Position numbers and translations under genes: made by a program
Part shown: positions 1-64,000 of the stretch, one piece after another
Position numbering within the stretch: the first letter of the stretch is position 1
Layout: each line of letters begins with the position of its first letter
The notes under the pieces: model-generated
What the model was told of the DNA's origin: nothing
The model's database searches: none
The model's input: only the letters and a program-made list of their open reading frames with translations
Origin: a bacterium
Lineage (GTDB): Bacteria > Bacteroidota > Ignavibacteria > Kapaibacteriales > UBA2268
DNA: 64,000 nt
Reading direction: 5' to 3'
NCBI GenBank assembly: GCA_030431515.1
Contig: JAUIIX010000003.1
Coordinates: 62,001 to 126,000, forward strand

Positions 1-864
1 AATTTGCTTCTGCATTTTTTTCTCTATTGCATATTTTTCATCCATTGTGTAATCATACGGTAAGATAATATCTAATTCAACAAATATATCTTTCCCTGAT
101 TGACGAGTATGAACTGATTTGAATTCACACATTTCGTTTACATTTTCAGCTACTACAGCAATTATTTCAAATTGAATATCATCAGGTAAGGTTTTGTCTA
201 ATAATTGGTTAAGAGCTTCTTTAGAACCTTTGAGTGGAACTCTAAGTGCTAATGCTGTTAAACCTATTGCTGTTAGCGAATCAATTTGTTTTGCAAGTTG
301 ATTATAATCAACTGCAATTAAAATTACTCCAAGAAGTAAATTTGCTAAAACACCTAATTCAATAAAACTATCCATTTTCCAAATTTCTGCATCAAATTTC
401 AAGATAGGCATTCTAAATCTTTTTGAACTTGAAAGTTGATATTTGTACATACCATACATAACAAAGAAAGTAAGGAATGAATAAAATGAAAGTAATGAGT
501 AATTTCCACTTGTAGATTCTATATTTGCATAAGTTTGAATTAATTCCCAAAAGGCAAATCCTAATACTCCTAATAAAAGTATAGCACTTAGTAGTAAAGT
601 GAGGGACTCGTATTTTCCGTAACCATAATTAAAGACATAATCGGGAGTTCGTACAGAATGATTGACTGCTATCATTAGTAGTATCGAGTTTACTACATCA
701 ATTAATGCAATAAAACCATTAATTTGAACTGCAAGTGAAGATTCTAAATAACCTAAAACTATACCAGCAGATGCTAATATTATACCTACTAATAAGGATA
801 AACGAGTTGACATTAAAGGTGAACTCGTATCAAATAGATTTTTAAATTTTTTGGCTAAAGTCAA
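1..864 (-). CDS. Cation diffusion facilitator-like membrane protein, C-terminus cut by window edge
   Basis: The minus-strand reading frame stays open from about 864 to the window edge. It encodes a CDF-type layout: four to six hydrophobic helices, then a soluble ferredoxin-like C-terminal domain (HTRQSGKDIFVELDI). The segment YGYGKYESL corresponds to FGHGKAESL of YiiP-type CDFs. By my manual alignment, the site-A aspartates equivalent to YiiP D49 (ALID) and D157 (KMDS) are kept, while D45 and H153 are replaced by Ile. Metal transport is therefore uncertain. No ATG precedes the first helix in this frame. I chose TTG at 864 because it lies downstream of a promoter at 899-906; ATG at 813 (MSTRLSLL) would begin right at the first helix. 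Confidence 0.75.
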   Translation of the reverse strand, partial: MTLAKKFKNLFDTSSPLMSTRLSLLVGIILASAGIVLGYLESSLAVQINGFIALIDVVNSILLMIAVNHSVRTPDYVFNYGYGKYESLTLLLSAILLLGVLGFAFWELIQTYANIESTSGNYSLLSFYSFLTFFVMYGMYKYQLSSSKRFRMPILKFDAEIWKMDSFIELGVLANLLLGVILIAVDYNQLAKQIDSLTAIGLTALALRVPLKGSKEALNQLLDKTLPDDIQFEIIAVVAENVNEMCEFKSVHTRQSGKDIFVELDIILPYDYTMDEKYAIEKKMQKQI

Positions 865-898
865 TTTTTTATCTTTTAGAATTAGAGAAATTATTTCA

Positions 899-906
899 CA
901 AAATTA
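899..906 (-). promoter_or_regulatory. TAATTTTG -7 element for the CDF-like gene
   Basis: Minus-strand TAATTTTG fits the Bacteroidota -7 consensus TAnnTTTG. It lies about 35 nt upstream of the proposed TTG start. I saw no convincing -33 TTG. Confidence 0.45.
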
Positions 907-919
907 TGAAATTTAACAA

Positions 920-2101
920 TTAATTATTGATTATTACGAAACTAAATGTACTACCTTTTCCAAATACGCTTTTTACTTCTATCTCTGAATTTTGTTTTAA
1001 TGCAAGTTCTTTGCATAATTTTAACCCAAGCCCTGTTCCTTTTTCTTTATTAGTACCTAATGTGGTAATTTTTTTTTCAATTTTAAATAAATCTAGAATT
1101 GTATCTTCTTTTATACCTACACCAAAATCAGTGATGTTTATCTTGATTTTATTATTAACTAAAGTTGAATCAATAATAATTTTTTGTTGAACATTTGAGA
1201 ATTTTATTGCGTTTACTAATAAATTTCTAATTATAGTATCAAAAATAAATGGATCACAAATCACTTTAAGATTTTTATCAATATCAACAATTACTTCAAT
1301 TTCCTTGTTTTTTGTAATTGTACTAAATAGCTTGACAATATTTAAAACTTTGTCATAAACTGGAAATTCAGTTTTATTGATTTTAAAATCACCCGTTTGT
1401 GATTTTGACCAAATCAGAAGATTTCCTAATAAATCGTTTAAACTTTGAGCAGCACTGTTTAAACTATTTATTAATTCCAATAATTTATTAAAAGTCAAAT
1501 CACCTGATTTATCCTTAATTAAACTGGTTAAAGTTAAAAAACCTGTTAAAGGATTTCTCAAATCATGAGAAATAATGGAAAAAAAGGTATTCTTTTGATT
1601 AATTTGATTTACTAATTCAATTTCTTTATTTTTTAATTCAGTAATATCAGTATGCATTGAAATGAAGTGAGTAATATTTCCAAATTTATCTTTAATTGGT
1701 TCGATACCCCATTGATTATGAAATTCAGAGCCATCTTTTTTGTAATTAATAGCAGAACCTCTGAAGTGTCCACTTTCTTTTATATTTTGTTTTAGGCTTT
1801 GGATTGTAAAGTAATCTGTTTTTTCGCCTTGAAGCATTCTGGGCGAATTACCTATTAGCTCTTCGGCACTGTATCCAGATACTTTTTCAAATCCTTTGTT
1901 ACAATATACAATAAAAGGCCCTTTATTCTCAAAGTTTGCATCTGTAATTAATATAGGTACATCGAACTCATATAATGAATTTGCAACTGAATTAGTTACA
2001 ATATTTCCAAATTCATAATATGATGAATCAATAGAGTTATTGTTTAGTATTATTTCAATTAATTCATCTTTGCTAAGTTTTTCTAATTTATCTCTATCCA
2101 T
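920..2101 (-). CDS. PAS-domain sensor histidine kinase
   Basis: Cytoplasmic hybrid-free histidine kinase of 393 aa with no membrane segment. A PAS domain spans about residues 45-155, followed by a HisKA dimerisation helix with phospho-acceptor His179 (SIISHDLRNPL). The HATPase domain has an N box (IRNLLVNAIKFS, about 291-302), G1 (DFGVGI, about 325) and G2 (GTGLGLKL, about 355). The PAS segment GYSAEELIGNSPRMLQG resembles the LOV GRNCRFLQ signature, but the flavin-binding Cys is absent, so it is not a photosensory LOV domain of the usual type. It is the last gene of a minus-strand run (tatC, polyprenyl synthase, phosphatase, kinase), 5 nt after the phosphatase. No response regulator is adjacent. 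Confidence 0.9.
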   Translation of the reverse strand: MDRDKLEKLSKDELIEIILNNNSIDSSYYEFGNIVTNSVANSLYEFDVPILITDANFENKGPFIVYCNKGFEKVSGYSAEELIGNSPRMLQGEKTDYFTIQSLKQNIKESGHFRGSAINYKKDGSEFHNQWGIEPIKDKFGNITHFISMHTDITELKNKEIELVNQINQKNTFFSIISHDLRNPLTGFLTLTSLIKDKSGDLTFNKLLELINSLNSAAQSLNDLLGNLLIWSKSQTGDFKINKTEFPVYDKVLNIVKLFSTITKNKEIEVIVDIDKNLKVICDPFIFDTIIRNLLVNAIKFSNVQQKIIIDSTLVNNKIKINITDFGVGIKEDTILDLFKIEKKITTLGTNKEKGTGLGLKLCKELALKQNSEIEVKSVFGKGSTFSFVIINN

Positions 2102-2106
2102 AATTA

Positions 2107-2853
2107 CTACTTATTAAAATTTTGCCAAGTTCCATAATTTGGATTTGGTATAATAAACCATCTTTCACCAAAATACTTTATATTTTTATACAAAGCGTCT
2201 TCTTTATTAGCTTGTTCTAAATTAACGGCATTATCGTAAAAATCGTTAAAATCATCACCGACGAGCATCAATATTCTATATTGTTCTGTTAACATTTGTC
2301 TTCTAATACCTTTATCACTTGTCCAACTTTTGTATTCATCTTTAAGTAGTAAATGATAATCATCAGATTTTAAGCCGATTTTTTTAAGATTTTCTAAAGT
2401 TGATTCTTGCTGAGGACATTTTACAGAATCAAGTTGTTTACAAGCACGATTAGTAATATAAAATATTTCAATTCCTTTTGCTTCTGCTTTTTTAATAAAT
2501 TCTACTGCACCGACTATTGCTGTTGCTTCTGCTTTACTTACCCAAATATCCCAATTTTCACTTGTGTGACTTGTGTCTTTGCTTCTTAGAAAGTCGTAAT
2601 ATCCGATATTATCTATTACTGTTTCATCTAAATCAAGGATAATGGCAAGTTTTTTATCCCAAACCATTTGATCTTCCATCTGGCTTGGTATTGCACTCCA
2701 CATTCTATCTTTTATAGCACTATCGAGCATCTTACTTGCATTGCTATATACTTGATAACAATTTGCTTTAAATTCTACAGAGTGATTCATCCATTGTTCA
2801 GATTTCTGTTCTTGTGAGAATAATAAATTCATTAAAATCAATAGAAAAAACAT
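2107..2853 (-). CDS. Class B-like acid phosphatase (HAD IIIB, lipoprotein e(P4) type), secreted
   Basis: 248 aa with an N-terminal hydrophobic segment (MFFLLILMNLLFSQEQ) consistent with a signal peptide. The HAD nucleophile motif ILDLDETVIDN places the catalytic aspartates at residues 74 and 76. A C-terminal VGDDFNDF motif supplies the Mg-binding acids. In characterised members (H. influenzae e(P4)) this family dephosphorylates nucleotide monophosphates such as NMN in the periplasm. There is no lipobox Cys after the signal, unlike true e(P4). It lies 16 nt after the polyprenyl synthase gene and 5 nt before the histidine kinase. Confidence 0.85.
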   Translation of the reverse strand: MFFLLILMNLLFSQEQKSEQWMNHSVEFKANCYQVYSNASKMLDSAIKDRMWSAIPSQMEDQMVWDKKLAIILDLDETVIDNIGYYDFLRSKDTSHTSENWDIWVSKAEATAIVGAVEFIKKAEAKGIEIFYITNRACKQLDSVKCPQQESTLENLKKIGLKSDDYHLLLKDEYKSWTSDKGIRRQMLTEQYRILMLVGDDFNDFYDNAVNLEQANKEDALYKNIKYFGERWFIIPNPNYGTWQNFNK

Positions 2854-2869
2854 TTTAACACCTAAATTA

Positions 2870-3844
2870 TTAAGAAATTCTATCTATTACAAAATCAGTT
2901 AATTTTTCTAAAGAAGTTTTGTACTCACTTTCAGGATATTTTGATAATACTTTTTTTGCTTTATCACAATATTCTCGAGCTTTATCTTGTGCATATTTCA
3001 CACCTCCAACTTCTTTCACAAAGTCTAAAATATAATTTATATCTTTTTTCTCAAGTTTACCATTTTTAACTAACTTTATAATTTCTTTTTGTTGACTTTT
3101 TTCTGCGTGTTGGAGTGCATAAATTAATGGTAAAGTGATTTTCTTTTCTTTAAGATCATTTCCAACTGGTTTTCCAATTAAACTTGACTTAGATATATAA
3201 TCTAATAAATCATCTCTTATTTGAAATGCTAATCCTAAATTTGTACCAAATTCTCTTAGATTCTCAGCATCATCTTTATTATTACCAGTACTTAAAGCTC
3301 CAATTTCACAGCAACTTGATATTAATGAAGCAGTTTTACCATTGATAATGTCAAAATATGTTTCTTCATCTATCATAAAGGAACGTGCTTTATCAATTGC
3401 TAATAATTCACTTTCACTCATTAATTGAACTGCTCTTGATGTAACTTTTAAAAATGAAAACTCATCATTATTTGCTGAAACTTGTAGTCCTTTAGAAAGT
3501 AGAAAATCACCAACAAGAACGGCTATTTTATTATTCCATTCTGCATTAATAGATGCAACACCACGTCTAACTGTGGCTTTATCAACTACATCATCATGGA
3601 CTAATGTAGCAGTATGTAGCAACTCAATCATTGCAGCACCAATATGACTTCTATGATTAATCTCTCCGCAAAGTCCTGCACTTAGAAATACTAATACAGG
3701 GCGTATTTGCTTACCTTTTTTATTAGTGATATACTTTAATACAATATTCAAAAGAGCAACATCAGTCTTCATTACTTCTTTAAAATAGACATTAAAGCTT
3801 TCTAAGTCTTTTACTATTGGCTTACTAATAATTTTTAAATCCAT
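2870..3844 (-). CDS. ispB: Polyprenyl diphosphate synthase (octaprenyl/heptaprenyl type)
   Basis: Trans-prenyltransferase of 324 aa. The first aspartate-rich motif is LVHDDVVD (D84, D85, D88) and the second is QIRDDLLDY near residue 210. The KGKQIRPVLVFLSAGL segment is the N-terminal GKxxRP motif. It condenses isopentenyl diphosphate units onto an allylic primer to make the long side chain of menaquinone. Chain length cannot be read reliably here, so the gene symbol is by family only. Its ATG shares its A with the tatC stop, which indicates translational coupling. Confidence 0.9.
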   Translation of the reverse strand: MDLKIISKPIVKDLESFNVYFKEVMKTDVALLNIVLKYITNKKGKQIRPVLVFLSAGLCGEINHRSHIGAAMIELLHTATLVHDDVVDKATVRRGVASINAEWNNKIAVLVGDFLLSKGLQVSANNDEFSFLKVTSRAVQLMSESELLAIDKARSFMIDEETYFDIINGKTASLISSCCEIGALSTGNNKDDAENLREFGTNLGLAFQIRDDLLDYISKSSLIGKPVGNDLKEKKITLPLIYALQHAEKSQQKEIIKLVKNGKLEKKDINYILDFVKEVGGVKYAQDKAREYCDKAKKVLSKYPESEYKTSLEKLTDFVIDRIS

Positions 3845-4605
3845 TAAACATCTCTACTTTTTATATATTGCTTTAATGCCATTGCACTAATTAAAATACT
3901 AATTTCAAAAAGAATATAAATCGGCAATGCTACAACTAACTGATTAAAAGGGTCAGGAGTTGGGGTAACTATTGCTGCTATTATTAATATCACTACTATC
4001 GAATGACGTCTATATTTTCTTAAAAAATTTGGAGTTACTAAACCAGCTCTTGAAAGTATATATGCTACAACGGGCATTTCAAAAAATATCCCTGCTGTTA
4101 GTAAGAGCATCATTATAAAGCTCCAATACTCGTTTATATCGATTACATTTTTTATATCTTTTGTACCAAAATCAACTGAAAAACTTAGCATTTGAGGTAT
4201 CATTACGTAATAACTAAATAATACACCACATATAAAGCATATAAATGTAAATAAAACTATCCACTTAGCCCAAGATCTTTCGTGATCGTATAAACCAGGA
4301 CGAATAAAACACCATATCTGATATAATATAAAGGGTAATGATATAGTTACACCAGCATAGAGTACTATTTTAAAAGTTAAAAAGACTTGACCAAATGGTT
4401 TTAGATTTTGCAGTTCCATACCTACACTTTTAGCAGGAACTAATAAAAAACTATTTACTAAATCTTGATAAAAGAATGCTGCTATACCTGATGCAATAAC
4501 TAATCCAATGACAGACCATACAAGTCGCTTACGCAACTCTGTAAAGTGATCCATAAATCCCATTTCGGATTCTTGCTTATCTTCTATTTCTTGTTCTTCT
4601 GACAA
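3844..4605 (-). CDS. tatC: Sec-independent protein translocase TatC
   Basis: 253 aa with six predicted transmembrane helices. The hallmark N-terminal segment MDHFTELRKRLVWS and the conserved periplasmic/loop segment GLVTPNFLRKYRR are present. TatC is the twin-arginine signal receptor of the Tat translocase in the inner membrane. The acidic N-terminal extension (MSEEQEIEDKQESEMGF) is longer than in E. coli. No tatA/B gene is nearby. It is the first gene of the minus-strand operon and overlaps the next gene by one base. Confidence 0.95.
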   Translation of the reverse strand: MSEEQEIEDKQESEMGFMDHFTELRKRLVWSVIGLVIASGIAAFFYQDLVNSFLLVPAKSVGMELQNLKPFGQVFLTFKIVLYAGVTISLPFILYQIWCFIRPGLYDHERSWAKWIVLFTFICFICGVLFSYYVMIPQMLSFSVDFGTKDIKNVIDINEYWSFIMMLLLTAGIFFEMPVVAYILSRAGLVTPNFLRKYRRHSIVVILIIAAIVTPTPDPFNQLVVALPIYILFEISILISAMALKQYIKSRDV

Positions 4606-4630
4606 TTTGCAAAATTTTATAAAATAAATT

Positions 4631-4638
4631 CAAAATTA
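4631..4638 (-). promoter_or_regulatory. TAATTTTG -7 element for the tatC operon
   Basis: Minus-strand TAATTTTG lies 25 nt upstream of the tatC ATG. It fits the Bacteroidota -7 consensus; the -33 element is not clear. Confidence 0.45.
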
Positions 4639-4797
4639 ACCAAAAATAACGAGATTATTATAATTTCGTTCAAAACAATCAAAAATATGATGAAAATAAT
4701 GATTAAAGAAAGGATGTTATAAAGTATTTTCTTTCATAATATAAATTATTTTTAATTTGAGTTGTAGATTTATTTTAAACTATATTTTAATATAGAA

Positions 4798-5763
4798 TTA
4801 ATCAATCATATTTGATTTGAACTTTTCTTGAATTGATCTATTATATTCTTGCATTCTTAAATTATCTTCATTTTTATATTGTTTTTCAGCTTTTATAAAA
4901 TACGCTCTTGCTTTTCTAAAATTTTGAAGGAAAATATTGCATAAACCTAAATTATAATAAGCAATTGATTTGGCTTCACCATCCTTTAATTCTTCGATTT
5001 TATTTTCAAAGAATGTGACTGCCATTGGTATTTCTTTTTTATTTGCATATTTTATACCCTTTGAAAATAAATCTTCATAATTTTTGAATTCAAGTTCAAT
5101 TTCTAAAATTAATGATGAAAAAACTTTTAATAATTCAATAATTCCTTTATCACAAGCTTCACTAAACCCTAAAACTAGGTCATATTCAGGATATTCGTCG
5201 TTAAAATAAAAATTAGTATCTTTACTAAAAGATTCAATTTTAAAGTTTTTTGCAATTTTTCCCTTATTATGATCTATGATAGTAAGAACCATTGTTACAC
5301 TTGCTGTTGTAATTCTTCTAAAATATTTATTTTGAGTAGTTATTTTTTCAACATCAGTTTCGCTTTCTCTTTCTATTCTCATTAGGTCATCTTTATTATT
5401 AAAATCAAAATCTTTAAAGTTTAAAAAAATTGACCCAATCTTAATATCATCAAAATTCAAAGGTTTGATATTTTTAAAGTCATAATTAGTACCATCATAA
5501 TTTATTTGATTTAGAATTAAATCTAATTTATTTCTATCAATAGTATATGTAATTCCAAATCTATTTAATTCTTCATTTACAATGCTTACTATAAATTCAT
5601 TAATTAAAGGATATTTAGAAGAATTAGCAATAACTCCGACTATATCGAATTGATTAATTTCAAATTCAGGTGATTTATACATTTCATAAGTTACCTTATT
5701 AGTTTGACAAGAAACCAATAAAAGTAAACAAAGAAAAACTATTATTTTTTTATTTAATATCAT
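4798..5763 (-). CDS. TPR-containing lipoprotein of unknown function
   Basis: 321 aa. The signal peptide ends in a lipobox (LLLVSCQTNK, Cys near residue 19), so the protein is probably anchored in the outer or inner membrane facing the periplasm. The middle region has no motif I recognise. The C-terminal third contains at least one TPR-like helical pair (AKSIAYYNLGLCNIFLQNFR then KARAYFIKAEKQYK). It has its own promoter with a well-spaced -33/-7 pair and is divergent from the subtilase gene. No function is assigned. Confidence 0.8.
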   Translation of the reverse strand: MILNKKIIVFLCLLLLVSCQTNKVTYEMYKSPEFEINQFDIVGVIANSSKYPLINEFIVSIVNEELNRFGITYTIDRNKLDLILNQINYDGTNYDFKNIKPLNFDDIKIGSIFLNFKDFDFNNKDDLMRIERESETDVEKITTQNKYFRRITTASVTMVLTIIDHNKGKIAKNFKIESFSKDTNFYFNDEYPEYDLVLGFSEACDKGIIELLKVFSSLILEIELEFKNYEDLFSKGIKYANKKEIPMAVTFFENKIEELKDGEAKSIAYYNLGLCNIFLQNFRKARAYFIKAEKQYKNEDNLRMQEYNRSIQEKFKSNMID

Positions 5764-5784
5764 ATACTTATTCCTCTATTAATT

Positions 5785-5816
5785 CAAAATTACTAATAAT
5801 ATTAAAAATATTCAAA
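5785..5816 (-). promoter_or_regulatory. TTTG-N20-TAATTTTG promoter of the TPR lipoprotein gene
   Basis: On the minus strand a TTTG (5816-5813) is followed after 20 nt by TAATTTTG (5792-5785). This is a near-ideal Bacteroidota -33/-7 pair. The -7 ends 22 nt before the ATG. Confidence 0.65.
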
Positions 5817-5826
5817 AATAATTTTG

Positions 5827-5834
5827 TATTTTTG
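5827..5834 (+). promoter_or_regulatory. TATTTTTG -7 element for the secreted subtilase
   Basis: Plus-strand TATTTTTG lies about 60 nt upstream of the subtilase ATG and fits TAnnTTTG. No clear -33 element. Confidence 0.4.
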
Positions 5835-5894
5835 TAACAAAATTGGCTTTGAAGTGTCTTTATAATAGAAAACGAAACTAAAACTGAAAATAAT

Positions 5895-8708
5895 ATGAAA
5901 AAATTAATCTTAATACTTATATTTCTATCTTTTATCTCTTTCTCTCAAGACTATGAAAATAGTCAAATACGAGTAAAATTCACAGCTAATAGTGATATAC
6001 TTAAAAATTTAAAGAATAATAGTTCGGACCCTCTATTATCGAAATTAATAGGTGAATATAAAGTAAGTCAATTTATTGATAATAAATTAGAGTTTGCTTA
6101 CCAAAAGGCATTAGCTAAAAAAAGGAATAATAATCTTTTATCAAATTCTTCTTTTAATAATTCATTGAAAAATATATATACTATTGAGTATAGTAATAGT
6201 ATTGACCCACATATTGCTGCTAGAAAACTAGCATCATCGAATGAAGTTGAGTTTGCAGAAGTTGTATTTAAAAGAGAAATCGTATTTACTCCTAACGATC
6301 CAATGGCTTCTGAGCAATATCACCATGATTTAATTAAAACTTATGAAGCATGGGATTTATTAGATACAACTAAGAAAGTAGTTATTGCAATTGTGGATAC
6401 TGGGATTGAATTTGAACATTCTGATTTGAAAGATAATATTTGGTATAATCAAGGTGAAATGGGACTTGATGCAAATAACAATCCGAAACAAAGCAATGGA
6501 ATTGATGATGACGAGAATGGTTATGTAGATGATTTTCAAGGTTGGGATATGGCTTTAGATGACAATGATCCAAGACCTGGACATAAACACGGAACTCATG
6601 TAGGCGGTTTGGCTGCTGCAAAGTCAAACAATAATAATGGTGGGGCAGGTGTTGCTTATAATGGAAAATTACTTGCTGTAAAAGTTGCTCCTGATAGTAG
6701 AAATGCAACTAATGTTGTAAATTCATATCAAGGTTTGCTTTATGCTGCTATTATGGGAGCTGATGTAATAAATTGTTCTTGGGGTGGTGGCGGATTTTCA
6801 GATGCAGAAGCAAGTATCGTGAAAGCTGCTGTTGACCTTGGTTCAGTTATTGTTTGTGCTGCAGGGAATAATGGCTCTTTACAAGCATTCTATCCTTCTT
6901 CTTATGATGACGTTTTATCTGTTGCATCAACTGATAACACTGATTCTCAATCTAGTTTTTCAAATTATCATCCTAAAGTAGATGTTTCTGCACCTGGGTC
7001 GAATATTTTATCTTCCGTGTTAGATAATACTTATGCTAATTCAAGTGGAACATCAATGGCTTCTCCAATTGCTGCTGGAGTAGTGGGAATGATTAAAACT
7101 AATTTTCCACAGTATAATAATATTCAGGTTATGGAACATTTGAAAGCTACAACAGATAATATTGAAGATAATTTAGTTTCTTCTCGTAAGAATAATTTTG
7201 GAACTGGAAGGATAAATGCTTTAAAAGCATTAAGCACTCCTTCACCACAACTTGTTAGATTAGAGTCATATCAAATTATTGATTTAGATGGTGATAATGT
7301 ACTTGAACCAGGTGATGAAATTACAATTAAGATGTTAATTTCAAATCATTTGAATGATATTTATGGTTTATCTTTTGAAGTGGCAAGTCTTGATAAAGAT
7401 GGTAAGCCGACAATTGCTGCAGATGGAATAATTGGCGATTTGAAAATTGGAAATTTTAAAGATATTGAATTTAACTACATTTTACCAGATAAATTAGCGT
7501 ATGATGCAAATTATCAATTACCAGTTAAGTTGTACAATTCTATGGCTTATGAAAGTTATGAGAATATTAACTTTACTGTAAATCAATCATATAGGAATTA
7601 TTTAGGGAATAAACTTGCTTTTACGATTAACTCTCGTGGTAATATAGGATTTAATGATTATCCAAGTAATGAACAAGGCATTGGCTTTCAATATGAAGGT
7701 GATAATGTTTTATTTGAAGGTGGGATTTTAGTAGGGAATAGCCAAATACAACTTGCAAATTCTACAAGATCAAATATTCAGATGCAGCAAGATTTTGATT
7801 TTCAAATTAAAGAAATTATTAGAGAACAAAATTTTGAAGATGTTTATAAATTTAAGTCAACGTTCTCAGATTTAGGACCTTTTAAAAAAATCGGGGTTGA
7901 AATAGAGAAAACTTCTTATTATATAATTGAAGAGTATTTAGAAAAAGCAATTATAGTAGAACATAAAATTAGAAATAAATCTGGTTTTGATTTAGATTCA
8001 TTGTTCTTAGGATATTTCTTTGATTGGGATATTGGTATGTCAGGACAGTCTGATGTATCATATTGGGATCAAACTAATAAGATAATGATACAACAAAATG
8101 AGAATGATCCTAAGAAAGCAAAAGTAGCTTTAGGGATTTTATCTAATCAATCTTCACATGGTTTTGCTATAGATAATGATGGAGAAACAGAAGAAAACCC
8201 TGGTGTTTATAATGGATTTACTGCAGAAGAAAAATGGAATATATTGTCTGGGAAAATCACAAGGTTGATGTCAAATACTGGTGATGTATCTTCAGTAATT
8301 TCAGCCGGTCCTATGCAAATGAAGCAAGATGATTCTACTAATGTTACAATGATTATTATGGCTTCTGATGATATTAAAGATTTTCCTTTAATATTAGATA
8401 AAGCTAAGAAAAAACTTAGTGATTTAAAAGTTCTTAGTGTAAATGAAAATGATGAGAATTTGATAGTATATCCTAATCCAGTATCTAATGATTTTATTAA
8501 TTATGAATTAGTAAATTATGATAATTACTTGATTACTATTGAAATGTATGATGTTTTTGGAACTAAAATAATTACTAAAGAAAGTTTAGTAAATCAAGGG
8601 TATTACTATGGTGCTGAAAATATCTCGAGTTTATCTAATGGTACTTACTTTTTGAAAATCACTACTCCAAATGGAGAGATGATTCAGAAGTTTATAGTAA
8701 ATAGATAA
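5895..8708 (+). CDS. Secreted subtilisin-family serine protease with T9SS type A sorting domain
   Basis: 937 aa. A signal peptide (MKKLILILIFLSFISFSQ) and an inhibitor-like prodomain (to about residue 130) precede a complete S8 catalytic triad. Asp168 is in IAIVDTGIE, His235 in HKHGTHVGG and Ser387 in SSGTSMASPIAAG. The region from about residue 400 to 850 is beta-rich with no motif I name. The C-terminus begins with LIVYPNPVSNDF and ends GTYFLKITTPNGEMIQKFIV, which is a classic T9SS type A sorting domain. The protease is thus probably secreted across the outer membrane and cell-surface attached or released, where it degrades extracellular protein. T9SS machinery genes are not in this window. 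Confidence 0.95.
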   Translation: MKKLILILIFLSFISFSQDYENSQIRVKFTANSDILKNLKNNSSDPLLSKLIGEYKVSQFIDNKLEFAYQKALAKKRNNNLLSNSSFNNSLKNIYTIEYSNSIDPHIAARKLASSNEVEFAEVVFKREIVFTPNDPMASEQYHHDLIKTYEAWDLLDTTKKVVIAIVDTGIEFEHSDLKDNIWYNQGEMGLDANNNPKQSNGIDDDENGYVDDFQGWDMALDDNDPRPGHKHGTHVGGLAAAKSNNNNGGAGVAYNGKLLAVKVAPDSRNATNVVNSYQGLLYAAIMGADVINCSWGGGGFSDAEASIVKAAVDLGSVIVCAAGNNGSLQAFYPSSYDDVLSVASTDNTDSQSSFSNYHPKVDVSAPGSNILSSVLDNTYANSSGTSMASPIAAGVVGMIKTNFPQYNNIQVMEHLKATTDNIEDNLVSSRKNNFGTGRINALKALSTPSPQLVRLESYQIIDLDGDNVLEPGDEITIKMLISNHLNDIYGLSFEVASLDKDGKPTIAADGIIGDLKIGNFKDIEFNYILPDKLAYDANYQLPVKLYNSMAYESYENINFTVNQSYRNYLGNKLAFTINSRGNIGFNDYPSNEQGIGFQYEGDNVLFEGGILVGNSQIQLANSTRSNIQMQQDFDFQIKEIIREQNFEDVYKFKSTFSDLGPFKKIGVEIEKTSYYIIEEYLEKAIIVEHKIRNKSGFDLDSLFLGYFFDWDIGMSGQSDVSYWDQTNKIMIQQNENDPKKAKVALGILSNQSSHGFAIDNDGETEENPGVYNGFTAEEKWNILSGKITRLMSNTGDVSSVISAGPMQMKQDDSTNVTMIIMASDDIKDFPLILDKAKKKLSDLKVLSVNENDENLIVYPNPVSNDFINYELVNYDNYLITIEMYDVFGTKIITKESLVNQGYYYGAENISSLSNGTYFLKITTPNGEMIQKFIVNR

Positions 8709-8709
8709 T

Positions 8710-8943
8710 TTATGCAGTTTTTTTATTATGTTTTTTATTCTTAGACATTCTGGGATTTAAAAACAATGAAAAAATGTAAATGAATACTAAAGAAAGAATT
8801 AATTGTGTTGTACTAATTATTTTATAAGTATATTTTGAAATCTCTAAACCAAATTCAAAAATATTCATTGTTAGTATGAAAATAGGCACAAAAATAAGTA
8901 TCTTTTTTATTATAGTTTTAATATCATCTTGACGGGTAAACAT
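8710..8943 (-). CDS. Small two-helix membrane protein, tandem family copy A
   Basis: 77 aa with two hydrophobic helices separated by NIFEFGLEISKY and a basic C-terminus (MSKNKKHNKK). It is clearly paralogous to the next two genes. All start MF, carry a D/K-rich N-terminus, have the N[IL]F[ED][FY]G[LF][ED]xxxY linker and end in a lysine-rich tail. I do not recognise the family. It is the most downstream of the three, 103 nt beyond copy B, on the strand converging with the subtilase gene. Confidence 0.7.
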   Translation of the reverse strand: MFTRQDDIKTIIKKILIFVPIFILTMNIFEFGLEISKYTYKIISTTQLILSLVFIYIFSLFLNPRMSKNKKHNKKTA

Positions 8944-9046
8944 ATTTAATATCCTTTATTTTATTTAATTTACTTACGTTTTAGAATAATCATAAGTTAC
9001 TATATAAAATATTTTATTTAATTTTAAAAGTTAATAATTTCTGGAA

Positions 9047-9277
9047 CTAATTGGAGTTACTTTTCTTTGGTTTTTTTTCAATCCAAAATTCCATCAGAAT
9101 TGATATTAGATAAATTGAGAAAAACATTAAGATTATTTTAAAGGGTGTGTATTCTTCAATGTTATATTGATTTATATCAAATCCATATTCAAATAAATTA
9201 CTAAATAGGATAGCAAATAATAAAAAAAATGTAAATTTTAATATTACTATTTTAAAACTATCTTTTCTTGAAAACAT
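9047..9277 (-). CDS. Small two-helix membrane protein, tandem family copy B
   Basis: 76 aa with the same architecture as copies A and C: helix 1 about residues 12-28, linker SNLFEYGFDINQY, helix 2 about 43-62, tail EKKPKKSNSN. It starts 13 nt after copy C ends and is probably cotranscribed with it. Sequence similarity to the neighbours is spread over the full length, so the three look like old tandem duplicates rather than a recent array. Function unknown. Confidence 0.7.
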   Translation of the reverse strand: MFSRKDSFKIVILKFTFFLLFAILFSNLFEYGFDINQYNIEEYTPFKIILMFFSIYLISILMEFWIEKKPKKSNSN

Positions 9278-9290
9278 AATTTTTATAAAA

Positions 9291-9533
9291 TTAAGGATTT
9301 ATAATATTAGAATCTAATTTAGATTTTTTCCTTTTCTCATATAAATCTCCAACTATATCAATAACTGCAACTACGAAGAAATAGAATAAAATAAACATTA
9401 CATTTTTAAAAGTAATAGTATATTGAGTAAACTCAAATCCGAAATCAAAAAGATTAAAGACTAATAAAAAAACAATTGAAACAAGCATTAGTTTTTTTGC
9501 TATTTGCCAAATCGATTTATCTTTATAAAACAT
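9291..9533 (-). CDS. Small two-helix membrane protein, tandem family copy C
   Basis: 80 aa with linker FNLFDFGFEFTQYT between two hydrophobic helices and a basic tail (YEKRKKSK). It is the first gene of the three and starts just upstream of the paaZ terminator hairpin. The protein may be an inner-membrane regulator or stress factor, but nothing in the sequence fixes a role. Confidence 0.7.
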   Translation of the reverse strand: MFYKDKSIWQIAKKLMLVSIVFLLVFNLFDFGFEFTQYTITFKNVMFILFYFFVVAVIDIVGDLYEKRKKSKLDSNIINP

Positions 9534-9553
9534 TTTAACTCCTTAATAATTAA

Positions 9554-9571
9554 GGTGGCGATTAAGCCACC
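9554..9571 (-). terminator. Hairpin terminator after paaZ
   Basis: GGTGGC and GCCACC pair around a six-base loop, about 25 nt downstream of the paaZ stop on the minus strand. The following T-tract is weak (TTAATTATT), so termination efficiency is uncertain. Confidence 0.55.
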
Positions 9572-9595
9572 CTAACTTAATAATTTTCATATAAT

Positions 9596-11647
9596 TTATA
9601 TCTTAGCACTTTGGTCTAAACGTTTTACTAAAGTAAGTATTGTACCTAAGGCAATTAACTCTTCTCTTTGATTAAACACTTCAACTTGGAATTTTACTAC
9701 TCCAGTTATTACTTCGTCATCCGTTCTACGTTCTTTGATTTGCTTAGATTTGCACGTTAGTATAGTATAAATTGTATCACCAGCATAAACTGGCATTGTA
9801 AATCTTAAATCATCTAAACCATAATTAGCAAGTACAGGACCTTTTTTTCTTTCAACAAACAATCCTGCAGCTGCTGAAATAATAAAGTAACCATGAGCAA
9901 CTCTTTGCTCGAAAATAGTTCCAGCAAGAGAAGTTACATCAGTATGTGCGTAAAAATGATCCCAAGATAAATTAGCAAAATTCACTATATCGCCTTCTGT
10001 AATTGTTCTTTTACCAGAAGTGTAAGAATCCCCAATTACTAATTCTTCAAAGTGTTTAGTAAATGGATGTCTCAAATCTTCAATACGAGAAGAGCCTGGT
10101 TGGAATTCTTCTGTAATAGCAGTCATCAAATCAGGATTAGCTTGGATTGCTGTTCTTTGCATATAGTGTAGAACAGAACGAATACCGCCTAACTCTTCAC
10201 CACCACCAGCTCTACCAGGACCACCATGCACCATGTGAGGCAATGGAGAACCGTGACCAGTATTTTCTTTTGCAGAATGCTTATTTACAAAGTGCAATCT
10301 TCCGTGGTAAGATGCAGTTCCAAAAGTAATTTCTTTAGCAAACTGAGTATCATCAGTAAATATCGACCCAACTAAAGAGCCTTCACCTTTTTTAATTAAT
10401 TCAATCGCTTCTTCTGTATTTCTATATGGTAAAATAGTAGAAACTGGTCCAAATGCTTCAATACTATGAGGAGCAACTTTATTAAGTGGGTCTTCACATA
10501 ATAGAACTGTTGGGTTTAAAAATGCACCATTTTCTTTAGAACCTCCATTTAATTTATAATTATCGTCAGAATAAACAACGGAAGCATCTTCTTTTAATTT
10601 TTCGATTGCAGCTCTAACATCTTCAACTTGAGCTTTTCCTGCAAGAGGTCCCATTCGAGTTCCTTCCACACTTGGGTCACCAATTACATTTTTGTCTAAT
10701 CTTGATTTTAAAGATTTTACTACATCTTCAACATACTTTTCAGGAACGATAACTCTTCTAATAGCAGTACATTTTTGACCAGATTTGACAGTCATTTCAC
10801 GAGTAACTTCTTTAATAAATAGGTCATACTCTTCTGTTCCTGGCGAAGAACTATCACTTAAAATAGAGAAATTAAGCGAATCTGCTTCCATATTAAATCT
10901 AACAGAGTTATTAATAATAGAAGGCATTGATTTTAATTTTCTTCCAGTATATGCCGAACCAGTAAATGTAACAACATCTTGATGATCAACATGGTCTAAT
11001 AAATCTCCAACCGACCCAGAAATTAATTGAAGACTTCCTTCAGGAAGAATTTTAGATTCAATAATGTCTTTAACCATTAATTCAGTTAGATATGCTGTCA
11101 GAGAAGCGGGTTTAACTATGGCAGTCATTCCAGCTGCTATTGATGGAGCGATTTTCTCAAGCATACCCCAAATAGGGAAGTTAAATGCATTAATATGAAC
11201 TGCCACACCTTGAAGCGGAGTGCAGATATGATGACCAATAAAAGTACCATTTTTAGAAATTGCTTCATAATTTCCATCAATATGAAAAACATTATCCGTC
11301 ATTTCTCTTCTTATTTTACTTGCATAAGTAAATAGAGTACCAATTCCACCTTCAATATCAATCCAAGAATCAGTTTTAGTTGCACCAGTAGCTTTTGATA
11401 ATTCGTAATATTTTTCTTTTCTATTAATCAAGTAGAATGCAAGTTCTTTCAACATTCTAGCTCTTTCGTGAATTGTATATTGTCTCAAACTTTTAGATTG
11501 CTGTCTACCATAATCGAGCATTGCTTTAAAATCTAATCCATTAGAAGAAATAGAAGCAACAAAATCGCCACTAACAGCATTTAATAAATGTTGCCCTTCA
11601 TCTTTACTTTCAAACCATTCTCCATAAGCATACGATTTCAGTTTCAT
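9596..11647 (-). CDS. paaZ: Bifunctional oxepin-CoA hydrolase / 3-oxo-5,6-dehydrosuberyl-CoA semialdehyde dehydrogenase
   Basis: 683 aa, matching E. coli PaaZ length (681). Residues 1 to about 520 form an aldehyde dehydrogenase. The catalytic Cys293 is in SGQKCTA, Glu254 in FNMEADS, and the cofactor-site segment is FNFPIWGMLEKIAPS. The remainder is a MaoC hot-dog hydratase with WDHFYAHTD and a downstream AHGYF segment. PaaZ opens the oxepin-CoA ring and oxidises the aldehyde in phenylacetate degradation. No other paa gene (paaABCDE, paaK, paaG/H/J) is in the window, so the gene is either part of a scattered pathway or acts in another CoA-ester route. It has its own promoter element (11677-11684) and terminator. 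Confidence 0.93.
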   Translation of the reverse strand: MKLKSYAYGEWFESKDEGQHLLNAVSGDFVASISSNGLDFKAMLDYGRQQSKSLRQYTIHERARMLKELAFYLINRKEKYYELSKATGATKTDSWIDIEGGIGTLFTYASKIRREMTDNVFHIDGNYEAISKNGTFIGHHICTPLQGVAVHINAFNFPIWGMLEKIAPSIAAGMTAIVKPASLTAYLTELMVKDIIESKILPEGSLQLISGSVGDLLDHVDHQDVVTFTGSAYTGRKLKSMPSIINNSVRFNMEADSLNFSILSDSSSPGTEEYDLFIKEVTREMTVKSGQKCTAIRRVIVPEKYVEDVVKSLKSRLDKNVIGDPSVEGTRMGPLAGKAQVEDVRAAIEKLKEDASVVYSDDNYKLNGGSKENGAFLNPTVLLCEDPLNKVAPHSIEAFGPVSTILPYRNTEEAIELIKKGEGSLVGSIFTDDTQFAKEITFGTASYHGRLHFVNKHSAKENTGHGSPLPHMVHGGPGRAGGGEELGGIRSVLHYMQRTAIQANPDLMTAITEEFQPGSSRIEDLRHPFTKHFEELVIGDSYTSGKRTITEGDIVNFANLSWDHFYAHTDVTSLAGTIFEQRVAHGYFIISAAAGLFVERKKGPVLANYGLDDLRFTMPVYAGDTIYTILTCKSKQIKERRTDDEVITGVVKFQVEVFNQREELIALGTILTLVKRLDQSAKI

Positions 11648-11676
11648 ATTTACCTTATATATTTATTTAACTTTCA

Positions 11677-11684
11677 CAAAAATA
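11677..11684 (-). promoter_or_regulatory. TATTTTTG -7 element for paaZ
   Basis: Minus-strand TATTTTTG lies 29 nt upstream of the paaZ ATG. It matches TAnnTTTG; the -33 is not obvious. Confidence 0.45.
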
Positions 11685-11724
11685 AGAAAAAAAATACTAA
11701 TTAGAAATTAGTATTATTGTCAAA

Positions 11725-12477
11725 CTATTTAATAATTACTTCTTCGTCATTTAGTTCAACATCTTCATCATTAGAATATAATTTAGAACAGAATAATTCA
11801 TCAACTAAATTATGGTAAAATAATAGTTCTAATGTTTCATCTAAACTTTCTTCACATTCATTATCCCATCTTCTAATTATTCTTCCTTGACGAGTTTGGT
11901 CGTCTGTAGAAAATACTTCATCTTGAGTTAAAGATATTGAATTAAACAAATTAACATAATCTTCAACTAAAACTTTACCATCATCAAATTTAACTACCCA
12001 GAATAGTAAAGGTAATTTTAGTTTAAAAGACTCATACCAATCTTCAGAAATATCTAAAGTTGCAAGTTCATTATTTACTACAATTTCAGAACCACCCATT
12101 GACGGGACATCCATTATAGTAATCTGGTATCTTTCTGCTAACAAAAGTTTTGATATTTGGTAAAGATAATCACTTTTGAATGGAAGTGATAGTTTATTTA
12201 ACTCAGAACTTTCACTTGTTATATTTAGTCCTAATGTATTGGTATAATCTTCTAAGAAAAGAACAGAACAAGGAATAATTCTTACGTCGTTGTTCTTTTT
12301 GAGTTTTGAATATGTAATTGGATCAACTAAAGCGGCTTCAATCAAACCATTTGATAATTTTTTAACTATCTCATCTTGTTCAATATTAATAAGATTAATA
12401 TCAGAATTTACACCAATATTATCTCTTAAAATTAATTCACTTATTTCATTTTTTGTATATGCTATTTTCATTTTCAC
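11725..12477 (-). CDS. MqnA-like / type II periplasmic-binding-fold protein, cytoplasmic
   Basis: 250 aa without a signal peptide. The N-terminal half resembles MqnA/MqnD-type menaquinone enzymes, which have the solute-binding-protein fold: a KIAYTKNE strand, then GLIEAALVDPITYSKL, then RIIPCSVLFLEDYTNTLGLNI. A central DVPSMGGSEIVVNNELATLDISEDW segment matches the second lobe pattern (…ALDIGDxW). Chorismate dehydratase activity is possible but not demonstrated by any motif I can verify. The C-terminal 50 residues are very acidic. It is divergent from an iron-type ABC transporter that lacks its own binding protein, but with no export signal it cannot be that partner in the usual way. Confidence 0.5.
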   Translation of the reverse strand: MKMKIAYTKNEISELILRDNIGVNSDINLINIEQDEIVKKLSNGLIEAALVDPITYSKLKKNNDVRIIPCSVLFLEDYTNTLGLNITSESSELNKLSLPFKSDYLYQISKLLLAERYQITIMDVPSMGGSEIVVNNELATLDISEDWYESFKLKLPLLFWVVKFDDGKVLVEDYVNLFNSISLTQDEVFSTDDQTRQGRIIRRWDNECEESLDETLELLFYHNLVDELFCSKLYSNDEDVELNDEEVIIK

Positions 12478-12490
12478 CTCTTATAATTTT

Positions 12491-12498
12491 CAAAACTA
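12491..12498 (-). promoter_or_regulatory. TAGTTTTG -7 element for the MqnA-like gene
   Basis: Minus-strand TAGTTTTG ends 13 nt before the ATG, so the leader would be only a few bases long. Confidence 0.45.
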
Positions 12499-12556
12499 AC
12501 AATAAATTAATAAATATAAAATTCTACAATTATTAAGAAAAGAAAAAAATTTAACT

Positions 12557-12564
12557 TAATTTTG
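12557..12564 (+). promoter_or_regulatory. TAATTTTG -7 element for the ABC permease gene
   Basis: Plus-strand TAATTTTG lies immediately upstream of the open frame of the permease. If used, transcription starts near 12569. The translation start must therefore lie downstream of that, in a stretch without ATG, GTG or TTG in frame until 12852. Confidence 0.5.
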
Positions 12565-12587
12565 TAAATAAAATAATCAGAGAAAAT

Positions 12588-14174
12588 ATTAATAAGATTT
12601 ATAAAATATGGTTTATTGTTTCGCTAATATTTGTTCTAATATTAATTAGTCCACTAATTAGTTTATTTTCAAGCATCTTTTCCATTGATTCGGGAATATG
12701 GTTACATATTTTCGAGAACCAACTTGGAGAATATGTTTACAATACACTTTATATCATATTCTTAGTTTCAATAATTAGTCTAATAATATCATATACTTCG
12801 GCGTACATAATCTCATTTTACAAATTTCCTTTAAAAAAGTATTTTGATATATTGTTAATGTTACCAATAGCAATACCATCATATATAATGACTTATACAT
12901 ATAGTGATTTCTTTTCATATACTGGTGGGTTTTATATAATTCAAAATCTATTCGGAATTTCATCTGAACAATATATTAAGTTCAACTTTTTTAATGAAAT
13001 CAATCTTGTTATTATATTAAGTTTAGCATTATATCCATATTTATATATTGCACTTAGAGCATATTTCACTTCACTTCCAGAACATTTGATAAACACAGCA
13101 AGAAATCTAAAGATTGTCAACTTTAACTTTGCTTTCAAGATACTTTTACCATTATCAAGACCCGCTATAGTCGGTGGTCTCTTCTTAATAATTATGGAAA
13201 TATTAAATGAATATGGTGCAGTTAAGTATTTTGGAATTAATACCTTTACTGTTGGAATATTCAAAGTCTGGCTTGGAATGGGCTCATTAGAATCAGCACT
13301 AAACCTTTCAATTTATTTATTCTTATTAGTTTCATTATTGTTATTTCTTGATTACATATTAAAAGGAAATAAAATATTTGAATTTTCAAGAACTAATAAA
13401 AAACATAGTGTCCAAAATCTAAGTTTATCATCAAAAATATATTCAACTATTTTTCTATCTCTTATCTCAATATTTGCTTTTATATTACCAGTAATATTAA
13501 TAATCCAAAATTCAGTATCATTATCTAATTACTCTTATTACTCGGAAATTGGAATTATAGTATTTAATTCATTGATGTTATCATTTTTTACAAGTATAAT
13601 TATTGTTTTTATTTCAATTATCTTAATATATTCTAATATCTTAAATAATTTTAAAAGCACAAAGTTAATAACAAAAATAGCAACATCTGGCTATGCTATT
13701 CCAGGTGCAGTAATTGCTATATCTTGTATAGTAGTATTTTCTTATATAGATAAAAATATTTTGAATTATTTTTCGATTCTTATAAGTTCAACAATATATA
13801 TACTAATTTTTGCATTAGTAATTAGATTTATCGCAGTATCATATAATACAATTAATGGTGGGTTTGAGTCATTGGGCAGTCAATATGATAAGACTTACCG
13901 TTCAATTGGTAATAGACCTTTAAAATCACTCTTCAAAATTAATTTACCAATACTGAAGCCAACAATTATATCAGCATTTATCCTTACTTTTGTAGATATT
14001 ACTAAAGAATTACCATTAACATTGATTTTACGACCATTTAACTTTGATACACTTGCAACACGAACCTTTGATTTCGCAGGTGATGAAATGTTAAAGGAAG
14101 CATCTTTACCTGCTTTAATAATTATTATAATTGGAGTTATACCAATAATATTTTTTAATAAATTGAAGAAATAA
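12588..14174 (+). CDS. Iron(III)-type ABC transporter permease, start codon non-canonical or frame disrupted
   Basis: FbpB/SfuB-like two-domain permease. The first canonical in-frame start is TTG 12852, which gives 440 aa. However, the frame stays open back to 12555 and encodes good permease sequence (WFIVSLIFVLILISPL as helix 1, then YNTLYIIFLVSIISL as helix 2). Two permease EAA-type loops are visible: NLKIVNFNFAFKILLPLSRPAI and PLKSLFKINLPILKPTI. Family members are about 500-550 aa, so the upstream part is needed. I placed the start at ATT 12588 after an AGAGAAA stretch; ATC 12576, or an indel around ATG 12608, are alternatives. The ATPase gene follows after one base. Confidence 0.75.
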   Translation: MNKIYKIWFIVSLIFVLILISPLISLFSSIFSIDSGIWLHIFENQLGEYVYNTLYIIFLVSIISLIISYTSAYIISFYKFPLKKYFDILLMLPIAIPSYIMTYTYSDFFSYTGGFYIIQNLFGISSEQYIKFNFFNEINLVIILSLALYPYLYIALRAYFTSLPEHLINTARNLKIVNFNFAFKILLPLSRPAIVGGLFLIIMEILNEYGAVKYFGINTFTVGIFKVWLGMGSLESALNLSIYLFLLVSLLLFLDYILKGNKIFEFSRTNKKHSVQNLSLSSKIYSTIFLSLISIFAFILPVILIIQNSVSLSNYSYYSEIGIIVFNSLMLSFFTSIIIVFISIILIYSNILNNFKSTKLITKIATSGYAIPGAVIAISCIVVFSYIDKNILNYFSILISSTIYILIFALVIRFIAVSYNTINGGFESLGSQYDKTYRSIGNRPLKSLFKINLPILKPTIISAFILTFVDITKELPLTLILRPFNFDTLATRTFDFAGDEMLKEASLPALIIIIIGVIPIIFFNKLKK

Positions 14175-14175
14175 T

Positions 14176-15132
14176 ATGCCCTACATTGAAATTAAAAATA
14201 TAGATAAAAAGTATAATAAAAAAGTTATTGCCTGTAATAACATAAGTTTAAAAATAGAAAAAGGCGAAATAATTGCTTTGATAGGGGAGAGTGGATGTGG
14301 TAAATCAACTTTCCTAAAAATACTTTCTGGTTTTGAATTTCCAGATAAAGGCGAATTAAAAATAAATAATCATTTTGCTTTTAATTCAAATACTTATAAA
14401 AAAGCAGAAGAAAGGAATATTTCTATATTATTTCAAGAGCATTCTTTATTTCCACATCTTACTATTAAGCAAAATCTTGAATTAGCAATTAAGAATAAAG
14501 ATAGAAATTACTACAATGACTTAATAAAAATTAGTTCAGTAGAAGATCTTTTAGAAAGATACCCTCACGAGATTTCTGGAGGGCAGCAACAAAGAGTAGC
14601 ACTAATCAGAACGTTACTACTCAATCCAGATTTAATCTTATTAGATGAGCCATTTAGTAGTTTAGATGAGTTTACAAAGTCAAATTTACGTACTTATTTC
14701 AAGAGAACTCTCAAAGAAAATAATTTGACTACAATATTAGTAACTCACGATATAACAGATGCTGCTGAATTTGCAGATAGAATACTTGTTATGCAAGAAG
14801 GAAATATCATCTCAGATTCTAATTATGAAGAACTTTATCAAAATCCAAAAAATGAATACATTGGATCACTTCTAAAAAATATAAATATTTTACCAGCTAA
14901 ACTCTTTGATTTACAAAATCAAAAGAATATGGGATTAAAACCAAGTTCAATAGATTTAACTGAAGGGAAATATCAGGGAACAGTCTTAAACTGTATTCCT
15001 TTATTTAATTCTTATAAAATACTAATTGAGTATAAAAATAATCAACTCTTTACTTTTAGTGAAAAATTTATTCCGTCTAACGATTTAATAAACTTTAGTA
15101 TTAAGTTAGATGAAATCATTCATTTTGAATAA
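14176..15132 (+). CDS. ABC transporter ATP-binding protein (Fe3+/CUT1-like, FbpC type)
   Basis: 318 aa. Walker A is GESGCGKST (about residue 38), the Q-loop is FQEHSLFPHLT, the signature is ISGGQQQRVAL, Walker B is LILLDEPFSSLD and the switch is VTHD. The C-terminal 80 residues form a TOBE-like beta extension (GLKPSSIDL…YQGTVLNC) typical of FbpC/PotA ATPases. It energises import by the upstream permease; iron is the likely substrate by family. The start is one base after the permease stop. No periplasmic binding protein is encoded next to the pair. Confidence 0.9.
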   Translation: MPYIEIKNIDKKYNKKVIACNNISLKIEKGEIIALIGESGCGKSTFLKILSGFEFPDKGELKINNHFAFNSNTYKKAEERNISILFQEHSLFPHLTIKQNLELAIKNKDRNYYNDLIKISSVEDLLERYPHEISGGQQQRVALIRTLLLNPDLILLDEPFSSLDEFTKSNLRTYFKRTLKENNLTTILVTHDITDAAEFADRILVMQEGNIISDSNYEELYQNPKNEYIGSLLKNINILPAKLFDLQNQKNMGLKPSSIDLTEGKYQGTVLNCIPLFNSYKILIEYKNNQLFTFSEKFIPSNDLINFSIKLDEIIHFE

Positions 15133-15171
15133 ATTTCTATTCAGAATTTACTGATTTTAGTAAAAATTTTA

Positions 15172-15179
15172 TATTTTTG
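15172..15179 (+). promoter_or_regulatory. TATTTTTG -7 element for the K+ channel
   Basis: TATTTTTG lies 25 nt upstream of the channel ATG and fits TAnnTTTG. Confidence 0.45.
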
Positions 15180-15203
15180 TTTATTATAAAATTAAATTAA
15201 GAT

Positions 15204-16007
15204 ATGAAAAAATTATTATTCAATATACTTTATACAAAAGACCAAAAAGGAATTTTGTATAAAATAGACGATTATTTTATTACTACTCTGATTATTTTGA
15301 ATGTTTTGGCAGTAATGTTAGAAACATTTAAGGAAATATATACAAGTTATAGGGATATATTTTATTATTTTGAACTTGCAAGTGTTATAATATTTTCAAT
15401 AGAATATATTACTCGTGTTTGGATTGCTGACCTCCGATTTTCTGAATTATCCAAAACAAAAGCAAGATTAAAATATATATTCTCAGGAATGGGGATTATT
15501 GATTTGGTTGCTATTTTACCATTTTATATACCATTCATAATATCGTTTGACGGTAGAATGGCAAGGATACTAAGATTATTCAGATTATTTAGGATATTCA
15601 AACTATCCCATTATACTAAGGCACTTACGCTCTTATTTAATGTATTTTCCGAAAAGAAGCAAGAGCTAATCGTAACAATAGTAACTATATTTATTTTGTT
15701 ATTGTTTTCATCTGCATTGATGTTCGAACTTGAACATGAATTGCAACCCGAACAGTTTCCGAATATTTTTGCTACTTTTTGGTGGGCAATTGCCACTCTA
15801 ACAACTATTGGCTATGGTGATGTTTACCCTATTACAGCTATGGGAAAAGTACTCGCTGGATTAACAGCAGTATTTGGAATAGGATTAGTAGCAATTCCAA
15901 CTGGATTATTATCAGCAGGATTTTTAAATAAGATTAGTAAAGATGAAGAAGAAATAACTGTTTGCCCACATTGCGGTGAAGATTTAAGAACTCATAAGTC
16001 CGAATAA
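15204..16007 (+). CDS. Voltage-gated-type potassium channel, six transmembrane segments
   Basis: 267 aa. S1-S4 are followed by a pore domain. The S4-like helix carries periodic arginines (RILRLFRLFRIFKLSHY) and the selectivity filter is TLTTIGYGDVYP. This is the bacterial KvAP/Kch-like ion-transport family and forms a tetrameric inner-membrane K+ channel. The C-terminus ends with a single CPHCGEDL motif, half of a zinc ribbon, which is unusual for these channels and might form a zinc site between subunits. It is convergent with the amidase gene, 11 nt apart. Confidence 0.92.
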   Translation: MKKLLFNILYTKDQKGILYKIDDYFITTLIILNVLAVMLETFKEIYTSYRDIFYYFELASVIIFSIEYITRVWIADLRFSELSKTKARLKYIFSGMGIIDLVAILPFYIPFIISFDGRMARILRLFRLFRIFKLSHYTKALTLLFNVFSEKKQELIVTIVTIFILLLFSSALMFELEHELQPEQFPNIFATFWWAIATLTTIGYGDVYPITAMGKVLAGLTAVFGIGLVAIPTGLLSAGFLNKISKDEEEITVCPHCGEDLRTHKSE

Positions 16008-16018
16008 TTGCACTAAAC

Positions 16019-17191
16019 TTATTTGCTTTTGTAATATTCTACTAAGCCATCAGTTAGCCAATTAGCAATTGCTTGTCTATTGTCGTAAATTAGGATTCTT
16101 TGTTGGTCTCTATAGTTTTGAATATTTCCTAATTCAATGAATGTCATAACAGGAACAATATGTCTAAGCACGTATAAAGAGCGATAAGATACTGATCCCT
16201 CATAACCTCTATTAGGTTGGACTTCATTGTATTTTCTTTTTATCGTAGTGAGTAATGAATTAGCTATTAACTCACCTTCACTGCTATTTGGAGCATGATA
16301 AAAAAATATGTCGATTTGCTTGCTGTTACTTAATCTCGAGTCAACGTGAATTGAAATTGCATGATGATTTTTCTTTTTTTCAGGATTCTGATTATAGATT
16401 TCATTTGTTATATCACATCTATCGTGAAGTCTTTGCTTTTGATTGTAATCTATTTTCATACCACCATAATAAAATTCATCTTTGCTGTTTTTCAAATAAA
16501 CTTCATCTCTTATTCCATCTTCTGGGTCTTGGACTATAAAGTAAACCTCAGCACCACGTTTGATTAACTCTCTGCCTAATCTTAATATTACATCATAAGC
16601 ATATTCATCTTCCGATAAAGTATGTCCTCCCTTTTCTGATTGAGCTCCTGGGTCTGGACCTCCATGACCTGTTATCAAATAAAAAGCACAATCTAATAAA
16701 AGATGATCTTCTTCTTTTACCTTTTCATACTTCTTCCCAAGAATAGGATAAACTCTTTCACGTAATGGGATTTCTTTTTTTAGTGCTATTTTCTCACTTT
16801 TATCAGAATTGTTAGGGTTAAAATTAACTGGAACCCATAGAATTTTATCTTCTCTGAAGTCTTTGTCTTTTATACCTTTTTTAACTAAATCTTCATTATA
16901 ATGTTGAATAGCTAAAGCAAAGTCATAGTCATTGTTATTAATAGTAGTTCTGATAGATTTACCATTAAATTTATAAACATTTATAGGTAGTTTATAAGTT
17001 TTGCTCAGATTTAATCCAAGATTGTTTTGGTTATTTAATTCTTTGAATAAGGATATATTTTGATTTGAATAATCAATATCATAACGTTGAAATAGAGTAA
17101 TCAGCCCATCACCAGATTTTGCTTTTACTTCCAAAAAATCTGTTGGGTTTGATATAAGAATATTAAGATAAAGAAAAACAAAAAAAATCAT
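16019..17191 (-). CDS. N-acetylmuramoyl-L-alanine amidase (Amidase_3)
   Basis: 390 aa. A hydrophobic start (MIFFVFLYLNILIS) suggests export. Residues about 20-75 form a degenerate LysM-like segment (VKAKSGDGLITLFQRYDID). The zinc amidase domain is at about 165-388. Its ligands are visible in order: His in ITGHGGPDPGA, Glu in SEDEYAYDV, His in ISIHVDSR, and catalytic Glu in FIELGN. It cleaves the bond between MurNAc and the stem peptide in the periplasm, usually at division. It is the last gene of the serA-to-amidase minus operon, 6 nt after accA. Confidence 0.92.
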   Translation of the reverse strand: MIFFVFLYLNILISNPTDFLEVKAKSGDGLITLFQRYDIDYSNQNISLFKELNNQNNLGLNLSKTYKLPINVYKFNGKSIRTTINNNDYDFALAIQHYNEDLVKKGIKDKDFREDKILWVPVNFNPNNSDKSEKIALKKEIPLRERVYPILGKKYEKVKEEDHLLLDCAFYLITGHGGPDPGAQSEKGGHTLSEDEYAYDVILRLGRELIKRGAEVYFIVQDPEDGIRDEVYLKNSKDEFYYGGMKIDYNQKQRLHDRCDITNEIYNQNPEKKKNHHAISIHVDSRLSNSKQIDIFFYHAPNSSEGELIANSLLTTIKRKYNEVQPNRGYEGSVSYRSLYVLRHIVPVMTFIELGNIQNYRDQQRILIYDNRQAIANWLTDGLVEYYKSK

Positions 17192-17197
17192 AATTGT

Positions 17198-18148
17198 TTA
17201 TTCTTCCCAGTATCCCATTTTTAAAAACTTTTCTTGTCTTTGATTTACTAATTTGTCAATTTTAACTTTTGATAAATTCTTAAGTTCCTTGGAAATAGTC
17301 TCGCTCATAATTTTGAACATCTTTTTGTGGTTTTTATGAGCCCCACCAACTGGTTCTTCAATTATATCATCAATTATATGTTGTTCTTTTAGGTCTGGAG
17401 CAGTTAATTTTAAAGCTTCTGCAGCTTGTTCTTTATATTCCCAACTTCTCCACAAAATAGAAGAGCAAGATTCTGGAGCAATTACAGAATACCAAGCATT
17501 TTCAAGCATTAATACTCTATCTCCTATACCAAGTCCAATTGCACCTCCAGAAGCACCTTCTCCAATTATAATAACAATAACTGGTACAGATAATTTAGAC
17601 ATTACTAATAAGTTATCTGCAATTGCCTGAGCTTGACCTCTTTCTTCTGCTTCAAGTCCTGGGTAAGCACCTGGTGTATCAAGGAAAGTAATTATAGGTC
17701 TATTAAATTTTTCTGCTAATTTAAAAAGTCTTTGTGCCTTTCTATATCCATCAGGTTGAGGCATACCAAAGTTTCTGTATAAATTTGATTTAGTATCTCT
17801 ACCTTTTTGATGACCTATAACCATTACTGCTTGACCTTCGAAAGTAGCCATACCGCCCATTATAGCTGGGTCATCTCTAAATTTTCTATCGCCATGCAAC
17901 TCAATGAAATCTTCAAAACAATTTTCAATATAATTTGAAGTAATTGGTCTATCTGGGTGTCTTGCAATTTGCACCCTTTGCCAACGAGTGAGATTTTTAT
18001 AAACTTGAAGTTTTAGGTCATCAACTTTATTTTCTAAAATGGTGATTTGCTCACCTAAGTCAAGCTCTTCACTCATTACTTTCATTTCGTTGATTTTATT
18101 TTCTAATTCTATAATTGGTTTTTCGAAATCTAATACTAAATTTGCCAC
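17198..18148 (-). CDS. accA: Acetyl-CoA carboxylase carboxyltransferase subunit alpha
   Basis: 316 aa, the normal length. A coiled N-terminal region ([19 protein letters not shown]) precedes [16 protein letters not shown] and the crotonase-fold core, with [32 protein letters not shown] and [12 protein letters not shown]. It transfers the carboxyl group from carboxybiotin to acetyl-CoA together with AccD, the first step of fatty acid synthesis. accD, accB and accC are not in the window. It starts 3 nt after the glycosyltransferase stop. Confidence 0.97.
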
Positions 18149-18151
18149 GGT

Positions 18152-20011
18152 TTACCCTTTCTTTTTGAAAAAAGATTTTACAAAAATATCAAAATCTAAG
18201 GTCAAAGAATAATTATTTATATAATATTTATTTAACTCATCTATGTCGTTTTCTAAACTTGTTGAATTTAAAGCAACTAAGCTATACAATCCTTCCTTGT
18301 AGTTGAAATGTTTTTTACCTTTATAAATTCCTATCAATGTTTTTTTTCCAATTAGAACTTGAAAAATATTTTTGATTGATGCTTTTTTGAACAATAAAAA
18401 TAATAAAGCGACCGATAATAATAGCAAAGATACAAAAATATCTAATATTCTTTTAATAAATTTTACTCTTAGTAAATCCAAATCTGATTTCTTGAAAATA
18501 ATATCACTATTTAACGTCTTAGAAATACTGAATTTGAATATAAAATCTTGATAATCATTTATCTGAATTAATGAGTTAATATTTTCTTGATATTCTTTTA
18601 AATTATGTTTCAAATCTAAAATATCAGAATTATCACAGACTAAAATTTCATATTGACTATTGCTATTTTTCACAACATTAAATAAATCATTTTCATTTGA
18701 TATTGTGCTATATGGGATCTTATTAATTTTGAAATACTCAACTATCTTTTCACTAAGTTCGTTATTTCCGACAATTAAGTTTGTAAATTTACTTTTTGAA
18801 TTAGCTCTTGAACTAATAAAACTCCTAATCAAATAGCTTAATGTAATAAATGATGTAGTAGTAATAAATAAAACTATCCTACTTAAGTCAAATCCTCTAA
18901 TTAAGTAAATAAAGAATCCAACACCCATCATCATCATCAGACCAGAGACTATATTTTTTCTAAATCTATAATCTCTTTCAAAGTAATTTCCAGACAAGAA
19001 TTGAGCAATAAGTGCAAAAAACACTAATACTATTGAATATATGTCATAGTTTTCGGCAGGATAGCCAACTGAATAGCCATACCTTAGTTTATTCGCAATT
19101 GGAAATAGTATCAGTACTAATAATATATCTATTGTAATAAAGAGTATATCTCTTCTAAATTTGATTAAATAACTTAATAATTCTCGAACTTTAATACCAG
19201 TTTTAAGAAATGTTAAGAATAAAAACGAAGAACTATAATGTTTTTTTACAAAAATTTGCATTGCATCATAAAAATGCTTCACTTCATTAATATTACTTCT
19301 CTTTGTGCTTTCACCTTTAAAGTGAATTATACTTGTTTCGTGAAAGTAATAAACTTTATATCCTGCTTTTTTTACTTTGTAGCAAAAATCTAAATCTTCA
19401 CCATACATAAAGTATTCTTCATCGAAGCCATTGATTTTATCAATAACATCATTTCTAACAAACATAAACGCACCAATAAGTGCATCTACTTCATAGCTTT
19501 CATCTATGCTTTTATATGTTAAATTATATTCTGAAAATAGTTTAGTATTTGGAAAAATCTTTTGCAATCCAAATAATTTGCAAAATGAATTCCAAGGGGT
19601 AGGGAAGGATCTTCTACAAGGTAATTGAAAAGTATTATCGTGATTTAAAACTTTACAACCAGAAGCACCAATTTCTGGATTACTTTTCATAAAATGATAT
19701 ACTTTATGAAGAGTATCTGCACTAAGAATTGTATCAGGATTTAGTATAAGAACAAATTCGCCAGATGCTTCGGCAAATCCAATATTATTTGCTTTGCTAA
19801 AGCCCAAATTTTCTTTTAATAAAATAAATTTAACATCTTTGTACAATTTAGATAATTCTTCAAATGAATCATCGTGAGAGTTGTTATCAACGACTATTAT
19901 TTCAAAAATTAAATTAGTATCAGAATTATAAATTGAATCTAAGCAATTTCTAAGAAAATCTTTAACATTATAGTTAACGATTACAATTGATATATTAATT
20001 ATATTGGACAA
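18152..20011 (-). CDS. Glycosyltransferase family 2 fused to a membrane domain resembling a degenerate sugar phosphotransferase
   Basis: 619 aa. Residues 1 to about 260 are a rhamnosyltransferase-like GT2 (VNYNVKDFLRNCLDS, VVDNNSHDDS, LILNPDT). About four to five transmembrane helices follow (about 285-400), then a nucleotide-binding-like linker (NLIVGNNELSEKIVEYF). The C-terminal segment, with KRILDIFVSLLLLSVALLF and NYSLTLDFDIFVKSFF near the end, resembles the start and end of WbaP/PglC polyprenyl-phosphate hexose-1-phosphate transferases. The catalytic middle is shortened and the usual RxGxxGK…KFRSM core is not evident. The gene probably acts in cell-surface polysaccharide assembly at the inner membrane. 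It is 2 nt upstream of the DPM-type gene's stop. Confidence 0.8.
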   Translation of the reverse strand: MSNIINISIVIVNYNVKDFLRNCLDSIYNSDTNLIFEIIVVDNNSHDDSFEELSKLYKDVKFILLKENLGFSKANNIGFAEASGEFVLILNPDTILSADTLHKVYHFMKSNPEIGASGCKVLNHDNTFQLPCRRSFPTPWNSFCKLFGLQKIFPNTKLFSEYNLTYKSIDESYEVDALIGAFMFVRNDVIDKINGFDEEYFMYGEDLDFCYKVKKAGYKVYYFHETSIIHFKGESTKRSNINEVKHFYDAMQIFVKKHYSSSFLFLTFLKTGIKVRELLSYLIKFRRDILFITIDILLVLILFPIANKLRYGYSVGYPAENYDIYSIVLVFFALIAQFLSGNYFERDYRFRKNIVSGLMMMMGVGFFIYLIRGFDLSRIVLFITTTSFITLSYLIRSFISSRANSKSKFTNLIVGNNELSEKIVEYFKINKIPYSTISNENDLFNVVKNSNSQYEILVCDNSDILDLKHNLKEYQENINSLIQINDYQDFIFKFSISKTLNSDIIFKKSDLDLLRVKFIKRILDIFVSLLLLSVALLFLLFKKASIKNIFQVLIGKKTLIGIYKGKKHFNYKEGLYSLVALNSTSLENDIDELNKYYINNYSLTLDFDIFVKSFFKKKG

Positions 20012-20013
20012 TA

Positions 20014-20730
20014 TTATTTAGTTTTTAATTTAACTAAACCAAGTTTTAATTTCCAAACCATAAATACAGCTTCCCAAATGATTGATTTATTCATTTTAGA
20101 AACACCTTCAATTCTATCCACAAAAATAATAGGAATTTCTTTAATTCTACCACCTAATTTCCAAATTCGATAAGTCATCTCAATTTGAAAGCCATAACCA
20201 TTTGTTTTAACAGAGGAAAGGTCTATTTTAGATAACAAGGTGGCTCTAAAACATTTAAAGCCACCAGTTGCATCTTTGATTTTCATACCAGTTACAAAGC
20301 GAGTGTACATATTAGCAAAATAACTAAGAAGTAATCTTTTAAGAGGCCAATTAATAACATTTACACCCTTGATATATCTCGAACCAAGAACTAAATCATT
20401 ATCTTTGATAGCTTCTAAAAAATTAGGAATCTCAATTGGATCGTGTGAAAAATCTGCATCCATTTCAAAGATATAGTCAAAACCTTTTTCCAAACTATAT
20501 TCAAAACCTTTGCAATAGGCAGTTCCTAATCCAAGTTTTCCTTCACGTTCAATTAAATGAATACGTGAATCATCTTTCATTTTATTTTTGACTAATTGTC
20601 CTGTTCCATCAGGAGAATTGTCATCTACTACTAATATATCTATCTCTTCTACAATAGAATGAATCTTATCAATAATTTTAATGATATTCTCTTTCTCATT
20701 GTAAGTTGGTATTACTATAATCGACTTCAT
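20014..20730 (-). CDS. Polyprenol-phosphate glycosyltransferase (DPM1-like GT2)
   Basis: 238 aa soluble GT-A enzyme of the dolichyl-phosphate mannose synthase type. It has IVIPTYNEKENI at the start, VDDNSPDGTG, the metal-binding EMDADFSHDP, and DATGGFKCFR / GYGFQIEMTYR. It transfers a hexose from a nucleotide sugar onto polyprenyl phosphate at the inner leaflet. There is no C-terminal membrane domain, as in the short DPM class. It lies in the serA operon, 7 nt after serA. Confidence 0.9.
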   Translation of the reverse strand: MKSIIVIPTYNEKENIIKIIDKIHSIVEEIDILVVDDNSPDGTGQLVKNKMKDDSRIHLIEREGKLGLGTAYCKGFEYSLEKGFDYIFEMDADFSHDPIEIPNFLEAIKDNDLVLGSRYIKGVNVINWPLKRLLLSYFANMYTRFVTGMKIKDATGGFKCFRATLLSKIDLSSVKTNGYGFQIEMTYRIWKLGGRIKEIPIIFVDRIEGVSKMNKSIIWEAVFMVWKLKLGLVKLKTK

Positions 20731-20737
20731 TAATTAA

Positions 20738-21640
20738 CTATTTTAAAGCATTTATAACATTTTCAGCAATTTCTGTACTAACTCTTAATTGAGCTTCTTC
20801 TGTAGAAGCACCAATATGAGGAGTTATACTTACGTTTGGATGAGCAATAAGTTCTGCTTGAACTTCAGTTACAGGTTCATTTGCAAAAACATCAATACCT
20901 GCACCAGCAACTTTACCTGAATTTAATGCAGAAAGTAATGCTTTCTCATCAACAACTCCACCTCTGGCACAATTAATTAAAATCACACCATCTTTCATCT
21001 TTTTAAATTCATTTTCACCTAAAACAGCACCTTTTTCTTTATCAAGAGGAAGGTGTAATGAAATCACATCAGACTTACTCAGTAAATCATCAAGTGATAC
21101 CATTTCAACACCTATATCATTACTTTTTGGAGAGCGGTTAAAAGCAATAACATTCATCATTAATCCTTTTGCTCTTTTTGCTGTTTCCATACCAATAGTA
21201 CCAAAACCAATAACACCAAAAGTTTTTCCAGTTGCTTCTCTTCCACCTGCAAATTCTTTTTTAGGCCATTCGCCATTTTTCATTTTTGTAGTACTTACAT
21301 TTAAAAATCTATTTAAAGCAAATAAATGCCCGATTGCTAATTCTGCAACAGAAATTGAAGACGCTGCAGGAGTGTTAACAACTTTTAGTCCTTTATCACG
21401 TGCATACTGAACATCAATATTGTCCATTCCTACGCCACTACGTGCTATCACTTTTAAGTTAGAAGCATCAATTAAGTCTTTTCTTACTTGAGTGGCAGAT
21501 CTAACTATTATAGCATCATACCCACCAATTTTACTAAGTAATTCATTTTGAGGAATATGTATGTTATCTACTTGAAATCCAGCATTAACTAAAACTGCTT
21601 CCCCTTCAGGAGCAATACCATCATTTATTAATATTTTCAT
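20738..21640 (-). CDS. serA: D-3-phosphoglycerate dehydrogenase, short form without ACT domain
   Basis: 300 aa D-isomer-specific 2-hydroxyacid dehydrogenase. The NAD-binding loop is GFGTIGMETAKR. Catalytic-site segments are ARSGVGMDNID, INCARGGVVDE, DVFANEPV and the His in PHIGASTEEAQ. It catalyses the first committed step of serine synthesis. The protein stops after the NAD and substrate domains, so it lacks the regulatory ACT/ASB domains and would not be feedback-inhibited in that way. It is the first gene of a minus operon and is divergent from the TPR gene at 21761. Confidence 0.9.
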   Translation of the reverse strand: MKILINDGIAPEGEAVLVNAGFQVDNIHIPQNELLSKIGGYDAIIVRSATQVRKDLIDASNLKVIARSGVGMDNIDVQYARDKGLKVVNTPAASSISVAELAIGHLFALNRFLNVSTTKMKNGEWPKKEFAGGREATGKTFGVIGFGTIGMETAKRAKGLMMNVIAFNRSPKSNDIGVEMVSLDDLLSKSDVISLHLPLDKEKGAVLGENEFKKMKDGVILINCARGGVVDEKALLSALNSGKVAGAGIDVFANEPVTEVQAELIAHPNVSITPHIGASTEEAQLRVSTEIAENVINALK

Positions 21641-21671
21641 AAATAAACCTTATATTGTTTTTTTTAATTAA

Positions 21672-21679
21672 CAAATTTA
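21672..21679 (-). promoter_or_regulatory. TAAATTTG -7 element for the serA operon
   Basis: Minus-strand TAAATTTG lies 31 nt before the serA ATG. It fits TAnnTTTG; no -33 was found. Confidence 0.35.
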
Positions 21680-21760
21680 AAAAAATTATATCTTAAAAGT
21701 AAATCGTTTTTGAAAATTATTCGTAATAATAGAAGATATTCTTAATTATTTGGGAAAAAA

Positions 21761-22819
21761 ATGAAATTAGTACTATTTATTATCACTTTATTTAGTTTTT
21801 CTTTGTCATATTCACAACAGGACGAAGAGTATTACAAAACGGCTATGGAGATAATTAAAAACCGTGAATTTGAAAAAGCTCATCAATATTTAGATTCTAT
21901 TCATAATTTAACTAACAATGATGTTTTCATCTATGAAAGGGCTGTTGTTTATTACAGACAGAAAATGTTTAGAGAAGCAATTGAAATACTTGAAAAGTTA
22001 GTTGTTAAAGAAGATGCTAAAATGGAATATTATCAACTATTAGGTTCTTGTTATGACTTTGAAGCTGAAAAAAAGAAATCTGTAAATGTTTTATCTGAAG
22101 GTTTATTCAAATTCCCTGATAAAGGTAATCTTTATTATGAACTTGGTGTTACTAAACTTGGTATGCAAGAAAGACAAGATGCTGCTGATTTGTGGGAAAA
22201 AGGTATTTATGTTGACCCACTTTATGACAGGAACTATTATCAATTAGTTAAATTCTATAGAAATACTGAGTTTAAAATAGTAGCACTGTTGTATGGTGAA
22301 ATTTTTATTAATATTGCTATTGATGACGCTAAAAAACAAGAAGTAAGTGGAATAATATTTGATATATATAAATCAGCTTTTGAAGAATATAAATTATCTC
22401 AAAAGCTTGATTTATCTAAATACTCAAAGGACTTTACAATAGAAGAAGCAGTGGCATTTCCTTTTATTTATAAATTCCAAGAAATATCAAATGTAGCTAT
22501 TCAAAAAATTGATTTAACTGGTGATATAACTATTAAGATGATTAGTGATTTTAGGAAAGAATTTCTTTCTCTTTGGTTAGAGCAAAAAAATGATATTTTC
22601 TTTTCAAATACGGTGTTTGATTATCAAAAAACGATAGAAAGTATTAATTATTTTGAAGCATATAATTATTTGCTATTCAGTGCTGGCAATATAGATGAAA
22701 TTAAAATGTATGCTCAAACTAATCGACAAAACATTATTGATATTGTTAATTGGCAAAACAATAATAGAATTGAAATAACTGAAGATAATAAATATTTTTC
22801 TCAAAAGTATAGACCTTAA
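21761..22819 (+). CDS. Periplasmic TPR-repeat protein
   Basis: 352 aa with a cleavable signal peptide (MKLVLFIITLFSFSLSYSQ). At least three TPR units cover residues about 25-190, for example FEKAHQYLDSIHNL, YERAVVYYRQKMFREAIEIL and YYQLLGSCYDFEAEKK. The C-terminal part is helical without a named motif. It is probably a scaffold in the periplasm. It begins a plus-strand run and ends one base before the helicase start. Confidence 0.8.
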   Translation: MKLVLFIITLFSFSLSYSQQDEEYYKTAMEIIKNREFEKAHQYLDSIHNLTNNDVFIYERAVVYYRQKMFREAIEILEKLVVKEDAKMEYYQLLGSCYDFEAEKKKSVNVLSEGLFKFPDKGNLYYELGVTKLGMQERQDAADLWEKGIYVDPLYDRNYYQLVKFYRNTEFKIVALLYGEIFINIAIDDAKKQEVSGIIFDIYKSAFEEYKLSQKLDLSKYSKDFTIEEAVAFPFIYKFQEISNVAIQKIDLTGDITIKMISDFRKEFLSLWLEQKNDIFFSNTVFDYQKTIESINYFEAYNYLLFSAGNIDEIKMYAQTNRQNIIDIVNWQNNNRIEITEDNKYFSQKYRP

Positions 22820-22820
22820 C

Positions 22821-24800
22821 TTGAAAAAATTTGTATTAAAAAAACAAGATACATCAAAGAAAAATTATTTAATTGACTATAAAGAAAACTTAAATGACAG
22901 TCAATACGATGCAGTTATGCACAATAAAGGAGCTGCAATTGTAATTGCAGGAGCTGGAACTGGTAAAACCCGTGTTATTGTCTATAGAGTCGCACATCTA
23001 ATTGAAGATGGAGTTGACCCAAATAAATTATTACTTCTTACATTCACTCGTAAAGCTTCTGAAGAAATGAAACGCAGAGCATCTAATTTACTTGACGGTA
23101 GATGTTCAAGAATTATTTCAGGTACTTATCATTCTTTCGCACTTTCTATGCTTAAGAAGTATGGCAACTTACTTAAATTAGACTCTTTCAATATCCTTGA
23201 TTCTGGTGACGCAGAAGATACAATTAATTTAATAAGAACAAATTACTTAGCAAATAAGAAATTCAAGACAAAGAGATTTCCTCAAAAATCAGTTATTTCT
23301 AAAGTAATCTCTATGTCTATAAATAAGCAAGAAAGTATATCCGATATTATTATGGATTCTTATTCATACTTTGTTGATGAGATTTCTGATATTGAAGAAA
23401 TTTACAATCAATATAAAGTATTCAAAAAAAATGCTCAACTAATTGACTATGATGATTTACTTCTATTTTTACATCAAATATTAAAATCTTATCCAGAAAC
23501 AAGAAAAGAAATTGTAAATAGTATAGACTATATAATGATTGACGAATATCAAGATTCTAACCGTCTTCAACACGAAATAGTATTAATGTTGTGCAATGAA
23601 AAATCTAATGTGATGGTAGTGGGCGATGACGCACAATCAATCTATTCATTCCGTGGTGCAGAATATCAAAATATCATATTTTTTCCTAAAAGTTTTTCAG
23701 ATTGTAAAATCTATAAGATAGAAGAAAATTATCGAAGCACTAATCAAATATTAAATTTCACTAATGATGTTATTAATAAATCTACTTTTTCATATAAGAA
23801 GTCTTTATTTTCAAATAAAGAAGATGGTGAGAAACCAATAGTATTATCTACTAAAAATGAAAGAGAACAATCTTTATTTATAGTTCAGCATTTACTCGAA
23901 GAACGTGAACAAGGCACAAGTTTAAACGATTGTGCAATATTATTTCGTTCTAATTTTCATTCTTTTGATTTAGAGATTGAATTAAACAAAGCAAACATTC
24001 CTTATAAGAAATTTGGTGGATTGAAGTTTATTGAATCAGCCCATATAAAAGATTTACTTTCATATTTAAAAGTCATTTATAATGAAAAAGATGTGATTGC
24101 TATTTCGAGAATATTGAAATTAATAAAAGGTGTTGGTAATTCTACAATTAATAAAATCACTAATGAAATAACAAACAATTCATTAAATATTGAAGAATTT
24201 ATTGAGAATAATAAGCGACTAAAATCTAAAGAAGATATACTGATTCTATTTGGTTTTTTGAAACAAATAAGAGAAAATAACGAATTAGATTTAGTAACAA
24301 TACTAAATAAAGTTACAGATTATTACACTCCAATTTTAGAAGAAAGTTACGATAACGAACTAAAACGTAAACAAGACTTACAGACAATAACTCAAATAGC
24401 AGAGAGATACAAAAACATAGATACATTTTTAAGTGACTTATCAATCGACCCAGCAATTGCATCTGTAGAAGATATAGAAGCAGAAAATGACGAAGATGAA
24501 TTTCTAACTTTAACTACAATTCACTCGGCTAAAGGATTAGAATGGAAAAAAGTTATTCTGATTTGGGCTTTAGATGGAAAATTCCCATCTTCCAAATCTG
24601 CAAATAAAACTGAAGATATTGAAGAAGAAAGAAGATTATTTTATGTAGCAACAACAAGAGCAAAAGATAGTTTGTTGATTACATATCCAACTAATATATA
24701 TGATAGAGAGTCTGGCTATGTCTTATCAAAACATTCTCGTTTTATAGACGATGCTGATGAAGACTCCTACGAAACTTATACTTTAATTGAGGAAGAATGA
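22821..24800 (+). CDS. UvrD/Rep-family superfamily 1A DNA helicase
   Basis: 659 aa beginning with TTG; no ATG is in frame before motif Q (LNDSQYDAV). Helicase motifs in order: I AGAGTGKTR, Ia LTFTRKASEEM, II IDEYQDSN, III QSIYSFRGA, IV region VEEN-like EENYRST, V TIHSAKGLEWKKV and VI VATTRAKDS. It unwinds DNA 3' to 5' in repair or replication restart. The protein is slightly shorter than E. coli UvrD/Rep (about 670-720 aa). The stop overlaps the next gene's ATG by four bases (ATGA). Confidence 0.93.
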   Translation: MKKFVLKKQDTSKKNYLIDYKENLNDSQYDAVMHNKGAAIVIAGAGTGKTRVIVYRVAHLIEDGVDPNKLLLLTFTRKASEEMKRRASNLLDGRCSRIISGTYHSFALSMLKKYGNLLKLDSFNILDSGDAEDTINLIRTNYLANKKFKTKRFPQKSVISKVISMSINKQESISDIIMDSYSYFVDEISDIEEIYNQYKVFKKNAQLIDYDDLLLFLHQILKSYPETRKEIVNSIDYIMIDEYQDSNRLQHEIVLMLCNEKSNVMVVGDDAQSIYSFRGAEYQNIIFFPKSFSDCKIYKIEENYRSTNQILNFTNDVINKSTFSYKKSLFSNKEDGEKPIVLSTKNEREQSLFIVQHLLEEREQGTSLNDCAILFRSNFHSFDLEIELNKANIPYKKFGGLKFIESAHIKDLLSYLKVIYNEKDVIAISRILKLIKGVGNSTINKITNEITNNSLNIEEFIENNKRLKSKEDILILFGFLKQIRENNELDLVTILNKVTDYYTPILEESYDNELKRKQDLQTITQIAERYKNIDTFLSDLSIDPAIASVEDIEAENDEDEFLTLTTIHSAKGLEWKKVILIWALDGKFPSSKSANKTEDIEEERRLFYVATTRAKDSLLITYPTNIYDRESGYVLSKHSRFIDDADEDSYETYTLIEEE

Positions 24801-25978
24801 AGAAAATATTATTTTTAACTCCCAGAATGCCTTTCCCCTTGATTGGTGGAGATAGAATAAAACCTTATAATTTACTAAAACATCTTGCAAAAGATAATAT
24901 GGTTCATCTTGTTACCCTATACCAAGGGAATGATAATATAGATGAATTAGTGGCTGAATTAAAAAAAATTAATGTAGAAGTTACTGTTATTAAACTTAAT
25001 CCATTTTTAAAATCGATTTATATTTTGCTGAATATTTTATCATCTAAACCCTTAGAGATTTTATATTATTATGACTCTAAGTTTCAGAGAATAGTAGATA
25101 AAATGATAGAAAAAAATAATTACGATATATCTTTTGCTTTCTTTATGAGAACGGCAGAATATTTGAAAAACAAGAGTTTACCTAAAGTATTAATTGCTGA
25201 AGATTGTAGAACTATTTATCAAGAAAGGTCATACAAGGAAAGTAATTCCCTTCCACAAAAATTTATTAGATGGTGGGATTATAGAAAATTAAAGAATTAT
25301 GAACCTAAAATAATGGAAAAGTTTGATTTAGTAACATTAGTGTCAGAATTTGATGTGAGTGAGATACAAAGAATATCACCAAAATCTAATGTTGGACTTT
25401 TAACTAATGGAACAGAAATAGCAAAATACAAACCATTAGACAATATTGAAAAAAAAGGATTATTATTTTTAGGTAAACTTGATATTTGGGCTAATCAAAT
25501 GATGATTCAGAAAATAGTAAAAAATATTTTACCTGATATTATCAAAGAGTTTCCAGATACTATTTTCTCTATAGTAGGTGCGAATCCACCTAAAAGCATA
25601 TCTAAATTAGAATCTAAAAATATTAAGATTTATCCAAATGTACCAGAAGCTATACCTTATTATCAAGAAAATTTGATATTCATTCATCCACACTCGGGTG
25701 CAACAGGAATTCAAAATAAAGTGCTTGAAGCAATGTCAACAGCAATGGCTGTAGTAACTACAAAAACAGGTAATCAAGGGATAAATGCAATTGACGGTAA
25801 AGATATGATGATTGCTAATGATCTAAATGATTTCAAAAAAATAACTTTGGACTTACTCAGAAATAAAGATAAGGCTATTAATATAGGAGTAAATGCTCGA
25901 AATCATATAATAGCAACACATTCATGGGAAAGTATATTTGTAGAATTAGATAAAATTATAGATAAATATGCAAAATAA
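24797..25978 (+). CDS. Glycosyltransferase family 4, sugar transferase
   Basis: 393 aa GT-B enzyme. The N-terminal LFLTPRMPFPLIGGDRIKPYN segment is typical of the TIGR03087-like group of exopolysaccharide sugar transferases. C-terminal GLLFLGKLDIWANQ and the GATGIQNKVLEAMSTAMAVVTT segment form the nucleotide-sugar site. It acts on surface glycans at the cytoplasmic face. It overlaps the helicase by 4 nt and the HAD gene by 11 nt, so the operon is tightly packed. Confidence 0.87.
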   Translation: MKKILFLTPRMPFPLIGGDRIKPYNLLKHLAKDNMVHLVTLYQGNDNIDELVAELKKINVEVTVIKLNPFLKSIYILLNILSSKPLEILYYYDSKFQRIVDKMIEKNNYDISFAFFMRTAEYLKNKSLPKVLIAEDCRTIYQERSYKESNSLPQKFIRWWDYRKLKNYEPKIMEKFDLVTLVSEFDVSEIQRISPKSNVGLLTNGTEIAKYKPLDNIEKKGLLFLGKLDIWANQMMIQKIVKNILPDIIKEFPDTIFSIVGANPPKSISKLESKNIKIYPNVPEAIPYYQENLIFIHPHSGATGIQNKVLEAMSTAMAVVTTKTGNQGINAIDGKDMMIANDLNDFKKITLDLLRNKDKAINIGVNARNHIIATHSWESIFVELDKIIDKYAK

Positions 25979-26498
25979 GAAATGTGTTTTTTTTGATAGA
26001 GATGGAGTAATTAATAAAAGAATTATTGATTCATACGTTACTAAGCAATCAGAATTTGAAATTAATTTAGATATTCTTCCTATTCTAAAATTTTGTGATG
26101 ATAATAATTTCTTGAAAATAATTATTACAAATCAACAGGGAATAGGTAAATCGATGATGAATGAAATGGATTTAGAAAGTGTACATAACTTTATGAATAA
26201 TATTTTGCTTGAAAATCAAATATCAACATTTGATGATATTTATTTCGCTTCTGAATTAAAAAATACAGAACCATTTAGAAGAAAACCTTCTCCCAAAATG
26301 CTACTCGAGGCGATGAAAAAGTATGACTTACAAAAGCAAGATTGTATTTTAATAGGTGATAGTAAAAGCGATATAGATTCGGCAGTTAATGCAGATATTA
26401 TGTCAATATTTTATTCAATTATTGAATATGAAGAAGCAAATTTTTCATCGCAAAATACTGAAGAAATCCTCACTTACTTAACTACTAATTTTATATAA
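25968..26498 (+). CDS. HAD-IIIA phosphatase, GmhB/histidinol-phosphatase-like
   Basis: 176 aa. The nucleophile motif is FFDRDGVINKR (Asp10, Asp12), motif II is ITNQQGIGKSMM, the Lys is in RRKPSPKM, and the acids are in IGDSKSDIDSA. These are the signatures of D,D-heptose 1,7-bisphosphate phosphatase. The zinc loop cysteines that precede RKP in canonical GmhB are missing here (KNTEPFRRKP), so the substrate may be another sugar or amino-alcohol phosphate. It overlaps the GT4 gene by 11 nt and ends the operon. Confidence 0.8.
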   Translation: MQNKKCVFFDRDGVINKRIIDSYVTKQSEFEINLDILPILKFCDDNNFLKIIITNQQGIGKSMMNEMDLESVHNFMNNILLENQISTFDDIYFASELKNTEPFRRKPSPKMLLEAMKKYDLQKQDCILIGDSKSDIDSAVNADIMSIFYSIIEYEEANFSSQNTEEILTYLTTNFI

Positions 26499-26578
26499 AA
26501 TTTAATTAAGAGTTATTAGTATTAAAACACACATATAGACAAAATTAAGTTACTTTAGAAATAAGACTAAATTAATCT

Positions 26579-26586
26579 TAATTTTG
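26579..26586 (+). promoter_or_regulatory. TAATTTTG -7 element for the FecA-like receptor, leaderless geometry
   Basis: TAATTTTG ends only 4 nt before the ATG at 26591. Transcription would start at or next to the A of the ATG, suggesting a leaderless mRNA. Confidence 0.55.
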
Positions 26587-26590
26587 AATT

Positions 26591-28759
26591 ATGAAATTTT
26601 TATTTTTAATAATTATATTATCGACTTCAATATTTGCTAATCAGAAAGACACTGTTGTCTATCTAATCAATGAAGTAAATATAGAGTCTAACTCCGATTC
26701 AAAAATCGGGGTAGGTAGATTATTACCTGTAGAAAAATCAGCACTATATTCAGGACGTAAGACTGAGTTAATCAATTTATCTAATGTAAACGCAAACTTA
26801 GCAAATAATAACACAAGACAAATCTTCTCTAAAATCGCTGGATTAAATATTTGGGAAGGTGACGCTGGAGGATTACAACTTGCTATTGGTGGTCGAGGTC
26901 TATCGCCACATAGAGTTTCTAATTTCAACACAAGACAAAATGGATATGATATTGCTGCTGATGCACTTGGTTATCCAGAAAGCTATTATACTCCTCCAAT
27001 AGAGGCAGTAGATAGAGTTGAAATAGTACGTGGTGCAGCATCGCTTCAATATGGTACTCAGTTTGGGGGCTTTATCAATTTCAAACTTCAAGAACCAGAA
27101 TTTAATCAAAAAACTAAAGTAGTGTCAAGACAATCTGGTGGTTCATTCGGATTAGTTAATACATTTAATTCAGTAAATACAAGTATTGATGATGTTAGTG
27201 TTTACAGTTATTTGCATTTCAAAAGGGGAGATGGCTGGAGAGAATTTTCAACTTTTAATCAATTTGGTGGACATTTTAATACTAAGTATTATGTAAATGA
27301 TAAATTAAACATTGGCTTTGAGTTTACTAAAATGTACTATTTGACAAGACAAGCTGGTGGACTAACTGATACTGAGTTCCAAAGAAATCCAAATTCAGCA
27401 ACTCGTGCGAGAAATTGGTTTGAAGTTGATTGGAATTTATTTTCAAATATTATTGACTATGATATTTCTTCTACTTTAAAATTAAATATTAGAAATTTTG
27501 GATTAATTGCAGAAAGAAACTCACTTGGAGTTCTCGAAAGACCTGACCGAATGGACATAGGTGGAGATAGAGATTTAATAAAAGGTTCTTATCTTAACTA
27601 TGGGAATGAAACAAGATTAATGAAGAAATATGAAATAGCTTCTTTGCCTCAAACTCTTATTACTGGGTTTAGAGTTTACCAAGGAAGAACTAATCAATCA
27701 CAAGGATTGGGAAGCAATGCAAGTGATGCAGACTTTAATATGACTTCGCAAAAATCTAATTATTTATATCCAGGAACTAATGTTGCTTTATTTGCTGAAA
27801 ATTTATTTAATATTACAGATAAATTTAGCTTAACACCAGGTATAAGATATGAATATATTGATACTAAAGCTGAAGGAAATTTTATTAAAATAGAAAGAGA
27901 TCAAGCAAATAATATAATTAAAAATGAAAATATTTTTGAAAAAAGATATAACACAAGAAATTTTGCTTTACTTGGCTTAGGATTATCATATTTTCACGAT
28001 AAGACATTCGAGTTTTACTCTAACTTTTCTCAAAATTACAGAGCAATTAACTTTTCTGATATGAGAATATTAAACCCTAACTTTAAAATCGATCCTAATT
28101 TGAAAGATGAAAATGGATGGACTTATGATTTAGGATTTAGAGGTAATTGGGATAATTTAATAGATTATGATCTTACATTTTTTATGCTTTCATACTATGA
28201 TAAAATAGGAGAAGTAGTAAAAGTTGATTCAGCTTTATTCATACCATATAGAGAAAGAACAAATGTGTCAGATGCTCGGACTTTTGGATTTGAATCAGTA
28301 GTTGAATTTAATATTTTTAGATTATTAAATTTAGATTATTCTTCAATGTTTACATATTTTATAAACTTTTCATTAATAGATGCAAAGTATATAAATTCAA
28401 AAGACAAAAGTATAGAAGGTAATAATATAGAATTATCACCAAATGTTATTTTAAAATCTGGATTTTCATATAAATTAAAAAGTTTTTCAAGTAATATCCA
28501 AGTTTCATATATGAGTGACCAGTTTACTGAAGCATCTAACACTCGCCATTCTAATAATGCAATATATGGTATAATAAATGAATTTATGGTTGTTGACCTA
28601 AGTTTTAAATACTCATATAGTTCTTTCGGATTTGAAACTGGAGTAAACAATTTATTCAATGAAATGTATTTTACTCGTAGAGCAACAGGTTATCCAGGAC
28701 CAGGAATTATACCATCTGATGGGATTAATTTCTATTTTAATATTAATTATGCTTTATAG
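26591..28759 (+). CDS. TonB-dependent outer-membrane receptor, ferric-citrate FecA-like
   Basis: 722 aa. The signal peptide is MKFLFLIIILSTSIFA. A plug domain (about residues 55-165) contains GLNIWEGDAGGLQLAIGGRGL, VDRVEIVRGAASLQYGTQFGGFINF and the typical PESYYTPPIEA strand. A 22-strand barrel follows, and the terminal strand FYFNINYAL is proper for BAM insertion. There is no carboxypeptidase-like N-terminal domain. It imports a ferric chelate or a similar ligand with TonB energy. It is the first gene of an iron/heme locus. Confidence 0.9.
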   Translation: MKFLFLIIILSTSIFANQKDTVVYLINEVNIESNSDSKIGVGRLLPVEKSALYSGRKTELINLSNVNANLANNNTRQIFSKIAGLNIWEGDAGGLQLAIGGRGLSPHRVSNFNTRQNGYDIAADALGYPESYYTPPIEAVDRVEIVRGAASLQYGTQFGGFINFKLQEPEFNQKTKVVSRQSGGSFGLVNTFNSVNTSIDDVSVYSYLHFKRGDGWREFSTFNQFGGHFNTKYYVNDKLNIGFEFTKMYYLTRQAGGLTDTEFQRNPNSATRARNWFEVDWNLFSNIIDYDISSTLKLNIRNFGLIAERNSLGVLERPDRMDIGGDRDLIKGSYLNYGNETRLMKKYEIASLPQTLITGFRVYQGRTNQSQGLGSNASDADFNMTSQKSNYLYPGTNVALFAENLFNITDKFSLTPGIRYEYIDTKAEGNFIKIERDQANNIIKNENIFEKRYNTRNFALLGLGLSYFHDKTFEFYSNFSQNYRAINFSDMRILNPNFKIDPNLKDENGWTYDLGFRGNWDNLIDYDLTFFMLSYYDKIGEVVKVDSALFIPYRERTNVSDARTFGFESVVEFNIFRLLNLDYSSMFTYFINFSLIDAKYINSKDKSIEGNNIELSPNVILKSGFSYKLKSFSSNIQVSYMSDQFTEASNTRHSNNAIYGIINEFMVVDLSFKYSYSSFGFETGVNNLFNEMYFTRRATGYPGPGIIPSDGINFYFNINYAL

Positions 28760-28779
28760 TTTTCTTTGATTATTTTCCT

Positions 28780-28787
28780 TAGTTTTG
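28780..28787 (+). promoter_or_regulatory. TAGTTTTG -7 element for the HmuY-like gene
   Basis: TAGTTTTG lies 20 nt upstream of ATG 28808. It supports starting the HmuY-like protein at 28808 or 28823 rather than at the farther upstream in-frame ATG 28766. Confidence 0.45.
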
Positions 28788-28807
28788 TAAATTATTTTTT
28801 GTTTTTA

Positions 28808-30076
28808 ATGAAAAGGTTTCAAATGAGATTAATATTAGTTTTTATCATAGCTTTTAACATTCTAAATGCTACTGAAATTAGAATTCCTACAGAAGGAGGA
28901 GCTAAAAGTGTTTATTTTAATTTAAATACGCACGAATCAACAATTGTTAATGCTGATGATTGGCAACTTTCTTTCAAATCTGGTAATATAGCCGGAACAA
29001 TTAGATCGAACAAAAACACAAAAGTTTTTAGAGCAATCGATTTGACAATAGAAGATTTTAAAACACCAATAGATGCTGCAGATATAGTTGACAAAAGTAA
29101 ATTCGTAGAATTAATTAATGACCCAAGTGATTGGAAAATGGGTGCATTCAATGATGGTGGTTCACCAGAAGAAGATTTTAACTACGGTTGGGGAGAATAT
29201 TCTCAAGGGAGTGGTATTTTTGGTTCTAAATTATTTGTAATCGAAAGTACAATTGAAGGCAAAAAACATCAGAAGCAATTTGTAATTAATTCAGTTTCTG
29301 ATAATAAATACTTTATTGAACTTTGTGATTTAGATGGTACAAATGAGCTTTCTAATGAAATTAATAAAAGTACATTTTCAGATAAGAACTTCGTTTATTT
29401 TAATATCTTAAATAATGAAGTAATTAATAATGAACCTAATATAAACGAATGGGATTTATTATTCACTGAATATGTAACACCTATCCAAGCTGGACCAGAT
29501 GTTTTAAACTATACAGTTGCTGGTGTTCTTCAACATCCTTCTTTATGGGTCTCTGAACTTGAAGGAGATGTTTCTACCGAACCATCTGATGATACTTATT
29601 CTCCAATGATTAATACTATTGGATATGATTGGAAAAAATTTGATAATGGATATGTTATTGAAGACAAAACATATTTTGCACAAAAATTCACTTACAACGA
29701 AGATTTAGAACCAGTTGGATCTGGTTATATTTATAGAATTAGATTTACAAATTATGAAGGTGGAACTGATAAAGCATCTACATTTGAAGTAAATTCTTTA
29801 ACTTCTTCAGTTGAGTATAAAACAAATCAATTTGCAATTTATCCGAATATCATTAGCCAAAATGAATCTTTCAACGTAGTTTGGAATAGTAATAATCAAG
29901 TAATTACTTCTATGAGAATTATTAATTCAAATGGGGAAGAGATACTTTCTAAAAATCTTACTTCTACTAATGAATTATCTAACATTAAAATAGACAGTAA
30001 TTTAGCAAGTGGTTTGTATTTCGTTATTTTCAATTATGGAAATAATATTGCTACTCAAAAATTAATGGTAAAATAA
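28808..30076 (+). CDS. HmuY-like heme-binding protein with T9SS sorting domain
   Basis: 422 aa from ATG 28808 (MKRFQMRLILVFIIAF…); 28823 is equally possible because it follows AGGTTTC. After a signal peptide there are repeated HmuY-type segments: DDWQLSFKSG, INEWDLLFTEYVTP, TIGYDWKKFDNGYVIEDKTYF and YIYRIRFTNYEGG. HmuY proteins take heme from host proteins or the environment and hand it to HmuR. The C-terminus begins FAIYPNIIS and ends LASGLYFVIFNYGNNIATQKLMV, a T9SS type A domain. This version is therefore probably a T9SS cargo on the cell surface instead of a lipoprotein. The HmuR-like gene follows 3 nt later. Confidence 0.85.
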   Translation: MKRFQMRLILVFIIAFNILNATEIRIPTEGGAKSVYFNLNTHESTIVNADDWQLSFKSGNIAGTIRSNKNTKVFRAIDLTIEDFKTPIDAADIVDKSKFVELINDPSDWKMGAFNDGGSPEEDFNYGWGEYSQGSGIFGSKLFVIESTIEGKKHQKQFVINSVSDNKYFIELCDLDGTNELSNEINKSTFSDKNFVYFNILNNEVINNEPNINEWDLLFTEYVTPIQAGPDVLNYTVAGVLQHPSLWVSELEGDVSTEPSDDTYSPMINTIGYDWKKFDNGYVIEDKTYFAQKFTYNEDLEPVGSGYIYRIRFTNYEGGTDKASTFEVNSLTSSVEYKTNQFAIYPNIISQNESFNVVWNSNNQVITSMRIINSNGEEILSKNLTSTNELSNIKIDSNLASGLYFVIFNYGNNIATQKLMVK

Positions 30077-30079
30077 ATA

Positions 30080-32308
30080 ATGGTTTTTCTTTTTTCTTTA
30101 TTGTTGTTTACATCAATCAATGCAAAAGAAATCAAAGTAGTTGACGCAGAAACAGGACTTTCTATAAGTTCAGTTTCTGTTTATTTTGAGGATTTTGATA
30201 GCGATTATAAACATACTTATTTTACAAATGAAAAAGGAATTATAAATTTTAAACAAACAGATAATTTTAAAATTAAATTAAATCATATTTCTTTTGATGA
30301 ACAAATAATTATAGTTTCAAAAGAAAATCCATTAACTCATATAATAAAGCTAACCCCTATAACTTTCTATATTGAAGAAGTTGTATCAACAGGGCAAATA
30401 ATTCCTACTACTGCACAAAAATCAGTTTTCGATATAAAAGTAATCGATAAAGAAAGCATCAATGCAAGAGCCGCTCCAACACTAAGAGAAGTGCTTATTA
30501 ATGAAAATAATGTAAATGTTTCCAAAGATGGTGTGCTTGGTTCATCGTTAAGTATCAATGGGGTAGATGGTCAAAATGTTAAAATAATGATTGATGGAGT
30601 TCCAGTTATAGGACGTGAAAATGGGAACATAAATCTTGACCAAATAAATGTAAAAAATGCTGAAAGAATTGAAATAATTCAAGGTCCTATGTCTGCTATT
30701 TATGGGTCAGATGCACTCGGCGGCGTAATCAACATAATCACCAAAGACGGTAATTCTGATTACTCAGTTGATTTCGAATCTTATAATGAAAGTGTTGGTC
30801 AGTATAATTTATCTTTGAATGGTGCTTTTAATATCGATGAAAATAATTTTTTAATATCAACATCAAGAAATTTATTTCAGGGTTTTTCACCAAACAAAAC
30901 ATTTAGAGCTCAAGTCTGGGATCCAAGAGAACAATATTTTGCAGATGCAAAATGGACTCGTGAATTTGGCAAATATAAGATAAATTATAATTTAAATTAT
31001 ATGCACGATTTTATTCTAAATAGAAGTGAGCCAATCGATGCACCATATAATGAAAAAGGGTTTGACGACGAATATTCTACAAATAGAATATCTAATTCTT
31101 TAAATATTAATGGAGAAGTAGCCGATGGTAGATATGTTAATTTTATCGCAAACCATTCATATTATAATAGAAGCACTGATAGATATTTAAAAAACTTAGT
31201 TACTTTAGATAGAGTATTAACTAATGATATAAATGATCAGAAGTTCAATAATTTTCAAAGTATTATGTCACGTGGTACATATAGCCACGATGAAATAGTT
31301 TCTTCATACTCCTACCAATTAGGTTACGATTTAAGATATGATGTTGGTGCAGGAGATAGAATAAACAATACTAATACAAGTATTTACGATATGGCTGTTT
31401 TTTTTACTTCAGAATACAAACCCATAGGAAAATTAACTATTAACCCAATGTTTAGATTTATATACAACTCTAAATATAAAGCACCAATTATCCCAGTATT
31501 AAATCTAAAATATAGTTTAGTGAAGAATACTGATATTAGAGCTTCGATTTCTCGTGGTTTCAGAGCTCCATCAATTAAAGAACTTAACTTAGAATTTATT
31601 GACCAAAATCATTATTTAATTGGTAATCCTAACTTAGAATCTGAAAATTCTATTACTGTTAATGCTATGATTAATCATAATTATTATTCAAATAAAAATG
31701 TTGTAAAATCAGAATTCAAATATTTCTATAACAACATTAACAACATGATAACTTTGGTTAATGTTGGATTTGAAGAAGTAAACCAACAACAAATATATTC
31801 ATATTCTAACCTTAGTCAATTCAAATCAAATGGTTTTCAATTTAATCTTTCATATTTTAGAAACAAAGTATCAACTAATTTATCTATGTTGTACATAGGC
31901 AGATGGACTTCGCTTCTTGAAAAATTTAATTATTCTCCAGAACTTTCATTTAATCTAACTTATGAAATTGATAAACTTGACTTACGACTAGCAATGTTTT
32001 ACAAATATACAGGTAAAGTTACTAGATTTGGCTACATAGGTAGTGTAGATCCCGAAGAAAATATAATTAATGAAGAAGATCTTGTTGAGTTTATTATATC
32101 AGATTATCATAATATGGATGTTAATTTAAGCAAGTATTTCTTCGATAAAAGTTTAGATATTTCATTTGGAGTAAAAAATATATTTGATTTACAAAACATA
32201 AATACATCTGGTCAAAATATTGGTGGTGTTCATTCTGGAAACTCATCATCTTTACCTATGAATTGGGGAAGAACATATTTTCTAAGAGCATCATATAACT
32301 TGAAATAA
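30080..32308 (+). CDS. TonB-dependent heme receptor (HmuR-like)
   Basis: 742 aa. A short signal peptide (MVFLFSLLLFTSINA) and an N-terminal carboxypeptidase-like beta domain (about residues 20-90) precede the plug (about 105-215, NGVDGQNVKIMIDGVPVIGR, GPMSAIYGSDALGGVINII). The barrel contains the heme-receptor signature FRAP (GFRAPSIKEL), followed by a His (DQNHYLIG) and NPNLES, matching the FRAP…H…NPNL pattern of HemR/HmuR. The last strand is YFLRASYNL. It takes heme from the preceding HmuY-like protein and moves it into the periplasm. Three bases separate the two genes. Confidence 0.9.
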   Translation: MVFLFSLLLFTSINAKEIKVVDAETGLSISSVSVYFEDFDSDYKHTYFTNEKGIINFKQTDNFKIKLNHISFDEQIIIVSKENPLTHIIKLTPITFYIEEVVSTGQIIPTTAQKSVFDIKVIDKESINARAAPTLREVLINENNVNVSKDGVLGSSLSINGVDGQNVKIMIDGVPVIGRENGNINLDQINVKNAERIEIIQGPMSAIYGSDALGGVINIITKDGNSDYSVDFESYNESVGQYNLSLNGAFNIDENNFLISTSRNLFQGFSPNKTFRAQVWDPREQYFADAKWTREFGKYKINYNLNYMHDFILNRSEPIDAPYNEKGFDDEYSTNRISNSLNINGEVADGRYVNFIANHSYYNRSTDRYLKNLVTLDRVLTNDINDQKFNNFQSIMSRGTYSHDEIVSSYSYQLGYDLRYDVGAGDRINNTNTSIYDMAVFFTSEYKPIGKLTINPMFRFIYNSKYKAPIIPVLNLKYSLVKNTDIRASISRGFRAPSIKELNLEFIDQNHYLIGNPNLESENSITVNAMINHNYYSNKNVVKSEFKYFYNNINNMITLVNVGFEEVNQQQIYSYSNLSQFKSNGFQFNLSYFRNKVSTNLSMLYIGRWTSLLEKFNYSPELSFNLTYEIDKLDLRLAMFYKYTGKVTRFGYIGSVDPEENIINEEDLVEFIISDYHNMDVNLSKYFFDKSLDISFGVKNIFDLQNINTSGQNIGGVHSGNSSSLPMNWGRTYFLRASYNLK

Positions 32309-32310
32309 AA

Positions 32311-32332
32311 AAGCAAGTCCTAAAACTTGCTT
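32311..32332. terminator. Bidirectional hairpin between hmuR-like gene and recA
   Basis: AAGCAAGT and ACTTGCTT form an 8-bp stem. On the minus strand it is followed by a strong T-run (TTTTTTATTT), so it terminates recA well. On the plus strand the T-run is short. Confidence 0.75.
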
Positions 32333-32362
32333 CTTAATATTCATCAAAATTCACTTAAAAAA

Positions 32363-33403
32363 TTAAGCATTTTTTTCTTCAAATTTTGCTTTTATTTGAT
32401 TCTCTAATTCATTGAATAATTCTGGACTATCTGCTACTAATTTCTTTAACCCTTCTCTACCTTGGACTCTTTCAGAACCAAAAGTAAACCAAGAACCACC
32501 TTTAGCAATAATATCCATAGCAATTCCTACGTCTATCATATCACCAATTTTAGAAATTCCTTCATTATACATAATATCAAATTCCACTTCCTTAAATGGA
32601 GGAGCAACTTTATTCTTAACTATTTTCATCTTCACACGATTACCAATAATATCAGCACCATCTTTAATTACTTCCTTACGTCTGATATCCATTCTCACTG
32701 AAGCGTAAAATTTAAGAGCATTTCCACCTGTAGTCGTTTCAGGATTTCCATAAATTACACCAATTTTACTTCTCAACTGATTAGTAAATATACAAAGAGA
32801 TCTTGATTTCCCAATCGCAGCTTGTAATTTTCTCATTGCTTGAGACATCAATCTTGCTTGCGAGCCCATTTGTGCATCGCCCATCTCACCTTCAATCTCT
32901 GCTCTTGGAGTTAATGCCGCAACAGAGTCAATTACAATAATATCAACCCCGCCAGACCTAACCAAAGTCTCTACAATTTCAAGAGCTTGCTCACCAAACT
33001 CTGGCTGTGCTAATAATAAATTATTAACATCAACACCTAATCTACGAGCATAATTTATATCCAATGCATGCTCAGTATCAACAAAAGCAGCAATTCCGCC
33101 TTTTTTCTGAGCTTCTGCAATCGTATGTAAACAAATCGTTGTTTTCCCAGAAGATTCAGGTCCGTAAATCTCAACTATTCTACCTTTTGGTAAACCACCA
33201 ACACCAATTGCCATATCAAGTGACATACACCCCGTCGAAATTACTTCTGTAGCAACTTTAGTATGTGCATCTAATCTCATTATCGCACCTTTACCAAAAT
33301 CTCTTTCAATCTGAGCCATTGCACTTTCAACTGCTTTTAATTTATCAGGATTTATAGAGTTTGCTGGTCTTTCCTCTACCTCTGATTTCTTTTCTTTAGC
33401 CAT
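32363..33403 (-). CDS. recA: Recombinase RecA
   Basis: 346 aa, full length. An N-terminal helix is preceded by a charged extension ([15 protein letters not shown]). Walker A is GPESSGKTT, Walker B segment [14 protein letters not shown], loop L1 [22 protein letters not shown] and L2 [31 protein letters not shown]. It forms the strand-exchange filament and activates the SOS co-protease. It is transcribed alone, divergent from purD, with a good terminator. Confidence 0.98.
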
Positions 33404-33519
33404 CTTTTTTACCTTTTAAAATTATTAATTTCTATTTTTTCAAAATTTTAATTTTAAAACTAACAAATTATTCTTAATTTAAGAATTGAAATTGTAAATG
33501 TTGAAAAAAGTTTTGGAAA

Positions 33520-34800
33520 ATGGATAAAATAAATATACTGATAATTGGTTCTGGCGGTAGAGAACACGCTATTTCAAAAGCACTTAGCAACTCAAGATCT
33601 TCTGATGTTTTGTTTGCTTTCCCTGGTAACCCTGGAATTTTAGAAATTGCAACCTTTGCTGATATTGATTTATCGGCACCACACACTATTATAGATTTCT
33701 GTAAAGAAATGAATATTGGACTAGTAGTAATCGGACCAGAACAACCTCTTTCTGATGGATTAGTTGATAAACTAAAAGCAGAAGGAATTAATTGTTTTGG
33801 GCCAAATAAATATGCGGCACAATTAGAATCTTCAAAAAGTTTTGCAAAAGACTTTATGAAAAAATACGATATTCCAACAGCAAAATATGCTAATTTCTCT
33901 AAAAATAATGAAACATTAGCACATGACTATATTAATTCTGTAAAACTACCAATTGTTCTAAAAGCAGATGGCTTAGCAGGCGGAAAAGGTGTTGTAATAC
34001 CAGAAACTTATCTTGATGCACACTCATTATTAGATGAAATGTTCACCGGGAAATTTGGTAACGCAGGTGATAAAGTTGTAATCGAAGAATACCTCGAAGG
34101 TGAAGAAGCATCTATATTCGCTATTTGCGATGGAAATGACTTCATTACATTAGCACCTGCTCAAGACCATAAAAGAGCTTACGACGATGATAAAGGTCCA
34201 AATACTGGTGGTATGGGAGCTTATGCACCGGCTGATATTGTTAATGATGAAATTTTAGAAATTATAAAAAATCAAGTAATTATACCAGTTCTTGAAGGAA
34301 TGAAAAAAGAAGGAAATCCTTTCATTGGCTGTCTTTATTGTGGATTAATGATAAAAGGAAATGAAGTAAAAGTAATAGAGTTTAATGTTCGATTTGGTGA
34401 CCCTGAAACACAATGTGTACTTAGCATATTTGAAGGAGATTTAGCGAAACTATTTTACTCTGCGTCTTTATCTAAAATTGATAAAAGTGCAGTAAGAAAT
34501 ATAGCAAAATCATACTCTTGCAATGTTGTATTAGCTTCAAAAGGTTACCCAACAACTTACGAAAATGGCTTTGAAATTACTGGAATTGAAAAAGCTCAAA
34601 ACTCAGACACAACAGTTTACCAAGCAGGAACTAAAATCAAAGCCGGTAAATTAGTTTCAAATGGTGGTCGTGTTCTTGGCGTTACAGCACAAGGAGAAAC
34701 TCTACAAGATGCAATTAACAAAGCTTACGAAGGAGTTGATCAAATCTGTTTTGATAATATTTTCTATCGAAAGGACATTGGAAAAAAAGGATTAAAATAA
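33520..34800 (+). CDS. purD: Phosphoribosylamine-glycine ligase (GARS)
   Basis: 426 aa ATP-grasp enzyme with GSGGREHAIS, GPEQPLSDGL, LKADGLAGGKGVV, DHKRAYDDDKGPNTGGMGAY and FNVRFGDPETQC motifs. It joins glycine to phosphoribosylamine, the second step of purine synthesis. It is monofunctional, transcribed alone, and followed by a strong terminator. No other pur genes are nearby. Confidence 0.97.
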   Translation: MDKINILIIGSGGREHAISKALSNSRSSDVLFAFPGNPGILEIATFADIDLSAPHTIIDFCKEMNIGLVVIGPEQPLSDGLVDKLKAEGINCFGPNKYAAQLESSKSFAKDFMKKYDIPTAKYANFSKNNETLAHDYINSVKLPIVLKADGLAGGKGVVIPETYLDAHSLLDEMFTGKFGNAGDKVVIEEYLEGEEASIFAICDGNDFITLAPAQDHKRAYDDDKGPNTGGMGAYAPADIVNDEILEIIKNQVIIPVLEGMKKEGNPFIGCLYCGLMIKGNEVKVIEFNVRFGDPETQCVLSIFEGDLAKLFYSASLSKIDKSAVRNIAKSYSCNVVLASKGYPTTYENGFEITGIEKAQNSDTTVYQAGTKIKAGKLVSNGGRVLGVTAQGETLQDAINKAYEGVDQICFDNIFYRKDIGKKGLK

Positions 34801-34804
34801 TATT

Positions 34805-34827
34805 AAAAGGAGTTTCGGCTCCTTTTT
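34805..34827 (+). terminator. Rho-independent terminator of purD
   Basis: AAAAGGAG and CTCCTTTT pair around a six-base loop, 4 nt after the purD stop, and are followed by T residues. Confidence 0.85.
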
Positions 34828-34857
34828 ATTTTGTGCTGTCATTCATTACAAAGCATT

Positions 34858-34963
34858 GTCATTTCGAGCGTAGTCGAGAAACTCCCTCATCATTCAGAGC
34901 GAAGCGTGGAATCCATGTTTATAAAATATCTACGTCATTCTGAGGCGCAGCCGAAGAATCTCC
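34858..34963. repeat. Three GTCATTCTGAGCG-type dispersed repeats
   Basis: Three related short sequences lie at 34858-34886, 34889-34915 and 34934-34963. Each has a (G)TCATTyNGAGcg core followed by a short imperfect palindrome (cgtagtcg, cgaagcg, cgcagccg) and then GAAtCTCCC-like bases. This matches a GC-richer repeat type known to be scattered in many bacterial genomes of this group. It contrasts in composition with the AT-rich surroundings. Confidence 0.7.
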
Positions 34964-35000
34964 CAGAAACACCAAACGACCTTCTACATTAATCAAAACT

Positions 35001-35080
35001 TGCGTCTTTAGATGCAAAATGTTTGTAAACTAAGAAATACCACAAACAAAAAAGCTCCGTAGGTGCGAAATGTTTCTTGT
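35001..35080. repeat. Two diverged GCTCCGTAGGNGCGAAATGTTT-type repeats
   Basis: At 35053-35080 the sequence AGCTCCGTAGGTGCGAAATG is followed by TTTCTTGTA. At about 35001-35030 the related TGCGTCTTTAGATGCAAAAT is followed by GTTTGTAAAC. Both have a small inverted repeat followed by GC(G/A)AAATGTTT. Together with the preceding repeats they fill the 463 bases between purD and the amidohydrolase. I see no gene in that interval. Confidence 0.55.
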
Positions 35081-35214
35081 AAATATTAACCAGTTCTTTG
35101 AAAAAACGAAAAAACACCCTTTTTACTGCAAATACTGCAGAAAGCGTATAAAATAATAAATATCAATCATTTATATATAAAGAAAAATAAATTAAAAAAA
35201 CTTTCACAAAAACC

Positions 35215-35247
35215 AAAAAAAATAGCCACTTTTTCAAGCGGCTATTT
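35215..35247 (-). terminator. Terminator of the beta-propeller amidohydrolase gene
   Basis: On the minus strand AATAGCC…GGCTATT form a stem with inner CTT/AAG pairing, followed by a run of eight or more T. It lies 17 nt after the stop codon. Confidence 0.85.
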
Positions 35248-35263
35248 AATTAAAATTAAAAAT

Positions 35264-38200
35264 TTACCTTCCACACTGACACTTAGGAGTTGATATTTCA
35301 TTTTCCATATCATGCCATTCAAAATTCTCACCATAAGGCGATTCATTCCACCAGAAAGGAGCATTTTCTTTTGCATCAAATCCAACTTCATTCATAGTTT
35401 CTGCTTCAAATAATCTACCATTTACCATTGTATGAGTTATCTTCTCACTATCTCTAATATTCGCAACTGGATTACCATCAATCAAAATCAAATCAGCTAA
35501 TTTCCCTTTTTCAATCGAACCAATTTGCTTTTCCATACCTAAATAAACTGCCCCATTAATTGTAGCAGCTTCAATACATTCTCTCGTTGTCATTCCACCT
35601 TGTTCGAACATCCACAATTCCCAATGAGCTCCAATTCCTTGAATCTGCCCGTGCGAACCAAGATTAATTTTAACACCTTTATCAGTCAATTTCTTCAAAG
35701 ATTGAGAAATCAAGATATGCCCATTATCATACTCACCTTGCGGAATCATAGTTCTATGTCTTGAACGAGAATCAATAATCGAACGAGGAGTAAAGTTTAG
35801 CAATCTTTCCTTTTCCCAAACATTCGTATTTTGATACCAATAATACTCACCAGTTACAGCACCATAAGATACAATAAGTGTAGGAGTATTATGAGTTTTT
35901 GCATTTTTCCACATACCTAAAACATCATCATAAAGTGGAGCAACTGGGATATTATGCTCAATTCCAGTATGCCCGTCAAGTATCATCGACATATTATGAT
36001 AAAAATGAGAGCCACCCTCTGGAACAACCATCATTCCCAAATCTCTTGCTGCTGCAATAACTTGCTGACGTTGATCTCTTCTTGGCTGATTATAACTTTT
36101 TACAGAAAAAGCACCATACGCTTGAGTGCGTTTCAAATGTGAATAAGCATCTTCATAAGAATTAATTACTGCTTTGAAATCTCCATCAGCTCCGTAAATA
36201 ATTGTTCCAGTTGAAAATACTCTTGGACCAACCATCTCACCAGCTTGAATCATCTCACTATTCCCAAAAATCATTTCCGAATTTGAAGAAGGGTCGTGAG
36301 TTGTTGTTATACCATAAGCCAAAGAAGCATAATAAGGCCAATGTTTCTGTGGAGATAAACCATATCTAAATGTTCCTTGATGTGCGTGTACATCAACTAA
36401 ACCTGGCATAATTGTTTTACCTTTTGCATCAATTACTTTAGCATTTGCTGGCACATTTATATTTAAACCAACTTCTTTAATTATATTATTTTCAACCAAA
36501 ACCGTTGCATTTTCTAATATATCAAAATTCTTATTTACAGTAACAATTCTTGCATTTGTAAAAGCAATAATTCCTTTTGGTTTATATTGCTTTATCTCTA
36601 GATTAATCTTTGTTCCAACAGTATCAAGAGCAGGTAATTCTTTCTTTCCTTCATTTAAGAAAGTAAATCTATCTTTGATTGCATTGACAAAATATCTATT
36701 GCCAAGCGTCCAATAAACTGTCTTGGAATCTCCAGACCAATGTAAGTTTATTCCAGCATTTTGAGTTATTCTTGCAACAGGAAAAGCATCTGTTTTTGCA
36801 GACAAATCAATCGCATCGCCTTTTTGAGGAATCGGACAAATGTAAGCGTGATGCAATTCATTAAACGCTAACCATTTTCCATCAGGAGAAGGCACAAATC
36901 TATTTGTATATTTTGATGTAAAGATTGTTCTTTTGTCAAATCCATCAAGATTTACGGAATGAAAACCTTTATCTAATTCACCAAATAAATAACCACCTGT
37001 CTGATAATAAATTCTACTTCCATCTTCATTAAAAGTTGGATATTCTCCGTCATCTGTTACAAATTTTAAATCACTTCCATTGGAATTCATAGTATAAATA
37101 CCAGGGTTAACTGCATATTTATAACCTTGATAAGAGTTCCCACCCTCTTGATAAAAGACAATCTTCTTTCCATCAGGAGAATAACTCGGCTCTCTCAAAA
37201 TTCCTTTAACTTCACCAATTTTTTTAGGACTTGCATTAGGAGTATTCAAATCCAAAGTCATTATTGAACCATAATCTTTATCATTCCAAGTAACATAAAT
37301 TATAGAATTTCCATTCGGATGAAATTCTGGTTCATATTCAAAATCCTTTCCACTTGTCAATCTTTTTGGACTTCCATTTGGTAAATCCATTTTCCACAAA
37401 TAACCAATAGCATTAAACACAACATACTTACCATTTGGCGAAGTAACTAAATTTCTAATTACTTTTGCTTCAAATTTATCTTTATTTATATCTTGTTTAG
37501 TCCAAACTGCATCAGCAATTGACAAATTAACATCAACTTCAAAAGGAATAATCTCACCTTTTTTATTCTCAACATCAACTTTCCAAATCTTACCACCTTT
37601 TCCCCAAACAATAATATACTTATCATCAGGAGTCCAGTTATATGCAGTGAACGCACCAAAGATTGCCCACGCTTCTTGCTGATCTTTTTCCAAATCAGAG
37701 AAAATAGGGTAGATTTGATTATCATTCAAGTCCTTAATATACATTACAGTTTTCTCTCTAACTCTTCTAACAAAAGCCACTTTATCGCCTTTGTGATTAG
37801 GAACAGGTCTTATAGCTCCACCAGTACCAGTTATTATATTTTCAATCTCACCAGTTTCAAATTCATATCTTCTTGAAATATAAATTTGAGAATTTGGGTC
37901 TTTATTATATTGAAAATTACCACCTGGATACATATCTTCAGAAAAATAAAGATACTTGCCATCGTGAGAAACAAATGGCTCATTCACATCTTGCTGATCA
38001 TTCTTCCTCTTAGTCAACTGCACACCAGAACCACCAGAAATATGATACATCCACATCTCACCAGCACCAGCAGAACGCTCCGAAGTGAAGTGTTTTCTTG
38101 CAATTATATAATTCCCATCAGGCATCCAAGTACCATTATTCAGCAATCTAAAACTTTCTTTAGTAACTTGATTAGGATTTTTCCCATCTCTATCCATATA

Positions 38201-38524
38201 CCAAATATTATCGCCACCCGAAATATCCGAAGTGAACAATATTTTCTTTCCATCGGGCGAAAACTTAGGTTGACACTCCCAAGCAAGACCACTACGAAGC
38301 ACCTTTGCCTTCCCACCACTAATCGGCATAATATAAATATCACCCAGCATATCAAAAACAATCTCCTTACCATCAGGCGACACATCCAGATTCAGCCAAG
38401 TACCATTATCAACCTTAAAATTTACATCTTTAGATTTGCCAACTTGCTTAGAAACATCCCACTTACTCTCTTCAGCAGAAAGAGACAAAGCCAAAATAAA
38501 TATACAAGCAATTAATTTAGTCAT
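35264..38524 (-). CDS. Secreted TolB/PD40 beta-propeller amidohydrolase
   Basis: 1086 aa. A signal peptide (MTKLIACIFILALSLSA) is followed by a long beta-propeller region (about 30-660) with many PD40 repeats (SPDGKKILFTSDISGGDNIWYMD, SPDGKKIVFYQEGG, SPDGKWLAFN). An imidazolonepropionase-like amidohydrolase makes up the last 400 residues. It has MPGLVDVHAHQG (metal HxH), further His residues in GGSHFYHN and GHTGIEHN, INLGSHGQIQG, and the ADLILIDGNPV strand. The family probably hydrolyses peptides or cyclic amides in the periplasm, but the substrate is unknown. Its composition is less AT-rich than the flanking DNA. It is monocistronic with a strong terminator. Confidence 0.9.
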   Translation of the reverse strand: MTKLIACIFILALSLSAEESKWDVSKQVGKSKDVNFKVDNGTWLNLDVSPDGKEIVFDMLGDIYIMPISGGKAKVLRSGLAWECQPKFSPDGKKILFTSDISGGDNIWYMDRDGKNPNQVTKESFRLLNNGTWMPDGNYIIARKHFTSERSAGAGEMWMYHISGGSGVQLTKRKNDQQDVNEPFVSHDGKYLYFSEDMYPGGNFQYNKDPNSQIYISRRYEFETGEIENIITGTGGAIRPVPNHKGDKVAFVRRVREKTVMYIKDLNDNQIYPIFSDLEKDQQEAWAIFGAFTAYNWTPDDKYIIVWGKGGKIWKVDVENKKGEIIPFEVDVNLSIADAVWTKQDINKDKFEAKVIRNLVTSPNGKYVVFNAIGYLWKMDLPNGSPKRLTSGKDFEYEPEFHPNGNSIIYVTWNDKDYGSIMTLDLNTPNASPKKIGEVKGILREPSYSPDGKKIVFYQEGGNSYQGYKYAVNPGIYTMNSNGSDLKFVTDDGEYPTFNEDGSRIYYQTGGYLFGELDKGFHSVNLDGFDKRTIFTSKYTNRFVPSPDGKWLAFNELHHAYICPIPQKGDAIDLSAKTDAFPVARITQNAGINLHWSGDSKTVYWTLGNRYFVNAIKDRFTFLNEGKKELPALDTVGTKINLEIKQYKPKGIIAFTNARIVTVNKNFDILENATVLVENNIIKEVGLNINVPANAKVIDAKGKTIMPGLVDVHAHQGTFRYGLSPQKHWPYYASLAYGITTTHDPSSNSEMIFGNSEMIQAGEMVGPRVFSTGTIIYGADGDFKAVINSYEDAYSHLKRTQAYGAFSVKSYNQPRRDQRQQVIAAARDLGMMVVPEGGSHFYHNMSMILDGHTGIEHNIPVAPLYDDVLGMWKNAKTHNTPTLIVSYGAVTGEYYWYQNTNVWEKERLLNFTPRSIIDSRSRHRTMIPQGEYDNGHILISQSLKKLTDKGVKINLGSHGQIQGIGAHWELWMFEQGGMTTRECIEAATINGAVYLGMEKQIGSIEKGKLADLILIDGNPVANIRDSEKITHTMVNGRLFEAETMNEVGFDAKENAPFWWNESPYGENFEWHDMENEISTPKCQCGR

Positions 38525-38800
38525 AACTAACCATCAATTTGTCAAAAAAATATTCATAAAATTACGGAAAAAATTGGAAATGGTTAAATCAAGTGGAAAA
38601 ATCTTTCTTCAAAAGTCAATTATAGAAAAAATAATCCTTCATTTATCAATATTAAAATCAATAAAAACAAAAACATATTTATTTTAAACAAAATGTGATT
38701 AAAGAAAAAGTAAAAGTCATTCATTATAATTAAAACTACTCTTTAGAATAGTCCTTTAATCATACTTAATTACATAAAAAACAATCAAAATACTATTTTC

Positions 38801-38900
38801 ACCATTCAAAATAGCCATTACGTCATTCAAAATAATTCTTACGTCATTCTAAATAATTCTTACGTCTTTCTAAATAACTCTTATGTCATTCTAAATATTC
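38801..38900. repeat. 21-bp degenerate tandem repeat, block 1
   Basis: Units begin at 38820, 38841, 38862 and 38883, exactly 21 bp apart. They share ACGTCATTC(T/A)AAATAA followed by TTCTT, with few substitutions; a worn unit precedes them at 38801. The period equals two helical turns or seven codons, but no frame is open through it. Confidence 0.85.
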
Positions 38901-38925
38901 ATTTCTTAATCAAGATATATAATAT

Positions 38926-39056
38926 AAATGTCAAGTTATAAAATATCAGCATCAAATTAAGAAATATCAACGTCAAGAAAAATAACATTTATATCAAGTT
39001 AAAAAATATCAACGTCAAGAAATATAATTTCTTTATCAAGAAATAAAATATCACTC
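38926..39056. repeat. 21-bp-period degenerate repeat, block 2
   Basis: A second series with a similar period has the core AAATATCAACGTCAAG. Units begin near 38941, 38962, 38984, 39005 and 39027 and alternate between CAACGTCAAG and TTATATCAAG versions. It shares the ACGTC word with block 1 but is otherwise different. Confidence 0.65.
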
Positions 39057-39533
39057 TTGATAATTAATAGATTGATACAGATAATACTATACTATTAGTT
39101 GAAATTTTATATTGAGTTAAAGTAAATATTAAAATAATAATAGAAAATATTAAATTAATTAATAAAAATATAATATTAAACAAAGAAAAACTATAAATAA
39201 GGACAGAAAATATTAATAATAAAGGCATAAAACATCAAAAGAAATCTAAAAGTATTATTTTAAAGGTCAAAAATAACAAGAAAGAGAATCAAACATATTA
39301 AAAAAGAAGAGACAATTCAAATGAATAGTGTAAATTACATCAAATTAATAATTGTATTAATATTTTTTAAAAATTTATTAACTTTGTGAAAAATAAAATT
39401 CAAAAAAAATCACTGCAAAAAACTGCAATTTTCTGCAAAAACTGCAAAATTAGGTAATTCAGTGTAAAGTAGAAAACCCTTCATCAATATTAAAAATATA
39501 GTTCCAATGTACATAACTGCAAAAATGTCTAAT

Positions 39534-39541
39534 TATTTTTG
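39534..39541 (+). promoter_or_regulatory. TATTTTTG -7 element upstream of the thiamine-binding-like gene and kdsB
   Basis: TATTTTTG lies 34 nt before the ATG at 39576 and fits TAnnTTTG. Confidence 0.45.
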
Positions 39542-39575
39542 TAGTTTTGATTTTTATTTAATTAAAATTTAAAAT

Positions 39576-39815
39576 ATGAGAATAACAGTAGATATTTCGA
39601 TGTATCCTTTGACTGAATCTTACATCGAGCCAATAAAAAAATTTATAGAAGCAATTAATTCTAATCCCGATATTGAAGTAATGACAAACAAAGTAAGTAC
39701 TCAACTTCGTGGCGAACATTCTGTAATTATGCCCTTAATAACTGATGAAATGGTAAGAGTATTTGATAGCATAAGAGCTTCTTTTGTAATTAAAATAATA
39801 AAAGGAAAGGATTAA
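39576..39815 (+). CDS. YkoF/MTH1187-like thiamine-binding family protein
   Basis: 79 aa ferredoxin-like small protein: ITVDISMYPLTESY at the start, then VMTNKVSTQLRGEHSVIMPLIT, then VIKIIKG. The (M/V)STQLxGE pattern is typical of the thiamine_BP/YkoF family (PF01910 type), which binds hydroxymethylpyrimidine or thiamine moieties in some members. No thiamine genes are nearby. Its stop overlaps the kdsB start by one base, so it is translationally coupled to kdsB for reasons that are not clear. Confidence 0.7.
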   Translation: MRITVDISMYPLTESYIEPIKKFIEAINSNPDIEVMTNKVSTQLRGEHSVIMPLITDEMVRVFDSIRASFVIKIIKGKD

Positions 39816-40582
39816 TGGATTTTTTTAAAAGAGAACTTGATGCAGTTGGAATTATTCCTGCAAGGTTAGCTTCTACTCGCTTTCCTAATAAACTTTTGGC
39901 AGATTTGAATGGTTTACCTGTGATAATTCATACGGCACTTAATATTCAAAAATCTAAATATTTACAACGAATAGTAGTAGCAACTGAAGATGATGAAATA
40001 ATTGAAGTTTGTAATAAATATAATATTGAAGCGATTAAAACTCCTAATACTTTTAAGTCTGGTACTGATAGAATTATGTGGGCTTATAGGCGATTGGAAG
40101 ATAGCTTTGATTTAGTTTATAATATCCAAGCAGATGAACCACTAATTGATGCTGAAGCAATTGATAAACTTCACGAAAGATATACAAATTCACTTTCGCA
40201 AGTTGGAACACTAATAAAAAGAATTGATAATATTGATGATGTTTTTAATCCAAATGTTGTAAAAGTTACTTTAGAAACAGATAACACAGCTTTGTATTTT
40301 TCACGTAGTCCTATTCCATATCAACGAGATGTTGAAAAAGACGATTGGTTGAAAAAGCAGATTTATTGGAAACATATTGGAGTTTATTGCTATAGAGTTG
40401 AGTCATTAGAGAAGTTTGTTTCAATCGAACCAACTGACTTGGAACTTGCTGAAAACCTTGAGCAACTAAGACTTTTGCAAAATAATCATAAGTATTTTTG
40501 CTGCGAGACTGATAAAGATTTTGTTGGAATTGATACACCTGAAGACTTAGAAAAAGTAAAAGCAATTTTAAATAAATTATAA
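39815..40582 (+). CDS. kdsB: 3-deoxy-manno-octulosonate cytidylyltransferase
   Basis: 255 aa, the normal length. IIPARLASTRFPNKLLADLNG is the nucleotide-binding start. NIQADEPLIDAEAID, FSRSPIPYQRD and KHIGVYCYR are family hallmarks. It makes CMP-Kdo for the lipopolysaccharide inner core, confirming a Gram-negative outer membrane. It is convergent with the NUDIX gene, 6 nt apart. Confidence 0.96.
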   Translation: MDFFKRELDAVGIIPARLASTRFPNKLLADLNGLPVIIHTALNIQKSKYLQRIVVATEDDEIIEVCNKYNIEAIKTPNTFKSGTDRIMWAYRRLEDSFDLVYNIQADEPLIDAEAIDKLHERYTNSLSQVGTLIKRIDNIDDVFNPNVVKVTLETDNTALYFSRSPIPYQRDVEKDDWLKKQIYWKHIGVYCYRVESLEKFVSIEPTDLELAENLEQLRLLQNNHKYFCCETDKDFVGIDTPEDLEKVKAILNKL

Positions 40583-40588
40583 TTTAGA

Positions 40589-41050
40589 TTATAACTTTAT
40601 TCTAAAATTATTTCTGTTAGGATTGTCAATAATACATTTTTTTAAATGTTCTGAAGCATTAAGATGACTTGGTAATTCCAAAAAGTTTCCAAGTTTTTCG
40701 AATTTAACAAATTCGAATTGTGAATGTTCGTTAGATAAAACAACATCCTTGCTATTTAATTCAACAGCAAAACAAGGAATATTCTCAACCTTATCATTTT
40801 GCCAATCGTAGAAACTACCAATATATGGGATATGATATAGAATTTTATAATCTAATGATGTTTCTTCATTTAACTCTCTTAGTGCTGCTTTATATGCTAT
40901 TTCTTCACTTTCAATTTTACCTGTTATTACTTGCCACATACCAGGGTAAAAATGTGAAAAAGTATTACGTTTTAAAACTAAATATTCAGTACTTCCTTCA
41001 TTAATATAAAAAGGGTGTAATTGGATAGTAGAAAATTTATTAGCTAACAT
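40589..41050 (-). CDS. NUDIX hydrolase
   Basis: 153 aa with a complete Nudix box: G-x5-E-x7-REL-x-EE in GKIESEEIAYKAALRELNEET, preceded by FYPGMWQVITG. Such proteins hydrolyse nucleoside diphosphates linked to another moiety, for example dihydroneopterin triphosphate or nucleotide sugars. The substrate is not determined. It is the last gene of a five-gene minus operon with two glycosyltransferases, and its start overlaps the preceding stop. Confidence 0.88.
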   Translation of the reverse strand: MLANKFSTIQLHPFYINEGSTEYLVLKRNTFSHFYPGMWQVITGKIESEEIAYKAALRELNEETSLDYKILYHIPYIGSFYDWQNDKVENIPCFAVELNSKDVVLSNEHSQFEFVKFEKLGNFLELPSHLNASEHLKKCIIDNPNRNNFRIKL

Positions 41051-41931
41051 TAATAACCTGAATATTCATTAGAGAATTTGATTTTATAATTCTGACCATC
41101 TTCAAAAGCATTGATAACTATTTTCTTTTCTTCCTCATTTTTGGCTCTTTGTAACCACCTCATTTTATAAAAGTAAGGTCTAAGTTTACTAACCCAAAAA
41201 TTACCATGTAATTTGTCTATTGCTATAATATTTCTAATAATATAGTAGTGTTTCCATCCAAAAGTAGTATGTAAATTTGGAACATCAAGTTTTCTATTCA
41301 TCTTAGCAGATTTTACCAAATAAGTTCCAATTCCATTATTAACGGCACGAATCATATATTCAGAATCATCGCCATAAATAAAAAAATTAAATTCTGGATA
41401 ACCAATTAAATCTACAATACTTCGATGGAAAAGTGGTCCTTCAAAAGTAAGACCTTCAGTATAAACTAAGTTGCCTTTTTTTGTGTAATATTCTCTATTA
41501 TTTATTCCATTCCAAATTGATTTAAAAGGGTTTTTAAGATTAAATCTTATAGTTTCATTCCAAAAAAGTTCACCATCTTTATCATATCTAACTGGTGCAA
41601 CAATTTTTTTAGTATCAGTTGCTTTCATCAATTCTTCTAAGCAATTCAACTCCGGAACTACATCATCATCCATCATCCAAATGTAATCGCAATCTGTTTC
41701 CATTGCCCTTTTCATTCCTGTATATTGTCCACCAGAACTACCAACATTTTCTTGTTTTTGAGCAATAATATCACTTCTTTGATTTAACCATTCTTCAGTT
41801 CCATCAGTCGAGCTATTATTAGTAACCACAATATTATCAATTTTATAAGTTTGATTTTGTAGTGATTCAATTATTTCCTTTAGGAAATCTAATCTATTAA
41901 ATGTTGCTATAATAGCAGTTACTTTTTTCAT
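41050..41931 (-). CDS. Glycosyltransferase family 2 (rhamnosyl/galactofuranosyl-like)
   Basis: 293 aa GT-A enzyme with TAIIATFNRLDFLKEIIESL, NNSSTDGTEEWL and the metal-binding WMMDDDVVPE. The acceptor-side motif is FFIYGDDSEYMIRAV, and LHTTFGWKHYYIIRN is typical of GlfT/WbbL-like enzymes. It acts in surface glycan assembly at the cytoplasmic face. The start shares a base with the GT4 stop, so it is coupled. Confidence 0.9.
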   Translation of the reverse strand: MKKVTAIIATFNRLDFLKEIIESLQNQTYKIDNIVVTNNSSTDGTEEWLNQRSDIIAQKQENVGSSGGQYTGMKRAMETDCDYIWMMDDDVVPELNCLEELMKATDTKKIVAPVRYDKDGELFWNETIRFNLKNPFKSIWNGINNREYYTKKGNLVYTEGLTFEGPLFHRSIVDLIGYPEFNFFIYGDDSEYMIRAVNNGIGTYLVKSAKMNRKLDVPNLHTTFGWKHYYIIRNIIAIDKLHGNFWVSKLRPYFYKMRWLQRAKNEEEKKIVINAFEDGQNYKIKFSNEYSGY

Positions 41932-43079
41932 TAAATCAAAGCCCCAATAAATTCAATCAATTTCTTCTTGTCATTTTCCCAATTAAACTCTTGCAAAAAT
42001 GCTTTTCTTCCATTTTTACCTAATTGTTGCCAATCGTATTTATTCAATTCACTTAGACATTTCCTAATTCCATTTCTATCTGAAAAATCATAATAAACTC
42101 CATTATGATATTCATCAATGAGTGTAGTCATTGGAATTGCTTTTGAAGTAATCACTGGAATGCCATTAGCCATATAATCAAACAATTTGTTTGAAATAGT
42201 ATTATTAATATGCTCGTCAATTTTATAAGGTAAAACACCAATATCTGTATCTTTTATAATTTCTTTCAAACTATTTAAATCATACTCACCATAAAAGTTA
42301 ATATTAGAATAAATATTGAAATCTTCTTTGATTGTAGATTCAGATGTTATTTTACCCCAAATATCAAAATTTAAATCAGAAAAATCCTTTGCAACATCTA
42401 AAAATATCTCTAAATTTCTTTCATTATTTATATATCCATGATACGCAATAGTTTTAAATTCTCTATCTACTTCATCTCTTTTAAAATTAAATGACTTTAT
42501 TGAAGGAGTATTATAGATAATCTTAATATTATCTTTATTAAATTTATAATTATAGATTAATCGGTTTTTATTTTCAGTACAAACAACTAATACGCCTGTC
42601 ATTAATTTTAAACAAAAACTCTCTAATTTATAAGCTATCTCTAAAGTGTTAAATATAAATCTTTTCAGAAAACTATCATTATATTTCTTCCAATTCTTCA
42701 TAGCAGCAGGGTAATTTTCTGCCATATCCATAACAATTGGAATATTATATTTTTTTGCTAATTTACCACTGATTTCAGCTAAGATTATTTCTCGGTTAAT
42801 TAATAAATCAGGTTTATGTTTTTGAATTAAACTTTCAATTGACTTTTTCCAAAACGGATTGAAAGGAAAAGGGGAGTATTTCTGAGAAGATTCTTTATAC
42901 CCAACCCTTAATATATTTAATCCATTTACTATTTCTTCTTCTAATTCTTCACCTTCCCATTTGCATACTATATAAACATCATAATTTGCTTCAAGCAAAG
43001 CCATACAAATCTTCTCAACTCTAACATCCCAAGGGTAAGCAGATTTCCAAATATAAAATATAGTTTTTCTTTTTGCCAA
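41931..43079 (-). CDS. Glycosyltransferase family 4
   Basis: 382 aa GT-B enzyme. The N-lobe begins with FYIWKSAYPWDVRVEKI. The C-lobe contains YHGYINNERNLEIFLDVA, DIGVLPYKIDEHINNTISNKLFDYMANGIPVI, and a VYYDFSD tail. It uses a nucleotide sugar to extend a surface polysaccharide or LPS; donor unknown. It starts 2 nt after the YqaA-type gene stop. Confidence 0.9.
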   Translation of the reverse strand: MAKRKTIFYIWKSAYPWDVRVEKICMALLEANYDVYIVCKWEGEELEEEIVNGLNILRVGYKESSQKYSPFPFNPFWKKSIESLIQKHKPDLLINREIILAEISGKLAKKYNIPIVMDMAENYPAAMKNWKKYNDSFLKRFIFNTLEIAYKLESFCLKLMTGVLVVCTENKNRLIYNYKFNKDNIKIIYNTPSIKSFNFKRDEVDREFKTIAYHGYINNERNLEIFLDVAKDFSDLNFDIWGKITSESTIKEDFNIYSNINFYGEYDLNSLKEIIKDTDIGVLPYKIDEHINNTISNKLFDYMANGIPVITSKAIPMTTLIDEYHNGVYYDFSDRNGIRKCLSELNKYDWQQLGKNGRKAFLQEFNWENDKKKLIEFIGALI

Positions 43080-43081
43080 AA

Positions 43082-43708
43082 TTAGACTATAAACTTAATA
43101 GCAATAAAACCACCAACAAGTAAAATCAAAAAGGCGATAGATAATTTATCAAAATACTTTTCAATAAATACTTTAATTTGAGGTCCATAAATATAAATTA
43201 ATCCACCAACTAAAAAGAATCTTGCTGCTCTACCAATAGAAGAAATACTTATAAATTGAAATAAATCCATTTGAGCAGCACCTGAAACGATCGTTGAAAT
43301 CTTATATGGAATTGGAGTAAATGCTGCACCAGCTAAAAACAACATACCATATTCTTCATACATACTTATAAAATTTGCCATTGCATCTTGTTTTCCATAA
43401 AACTCAACTATGGGATTACCAACTGCTTCCATAAAATAATATCCTATTGCATACCCGAATATTCCTCCTAAAACAGATCCAATCGTACACCAAAGTGCAG
43501 CTGGTAATGCTTTTTTAGGATTAGAAACTGCAATTGCTATCAATAATATATCTGGTGGAATTGGAAAAAAAGATGACTCCGCAAATGATAAAAAAAATAA
43601 CCAGAACATACTTTGTGGTTTATCTGCAAAATTTTCCATCCATGTTTTCAGCCCTCTAAGCCAATCTACTAATATCTTTATCAACTTTTTTCTCCTTTTT
43701 ATAATCAT
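43082..43708 (-). CDS. YqaA/DedA-family (VTT domain) inner-membrane protein
   Basis: 208 aa with about five hydrophobic segments. The VTT hallmarks are FFLSFAESSFFPIPPDILL, GSVLGGIFGYAIGYY and the LAGAAFTPIPYKISTIVSGA re-entrant loop. DedA-type proteins act in lipid-carrier or phospholipid flipping. The ATG at 43708 lies inside the upstream DUF5522 gene (53-nt overlap). A TTG at 43684 would reduce the overlap, so the start is uncertain. Cotranscription with glycosyltransferases fits a lipid-carrier role. Confidence 0.88.
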   Translation of the reverse strand: MIIKRRKKLIKILVDWLRGLKTWMENFADKPQSMFWLFFLSFAESSFFPIPPDILLIAIAVSNPKKALPAALWCTIGSVLGGIFGYAIGYYFMEAVGNPIVEFYGKQDAMANFISMYEEYGMLFLAGAAFTPIPYKISTIVSGAAQMDLFQFISISSIGRAARFFLVGGLIYIYGPQIKVFIEKYFDKLSIAFLILLVGGFIAIKFIV

Positions 43709-43838
43709 ACGGACAGTGTAAACATTTGTTTTTACAGCAATATCCTCTTCTTAAATGAAATGACTCTTTGAAAACGAAATATCCATTTTCATTAATATAG
43801 TAGTCCTCTGGCGTTATATCTATATTCTTTTTGCTCAT
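43656..43838 (-). CDS. DUF5522-family small cysteine-rich protein
   Basis: 60 aa. The core EDYYINENGYFVFKESFHLRRGYCCKNKCLHCPYDYKK has a CC-x3-C-x2-C pattern likely to bind a metal (zinc or an iron-sulfur centre). I recognise it as the DUF5522 group; the function is unknown. It is the first gene of the minus operon, and its 3' end overlaps the YqaA-type start. The strong motif makes this a real gene despite its size. Confidence 0.85.
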   Translation of the reverse strand: MSKKNIDITPEDYYINENGYFVFKESFHLRRGYCCKNKCLHCPYDYKKEKKVDKDISRLA

Positions 43839-43895
43839 TTACAATTTCAAATTTATCAAAAAATAATTTATTGAGCAATATTTAAAATTATATAT

Positions 43896-43903
43896 TAATT
43901 TTG
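43896..43903 (+). promoter_or_regulatory. TAATTTTG -7 element for the AbiC-like gene
   Basis: TAATTTTG lies 29 nt upstream of the ATG. A TTG is 22 nt further upstream, slightly too far from ideal. Confidence 0.5.
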
Positions 43904-43932
43904 TATATTGATATGAACAAAAATTGATATAA

Positions 43933-44844
43933 ATGAGTAAAGTTAAAGATAATATTGAATTTGATGATAACGAAATAAATAAAGCAGGAATGTTTTATGA
44001 AAAGGGTAGTACCATTGCTATTGTAATCGGTGCATTATTCTTTGTAGGTGGTGCAATTATTTTTATTAATCAAGATTCGAACTTAGAACAATACGGTGCA
44101 TTCGGAGAGTTCTTCGGTGGAATTATTGGCTCATTTTGGTCTTTAGCTGGAGTTCTTCTTTTTTATGCTGCTCTTAAAACTCAAGCAAAAGAATTTATTA
44201 TACAAAGACAACAACTCGAATTGCAGAGAGACGAACTCAAACTACAAAGAAATGAATTGAAATTACAGCGATACGAGACTGAATTGCAAAGAAAAGAATT
44301 TGAAAGACAAACCGAACAACTGATACATCAAAATGCAACACTTGCTGTCCAAAAATTTGAAAATACCTTTTTCCATTTGCTTGGACTTCATAATGATATA
44401 GTAAACTCAAATGAATCAAGAGAACTTGGGAAAAAGTGGGCAAAAGAACTATATCTAAGATTTATAGGTAATTATCAAAGAATATCAGGAAGAGAAGAAG
44501 AATTAAACAAACTTGAATTAATTCAAAAAGCATATCATTTATTTCCAAAGAGAATAGAATATTTTGATAGATATTTCAATAACTTATATTATGTATTGAA
44601 TTTTATACATCGATCAAATATTGAAGATAAATATTTTTATGCTTCTATTGTTAGAGCTCAACTTACAGTATTCGAGCAATTATTCCTTTTTTATTTTGGA
44701 TTATCAGAATTTTCAAATTCAGAATTTAAAGATATTTTACAAACATATCATTTCTTTGAGGAAATTCCACTTGACGAATTAATTGATATGAGCCATACTG
44801 AATATTACAGCCAAGATGCTTTTGGTAAAATCAAAAAAAATTAA
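43933..44844 (+). CDS. Putative phage abortive-infection membrane protein (putAbiC family)
   Basis: 303 aa. Two transmembrane helices (about residues 28-47 and 64-82) are followed by a long coiled coil of seven-residue LQRxExx repeats (about 92-140, IQRQQLELQRDELKLQR and on). The conserved block is AVQKFENTFFHLLGLHNDIVNS. The FENTFFxLLxLHxxIV motif is how I recognise the putAbiC family, annotated as abortive infection by similarity to lactococcal AbiC. It may act at the membrane to sense or block phage. It stands alone between the glycan operon and rpmH, and the DNA composition is like its surroundings. Confidence 0.72.
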   Translation: MSKVKDNIEFDDNEINKAGMFYEKGSTIAIVIGALFFVGGAIIFINQDSNLEQYGAFGEFFGGIIGSFWSLAGVLLFYAALKTQAKEFIIQRQQLELQRDELKLQRNELKLQRYETELQRKEFERQTEQLIHQNATLAVQKFENTFFHLLGLHNDIVNSNESRELGKKWAKELYLRFIGNYQRISGREEELNKLELIQKAYHLFPKRIEYFDRYFNNLYYVLNFIHRSNIEDKYFYASIVRAQLTVFEQLFLFYFGLSEFSNSEFKDILQTYHFFEEIPLDELIDMSHTEYYSQDAFGKIKKN

Positions 44845-45047
44845 TTTTTCAATGTATTCATTTAAGCATAATGTTGAAAAAAAGTACTGTTCTCAATTTA
44901 TTGATTTGAATGAATAGTTTAGAGCAAAAATCATATTATATTTATATATAATAAAAAGTTAAAGCATTATCTCTTGTCTTTATAAACTATAATATAAATA
45001 CGCAACTATCAATTATCTGATTTTAATTCAAATAATCAAATATTTAA

Positions 45048-45079
45048 TTTGGAAAATAAAATAAATAAACATAATTTTG
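45048..45079 (+). promoter_or_regulatory. TTTG-N20-TAATTTTG promoter of rpmH
   Basis: TTTG at 45048-45051 and TAATTTTG at 45072-45079 are separated by 20 nt, matching the Bacteroidota -33/-7 layout. The -7 ends 39 nt before the rpmH ATG. Confidence 0.65.
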
Positions 45080-45118
45080 TAGTTCTAATATATTAAATTT
45101 ATTAATTTAGGTGTTGAA

Positions 45119-45265
45119 ATGAAAAGAACATTCCAACCGAGCAATCGAAAAAGAAAAAATAAGCACGGTTTCAGAGCTAGAATGGCTACTAAGAATGGAA
45201 GACATGTCTTAAACAGAAGACGTAAAAAAGGTAGACATAAACTAACTGTTAGTGATCCAAAATAA
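45119..45265 (+). CDS. rpmH: 50S ribosomal protein L34
   Basis: 48 aa: it starts [18 protein letters not shown] and continues [20 protein letters not shown], an unmistakable L34. Its place directly before rnpA is the universal bacterial arrangement. A hairpin (45269-45293) separates it from rnpA. No dnaA gene or DnaA-box cluster lies upstream, so this is not the origin region. Confidence 0.97.
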
Positions 45266-45268
45266 TTT

Positions 45269-45293
45269 TAGGATAGACTTAAAGTCTATCCTA
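45269..45293 (+). promoter_or_regulatory. Perfect 12-bp hairpin between rpmH and rnpA
   Basis: TAGGATAGACTT and AAGTCTATCCTA pair perfectly with a one-base spacer on paper, so in practice a 3-5 nt loop forms. It has no immediate T-run, so it may be an attenuator or an RNA-processing/stability element that lowers rnpA expression relative to rpmH. Confidence 0.6.
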
Positions 45294-45313
45294 TTATAAT
45301 TTTAGGGTTTTTT

Positions 45314-45721
45314 ATGGTAAGTACTAAATCAATTAAACCGCTAAAAGGTTACAAGATATTTAATAGGGTCTTTAATGACTCATATAAATATAAAAGTTCT
45401 AAATTACTTATCGCTGTCAAATTTGATGAAGATAATTCGGATGACTTGTTTCTTGGTGTATCTACCTCTAAAAAAAATTCTAAAAAAGCAGTTTGCCGTA
45501 ATAGAGTTAAAAGACTTTTAAGAGAATCAATTCGTGAGATAAATAAAGAAAAAGATTCTCTTATTTACTTTAAAAATATTATTTTAATTTGGCAAGTACC
45601 ACTCGATAAACCGAGTTTGTTGAATTACAACGATGTGTATAGTGAAGTTAAGGGCTTACTTAATAGAGCAATTTCAAAATATAATGAAAAAAATTCTAAT
45701 AGCCATAATCAAACTTTATAA
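45314..45721 (+). CDS. rnpA: Ribonuclease P protein component
   Basis: 135 aa basic protein. [19 protein letters not shown] is the conserved RNR motif of the RNase P protein that binds the catalytic [23 protein letters not shown] is the usual N-terminal fold. It matures tRNA 5' ends. Its 3' end overlaps yidD by 38 nt in another frame. Confidence 0.93.
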
Positions 45722-45911
45722 AAAATTCATTTCTCCAATGTTACCTTCCTCTTGTAGATTTTACCCGACTTGTTCACAATATGCTATCGAAGCTATCCAA
45801 TGTCATGGATCTATAAAAGGAACTTACTTAGCTGTTAATAGAATTTTACGTTGTAATCCATTTTCTAAAGGTGGGCTTGATCCAGTTCCCGATTGTGGGC
45901 ATAAACATTAA
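45684..45911 (+). CDS. yidD: Membrane protein insertion efficiency factor YidD
   Basis: 75 aa from ATG 45684 ([20 protein letters not shown]…). The family core [17 protein letters not shown] and the [17 protein letters not shown] segment are intact. It assists YidC at the inner membrane. A longer frame extends upstream to 45633, but the ATG gives the normal start and leaves a 38-nt overlap with rnpA, typical of this locus. Confidence 0.94.
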
Positions 45912-45919
45912 AGAATAAA

Positions 45920-47782
45920 ATGGATAAGAATAATTTAATTGCTATACTTTTAATTGGTTCAATTATTATTGGTTACTCTCTTTGGATGAGTTCTACCCAA
46001 GAAGCGAACCCAGAAAATATTAAAAAATTCAACGAAAGAGTTGATAGTTTAAATTCAGAAGATGATTCCGCTGAAAAAATAAAAGTTCAAGATGAAGTAG
46101 AATTAACTGACTCTGTTTCTATGACAAATAAATTTGGTAAAAGTTTTTTACCTTTCGCAACTGGTCAAGAAAGAGTTATCACAATCGAAACCGACCTATA
46201 CACAGCAAAACTTTCTTCCAAAGGAGCATCAATTGCCAGATGGGAATTAAAAGAATATGACCAATGGCACGGTAAAAAATCTCAATTAATCTGGGAAAAT
46301 GACAAGCAAGTTTTTCTAAACTTCCTATCACAAGAAGGTAAAAGAATAGATACTCGTGATTTATTTTTTGATATGTCCAAGCTAAATAAAGATTATTATA
46401 AAATTACTGGTGACCAAAAACTATCATTCTCTACATCGCTTGACTTTGAAGAAGTTAAATCTTTAACTAAAAACTTTGTTTTTTATGGAGATAAATATCA
46501 CTTTGAAACTGATGTAAAACTTCAAAATTTAGATAATATTTTACCAAAAAGAGGTTATAACTTCTCTTGGGTAAATGGTTTAAAATATCAAGAATATAAC
46601 ACAATTGATGAATCTAATAGTGGTTTAGCATTAGCAAGTTTTAATGGTGAAGCAAGAGAAATTGATGCAACTGATGATGAAGATATCAAAATTGCTGCGA
46701 AAGGAAATACTTTTGATTTCGCAGGAATTAAGTCTAAATATTTTGCAGTTGCTTTTAAAACTGAAATGAAAAATGGTACTGTAGATTTATATGGTAGCAA
46801 AAGATTAACCGATAATGAAGGTCTAATTGAGCATTATGATATGCAAATTAGAGTTCCTTATGAAGGTGGAACACAAACTAATTCATTCTTAGTATATATT
46901 GGTCCATTAGAATCAGATATAATTGAATCTTATGGCTTTGGTAGTTTGATGGATTATGGTTGGTGGATATTTAGATATATCGGTCTTACTATATTCCATA
47001 TACTTTCATTTATACAAACTTTCATATCAAACTGGGGTATCACAATTATAATATTTTCAATCTTCTTGAAAGTATTATTATATCCGTTATCTGCTCCTCA
47101 GATGCGTTCATCTCAAAAAATGAAATTACTTGCTCCTCAGATTACAAAAATCAGAGAGAAGTACAAAGATGATATGCAAAAGCAACAAAAAGAAACTATG
47201 GCATTATACTCCGAATATGGTGTAAACCCAATGGGTGGTTGTTTGCCTATGCTTCTGCAAATGCCAATTCTATATACCCTTTGGACAGTATTTAGGTCTA
47301 ACATAAATTTAAGACAGGCAGACTTCGCATTTTGGATACATGATTTATCTATTCCAGATACAATTGTTGATTTTGGTTTCTCAATTATGGGACTTAAAAG
47401 TATATCTGGACTTGCCTTAGCAATGGGTGTAACTATGTTTATTCAACAAAAACTTACAATCACAGATCCAAGACAAAAAAGTTTAGTTTATATGATGCCA
47501 ATCATGTTTACATTGATGTTCTCAAGTTTCCCTTCTGGATTAAACTTGTATTACTTTATGTTTAATCTAATTGGTATTGGTCAGCAGATTTATATTAATA
47601 AATTCTCTAAAGCAACATTGTCTTTAGAGCAAATGAAGCAAACACCTAAAAAAGAATCTTGGATTCAAAAGAAAATGGCACAAGCTCAAGAAATGGCTGA
47701 AATGCAACAAAAAGGCAAAAGTGGTGGAAGCACTATGAATAAAATATTGAAAGAACAAAAAAACAAAAATAAAAAGAAATAA
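45920..47782 (+). CDS. yidC: Membrane protein insertase YidC
   Basis: 620 aa. The N-terminal helix (LIAILLIGSIIIGYSLWM) precedes a large periplasmic beta-domain (about 60-340). The Oxa1 core follows, with segments WGITIIIFSIFLKVLLYPLSA, PMGGCLPMLLQMPILYTLWTVF and MPIMFTLMFSSFPSGLNLYYF. The C-terminus is lysine-rich, which helps ribosome binding. It inserts membrane proteins alone or with Sec. The gene is preceded by yidD and followed by a strong terminator. Confidence 0.97.
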   Translation: MDKNNLIAILLIGSIIIGYSLWMSSTQEANPENIKKFNERVDSLNSEDDSAEKIKVQDEVELTDSVSMTNKFGKSFLPFATGQERVITIETDLYTAKLSSKGASIARWELKEYDQWHGKKSQLIWENDKQVFLNFLSQEGKRIDTRDLFFDMSKLNKDYYKITGDQKLSFSTSLDFEEVKSLTKNFVFYGDKYHFETDVKLQNLDNILPKRGYNFSWVNGLKYQEYNTIDESNSGLALASFNGEAREIDATDDEDIKIAAKGNTFDFAGIKSKYFAVAFKTEMKNGTVDLYGSKRLTDNEGLIEHYDMQIRVPYEGGTQTNSFLVYIGPLESDIIESYGFGSLMDYGWWIFRYIGLTIFHILSFIQTFISNWGITIIIFSIFLKVLLYPLSAPQMRSSQKMKLLAPQITKIREKYKDDMQKQQKETMALYSEYGVNPMGGCLPMLLQMPILYTLWTVFRSNINLRQADFAFWIHDLSIPDTIVDFGFSIMGLKSISGLALAMGVTMFIQQKLTITDPRQKSLVYMMPIMFTLMFSSFPSGLNLYYFMFNLIGIGQQIYINKFSKATLSLEQMKQTPKKESWIQKKMAQAQEMAEMQQKGKSGGSTMNKILKEQKNKNKKK

Positions 47783-47805
47783 TATAATTCTTAAATTATT
47801 TAACT

Positions 47806-47833
47806 AAAAACCGACTTAATGTCGGTTTTTTTT
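47806..47833 (+). terminator. Rho-independent terminator of the rpmH-yidC operon
   Basis: AAAAACCGAC and GTCGGTTTTT pair around TTAAT, followed by further T residues. It lies 24 nt after the yidC stop. Confidence 0.9.
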
Positions 47834-47981
47834 AACCTTATTGATAAAAAAATTTTTTATTGTAAAAAAAATTCAATAATTTTAAAATCTGTAAGAATAT
47901 AAAAATTATATTTATTCTTAAACGTCTGTTTATATCAAATGAAATCAAAAATTTAAAAATAATTAATACATGGAGTTTTAA

Positions 47982-49259
47982 ATGTCATTATTGAAAGAAA
48001 AGCTTGCTGCAATCTTACCAGAGCAAGTGAGTTCAATTAAGCAATTCGTAGCTGAAAACGGATCAAAAGTTGTGTCAGAAGTTACCTTAGCCCAAGCTTA
48101 TGGTGGAATGAGAGGGGTAAAAGGTTTAGTATGTGATACTTCAGAAGTGCCACCTCAAAAAGGGCTTATCATTAGAGGATTTGAACTATCTCAATTGACT
48201 GATAAACTTCCTGAAGAAATTTTATTCTTACTTTTAACTGGTGTATTACCAAGTCCTGCAGAATTAAAAGATTTGCAAAATGATTTAAAAGAAAGAGAAG
48301 AAGTTCCTGAATACGTTTGGAATGTTATCGACAGTATGCCAGAATCTTCTCACCCAATGACATACTTCAATACAGCAATCTTAGTTATGCAAAATGAATC
48401 TAAATTTGCTAAAAAATACGAAGAAGGAATAAATAAATCTGATTATTGGGTTTACACTTTAGAAGATGCTTTAGATATTATTGCAAAAGTTCCGGCTATT
48501 GCTGCTTATATCTACAGAAAAAAATTCAACAAAGGTGCTAGAATTGAATCTAACAAAAACTTTGATTGGGGTAAAAACTACGTTCACATGCTTGGTTTTG
48601 AAGACAAAGAAGATAAATTTGCAAACCTAATGAGATTATATCTTACTGTTCACACTGACCACGAAGGTGGAAATGTATCTGCATTCTCAGCAGGTACAAT
48701 TAACTCTGCTTTATCTGATTTATACTACTCATTATCTGGTGGTTTAAATGGTCTTGCAGGTCCACTTCACGGATTGGCTAACCAAGAGTGTCTTGGTTGG
48801 GTACTTGAAACTATGGAGTCTTTCGGTGGAGTTCCTACTGAAGAACAAATCGAGAAAATGACATGGGATACTTTAAATGCTGGACAAGTAATACCTGGTT
48901 ACGGTCACGCTGTATTAAGAGTAACTGACCCTCGTTTCACTGCATTCCATAATTTTGGAAAAGCTCATTGTGCTAACGACCCAGTTTTCCAAACTGTGGA
49001 TAGAGTATTTAAAGTAGTTCCTGAAGTATTAAAACAAGTAGAAAAAATCCAAAACCCTTGGCCTAACGTCGATGCAGGTTCTGGTTCTTTACTATATCAC
49101 TTTGGATTAAAAGAATTTAGTTACTATACAGTATTGTTCTCAGTATCTCGTTCAATCGGTATAGCAGCACAATCAGTAATTGCAAGAGCTTATGGCTTAC
49201 CAATTACAAGACCTAAATCATTACCTACTTCAAAATTCAAAGATTTAGTAAGTAAATAA
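47982..49259 (+). CDS. gltA: Citrate synthase, eukaryotic-type
   Basis: 425 aa. Catalytic residues are visible: His in GPLHGLANQECLGW, His in GYGHAVLRVTDPR, and Asp in NVDAGSGSLL. The N-terminal region (VTLAQAYGGMRGVKGLVCDTSEV, GLIIRGFELSQLTDKLP) resembles mitochondrial citrate synthases rather than E. coli GltA. It condenses acetyl-CoA and oxaloacetate. It is monocistronic, with a GGAG ribosome-binding-like stretch 8 nt before the ATG and a terminator after. Confidence 0.95.
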   Translation: MSLLKEKLAAILPEQVSSIKQFVAENGSKVVSEVTLAQAYGGMRGVKGLVCDTSEVPPQKGLIIRGFELSQLTDKLPEEILFLLLTGVLPSPAELKDLQNDLKEREEVPEYVWNVIDSMPESSHPMTYFNTAILVMQNESKFAKKYEEGINKSDYWVYTLEDALDIIAKVPAIAAYIYRKKFNKGARIESNKNFDWGKNYVHMLGFEDKEDKFANLMRLYLTVHTDHEGGNVSAFSAGTINSALSDLYYSLSGGLNGLAGPLHGLANQECLGWVLETMESFGGVPTEEQIEKMTWDTLNAGQVIPGYGHAVLRVTDPRFTAFHNFGKAHCANDPVFQTVDRVFKVVPEVLKQVEKIQNPWPNVDAGSGSLLYHFGLKEFSYYTVLFSVSRSIGIAAQSVIARAYGLPITRPKSLPTSKFKDLVSK

Positions 49260-49285
49260 TAATATAAACGGTACAATAAAGTTTT

Positions 49286-49316
49286 AAAAGCCAACTATTT
49301 AGTTGGCTTTTTTTTG
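49286..49316 (+). terminator. Rho-independent terminator of citrate synthase
   Basis: AAAAGCCAACTA and TAGTTGGCTTTT form a 12-bp stem with a tiny loop, then T residues continue. It lies 27 nt after the stop. Confidence 0.92.
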
Positions 49317-49498
49317 AAATTTATGAACGTGAAATTTATCTTCAAAATAATAATTTTAGAAAAACTTTGAAAATAAAAAGCAATGAAAATGCAAAACAAC
49401 TTAGCTTATAAAGATGAAAAAGATTGATATATTTTAGATAGTCTTTTGACTTGTTTATCAAAAATTGGAATTGTTAAAAGTTCATAATTAAAATTATT

Positions 49499-50353
49499 CT
49501 ATTTATCAATTGATATTATAATATACTTTTCCATTTCATCATCATTTATTTTTACTGATTTTACATATTCTAAATTTAATAATTTAAAATTTGAATCATA
49601 AATGAATCTAAAATCTTGTGAATTACTGTATTGAACTGCTTCTAAATTATTTTCATTTGCATAGTCTTTTATTATTTTATTAGACCTTAGTTGGTCAATC
49701 TTTTCATTAACTTCAAATATATATTGTTTATTCTTAAATTCAATTTTGGATTGGTGAAGGATAGGTAAACTAATAGATAGGTAATTATCTTTAATCATCA
49801 TAGTGTTTGTAGTTTGATTATTTAATTCAAGCGTAGCACCATAAAAATTATGGATTAAATTAATTTCTTGAAGCAAATATTCGCTCAGTTGTTCTGGTTT
49901 TAGTAATGATTTTTTTAATGCTGTAACACTTTGTTTTGCTTGCGGATCACCCCAAAAGTCATCTTCAATCTTTTTTAATTTTGTCTCAAAAAACTCCAAT
50001 ATCTCATCCCAATTATCTACAGATTTATAAATTCCGGATTGTGTTGTATAAAATTTAATCTCTAACCCTTCATTTATATTTTCCAGTTCTTTACTTACTC
50101 CTGTTAATTTTTCTTCAGATGAAATTGATTTTATTTTCCAAGAAAAGAGTAAACCATCTACCGAATTTTCAATTAGTGTGTTTGAAAACTTATATTCAAG
50201 AGAGTTATTAATAATCTTGCCGTTAGATTTTTGATGATTTTTAACAAGAGCTTGGTAGTTTGTTGTCTTGTTTAAAGTTGGATTTAATTTTATTTCAATT
50301 TCTTTTGAGAAAAGAAAAGTAGATAATATTATAAATAAGCTTAATAGTTTCAT
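49499..50353 (-). CDS. Exported protein of unknown function
   Basis: 284 aa with a signal peptide (MKLLSLFIILSTFLFSKE). The rest appears to be a soluble alpha/beta protein, with a helical stretch around DEILEFFETKLKKIEDDFWGDPQAKQSVTALKK and beta-rich ends. I do not recognise a family; it loosely recalls DUF6263-like Bacteroidota exported proteins, but I cannot confirm that. It is transcribed alone, convergent with citrate synthase and upstream of a 109-nt gap before the rpmB end. Confidence 0.7.
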   Translation of the reverse strand: MKLLSLFIILSTFLFSKEIEIKLNPTLNKTTNYQALVKNHQKSNGKIINNSLEYKFSNTLIENSVDGLLFSWKIKSISSEEKLTGVSKELENINEGLEIKFYTTQSGIYKSVDNWDEILEFFETKLKKIEDDFWGDPQAKQSVTALKKSLLKPEQLSEYLLQEINLIHNFYGATLELNNQTTNTMMIKDNYLSISLPILHQSKIEFKNKQYIFEVNEKIDQLRSNKIIKDYANENNLEAVQYSNSQDFRFIYDSNFKLLNLEYVKSVKINDDEMEKYIIISIDK

Positions 50354-50405
50354 AAAGTGTATGTTTAATAAAAGAAATAATGACTACTAAATATTGAAAA
50401 AATTG

Positions 50406-50441
50406 TAAAAAAAAACCTATCTGAAAATCAGATAGGTTTTT
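50406..50441 (-). terminator. Terminator of rpmB
   Basis: AAACCTATCTGA and TCAGATAGGTTT pair around AAA. On the minus strand the stem is followed by a run of T residues. It lies about 22 nt after the rpmB stop. Confidence 0.88.
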
Positions 50442-50462
50442 TATACATTTATGTAAAGAGAA

Positions 50463-50678
50463 TTACTTCCCTTTTAATACAGCTCTAATACCTTTTTTAT
50501 CAATAGTTTTTAAAGCACTTGTAGATAATTTTACAGTAATCCAAGTACCAGACTCTTGATCCCAAATTCTTTTCTTTTGTAAATTTGGTAAGAATCTTCT
50601 TTTTGTTCTACGTTTTGAGTGAGAAACGTTATTACCTGTAATAGGCCCTTTCCCAGTAATTTCACAAATTTTAGACAT
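50463..50678 (-). CDS. rpmB: 50S ribosomal protein L28
   Basis: 71 aa: [34 protein letters not shown] is the conserved L28 start, followed by [18 protein letters not shown]. It lacks the zinc-binding cysteine pairs of the zinc form apart from Cys5. Unlike in many genomes, rpmG (L33) does not follow. A TAATTTTG element lies about 60 nt upstream (50744-50737 on the minus strand). Confidence 0.97.
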
Positions 50679-50759
50679 TTAATTCCTCAGTTTCGATTTT
50701 TTAAGATTTCAAATTTATGAAATTTTATTTTATAAACAAAATTATATTTTAATTGTGGA

Positions 50760-50945
50760 TTATTTTTTTATTTTTTCTTTTGTTGGGAAGCCAGCTATCA
50801 AACCAATTGCTGTTCCATAAAGTGTAGAATTGACCCAACTTGAGCTAATAGCACAGCCAGAATCACATCCAATAAAATAATAATATCCAAATCCTAAAAT
50901 AGAACCTGTTACTGTTAATAAAAATAATTTAAGATATTTATTCAT
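50760..50945 (-). CDS. DUF6132-family small membrane protein
   Basis: 61 aa with two short hydrophobic segments. A central GFGYYYFIGCDSGCAISSSWVNSTLYGTAIG motif contains two cysteines; GCxSGxCxI…STLYG is characteristic of the DUF6132 group as I know it. Function unknown; the Cys pair may bind metal or respond to redox. It is divergent from proline dehydrogenase, 79 nt apart. Confidence 0.75.
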   Translation of the reverse strand: MNKYLKLFLLTVTGSILGFGYYYFIGCDSGCAISSSWVNSTLYGTAIGLIAGFPTKEKIKK

Positions 50946-50979
50946 TTTGTTATAATTATGTTAGTATTTCTTAATTTTG
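50946..50979 (+). promoter_or_regulatory. TTTG-N22-TAATTTTG promoter of proline dehydrogenase
   Basis: TAATTTTG at 50972-50979 has a TTTG at 50946-50949, two bases further than ideal. The -7 ends 45 nt before the ATG. Confidence 0.5.
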
Positions 50980-51024
50980 TAAAATAAACGATTCAATATT
51001 TATTTTATTTTAATTGGATTAATA

Positions 51025-51924
51025 ATGCTAAATAAAATTATCCTTTCTAGTTTGAATATTGTTCCTAAGCCAATAGTAAAGATTTTTGCTAAAAACTATA
51101 TAGCTGGCGAAACATTAGATGAAGCAATTAATACTGTAAAGAAATTAAATGCTATAAATTGCAGAACTTCTATTGATTTACTTGGTGAGTATGTTGAAAG
51201 CAAGGAACAAGCTCTAAAAGAAATGGATATTAGGTATAATGTCTTAGATGGAATTATAGATAGTAATTTGAATTCAAATCAATCTATAAAATTAACATCG
51301 CTAGGACTTGGTATTGATTTTGAATTTTGCTATGAAAACACTTTAAATATTGTTAAATATGCAAAGGAACGAAATATCTTTGTTAGAATGGATATGGAGG
51401 ATTCTCCTTATCATGATAAAACTATTGCAATTTATAAAAAATTTCGTGATGAAGGATATGACAATGTTGGCGTTGTTATCCAATCATATATGAAACGTGC
51501 ATTAGAAGATTTGCAAGAATTATCAAAATATAATGCCTCAATTCGACTTTGCAAAGGTATTTATGTTGAGCCAGAAAAATTAGCTTTTAAAACGTATGAC
51601 TCTATTAATGATAACTATAAATTATTATTAAACTATTTGTTTGATAATAATATGTATGTTGGAATAGCTACACACGATGATGTTTTAATAGATTATGCTA
51701 TTTCTGAAGTTGAAAAAAGAAATCTAAGTAAAGATGCTTATGAGTTTCAAATGTTATTAGGTGTTCGTGAATTAAAAAGAGATGAGATTATTCGACTGGG
51801 TCATAATATGAGAATCTACGTCTCTTTTGGTAAAGATTGGTATGGATATTCGATGAGAAGATTTAAAGAAAATCCTAAAATTGCTGGACATGTTTTTAAA
51901 GCATTGTTCACAGGTGGCAAATAA
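51025..51924 (+). CDS. Proline dehydrogenase
   Basis: 299 aa monofunctional (betaalpha)8 flavoenzyme. Family hallmarks are SIDLLGEYVESKEQA, FVRMDMEDSPYHDKT, IRLCKGIYVEPE, YVGIATHDD and the C-terminal substrate-binding YSMRRFKENP (the YxxRRxxEN motif). It oxidises proline to pyrroline-5-carboxylate and passes electrons to quinone. The P5C dehydrogenase is not in the window. The next gene is also an amino-acid catabolic enzyme, with its own promoter. Confidence 0.95.
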   Translation: MLNKIILSSLNIVPKPIVKIFAKNYIAGETLDEAINTVKKLNAINCRTSIDLLGEYVESKEQALKEMDIRYNVLDGIIDSNLNSNQSIKLTSLGLGIDFEFCYENTLNIVKYAKERNIFVRMDMEDSPYHDKTIAIYKKFRDEGYDNVGVVIQSYMKRALEDLQELSKYNASIRLCKGIYVEPEKLAFKTYDSINDNYKLLLNYLFDNNMYVGIATHDDVLIDYAISEVEKRNLSKDAYEFQMLLGVRELKRDEIIRLGHNMRIYVSFGKDWYGYSMRRFKENPKIAGHVFKALFTGGK

Positions 51925-51982
51925 ATTTTAATAATCAGGAAGAGTTCAAATTCCTAAATTATTAAGTTTAAGTTAAATTTCT

Positions 51983-51990
51983 TAATTTTG
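51983..51990 (+). promoter_or_regulatory. TAATTTTG -7 element for the ammonia-lyase gene
   Basis: TAATTTTG lies 30 nt upstream of the ATG chosen at 52021. Confidence 0.5.
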
Positions 51991-52020
51991 TGTTTATGAT
52001 TATTATTATCTAAGGTGAAA

Positions 52021-53541
52021 ATGTTTGAATTGAATGGTAAAAACTTAACTGTAGAAAGTTTAGTTAATGTTGCTCGTAATAATACAAAATTAAAAATATC
52101 TGATGATTCTCTGAGTAAAATTAAAAAAACTCGTGAATTCTTAAATAAAAAAGTAAAAGCTAAAGAAGTAATATATGGTGTGAATACTGGTATTGGTGAG
52201 TTTTCTGAAATTGTTTTACCAGATGATAAATTAAAAGATTTTCAAAAATATTTAATTTATAATCATTCAGCTGGAATAGGCGAACCAGCAAAAATTGAAT
52301 ATATTCGTGGTGCAATGACTGGCAGAATTAATGTTCATTTAAAAGGTTATTCAGCGATACGACCAGAAATCACTTTAACATTAGTAGAAATGTTAAATAA
52401 GGGAGTTACTCCTGTTGTTGCTCAGAAGGGCTCAGTTGGGGCTTGTGGAGATTTAGCTCCTATGTCACAAATAGCTCAAACATTGATGGGAGAAGGTCAT
52501 GTTTTCTATAATGGTCAAAAATACCAAACTAAAGAAGCATTCGAATTAGCAAATATTGAAATACCTGGACTAGATGTAAGAGATGGACTAGGAACTATTA
52601 ATGGTTCTAATTTATTAACTGCTATGTCGGCTATTCATATTCATGATTATGTAAATTTGATTAAGCATGCTGAAATTGCGGCTGCATTATCGCTTGAAGC
52701 ATTGATGGCTAATTTAAAACCATATTCAGAAAGAATCCATACTTTACGTGGTTTTGAAGGTTCAGTACTTTCGGCACAAAACATCCGAAAAATGACTGAG
52801 GGAAGTGATTTATTAAATGGTAAAGTTAAAGTAAAAGTTCAAGATGCATATTCTATGCGTTCAACTCCGCAAGTGATTGGAGCTACTCGTGATGCTTTGA
52901 AATGGGCAAAAAGTCAAGTAGAAATTGAATTAAATGGAGTAGGGGATAACCCTATATTTATTGAAGAAGATAATCTTGTTTTATCAGGTGCTAACTTCCA
53001 AGGAACTCCTGTTAGTGTGCCTATGGATATGCTTGGTGCAACTATTACAATGATGTGTGTTATTTCAGAACGTAGATTAAATAGATTGTTAAATCCAGCA
53101 TTATCAAGTGGATTACCTGCATTTTTAACTAAAGATCCTGGTTTCTTTAGTGGATTAATGTTATCACAATATACAGCTGATAGCTTAATAGTAGAACAAA
53201 AAATATTATCATCACCTGCATTTATACAATCAATACCTGCTGCTGCTGATCAAGAAGATTTTGTTTCTATGGGAATGAATACTGCTTTAAAAAATGAACA
53301 AATTAGAGATAATGCTTATGGTATTATCGGAATTGAATTAATGGCTGCTGCACAAGCAATGAATTTTAGAGAATTTAAAATGGGTAGTGCAAATCAAATA
53401 GTATTTGATACTATTAGAGAAACTGTTGATTTCTTAGATGTGGATAGACCTTTACACTATGATCATGATAAAATGGTGGAATTAGTGAAATCTAACAAAA
53501 TCATAGAGAATGTTGAGAATGCTATAGGCAAACTTTCTTAA
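52021..53541 (+). CDS. hutH: Histidine ammonia-lyase family enzyme with Ala-Cys-Gly MIO triad
   Basis: 506 aa from ATG 52021, preceded by AAGG at a 5-nt spacing (an upstream GTG at 52015 would add two residues). The family scaffold is clear: VIYGVNTGIGEFS (the active-site Tyr loop), YNHSAGIGEP, GSVGACGDLAPMSQ, NGSNLLTAMS, QDAYSMRSTPQVIGA and NPIF. The prosthetic MIO group normally forms from Ala-Ser-Gly; here the codon at 52444 is TGT, giving Ala-Cys-Gly. No hutU/hutI neighbours are present, so the substrate could be histidine, tyrosine or phenylalanine. The symbol is by family only. Confidence 0.85.
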   Translation: MFELNGKNLTVESLVNVARNNTKLKISDDSLSKIKKTREFLNKKVKAKEVIYGVNTGIGEFSEIVLPDDKLKDFQKYLIYNHSAGIGEPAKIEYIRGAMTGRINVHLKGYSAIRPEITLTLVEMLNKGVTPVVAQKGSVGACGDLAPMSQIAQTLMGEGHVFYNGQKYQTKEAFELANIEIPGLDVRDGLGTINGSNLLTAMSAIHIHDYVNLIKHAEIAAALSLEALMANLKPYSERIHTLRGFEGSVLSAQNIRKMTEGSDLLNGKVKVKVQDAYSMRSTPQVIGATRDALKWAKSQVEIELNGVGDNPIFIEEDNLVLSGANFQGTPVSVPMDMLGATITMMCVISERRLNRLLNPALSSGLPAFLTKDPGFFSGLMLSQYTADSLIVEQKILSSPAFIQSIPAAADQEDFVSMGMNTALKNEQIRDNAYGIIGIELMAAAQAMNFREFKMGSANQIVFDTIRETVDFLDVDRPLHYDHDKMVELVKSNKIIENVENAIGKLS

Positions 53542-53557
53542 TTTGATTTCGTATTTA

Positions 53558-53590
53558 TTTGTTTCATTATGATTTTATTTCTTAATTTTG
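53558..53590 (+). promoter_or_regulatory. TTTG-N21-TAATTTTG promoter of the FN3 lipoprotein operon
   Basis: TTTG at 53558-53561 and TAATTTTG at 53583-53590. The -7 ends 46 nt before the ATG at 53637. Confidence 0.6.
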
Positions 53591-53636
53591 ATTAATTAAT
53601 TTTAATTTTTTTATAATATATTTTTTGGAGGTTTTT

Positions 53637-54587
53637 ATGCTTACTAAAGCAAAAATTCTTTTCTTGGCATTAATTGCAATGTCAGTTTTCTTAACTTCTT
53701 GTGAAGAAGAAACTACAGATGATCCACAGTTGGTTCTTCCTGCTGCACCATCAAATTTACAAGCTAACTCAATAGATAGCAACACTGTAAATATTAAATG
53801 GGATTTATCTGTAGATGATGGTACTACTGGTTTTGTTGGCTACCAATTAACAGTAATTGATGAAACAGGTGCTGAAGTTATTTCTAAGCAAGCTATTTCT
53901 AACTATACTGCAGGTTCTGTAGTAACTGTAGAAAGTTTAACTGAAGGTATGATTTATGACTTTAGCGTTGTAGCAGTTAATGCGGATGGTGTTAGTACTG
54001 CAACTACTGTGAAATGGTCTCCTGCTGTTAGATTAAATGAAACAGTAAACGAAGTTCCAATTAAAATTTATGGAATGAATTCTCAATTTGGTTCAGGTAT
54101 TAAAATGTATTCTGAAGATTTAGATTTTGGATTAATCGGACCTGAAGTATTACCTGTAGGAAAAAAAGCAGAATGGCATTTAGCATTTGATTCAAATAAT
54201 GACGGATATAAATTTGGCTCTGCAGACATGGTTACAATTGGTTCTACTCAAGCTAATCCAACAAATCCAGCACAATTAAGTACAAAAGTTTATAATGAGT
54301 CAGCTTTAAATAATGTATTTGATTCTGAAGCATTAGATCAAGCAACATTTACGAACTCATTAGCTGATTTAAAAGATGCTAAATATTCTGATTATAAAGG
54401 TCTTGTTTTAGTTTTTAGAGTACCAACAGCTACTGCTGGTGTTTATAACTATGGAAAAATCTTAATTAAGAAAAATAATACTGATGGTGGCTTTGTATTT
54501 AATACTAATACTAATGATGAGTATATTGATTGTGTTATTTCTTACCAAAGAAAAGAAGATGTACCTTTTGCTAAAATCGGTCTATAA
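53637..54587 (+). CDS. Lipoprotein with fibronectin type III domain
   Basis: 316 aa from ATG 53637 behind a GGAG box. The signal ends in lipobox FLTSCEEE (Cys about 20), followed by an acidic stretch, which in Bacteroidota can mark surface export. An FN3 domain spans about 35-130 (PAAPSNLQANSIDSNTVNIKW… DFSVVAVNADGVS). The C-terminal 180 residues are beta-rich and unnamed. It probably binds a ligand at the cell surface. It heads a run of three exported-protein genes spaced 23 and 9 nt. Confidence 0.8.
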   Translation: MLTKAKILFLALIAMSVFLTSCEEETTDDPQLVLPAAPSNLQANSIDSNTVNIKWDLSVDDGTTGFVGYQLTVIDETGAEVISKQAISNYTAGSVVTVESLTEGMIYDFSVVAVNADGVSTATTVKWSPAVRLNETVNEVPIKIYGMNSQFGSGIKMYSEDLDFGLIGPEVLPVGKKAEWHLAFDSNNDGYKFGSADMVTIGSTQANPTNPAQLSTKVYNESALNNVFDSEALDQATFTNSLADLKDAKYSDYKGLVLVFRVPTATAGVYNYGKILIKKNNTDGGFVFNTNTNDEYIDCVISYQRKEDVPFAKIGL

Positions 54588-54610
54588 TTAATTATCTAAG
54601 GAATTAAAAA

Positions 54611-54955
54611 ATGAAATATAACAAAATAGTATTAGCTGCTTTTGTTGTTGCTTCATTATTTCTAACTGTATATAATGTATATGCAGCAGAAGTATCAGGC
54701 AAGGTTGTAAATCTTTCTGAAGTAATGACTGGTCAAGAAGGAACTGTTGACAAAGCAAAAGCTATTGAATTAGTTAAATCTGGCAAACCATTAGCTTTCA
54801 AAACTACTGATGGTAAAATCTATTTAGTATTTAATACTGACGGATCTGTTGCTGATAAAAATTTAGCTAAAAATGCAGACAATGAAATTAAAATAACTGG
54901 GAAAGTCCATAATAAAAATGGCTTTCAATACATCATCGCAGATAAATTTGAATAA
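54611..54955 (+). CDS. Small exported protein, novel tandem family copy 1
   Basis: 114 aa with a signal peptide ending VYAAE (about residue 26) and a compact 85-residue domain: VSGKVVNLSEVMTG … LAFKTTDGKIYLVFNTDGSVADKNLAKN … IKITGKVHNKNGFQYIIADKFE. The same domain makes up the C-terminal half of the next gene. I do not recognise it; the short beta-strands and the closing ITGKV…IIAD are reminiscent of OB-like or copper-tolerance domains, but this is a guess. It is 9 nt upstream of the paralogue. Confidence 0.8.
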   Translation: MKYNKIVLAAFVVASLFLTVYNVYAAEVSGKVVNLSEVMTGQEGTVDKAKAIELVKSGKPLAFKTTDGKIYLVFNTDGSVADKNLAKNADNEIKITGKVHNKNGFQYIIADKFE

Positions 54956-54964
54956 GGAGAAACA

Positions 54965-55474
54965 ATGAAACAAATTATTGCTATTTTAACGATTGGATTC
55001 ATTCTTTTCTCTTGTGGTGGTAAAAAAGAACAAGAAAAAGTTGATGAAATAAAAGAAGAAGTAACTGAAACAGTTGAGGAAGTTGCTGAAGAAGTAGAGG
55101 AAAAGACTGAAGAAGTAATTGAAGAAAGTAAAGAAATTGCTAATAATGTTGCTAAAAAAACTGAAGAGTTAGCAAGTGGTGTTAAAAAAGTAATGAAAGG
55201 TAAAGGAGAATGGACTGGTTCTGTTGTTTCTTTAACTGATTTTGTTACTGGTAATGCAAGTGATTTAACTAAAGACCAAGCTGTAGATGCTGTAAAAGCT
55301 AACAAAATGATTGCTTTCTTAGTTGATGGAACTCCTTACTTAGTTTTTAATACTGATGGTTCTTATGCTAGCAAAGCATTAGCTAAAGCTCTTGCAGATG
55401 GTAGTGTTACTATCAAAGGTAAAATTAATTCTGTTGGTGGTATGAACTCTATTATCGCAGATATTATCGAATAA
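54965..55474 (+). CDS. Lipoprotein with Glu/Lys coiled coil plus the same domain, copy 2
   Basis: 169 aa. Lipobox ILFSCGGKK (Cys about 17), then about 50 residues almost entirely Glu, Lys and Val (EEVTETVEEVAEEVEEKTEE) forming a long helix or coiled coil. The domain of copy 1 follows: GSVVSLTDFVTG … YLVFNTDGSYASKALAKA … VTIKGKINSVGGMNSIIADIIE. The helix could be a stalk holding the domain away from the membrane. It ends before a strong terminator. Confidence 0.8.
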   Translation: MKQIIAILTIGFILFSCGGKKEQEKVDEIKEEVTETVEEVAEEVEEKTEEVIEESKEIANNVAKKTEELASGVKKVMKGKGEWTGSVVSLTDFVTGNASDLTKDQAVDAVKANKMIAFLVDGTPYLVFNTDGSYASKALAKALADGSVTIKGKINSVGGMNSIIADIIE

Positions 55475-55495
55475 TTTTAATTTTACTCGAAATAT

Positions 55496-55533
55496 AAAAA
55501 GGATTAGTTATTTGTTTAACTAATCCTTTTTTT
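55496..55533 (+). terminator. Rho-independent terminator of the exported-protein operon
   Basis: AAAAAGGATTAGTTA pairs with TAACTAATCCTTTTT around a six-base loop; the T-run continues. It lies 22 nt after the stop. Confidence 0.92.
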
Positions 55534-55609
55534 ATAAATATTTAAAAACAAATTTAAGTTTGTCTCGTCTCTACTCTGCTTTTTGATTTCACATTTAGGA
55601 TTTTAATAA

Positions 55610-55882
55610 ATGCCAACATATACATATAAAGTAAAAGATACTGATTTTGTATTTGAATACAAACAATCTATAAAAGACGATGCTCTTAAGTTTTTACCTT
55701 CTGATATTGAAGGATATGATGAAAATAATCCAAAAGAAGTTGAAAGAGTATTAACTTCTAATGTTAATTTTATTTTTCAAGGAAGTGGCTTTTATCAAAC
55801 AGATTATAAAAATACAAGCTCTAAGCCAACAAGCACTGAAAAATCAACGACTCCTACTTCAAGTGCAAGTTCGACGAGCTAA
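55610..55882 (+). CDS. FmdB-like small protein lacking zinc-ribbon cysteines
   Basis: 90 aa. The start MPTYTYKVKDTDFVFEYKQSI and the closing FIFQGSGFYQTDYKN match the FmdB family (MPTYEYxCxxCGHxFE…F.GSGFYxTDY). The four cysteines that form the zinc ribbon are all absent, and the second knuckle is replaced by LPSDIEGYDENNPKEV. The tail is a low-complexity Ser/Thr/Pro stretch. If functional, it cannot bind zinc in the family manner. It is convergent with the pentapeptide gene, 2 nt apart. Confidence 0.75.
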   Translation: MPTYTYKVKDTDFVFEYKQSIKDDALKFLPSDIEGYDENNPKEVERVLTSNVNFIFQGSGFYQTDYKNTSSKPTSTEKSTTPTSSASSTS

Positions 55883-55884
55883 TT

Positions 55885-57087
55885 TTATTTTTCCTCTTCT
55901 TCAATAACTTCATTTGGGTTGCACTTAGTTTCACTATCTACTTTTAAACTATCAAAATCGCAACCAATTGCAGTTATTAAACAGAAGTCTGCTCCTTTGG
56001 CACTAACAGAATCAAATCGAGCATAGTTTAATAAATTAGCAGTTAGAATTGTGTAATCAAAATTAGAGTTAGTAAATACTCCAGATGTCATATTACTATT
56101 GATAATAGAAGAATTAGAAAAATCAGAACTAGTAGCTACTGATCCAACGAATCGACTTTTATCATATTTAACATTTGTAAAACTTGAACTCCATAATAAT
56201 GTTGATTCAAAATCAATATATTGACCTTTTGTGTTCCTAAAATTAGCAAAGTTCATATCAGAATAATAAAAATTAACTTTATTCAAATCATAAGTATCGC
56301 TAAAGTTTACAGAATCCATTATACAATATGTAAACTTTGAATTATTCAAGTTTGTTTGTCCATAAGTAAATAAAACAGTAGTATTATCTATAAATGAACT
56401 AAATTGAGCATTTTTAAATTGTGAATTAGAAAAATCAGAATTTCTTAAATCTGAGCCCCTAAAACTAACATTATTATAAATTTGATTTCCGAAAATACTA
56501 CTATCTTGTGCATTTTTAAGATCACAATATTCGCATTTTTGAACTGAAATCAATTGAAATAAATCTCTTTCTAAAAAGAAATTATTAAATACTTCATCTC
56601 CAAAACTTCCTAAATATTGAGGGTCAGGTTGAATAAAAACTGGTACTAAAGACGAGTCAAAAATTTCCCATTCAATATTGTTCTGAATAACAATTTTATA
56701 ATTACCTTTGTCTATCAAGCCCTTAAATTCTTTATTGTTTTGATTTAACTCAAATACAACACCATTACCTTCATTCAATAATCTAACAGAAATATCTAAT
56801 CCATTATTATCTAAGCGATAATTATATTCATAAGGTTCAGTAATAGTTAGGTTTATAATGTCATCACCTAAACCGCCTGTATCAAAAGTAGAGCTAACCG
56901 AAGATAAATCTTGATTTTTATACTCGAGTTGAACAGAAACCACTTGACCTGGAATAACACTTAGTCCATTAGCTAATAACTCCCTTTCAGAGGTTGCTTT
57001 TCTTGAATCAAATGTATTTTCAGGTAATCTATCATCTTCACAAGACAATAAAATTAATATACTTAATGCTAATATTATTTTTTTCAT
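55885..57087 (-). CDS. Pentapeptide-repeat lipoprotein
   Basis: 400 aa. Lipobox ILLSCEDD (Cys about 16) is followed by about 130 residues of beta-rich sequence. From about residue 185 to 385 there is an A(D/N)LxX-type pentapeptide series (NVSFRGSDLRNSDFSNSQFKNAQF, VNFYYSDMNFANFRNTKGQYIDF, SDFSNSSIINSNM) that should form a right-handed quadrilateral beta-helix. Most known pentapeptide proteins are cytoplasmic; this one is lipid-anchored outside the cytoplasm. Function unknown. It is 29 nt after dut on the same strand. Confidence 0.85.
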   Translation of the reverse strand: MKKIILALSILILLSCEDDRLPENTFDSRKATSERELLANGLSVIPGQVVSVQLEYKNQDLSSVSSTFDTGGLGDDIINLTITEPYEYNYRLDNNGLDISVRLLNEGNGVVFELNQNNKEFKGLIDKGNYKIVIQNNIEWEIFDSSLVPVFIQPDPQYLGSFGDEVFNNFFLERDLFQLISVQKCEYCDLKNAQDSSIFGNQIYNNVSFRGSDLRNSDFSNSQFKNAQFSSFIDNTTVLFTYGQTNLNNSKFTYCIMDSVNFSDTYDLNKVNFYYSDMNFANFRNTKGQYIDFESTLLWSSSFTNVKYDKSRFVGSVATSSDFSNSSIINSNMTSGVFTNSNFDYTILTANLLNYARFDSVSAKGADFCLITAIGCDFDSLKVDSETKCNPNEVIEEEEK

Positions 57088-57116
57088 ATTCTATTATCCT
57101 CAATTACAATGCCAAT

Positions 57117-57578
57117 TTAAACACCAGTAGAGCCAAAGCCACCACTACCTCTTTGTGTATCATCAAGATCATTCACCACATTCCATTGTACAAACTCATG
57201 CCTTGCTATCACTAATTGTGCAATTCTATCTCCAGATTTAATAACAAAGTCTTCTTTTCCAAAATTTGCTAGAATAACCTTTATCTCACCTCTATAATCA
57301 CTATCAATTGTACCAGGTGAATTTAAACAAAAAATTCCATTTTTTGCTGCTAAACCACTTCTACTTCTGACTTGGCATTCAAAACCTCTTGGTAATTCAA
57401 TGCTTAAATTAGTTCCAACTAAGTCAATTTTCCCTGCTTCAATAATTACATCCTCATCTAAAGCAGCTAAAATATCCATTCCTGCAGAGCCATTTGTTTT
57501 GTATTCTGGCAATGCTAAATCGTTAAATTTATCTGAAATTCTTTTAATTTTTACTTCTAAAATCGGCATTTTACTCAC
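57117..57578 (-). CDS. dut: dUTP diphosphatase
   Basis: 153 aa trimeric dUTPase with all five motifs: AGMDILAAL, RSRSGLAAKNG, NSPGTIDSDYRGEI, GDRIAQLVI and the C-terminal RGSGGFGSTG. It hydrolyses dUTP to dUMP, limiting uracil in DNA. The ATG overlaps the FetB-like gene stop by four bases. Confidence 0.96.
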   Translation of the reverse strand: MSKMPILEVKIKRISDKFNDLALPEYKTNGSAGMDILAALDEDVIIEAGKIDLVGTNLSIELPRGFECQVRSRSGLAAKNGIFCLNSPGTIDSDYRGEIKVILANFGKEDFVIKSGDRIAQLVIARHEFVQWNVVNDLDDTQRGSGGFGSTGV

Positions 57579-58351
57579 ATTTTTATTTTCAATATTCCAA
57601 AATTATCAAATGCTTTTGTCCTAAACAAATTTAATGAAATAAATGTTGCAATAAAACAACAAGCAAAATATCCAATTACAATCACAATTTGATATTTTAT
57701 TGCAGTCATTGGATTTGTCCCTGATATTATTTGCCCTGTCATTGTGCCTGGTAGCCATATCAACCCGATATTTGCTATGTTCGCCAACATCGGTTTAAAA
57801 CTGTCTAAAAGAGCAAGATTCATCGATTCTTTCGTAGATTTAATCCTAGAAAAAGAAAAAATCTCATAGTAGTTAATTAATTCTTTTTTTGCTATTAAAT
57901 CCTTAGTTAATGAACGAATTGCCACAATAGATGATGAAATAGAATTACCTATCAACATACCTGAAATCGGAATTAAATATTGTGCTGTAAAATACTCCAT
58001 ACCACTAAAATAAAAATATGAAGTAAAAAAAGTAACTATGACAAAACTAAATGAAAACCCAGTAATTACTGGAACTAAAGTAAATTTTAATTCGACTTCC
58101 GAACGCTTTGAAATAGATATACTTCCTACAATGACTATTAATAAAATCCAGAATATATTTATGTAAATATTATCATAATCAATAATATATTTTAAATAAA
58201 ATCCTACAAATAATAATTGAATAGTCATCCTAAGCATTGATAAAATTAAATCTTTAAGTAGTTTTAGCTTAGCATATAAAATCAAAGCAACAGGAATAAA
58301 AATAAGTGTTGAACCAATAATTAAATCAATCCATTTAATATCATAAGCCAT
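57575..58351 (-). CDS. fetB: FetB/YbbM-type ABC transporter permease (UPF0014)
   Basis: 258 aa from ATG 58351 (MAYDIKWIDL), which leaves an 11-nt overlap with the ATPase gene; an ATG at 58372 is also in frame. About seven hydrophobic segments. The family core ISGMLIGNSISSSIVAIRSL and LPGTMTGQIISGTNPMTAIKYQIVI are intact. With FetA it exports iron and protects from oxidative stress in E. coli. It sits between fetA and dut. Confidence 0.88.
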   Translation of the reverse strand: MAYDIKWIDLIIGSTLIFIPVALILYAKLKLLKDLILSMLRMTIQLLFVGFYLKYIIDYDNIYINIFWILLIVIVGSISISKRSEVELKFTLVPVITGFSFSFVIVTFFTSYFYFSGMEYFTAQYLIPISGMLIGNSISSSIVAIRSLTKDLIAKKELINYYEIFSFSRIKSTKESMNLALLDSFKPMLANIANIGLIWLPGTMTGQIISGTNPMTAIKYQIVIVIGYFACCFIATFISLNLFRTKAFDNFGILKIKM

Positions 58352-58973
58352 AGATAATTCCTTTATTTTCAATTCTATAAATATTATCAGCTATGGAAAT
58401 CAAATCATTATCATGAGTAGCACAGATAATCGTTTTATTGGAATTTTTTAAAAATTCTATAACAATATCTTTATTTTCAGCATCTAAAGAAGAAGAAATC
58501 TCATCACAAACCAGATAATCTCTGTCAAAATAGTCAGCCACAGAAATAAAAAATCTTTGCTTTTCACCGCTGCTAATTTCGGAAAAGTTTTTAGATAAAA
58601 TCTCAGTATTTAATCTGAATTTTAAAAGATTCTTTTCAAACAGATTAAAATCTATAGCAAGATTAGTTAAAAAAGTAGAAATAAGCAAATTCGGGAATTT
58701 TAAATCAGAATTTGGAATCCAAGACATAGAATTTCTGAGTAAATTAATGCTATCTGCATTCAAATTTACATCAGAAATAAAGATATTTCCACTTTGTGGA
58801 GTGAGCAAACCCAAAATTAATTTAAGAATTGAACTTTTTCCACTACCAGACTGACCGACAAGAATATTGAAGCTATTTGCTTTAAATTCAGTCGATAAAG
58901 AGATGAAGATAGGGCTGTCAAAAGCCAGACTAATATCATCAAAAACAATATTTTTCACATTTGTTGAAATCAT
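58341..58973 (-). CDS. fetA: FetA-like ABC transporter ATP-binding protein
   Basis: 210 aa. Walker A GQSGSGKSS, signature ISSGEKQRF (a variant of LSGGQ), Walker B YLVCDEISSSLD and switch ATHD. It is short, with no C-terminal extension, as for FetA/YbbL. It powers the permease FetB encoded downstream. The start ATG lies 44 nt from the tRNA-Arg gene on the other strand. Confidence 0.88.
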   Translation of the reverse strand: MISTNVKNIVFDDISLAFDSPIFISLSTEFKANSFNILVGQSGSGKSSILKLILGLLTPQSGNIFISDVNLNADSINLLRNSMSWIPNSDLKFPNLLISTFLTNLAIDFNLFEKNLLKFRLNTEILSKNFSEISSGEKQRFFISVADYFDRDYLVCDEISSSLDAENKDIVIEFLKNSNKTIICATHDNDLISIADNIYRIENKGIIYGL

Positions 58974-58998
58974 ATTTTAAAATTAAGAAAAAATTTGA

Positions 58999-59006
58999 TA
59001 ATTTTG
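58999..59006 (+). promoter_or_regulatory. TAATTTTG -7 element of tRNA-Arg
   Basis: TAATTTTG ends 11 nt before the first base of the tRNA, so transcription would begin just upstream of the mature 5' end. Confidence 0.55.
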
Positions 59007-59017
59007 TAATCTTATTT

Positions 59018-59091
59018 GCACCCGTAGCTCAACTGGATAGAGCATCTGACTACGGATCAGAAGGTTTGGAGTTCGAATCTCTTCGGGTGTA
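59018..59091 (+). tRNA. tRNA-Arg (anticodon ACG)
   Basis: A cloverleaf can be drawn: acceptor GCACCCG with CGGGTGT (first pair G-U), D arm GCTC…GAGC, anticodon stem TCTGA/TCAGA with loop CTACGGA (anticodon ACG), and T loop TTCGAAT. CCA is not encoded. It is followed by a terminator-like hairpin and then an integrase remnant, which marks it as a probable integration site. Confidence 0.93.
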
Positions 59092-59100
59092 CTAAAAATC

Positions 59101-59144
59101 AAAGCCCTAATTCTATATATATAAATAGAGTAAGGGCTTTTTTT
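59101..59144 (+). terminator. Terminator after tRNA-Arg
   Basis: AAAGCCCT and AGGGCTTT flank an AT-rich inner stem, and the second arm runs into seven T residues. Confidence 0.85.
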
Positions 59145-59244
59145 GTAGGTGATTGTTAGAAAGTGAAATTTTGGTAAAATGCAGGAAAAGTTACTTCTAT
59201 CTGGGGAAATTTTACTTTTATGGTAGTCGGAATGGTAGTTGCCT

Positions 59245-59562
59245 CTATTTTGTGGTAATTTTGTTTAAAATCTCTTTTGATTTTTGATTGTCTTGGCTGT
59301 TGTAGTGAGAAATTGTTGTTTGAATATTTGCATGCCTCACTAATTTTTGTGTTTCAAATGGTGTTGCTCCACTTTCTACTATTTTTGTGGCATAGTATTT
59401 CCTGAAAGCATGAAGTTTTACATTTTTTTCTATACCTAATTTTTTCATTGCTTTTGTTAATACTCCTGAAATATATCTTAATGAGCTGGGCTTGTAATCA
59501 AATAATGTTTTTCTGCGTGGGGTATATAATTCTTTACAGATATTTAATGCTATATCATTCAT
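59245..59562 (-). pseudogene. Truncated tyrosine recombinase (integrase C-terminal remnant)
   Basis: 105 aa that cover only the C-terminal catalytic part of a phage-type integrase: HAFRKYYATKIVESG (HxxR box), KLVRHANIQTTISHYN (His box and Tyr nucleophile). The SAM-like and core-binding domains, the first catalytic Arg and the Lys are missing; intact enzymes are about 300-400 aa. It lies 154 nt beyond tRNA-Arg and reads toward it, as expected for an element inserted at the tRNA 3' end. I saw no second copy of the tRNA 3' end within the window. Confidence 0.85.
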
Positions 59563-59638
59563 CGGTATTGTTTGAGTAATATGTTCATTTTTTTTATTTT
59601 AAATCTAAATTATACTATTGATTTTGCAAATAGATCTA

Positions 59639-59667
59639 TTGACTTTTAAAATCTTTTATTATTTTTG
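59639..59667 (+). promoter_or_regulatory. TTGAC-N16-TATTTTTG promoter of the alpha/beta hydrolase
   Basis: TTGAC begins at 59639 and TATTTTTG lies at 59660-59667. The -7 ends 27 nt before the ATG. Confidence 0.5.
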
Positions 59668-59694
59668 TAATTATTGAATAATAATTTATAAAAT

Positions 59695-60468
59695 ATGGAA
59701 CTAAACAAAAACTATAAAAAGAAAAATAATAAGACAATTGTTTTTATTCACGGTAACTCTTCATCTTCTAATGTTTTTCAATCAATTCAAGATTCTGAAC
59801 TATCATATAGCACACTAACTTTTGATTTACTCGGGCATGGGAATTCTCCAAAAAGTAAAAATATAAAAGATTACTCAATTCTTAACCATTGCAAACTTTC
59901 AATTGAATTAATTAATAGTATTGAAGGAGATAAGGTTCTCGTTGGTAATTCTTATGGTGGACATATCGCTATAGAAATTGCTGAAAAAATAAATAACTTA
60001 AAAGGACTAGTTATCTTTGGTACTCCTCCAGTTAAAAAACCATTAAATTTTGATGAAGCGTTTTCTGCAAATGATGCTTTACCTACATTTTTTTCTGAGA
60101 AACCAGAATTGGAGCAAATCAAAAAAGCAATTGAAGTATGCACAAAAAATCAAAATGTTAATGATATATTAGTAGATGATTTCATTAAAACAGATTCTAA
60201 AGTTAGAGTTGCGATAGTTGATGATGTCAGCAATCCAGATGTCTTTCAAGATGAATATTCTATATTTTATAATTTAAATATTCCTAAATTAATTTTGCAA
60301 GGTGAATTTGACCCTTTAATTTCTTTAGATTATATTAAAATCGTAATAGATGAATCTCATAGTGATTTCAAATTGATTAAAGATTGTGGACATTATATTT
60401 CTTTAGAAAAACCAGAAGAGTTTTTAAATATTATTAAAGAATTTGGAACTAAATGTTTCGATGTTTAA
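59695..60468 (+). CDS. Alpha/beta hydrolase coupled to a LuxR-type regulator
   Basis: 257 aa alpha/beta-hydrolase fold enzyme. The oxyanion segment is VFIHGNSSSS, nucleophile Ser86 is in VGNSYGGH, acid Asp206 in LQGEFDPLI and His233 in DCGHYISLEKP. There is no signal peptide, so it is cytoplasmic. The substrate is not predictable. Its stop overlaps the start of the LuxR-type gene at 60461, so the two proteins are made together. That suggests the enzyme makes, modifies or destroys a small molecule the regulator senses (inference). Confidence 0.88.
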   Translation: MELNKNYKKKNNKTIVFIHGNSSSSNVFQSIQDSELSYSTLTFDLLGHGNSPKSKNIKDYSILNHCKLSIELINSIEGDKVLVGNSYGGHIAIEIAEKINNLKGLVIFGTPPVKKPLNFDEAFSANDALPTFFSEKPELEQIKKAIEVCTKNQNVNDILVDDFIKTDSKVRVAIVDDVSNPDVFQDEYSIFYNLNIPKLILQGEFDPLISLDYIKIVIDESHSDFKLIKDCGHYISLEKPEEFLNIIKEFGTKCFDV

Positions 60469-61192
60469 TAGTGAAAAAATATTATATTTAGAATCAATCA
60501 AGCAATTATATCGTTTATCAAAACTTTATAAAAAAGACTATAAATTGTTTCGAGAAGTAGCAAATTATTATCCTTTTTCAATAACTATAAATGATATTAA
60601 TACATTGGATATTTCTTTTGCAAATCCAACAATTTCTAAATGGATGGAGTTTGATAAAAGTGAAATTGAAGATAAAGGATTCCCTTTAATCAAAAGTATA
60701 AGTGATATCAATTTTTTATCACATGCTTTAAAAACAGTTCGGTATTTTGAGAAAAATAAAATTATTGATAGTAACTGTTCTTATTTTCAAAGAGTGAAAC
60801 TTTCAGGGAAGATGGACTATTTGTTATCTTATAAAACATTTTTAGATAAAACTAATTATATTACAATGGGTTATAAGTTAAGTTTGTTCGAGTCTGTCGA
60901 TAATTCTGCAAGTAAAGCACTCGATGAATTTAATGAGGAAAATGGATTGTTTCTAAGATATTTCTCAATATCAAAAAGAGAAAAAGAGATTCTTAAATTA
61001 CTGTCATTAGGAATGTCAAACAAACAGATTAGTGATATTCTTTTTATTTCGCCAAATACTATTAGAACACATAGAAATTCAATAAATAGAAAATTAGATA
61101 TTAAGAATTTTAGAGATATTATAAAAGTATCTAAAGCATTTGAACTTTTTAATACTTATGACAATTTATTCAAATTTCCACCAATCCTATAA
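60461..61192 (+). CDS. LuxR-type regulator with PAS-like sensor, copy 1
   Basis: 243 aa from ATG 60461 (MFNSEKILYLESI…); the frame extends to a TTG at 60443, but the ATG fits the 8-nt overlap with the hydrolase gene. The N-terminal 160 residues form a PAS/GAF-like sensor with the shared segments PFSITINDINTLDISFAN and YFQRVKLSGKMDYLLSYKT. The C-terminal 65 residues are a GerE/LuxR helix-turn-helix (SISKREKEILKLLSLGMSNKQISDILFISPNTIRTHRNSINRKL). No receiver domain. It ends in a 6-bp convergent overlap with copy 2. Confidence 0.85.
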   Translation: MFNSEKILYLESIKQLYRLSKLYKKDYKLFREVANYYPFSITINDINTLDISFANPTISKWMEFDKSEIEDKGFPLIKSISDINFLSHALKTVRYFEKNKIIDSNCSYFQRVKLSGKMDYLLSYKTFLDKTNYITMGYKLSLFESVDNSASKALDEFNEENGLFLRYFSISKREKEILKLLSLGMSNKQISDILFISPNTIRTHRNSINRKLDIKNFRDIIKVSKAFELFNTYDNLFKFPPIL

Positions 61193-61900
61193 CTCACCAA
61201 TCAATTGAAAAGCATCAGCAAATCTAATTAAATCATGTATTTTATTACAATCTATTTTTCGATTTATGTTTTCACGATGCTTTTTTACTGTATTTTCAGA
61301 AACATAATAAATTTCAGAAATTTCCTTTGTACTATTTCCATTTGCTAAAAGTTTTAATATTTCTTTCTCTCGTTTAGTAAGCGATTGAAATTTTTGCCAA
61401 GCGTTTATATCAGAAAAAGTATTTTCTAATTTATTATTTAAAAAATTTCCTGCTGTTCCCAATTCATTTAAATTGAATGTGTAATTTAAAAAATTATTTT
61501 CATCTAAAATTATTTTATTAGTTAAAAGCCATTGCCATTTATTTAATATTAATATTCTTTGGAGGTAACTAAAAACATTTTTATCATCATTAATAAAATT
61601 GTAACTTTTTAATTTTGGCATATAGTTTTCAAGGACTTTTTCATCGGAAATATTATATATATTTTTAATTATTTTATTATATTTTATTTTTTCTTCTAGC
61701 ATTAAACTTAATTTTGATTTTGATGAATTATTCGCCCAAGACCAACTCAAATCACTTCTATTATTAATATGAATATAAAAATTTAATTGATTTGAAATAC
61801 TAATAAATTCAGAATTATCATTTAAAAATAATTTACTTAAATTATAAACTTGGAATTGATTTAACAAAACGTTTTCTTTTTCAGTAAAAATATTTTTCAT
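61187..61900 (-). CDS. LuxR-type regulator with PAS-like sensor, copy 2
   Basis: 237 aa, same architecture as copies 1 and 3. The sensor part has FYIHINNRSDLSWSWANNSS, YLQRILILNKWQWLLTNKIILDE and NELGTAGNFLNNKLENTF. The helix-turn-helix is SLTKREKEILKLLANGNSTKEISEIYYVSENTVKKHRENINRKI. Its last about 85 residues are almost identical to copy 3 at both protein and DNA level, while the first 120 differ strongly. Its ATG overlaps the copy 3 stop by four bases, so both are in one operon. Confidence 0.85.
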   Translation of the reverse strand: MKNIFTEKENVLLNQFQVYNLSKLFLNDNSEFISISNQLNFYIHINNRSDLSWSWANNSSKSKLSLMLEEKIKYNKIIKNIYNISDEKVLENYMPKLKSYNFINDDKNVFSYLQRILILNKWQWLLTNKIILDENNFLNYTFNLNELGTAGNFLNNKLENTFSDINAWQKFQSLTKREKEILKLLANGNSTKEISEIYYVSENTVKKHRENINRKIDCNKIHDLIRFADAFQLIGEL

Positions 61901-62598
61901 AACTCGCCAATTAAATAAAAAGCATCAGCAAATCTAATAAGATCATGTATTTTATTACAATCTATTTTTCTATTTATATTTTCACGATGTTTCTTTACTG
62001 TATATTCAGAAACGCAATAAATTTCAGAAATTTCCTTTGTACTATTTCCATTTGCTAAAAGTTTTAATATTTCTTTCTCTCGTTTAGTAAGCGATTGAAA
62101 TTTTTGCCAAGCATTTATATCAGAAAAAGTATTTTCTAATTTATTGTAAAGATAATCTCCAACAAAACTTAATTCATTGATATTGTATGAGCAATTAAGA
62201 TAAACATTTTCTTCTAATATTATCTTATTAGTAAGTAACCATTGCCATTTATTATTCAAATACATTCTTTGAAAGAAGTTACAAATTGAACTTGCATCAT
62301 CTGTAATATTATAATTATGAATTATACTTCTGTAATTATTTACAATATTTTTATCTGATAAATTTATAATTTGTTTATATTCAACATCTTCACTGCTTTG
62401 ATATCCTATAACAGTATATGAAGAACTATTTCCCCATATCCAATCTAAACTATTGCGTGAATTAAAATGAATATAGAATGAAATATTTTCGACAAAATTA
62501 TAAAAGTCATGTATATTCGACATATACATCTGTTTTAATTTTAACAGTTGCATATTATTAAATACAAACTCTTCTTTTTCTGAAAATGCTTTTCTCAT
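61897..62598 (-). CDS. LuxR-type regulator with PAS-like sensor, copy 3
   Basis: 233 aa from ATG 62598 (MRKAFSEKEEF). A longer frame starts at 62643, but the -7 element at 62610-62603 shows transcription begins at about 62598, so the ATG is the right start and the mRNA is essentially leaderless. The sensor segment is FYIHFNSRNSLDWIWGNSSS, FFQRMYLNNKWQWLLTNKIILEE; the HTH is SLTKREKEILKLLANGNSTKEISEIYCVSEYTVKKH. A 20-bp palindrome lies about 49 nt upstream of the ATG, which could give autoregulation. Confidence 0.85.
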   Translation of the reverse strand: MRKAFSEKEEFVFNNMQLLKLKQMYMSNIHDFYNFVENISFYIHFNSRNSLDWIWGNSSSYTVIGYQSSEDVEYKQIINLSDKNIVNNYRSIIHNYNITDDASSICNFFQRMYLNNKWQWLLTNKIILEENVYLNCSYNINELSFVGDYLYNKLENTFSDINAWQKFQSLTKREKEILKLLANGNSTKEISEIYCVSEYTVKKHRENINRKIDCNKIHDLIRFADAFYLIGEL

Positions 62599-62602
62599 AA
62601 TA

Positions 62603-62633
62603 CAAATATATAAAAAATTATAAAATATTTCAA
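62603..62633 (-). promoter_or_regulatory. TTG-N20-TATATTTG promoter of the LuxR copy 3-copy 2 operon
   Basis: On the minus strand TTG (62633-62631) and TATATTTG (62610-62603) are separated by 20 nt. The -7 ends 4 nt before the ATG, giving a leaderless transcript. Confidence 0.6.
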
Positions 62634-62646
62634 TAAAACTCAAAAA

Positions 62647-62666
62647 AATACGCTATAGTGCGTATT
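62647..62666. promoter_or_regulatory. Palindromic operator AATACGC-N6-GCGTATT, copy 1
   Basis: A perfect 7+7 bp inverted repeat, 20 bp in total, the size of a lux-box. Its last bases overlap the -33 TTG (62665-62667) of the plus-strand promoter. Its centre is about 43 nt upstream of the predicted start site, the position of a class II activator site. It is also about 59 nt upstream of the LuxR copy 3 start site. Confidence 0.65.
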
Positions 62667-62695
62667 GACTTATATTTATCAATGCCTTAATTTTG
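62665..62695 (+). promoter_or_regulatory. TTG-N20-TAATTTTG promoter of the small membrane-protein gene
   Basis: TTG at 62665-62667 and TAATTTTG at 62688-62695, with 20 nt between. It ends 35 nt before the ATG at 62731. Confidence 0.7.
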
Positions 62696-62730
62696 TGTTT
62701 TGAAGAATATATAGAAATTTGAGGATTAGA

Positions 62731-63099
62731 ATGAAAATTATTAAATTTAAAAAAGACAAAATTCTTAATTTTACTTTAACCTTTCTATATATTATTTCAA
62801 TAATAATAATTTTTGCAATCCCTTTAATTTCTACTATACTTTGGATAATGTATATCATTTCATTAGATTTTGATTTTATTAATGGATTTGGAAAAGATAT
62901 ATATGGTTGGCAAAGTGATAGTTTTGATAGAGCTATGGGTAGTGATATTAATTCAAATATTAATAGTTGGATAAAAATTATATTAATAATTGGTGTACCA
63001 TTTATTATTTATACTTTTTCAAAACATTTGATTAGATTTTACAAAAAAAACAAGAAAAGAATTAAAACAGTTCAAAATAGTTCAAAAAATACGCTATAG
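62731..63099 (+). CDS. Small two-helix membrane protein under the palindromic operator
   Basis: 122 aa from ATG 62731 (MKIIKFKKDKILNFTL…). The first hydrophobic helix is at about residues 13-44 (long, may be two), then a polar loop DFINGFGKDIYGWQSDSFDRAMGSDINSNINS, then a helix at about 84-102 and a basic tail. The extra-membrane loop is likely outside the cytoplasm. I do not recognise the family. Its stop codon lies inside the second palindrome, so the downstream repeat was placed right at the gene's end. Confidence 0.7.
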   Translation: MKIIKFKKDKILNFTLTFLYIISIIIIFAIPLISTILWIMYIISLDFDFINGFGKDIYGWQSDSFDRAMGSDINSNINSWIKIILIIGVPFIIYTFSKHLIRFYKKNKKRIKTVQNSSKNTL

Positions 63100-63152
63100 T
63101 GCGTATTGTCTCATATTAATCAATGCCTTAATATTGTGTTTTGAAGAATATA
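63084..63152. repeat. 69-nt operator-promoter repeat, copy 2
   Basis: Second copy of the 69-nt repeat, 441 nt after the first. The palindrome is identical (63088-63107), and the -7-like element is degenerate (TAATATTG at 63129-63136). No gene starts within 180 nt downstream, so the copy may be a worn promoter, may drive the gene at 63335 with a long leader, or may be only a second binding site. Confidence 0.88.
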
Positions 63153-63278
63153 ATATATTGAGTTAATTATATTCAATCGAATTGGTATATCATATAGGTA
63201 TTCCATTTGGTAAATTTAAAATTTAAATGAAATTATGAATTGAGTATTTTATTTATTTAAATGAATTGATTGTTCTCA

Positions 63279-63286
63279 TATTTTTG
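63279..63286 (+). promoter_or_regulatory. TATTTTTG -7 element for the exported-protein gene
   Basis: TATTTTTG lies 48 nt before the ATG at 63335. A GGGG/AAAGG stretch 8-12 nt before the ATG may serve as ribosome-binding site. Confidence 0.4.
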
Positions 63287-63334
63287 CTATCACCACAAAT
63301 AACGATATTTAACAAATTTTAAAGGGGTTTACTT

Positions 63335-63754
63335 ATGTTAAGATTATTTCTAATTATTATGCTCGCTAGTATTGTATTAAAGTCAAATGTTTTTGAACAG
63401 GAATTTACTGATTCAACAGGTCTTAAGTATATTGAATATAAATCATATTCATCTGTAAAGTTAAATTACATGAGTTTATTACAAAATGATATTGATGATG
63501 GAATGAAAGATTACTTTGGTTTGGGAATATCTGAAAGAAGTAAAAATTTTATAATAGAGTTTGAATTGAATTTTAATAGCAGTGATTTATCATTTGGTTC
63601 ATTAATAATAAGTTATATTAATAATTGGGTTGATAATAAAAGCTATGCTCTTGGAGGAGGTATGGGTATTGAATATTATAAATTACATTCTAAGATTGAT
63701 AAGGGATTTCGAGAAAATTCCGAGTTTGTGAATATTGAAAATAATCAGGGCTAA
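63335..63754 (+). CDS. Small exported protein of unknown function
   Basis: 139 aa with a signal peptide (MLRLFLIIMLASIVLKSN) and beta-rich mature part with alternating polar/aromatic residues (FGLGISERSKNFIIEFELNFN, LGGGMGIEYYKLHSKI), which may be an outer-membrane or surface beta-structure. It is probably made with the next gene, whose ATG is 1 nt after its stop. The gene ends rather abruptly (NIENNQG). I do not recognise it. Confidence 0.65.
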   Translation: MLRLFLIIMLASIVLKSNVFEQEFTDSTGLKYIEYKSYSSVKLNYMSLLQNDIDDGMKDYFGLGISERSKNFIIEFELNFNSSDLSFGSLIISYINNWVDNKSYALGGGMGIEYYKLHSKIDKGFRENSEFVNIENNQG

Positions 63755-63755
63755 A

Positions 63756-64000
63756 ATGAAGACAATTATAATTATAGCACTTTTGCATATAGCTTTTTTA
63801 TCTGAAAGTTATTCTTCTATTAAACAAGATACAAGTAATGTAACTTACAAAGAGTACATAAACATGGATATGATTGGGTTAATGGGCAAAAAAGTTATAG
63901 ATGAAGAATCTGAAGATTTTGATTTTGGATTAACATTTTCAGAATATACTCCTTTTGGATTATTTTTTAACGTCGATATTTTATTTTTAAAAAAAATGGA
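63756..64000 (+). CDS. Exported protein, partial, runs off the window
   Basis: The open frame from ATG 63756 continues to the window end. It has a signal peptide (MKTIIIIALLHIAFLSESYS) and then TYKEYINMDMIGLMGKK and FDFGLTFSEYTPFGLFFNVDILF, similar in flavour to the preceding gene (alternating beta pattern, FGL motif). The two could be diverged paralogues. The 3' end and function are unknown. Confidence 0.6.
   Translation, partial: MKTIIIIALLHIAFLSESYSSIKQDTSNVTYKEYINMDMIGLMGKKVIDEESEDFDFGLTFSEYTPFGLFFNVDILFLKKM

Follow-up and report, generated by a model that had tools for sequence, protein, structure and literature searches.

The window, meaning the whole 64-kb stretch of DNA that was analysed, comes from a member of the Bacteroidota and carries near its right-hand end a hydrolase gene, three genes for LuxR-type regulators and a gene for a small membrane protein, followed by a row of genes for exported proteins. 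The features of this locus are as follows.

59018..59092, + strand: tRNA-Arg (ACG), the left border of the locus
59245..59562, - strand: tyrosine recombinase/integrase C-terminal fragment, 105 aa (Pfam Phage_integrase, E 5e-11)
59639..59667, + strand: predicted promoter of the hydrolase-LuxR-A operon, TTG-N18-TATTTTTG, without an operator
59695..60468, + strand: alpha/beta hydrolase, 257 aa, AidH-like, triad Ser86-Asp206-His233 (Pfam Abhydrolase_1; AidH nearest in the PDB by sequence and fold; family alignment)
60461..61192, + strand: LuxR-A, PAS-LuxR regulator, 243 aa (GerE, 1.6e-17)
61187..61900, - strand: LuxR-C, PAS-LuxR regulator, 237 aa (GerE, 2.6e-18)
61897..62598, - strand: LuxR-B, PAS-LuxR regulator, 233 aa, ATG at 62598 and stop at 61897 (predicted fold PAS + HTH)
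62603..62633, - strand: predicted luxR-B promoter, TTG-N20-TATATTTG, ending 4 nt from the ATG
62647..62666, + strand: predicted operator 1, AATACGC-N6-GCGTATT, overlapping the -33 TTG
62665..62695, + strand: predicted promoter 1, TTG-N20-TAATTTTG, directed towards the small membrane protein gene
62731..63099, + strand: small membrane protein, 122 aa, without a family match
63088..63107, + strand: predicted operator 2, identical to operator 1, spanning the small membrane protein gene's stop codon
63106..63136, + strand: predicted promoter 2, TTG-N20-TAATATTG, directed towards the row of exported-protein genes (63335 onwards)
63335..63754, + strand: first exported protein of the downstream row, 139 aa, with a signal-peptide-like start

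The hydrolase and LuxR-A genes were described in the initial annotation as translationally coupled, and the coordinates agree, with an overlap of 8 nt. The two homologous LuxR genes that it placed convergent with LuxR-A are arranged as it stated: the end of LuxR-C overlaps LuxR-A by 6 nt, and LuxR-B and LuxR-C, which are 59% identical, are coupled to each other through a 4-nt overlap. The row of exported-protein genes extends beyond the window, and one downstream member is an OMP_b-brl_2 protein. Besides the tRNA, no structured RNA was found. Identification of the locus as a defence system was rejected, as the PADLOC matches come via the HTH only.

The hydrolase and its PAS-LuxR partners

The closest solved relative of the hydrolase, by sequence and predicted fold alike, is AidH, an AHL lactonase of Ochrobactrum with the alpha/beta-hydrolase fold (PMC3532132). 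The profile match has an E value of 1.2e-34 and scores 123 bits, against 61 bits for the next family, and the predicted fold matches with a Z of 33, against 28.6 for the next structure. RsbQ is detectable but weaker, at 49 bits. The full Ser86/Asp206/His233 triad noted earlier is present and aligns with Ser102/Glu219/His248 of AidH, and its positions are invariant across 8 hydrolase homologues in the family alignment. The two proteins share this Ser/acid/His triad, the HGNSSS and GTPP motifs and the cap region; they are 23% identical, and the triad acid is Asp in the window hydrolase whereas it is Glu in AidH. The window hydrolase also differs in being coupled to a PAS-LuxR gene and in a residue of the lactone-ring-binding site. 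Tyr160 of AidH hydrogen-bonds the lactone oxygen (PMC3532132), and this position is Ala in the window hydrolase and most clade members. Because it lacks this tyrosine, the substrate of the hydrolase is, judging from the alignment, probably not an AHL.

In the three regulators, Pfam detects GerE plus weaker HTH matches and finds no autoinducer-binding domain (Autoind_bind). The AF2 model of LuxR-B (pLDDT 90.7) comprises a PAS domain and an HTH, its top Foldseek matches are VqmA chains, and it aligns with PAS chains at a Z of about 11-12 across 100-110 residues. With a predicted N-terminal PAS domain and a C-terminal GerE HTH in one protein of 230-250 aa, these regulators are of the PAS-LuxR type. 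The "PAS-like" N-terminal domain attributed to LuxR-A is borne out, the description fits LuxR-B and LuxR-C equally, and the sensor-domain comparison proposed in the initial annotation gives a PAS fold in the architecture of a known quorum receptor. This receptor is VqmA, which senses DPO and which, like PimM, places a PAS domain before a LuxR HTH. LuxR-B is, however, only 14-15% identical to VqmA and shows no sign of DPO specificity, and its overall TM-score against VqmA is low because the domains are placed differently. Unlike VqmA and PimM, the window regulators have a hydrolase partner and the Bacteroidota promoter type.

All of the window LuxRs fall within one tree clade (support 100/100) of 13 rows, 10 of which are hydrolase-linked; LuxR-A groups with hydrolase-coupled LuxRs of Flavobacteriaceae. 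The earlier proposal depended on the hydrolase and LuxR genes occurring together elsewhere, and they do co-occur in other genomes. Every close hydrolase homologue in the sampled genomes of the phylum adjoins a PAS-LuxR gene. Searches with the hydrolase alone gave, at order level, best matches in G000, G097 and G016 and, in the phylum sample (n=395), in G188 and G317, each with an adjacent PAS-LuxR gene, as has the homologue in HGW-Ignavibacteriae-4. A scan led by LuxR found a hydrolase directly upstream in records of Arenibacter, BBFL7, Lacinutrix (two), Nonlabens (two) and Winogradskyella. A Hymenobacter plasmid, found by hydrolase alone, carries a hydrolase-LuxR pair, an opposing LuxR gene and then an exported PKD protein gene. 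The adjacency thus recurs across independent lineages and orientations, and the hydrolase-LuxR module is real and recurrent across Bacteroidota. Broader LuxR matches in the phylum (tandem triples, family f35) had neither hydrolase nor operator nearby, and no full-length relative was found in the viral collection. A peptide-pattern scan of genome contigs for the hydrolase returned no match, probably because back-translated peptide patterns are poorly conserved; profile searches did find homologues.

The initial annotation regarded the locus as acquired, next to a tRNA with an integrase scar. The tRNA-Arg and the integrase fragment are real, but no att pair was found, as the tRNA 3' end is not repeated anywhere in the 64-kb window. 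Nor does the related genome G001 offer a clean empty site, because there the gene cluster that neighbours the locus sits in another context. Acquisition by transfer is plausible given the patchy distribution, the grouping of LuxR-A with Flavobacteriaceae, the low G+C and the integrase fragment.

Operators and promoter geometry

What had been called a perfect 20-bp palindrome is instead a 7+6+7 inverted repeat, AATACGC-TATAGT-GCGTATT. It does occur twice in identical form (62647-62666 and 63088-63107), but the two copies are not independent, as both lie in a single duplicated segment of 98 nt, operator plus promoter, whose copies are 82% identical. They are the sole strong matches in the 64-kb window, which has 7 operator matches at ≤3 mismatches where 1.6 are expected. 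Pattern searches, from which the genome-wide motif statistics derive, found only 7 ATACG-N8-CGTA sites in the 3.55-Mb genome, a count not above the reversed-pattern control (13 vs 11 strand-counted matches). Four of these sites are beside the two loci of this LuxR family, two lie before exported-protein genes and one is intragenic. It is site placement, not raw site count, that is beyond chance. The repeat had been expected to keep company with these regulators, and it recurs with them in other genomes; matches to the operator pattern in relatives fell mostly in genomes without the regulators and are taken as chance.

The spacing between operator and promoter is conserved. At least 5 of the 6 bases of TAnnTTTG lie exactly 21 nt past the repeat at 8 of the 13 listed sites (chance 0.014 per site), and two more sites beyond the 13 listed have the same spacing. 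This distance to the Bacteroidota -7 box is found at both window sites and in six genomes overall, where the genes downstream are mostly for exported proteins. In geometry, these are putative class II activator sites of the LuxR type, with an inverted repeat of about 20 bp over the -33 element and fixed spacing to the -7 box. Exceptions to the 21-nt rule are the LuxR-D sites and C19:129929, and a clear operator was not seen at some loci (BBFL7, L173, G317). In a Saprospiraceae MAG the operator adjoins a LuxR gene outside the clade. T-runs come after the Lacinutrix sites, which may be terminators.

A candidate signalling mechanism and its alternatives

From the gene order, the recurrence of the pair, the LuxR clade, the predicted folds and the operator-promoter geometry, we infer DNA binding, activation, the nature of a ligand and an action of the hydrolase upon it. 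On balance we favour, with some reserve, a one-component PAS-LuxR module for small-molecule signalling, in which the hydrolase would either set the ligand or relay it. The LuxR proteins would be PAS-HTH receptors, and ligand in the PAS pocket would let the dimer bind AATACGC-N6-GCGTATT. As the operator overlaps the -33 element, with its centre at about -43, the dimer would bring in RNA polymerase in the manner of a class II activator. Its targets would be the exported or surface protein genes and the small membrane protein gene, and probably luxR-B itself, from operator 1 in the opposite direction. The translationally coupled, AidH-like hydrolase may cleave an ester or lactone ligand or its precursor and so set the ligand level.

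It is also possible, although we think it rather improbable, that the hydrolase is not the ligand-degrading enzyme of the pathway and instead docks on the PAS domain to switch the regulator, much as in the pairing of RsbQ with RsbP (or PqsE with RhlR). Homologues of RsbQ and RsbP are encoded by a hydrolase gene and a PAS gene side by side, and the PAS domain is the part to which RsbQ binds (PMC3183031). A stoichiometric complex would accord with the translational coupling and the co-occurrence, and RsbQ is itself a distant relative. The hydrolase is, however, AidH-like and not RsbQ-like (123 vs 49 bits), and all members keep the full triad, though a kept triad is compatible with docking. The kinship with an AHL lactonase could suggest a classical quorum-quenching pair, with LuxRs that detect the AHLs of other bacteria and a lactonase that removes these AHLs. 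This is unlikely, as the LuxRs show GerE and weaker HTH matches with no autoinducer-binding domain, the model has a PAS fold and the AidH tyrosine is replaced by Ala.

Least probable is that the palindromes represent intrinsic terminators of the ordinary kind or the debris of repeats, with a housekeeping hydrolase and an incidental adjacency. T-runs do follow the repeats on the minus strand, the site count in the genome does not exceed its control, and the TACCC repeats of Lacinutrix are terminator-like. Against this, the + strand has no T-run, TTGACTT or TTGTCTC coming next instead, and no leftward gene was found running into either window site; a terminator reading of the window palindromes, which would call for a hairpin and T-run downstream of a gene, was therefore rejected. 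The 21-nt spacing in six genomes and the recurrence of the gene pair in independent lineages and orientations also argue otherwise.

More tentatively, the PAS-LuxR module may serve an undescribed form of cell-to-cell signalling in Bacteroidota. The bacteria would make their own signal, an ester or lactone other than an AHL; PAS-LuxR receptors working in pairs would sense it, and a co-evolved, AidH-like hydrolase would either remove or mature it. Surface-protein operons would be switched on via a lux-box-like operator used across the phylum. The genome of the window yielded no ligand synthase, and the locus genes that were scanned include none of the LuxI type. The operator in HGW-Ignavibacteriae-4 points at an ORF193-SAM-methyltransferase pair, which under cell-to-cell signalling could synthesise the signal and be subject to positive feedback; this methyltransferase may resemble fatty-acid methyl ester synthases of the PhcB family. 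A SAM methyltransferase as universal synthase of the module was rejected, since G000 lacks it and in other genomes it has no link to LuxR.

Relation to known systems and significance

The claim that the module is undescribed holds in part. PAS-LuxR regulators and hydrolase-PAS modules are both known kinds, but a 2011 survey of bipartite hydrolase-PAS modules lists no LuxR output (PMC3183031). In the RsbQ-RsbP modules of that survey a hydrolase gene lies beside a PAS-protein gene in many genomes (PMC3183031), the same recurrent arrangement of a hydrolase gene directly beside a gene for an N-terminal-PAS protein. Their output, however, is a PPM phosphatase, histidine kinase or GGDEF cyclase, whereas here it is a LuxR DNA-binding HTH; the window hydrolase is AidH-like and outside the RsbQ subfamily, and the host is a member of the Bacteroidota. 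Set against the RsbQ/RsbP module, it is the combination of an AidH-like hydrolase with a PAS-LuxR output that is new here. With LuxR-LuxI AHL quorum sensing the locus shares the LuxR-type HTH and an inverted repeat of 20 bp whose centre lies near -43, but a PAS domain replaces the autoinducer-binding domain, no LuxI gene is present at the locus, and the gene beside luxR encodes a hydrolase, not a synthase.

Bacteroidota carry many LuxR solos, and to our knowledge very few of their ligands are known. For this module it is possible to name at once a receptor, a candidate enzyme for the ligand, an operator in fixed promoter geometry and the target genes, and carriers include the culturable Arenibacter, Lacinutrix, Nonlabens and Winogradskyella; the ligand question is therefore directly testable. 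The module would extend hydrolase-PAS sensing, known from RsbQ/RsbP and with a fold that plant D14/KAI2 share, to direct transcription-factor output, and it represents a candidate, testable chemical signalling system in bacteria with few known ones.

Locus layout and signs of acquisition

On one side of the locus is a tRNA-Arg gene with an integrase fragment, and on the other are exported-protein genes. Rechecking of gene order and repeat positions in the window showed the coordinates of the initial annotation to be correct.

Features of the locus (window positions)
59695-60468: alpha/beta hydrolase, overlapping LuxR-A by 8 nt
LuxR-C and LuxR-B: overlapping each other by 4 nt, convergent on hydrolase-LuxR-A
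62647 and 63088: two identical copies of AATACGC-TATAGT-GCGTATT

The 20-bp site was thought to be a perfect palindrome occurring twice; it is present in two identical copies, but is made up of 7-bp arms around a 6-nt spacer. Both copies belong to one duplicated 98-nt segment (82% identity). The proposal that the locus was acquired agrees with the integrase fragment, a G+C content of 0.21-0.25 that is below most of the surroundings, and the grouping of LuxR-A with Flavobacteriaceae (89/87), but no att duplicate of the tRNA-Arg end was found in the window. The locus is missing from both same-genus genomes searched, and the neighbouring ABC-UPF0014-dUTPase cluster is present in a different context in the related genome G001.

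Recurrence of the hydrolase-LuxR pair

The pair recurs at several taxonomic depths, with counts that are lower bounds because the scans scored limited candidates per genome. Among 123 genomes of the order, a LuxR N-domain profile matched one other, Ignavibacteriae bacterium HGW-Ignavibacteriae-4, where a hydrolase (44%) adjoins the matched LuxR; in a third genome of the family (G016), a hydrolase (33%) is convergent with a PAS_3-type LuxR. A hydrolase-only profile run on 395 phylum genomes returned, beyond the window's genome, two genomes alone among the candidates scored (G188 and G317), both with a convergent PAS_3-type-like LuxR by the hydrolase. A LuxR-led scan of named genomes placed a hydrolase (36-43% identical) immediately upstream of LuxR in Arenibacter algicola, Flavobacteria bacterium BBFL7, two Lacinutrix, two Nonlabens ulvanivorans records, and Winogradskyella. 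On plasmids, the hydrolase alone had a single Bacteroidota match, Hymenobacter tibetensis, which repeats the window's architecture of hydrolase, LuxR, convergent second LuxR, and exported PKD protein. This whole architecture, with a CTTACCCACAATTGGGTATTG site, lies near a recombinase gene on the plasmid (NZ_CP094671.1), and the module is thus able to move. The Legionella and Rhizobium plasmid matches inspected were without an annotated LuxR, and the Streptomyces plasmid match had no LuxR relative nearby.

In a 64-row tree, the three window regulators and LuxR-D, their paralogue on contig C133, fall inside a 13-row clade (support 100/100), 10 rows of which are hydrolase-linked; the others are LuxR-D and two genes opening a short contig. 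None of about 45 more distant LuxR loci has such a hydrolase. Tandem double and triple PAS-LuxR genes also occur in one Bacteroidota family (L152, L154, L156, L158), with no hydrolase or operator nearby.

Operator-promoter geometry and predicted targets

The duplicated 98-nt segment combines an operator and a promoter. The -33 TTG is built from the final TT of the repeat and the following G, and exactly 20 nt past it starts TAATTTTG (or TAATATTG), which corresponds to the Bacteroidota -7 box consensus TAnnTTTG (PMC10620806). One segment points toward the gene for the small membrane protein and the other toward the exported-protein genes. A divergent promoter, TTG-N20-TATATTTG, is predicted before luxR-B, so this gene could be a further target of the first site. 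From known LuxR-type biology it follows that a dimeric helix-turn-helix protein bound to a 20-bp inverted repeat with its centre near -43 would be a class II activator.

The shorter pattern ATACG-N8-CGTA has only seven sites in the whole genome, a number not above that of a reversed-pattern control; placement, unlike number, is above chance. Two are the window sites and two lie beside LuxR-D, the only other full-length paralogue. One precedes a row of outer-membrane, lipoprotein, and OmpA-like genes on contig C51, one (C19:129929) lies ahead of exported proteins about 4 kb beyond the window's right edge, and the seventh is intragenic. The LuxR-D pair sits between that gene and two divergent FG-GAP repeat surface proteins with IPTL-CTERM-like tails (L063:6213-11171). 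Of 13 sites listed across genomes, 8 carry at least 5/6 bases of TAnnTTTG exactly 21 nt past the repeat, for which a random position has a probability of 0.014. These eight are the two window sites and those of C51, HGW-Ignavibacteriae-4, Winogradskyella immobilis, a Saprospiraceae MAG, Arenibacter, and Nonlabens. The spacing recurs at additional sites in the Winogradskyella and Saprospiraceae genomes, one ahead of an exported protein, and a joint repeat and box scan of the 64-kb window gave the two known sites and no others.

Some relatives carry TACC-N8-GGTA at the same geometry, with a full -7 box in Nonlabens and weaker boxes (4/6) in G188 and the Hymenobacter plasmid. In a small sample, the recognition helix reads V/I-K/R-x-H-R-E/N in TACG carriers versus V-H/S-T-H-R-K in TACC carriers, a suggestive difference. 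T-runs come after the Lacinutrix TACC repeats, which could be terminators. Palindromes resembling AAATACGTAG-NN-CTACGTATTT recur in Lacinutrix and Winogradskyella (G489:C31:173286, 173619, 174063; G485:C77:53008, 53242) and apparently form a family distinct from the present operator.

Most predicted targets are exported or surface proteins; behind the operators lie T9SS-tail proteins, DUF5723, DUF4189, OMP barrels, and FG-GAP proteins. Right of the window (L005:11124-16458), a C-terminal tail of the form IPITxxIPIWxWW-TM-basic, which recalls IPTL-CTERM sorting signals, is common to several exported proteins. In HGW-Ignavibacteriae-4 the operator-promoter instead faces ORF193, of no family, and a 299-aa SAM methyltransferase (L117:8921-10433, contig C32), a possible signal synthase under positive feedback. 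The methyltransferase is absent from the window's genome; related ones are present in 7 of the 123 genomes of the order, and those inspected have no LuxR relatives nearby.

Predicted fold of the regulators and proposed roles of the hydrolase

The PAS-like sensor proposed earlier for LuxR-A is also seen in the predicted structure of LuxR-B (pLDDT 90.7), a PAS domain followed by a LuxR helix-turn-helix. The top Foldseek matches are VqmA, a quorum receptor for DPO, and EL222; PAS chains, among them the fatty-acid-binding PAS of RpfR, align at Z about 11. Differing domain placement keeps the overall TM-scores to VqmA low, and the modelled likeness is one of architecture, with no claim to a shared ligand. 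In the proposed mechanism, the LuxR proteins would bind the 20-bp inverted repeat, the PAS pocket would hold a small molecule, and the hydrolase would make, remove, or relay that molecule.

There are two main readings of the hydrolase role. Ligand turnover is favoured by kinship to AidH, an AHL lactonase and the best solved profile match (1.2e-34, 123 bits; next 61; RsbQ 49). AidH is also the best fold match of the hydrolase model (pLDDT 91.9; Z 33 over 253 residues; next 28.6), and the catalytic triad positions are common to both. Loss of AidH Tyr160 strongly reduces AHL activity (PMC3532132), and as this residue is Ala in the window protein, we do not call the hydrolase an AHL lactonase. Alternatively, the hydrolase may dock on the PAS domain in the manner of RsbQ/RsbP. 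Adjacent hydrolase-PAS genes of that kind have phosphatase, kinase, or cyclase outputs, with a LuxR output not listed (PMC3183031), whereas the output here is a LuxR protein.

Searches of the open-access literature turned up no account of a Bacteroidota hydrolase-PAS-LuxR pair. The gene-regulatory module is real and recurrent, and the question of its ligand is testable.
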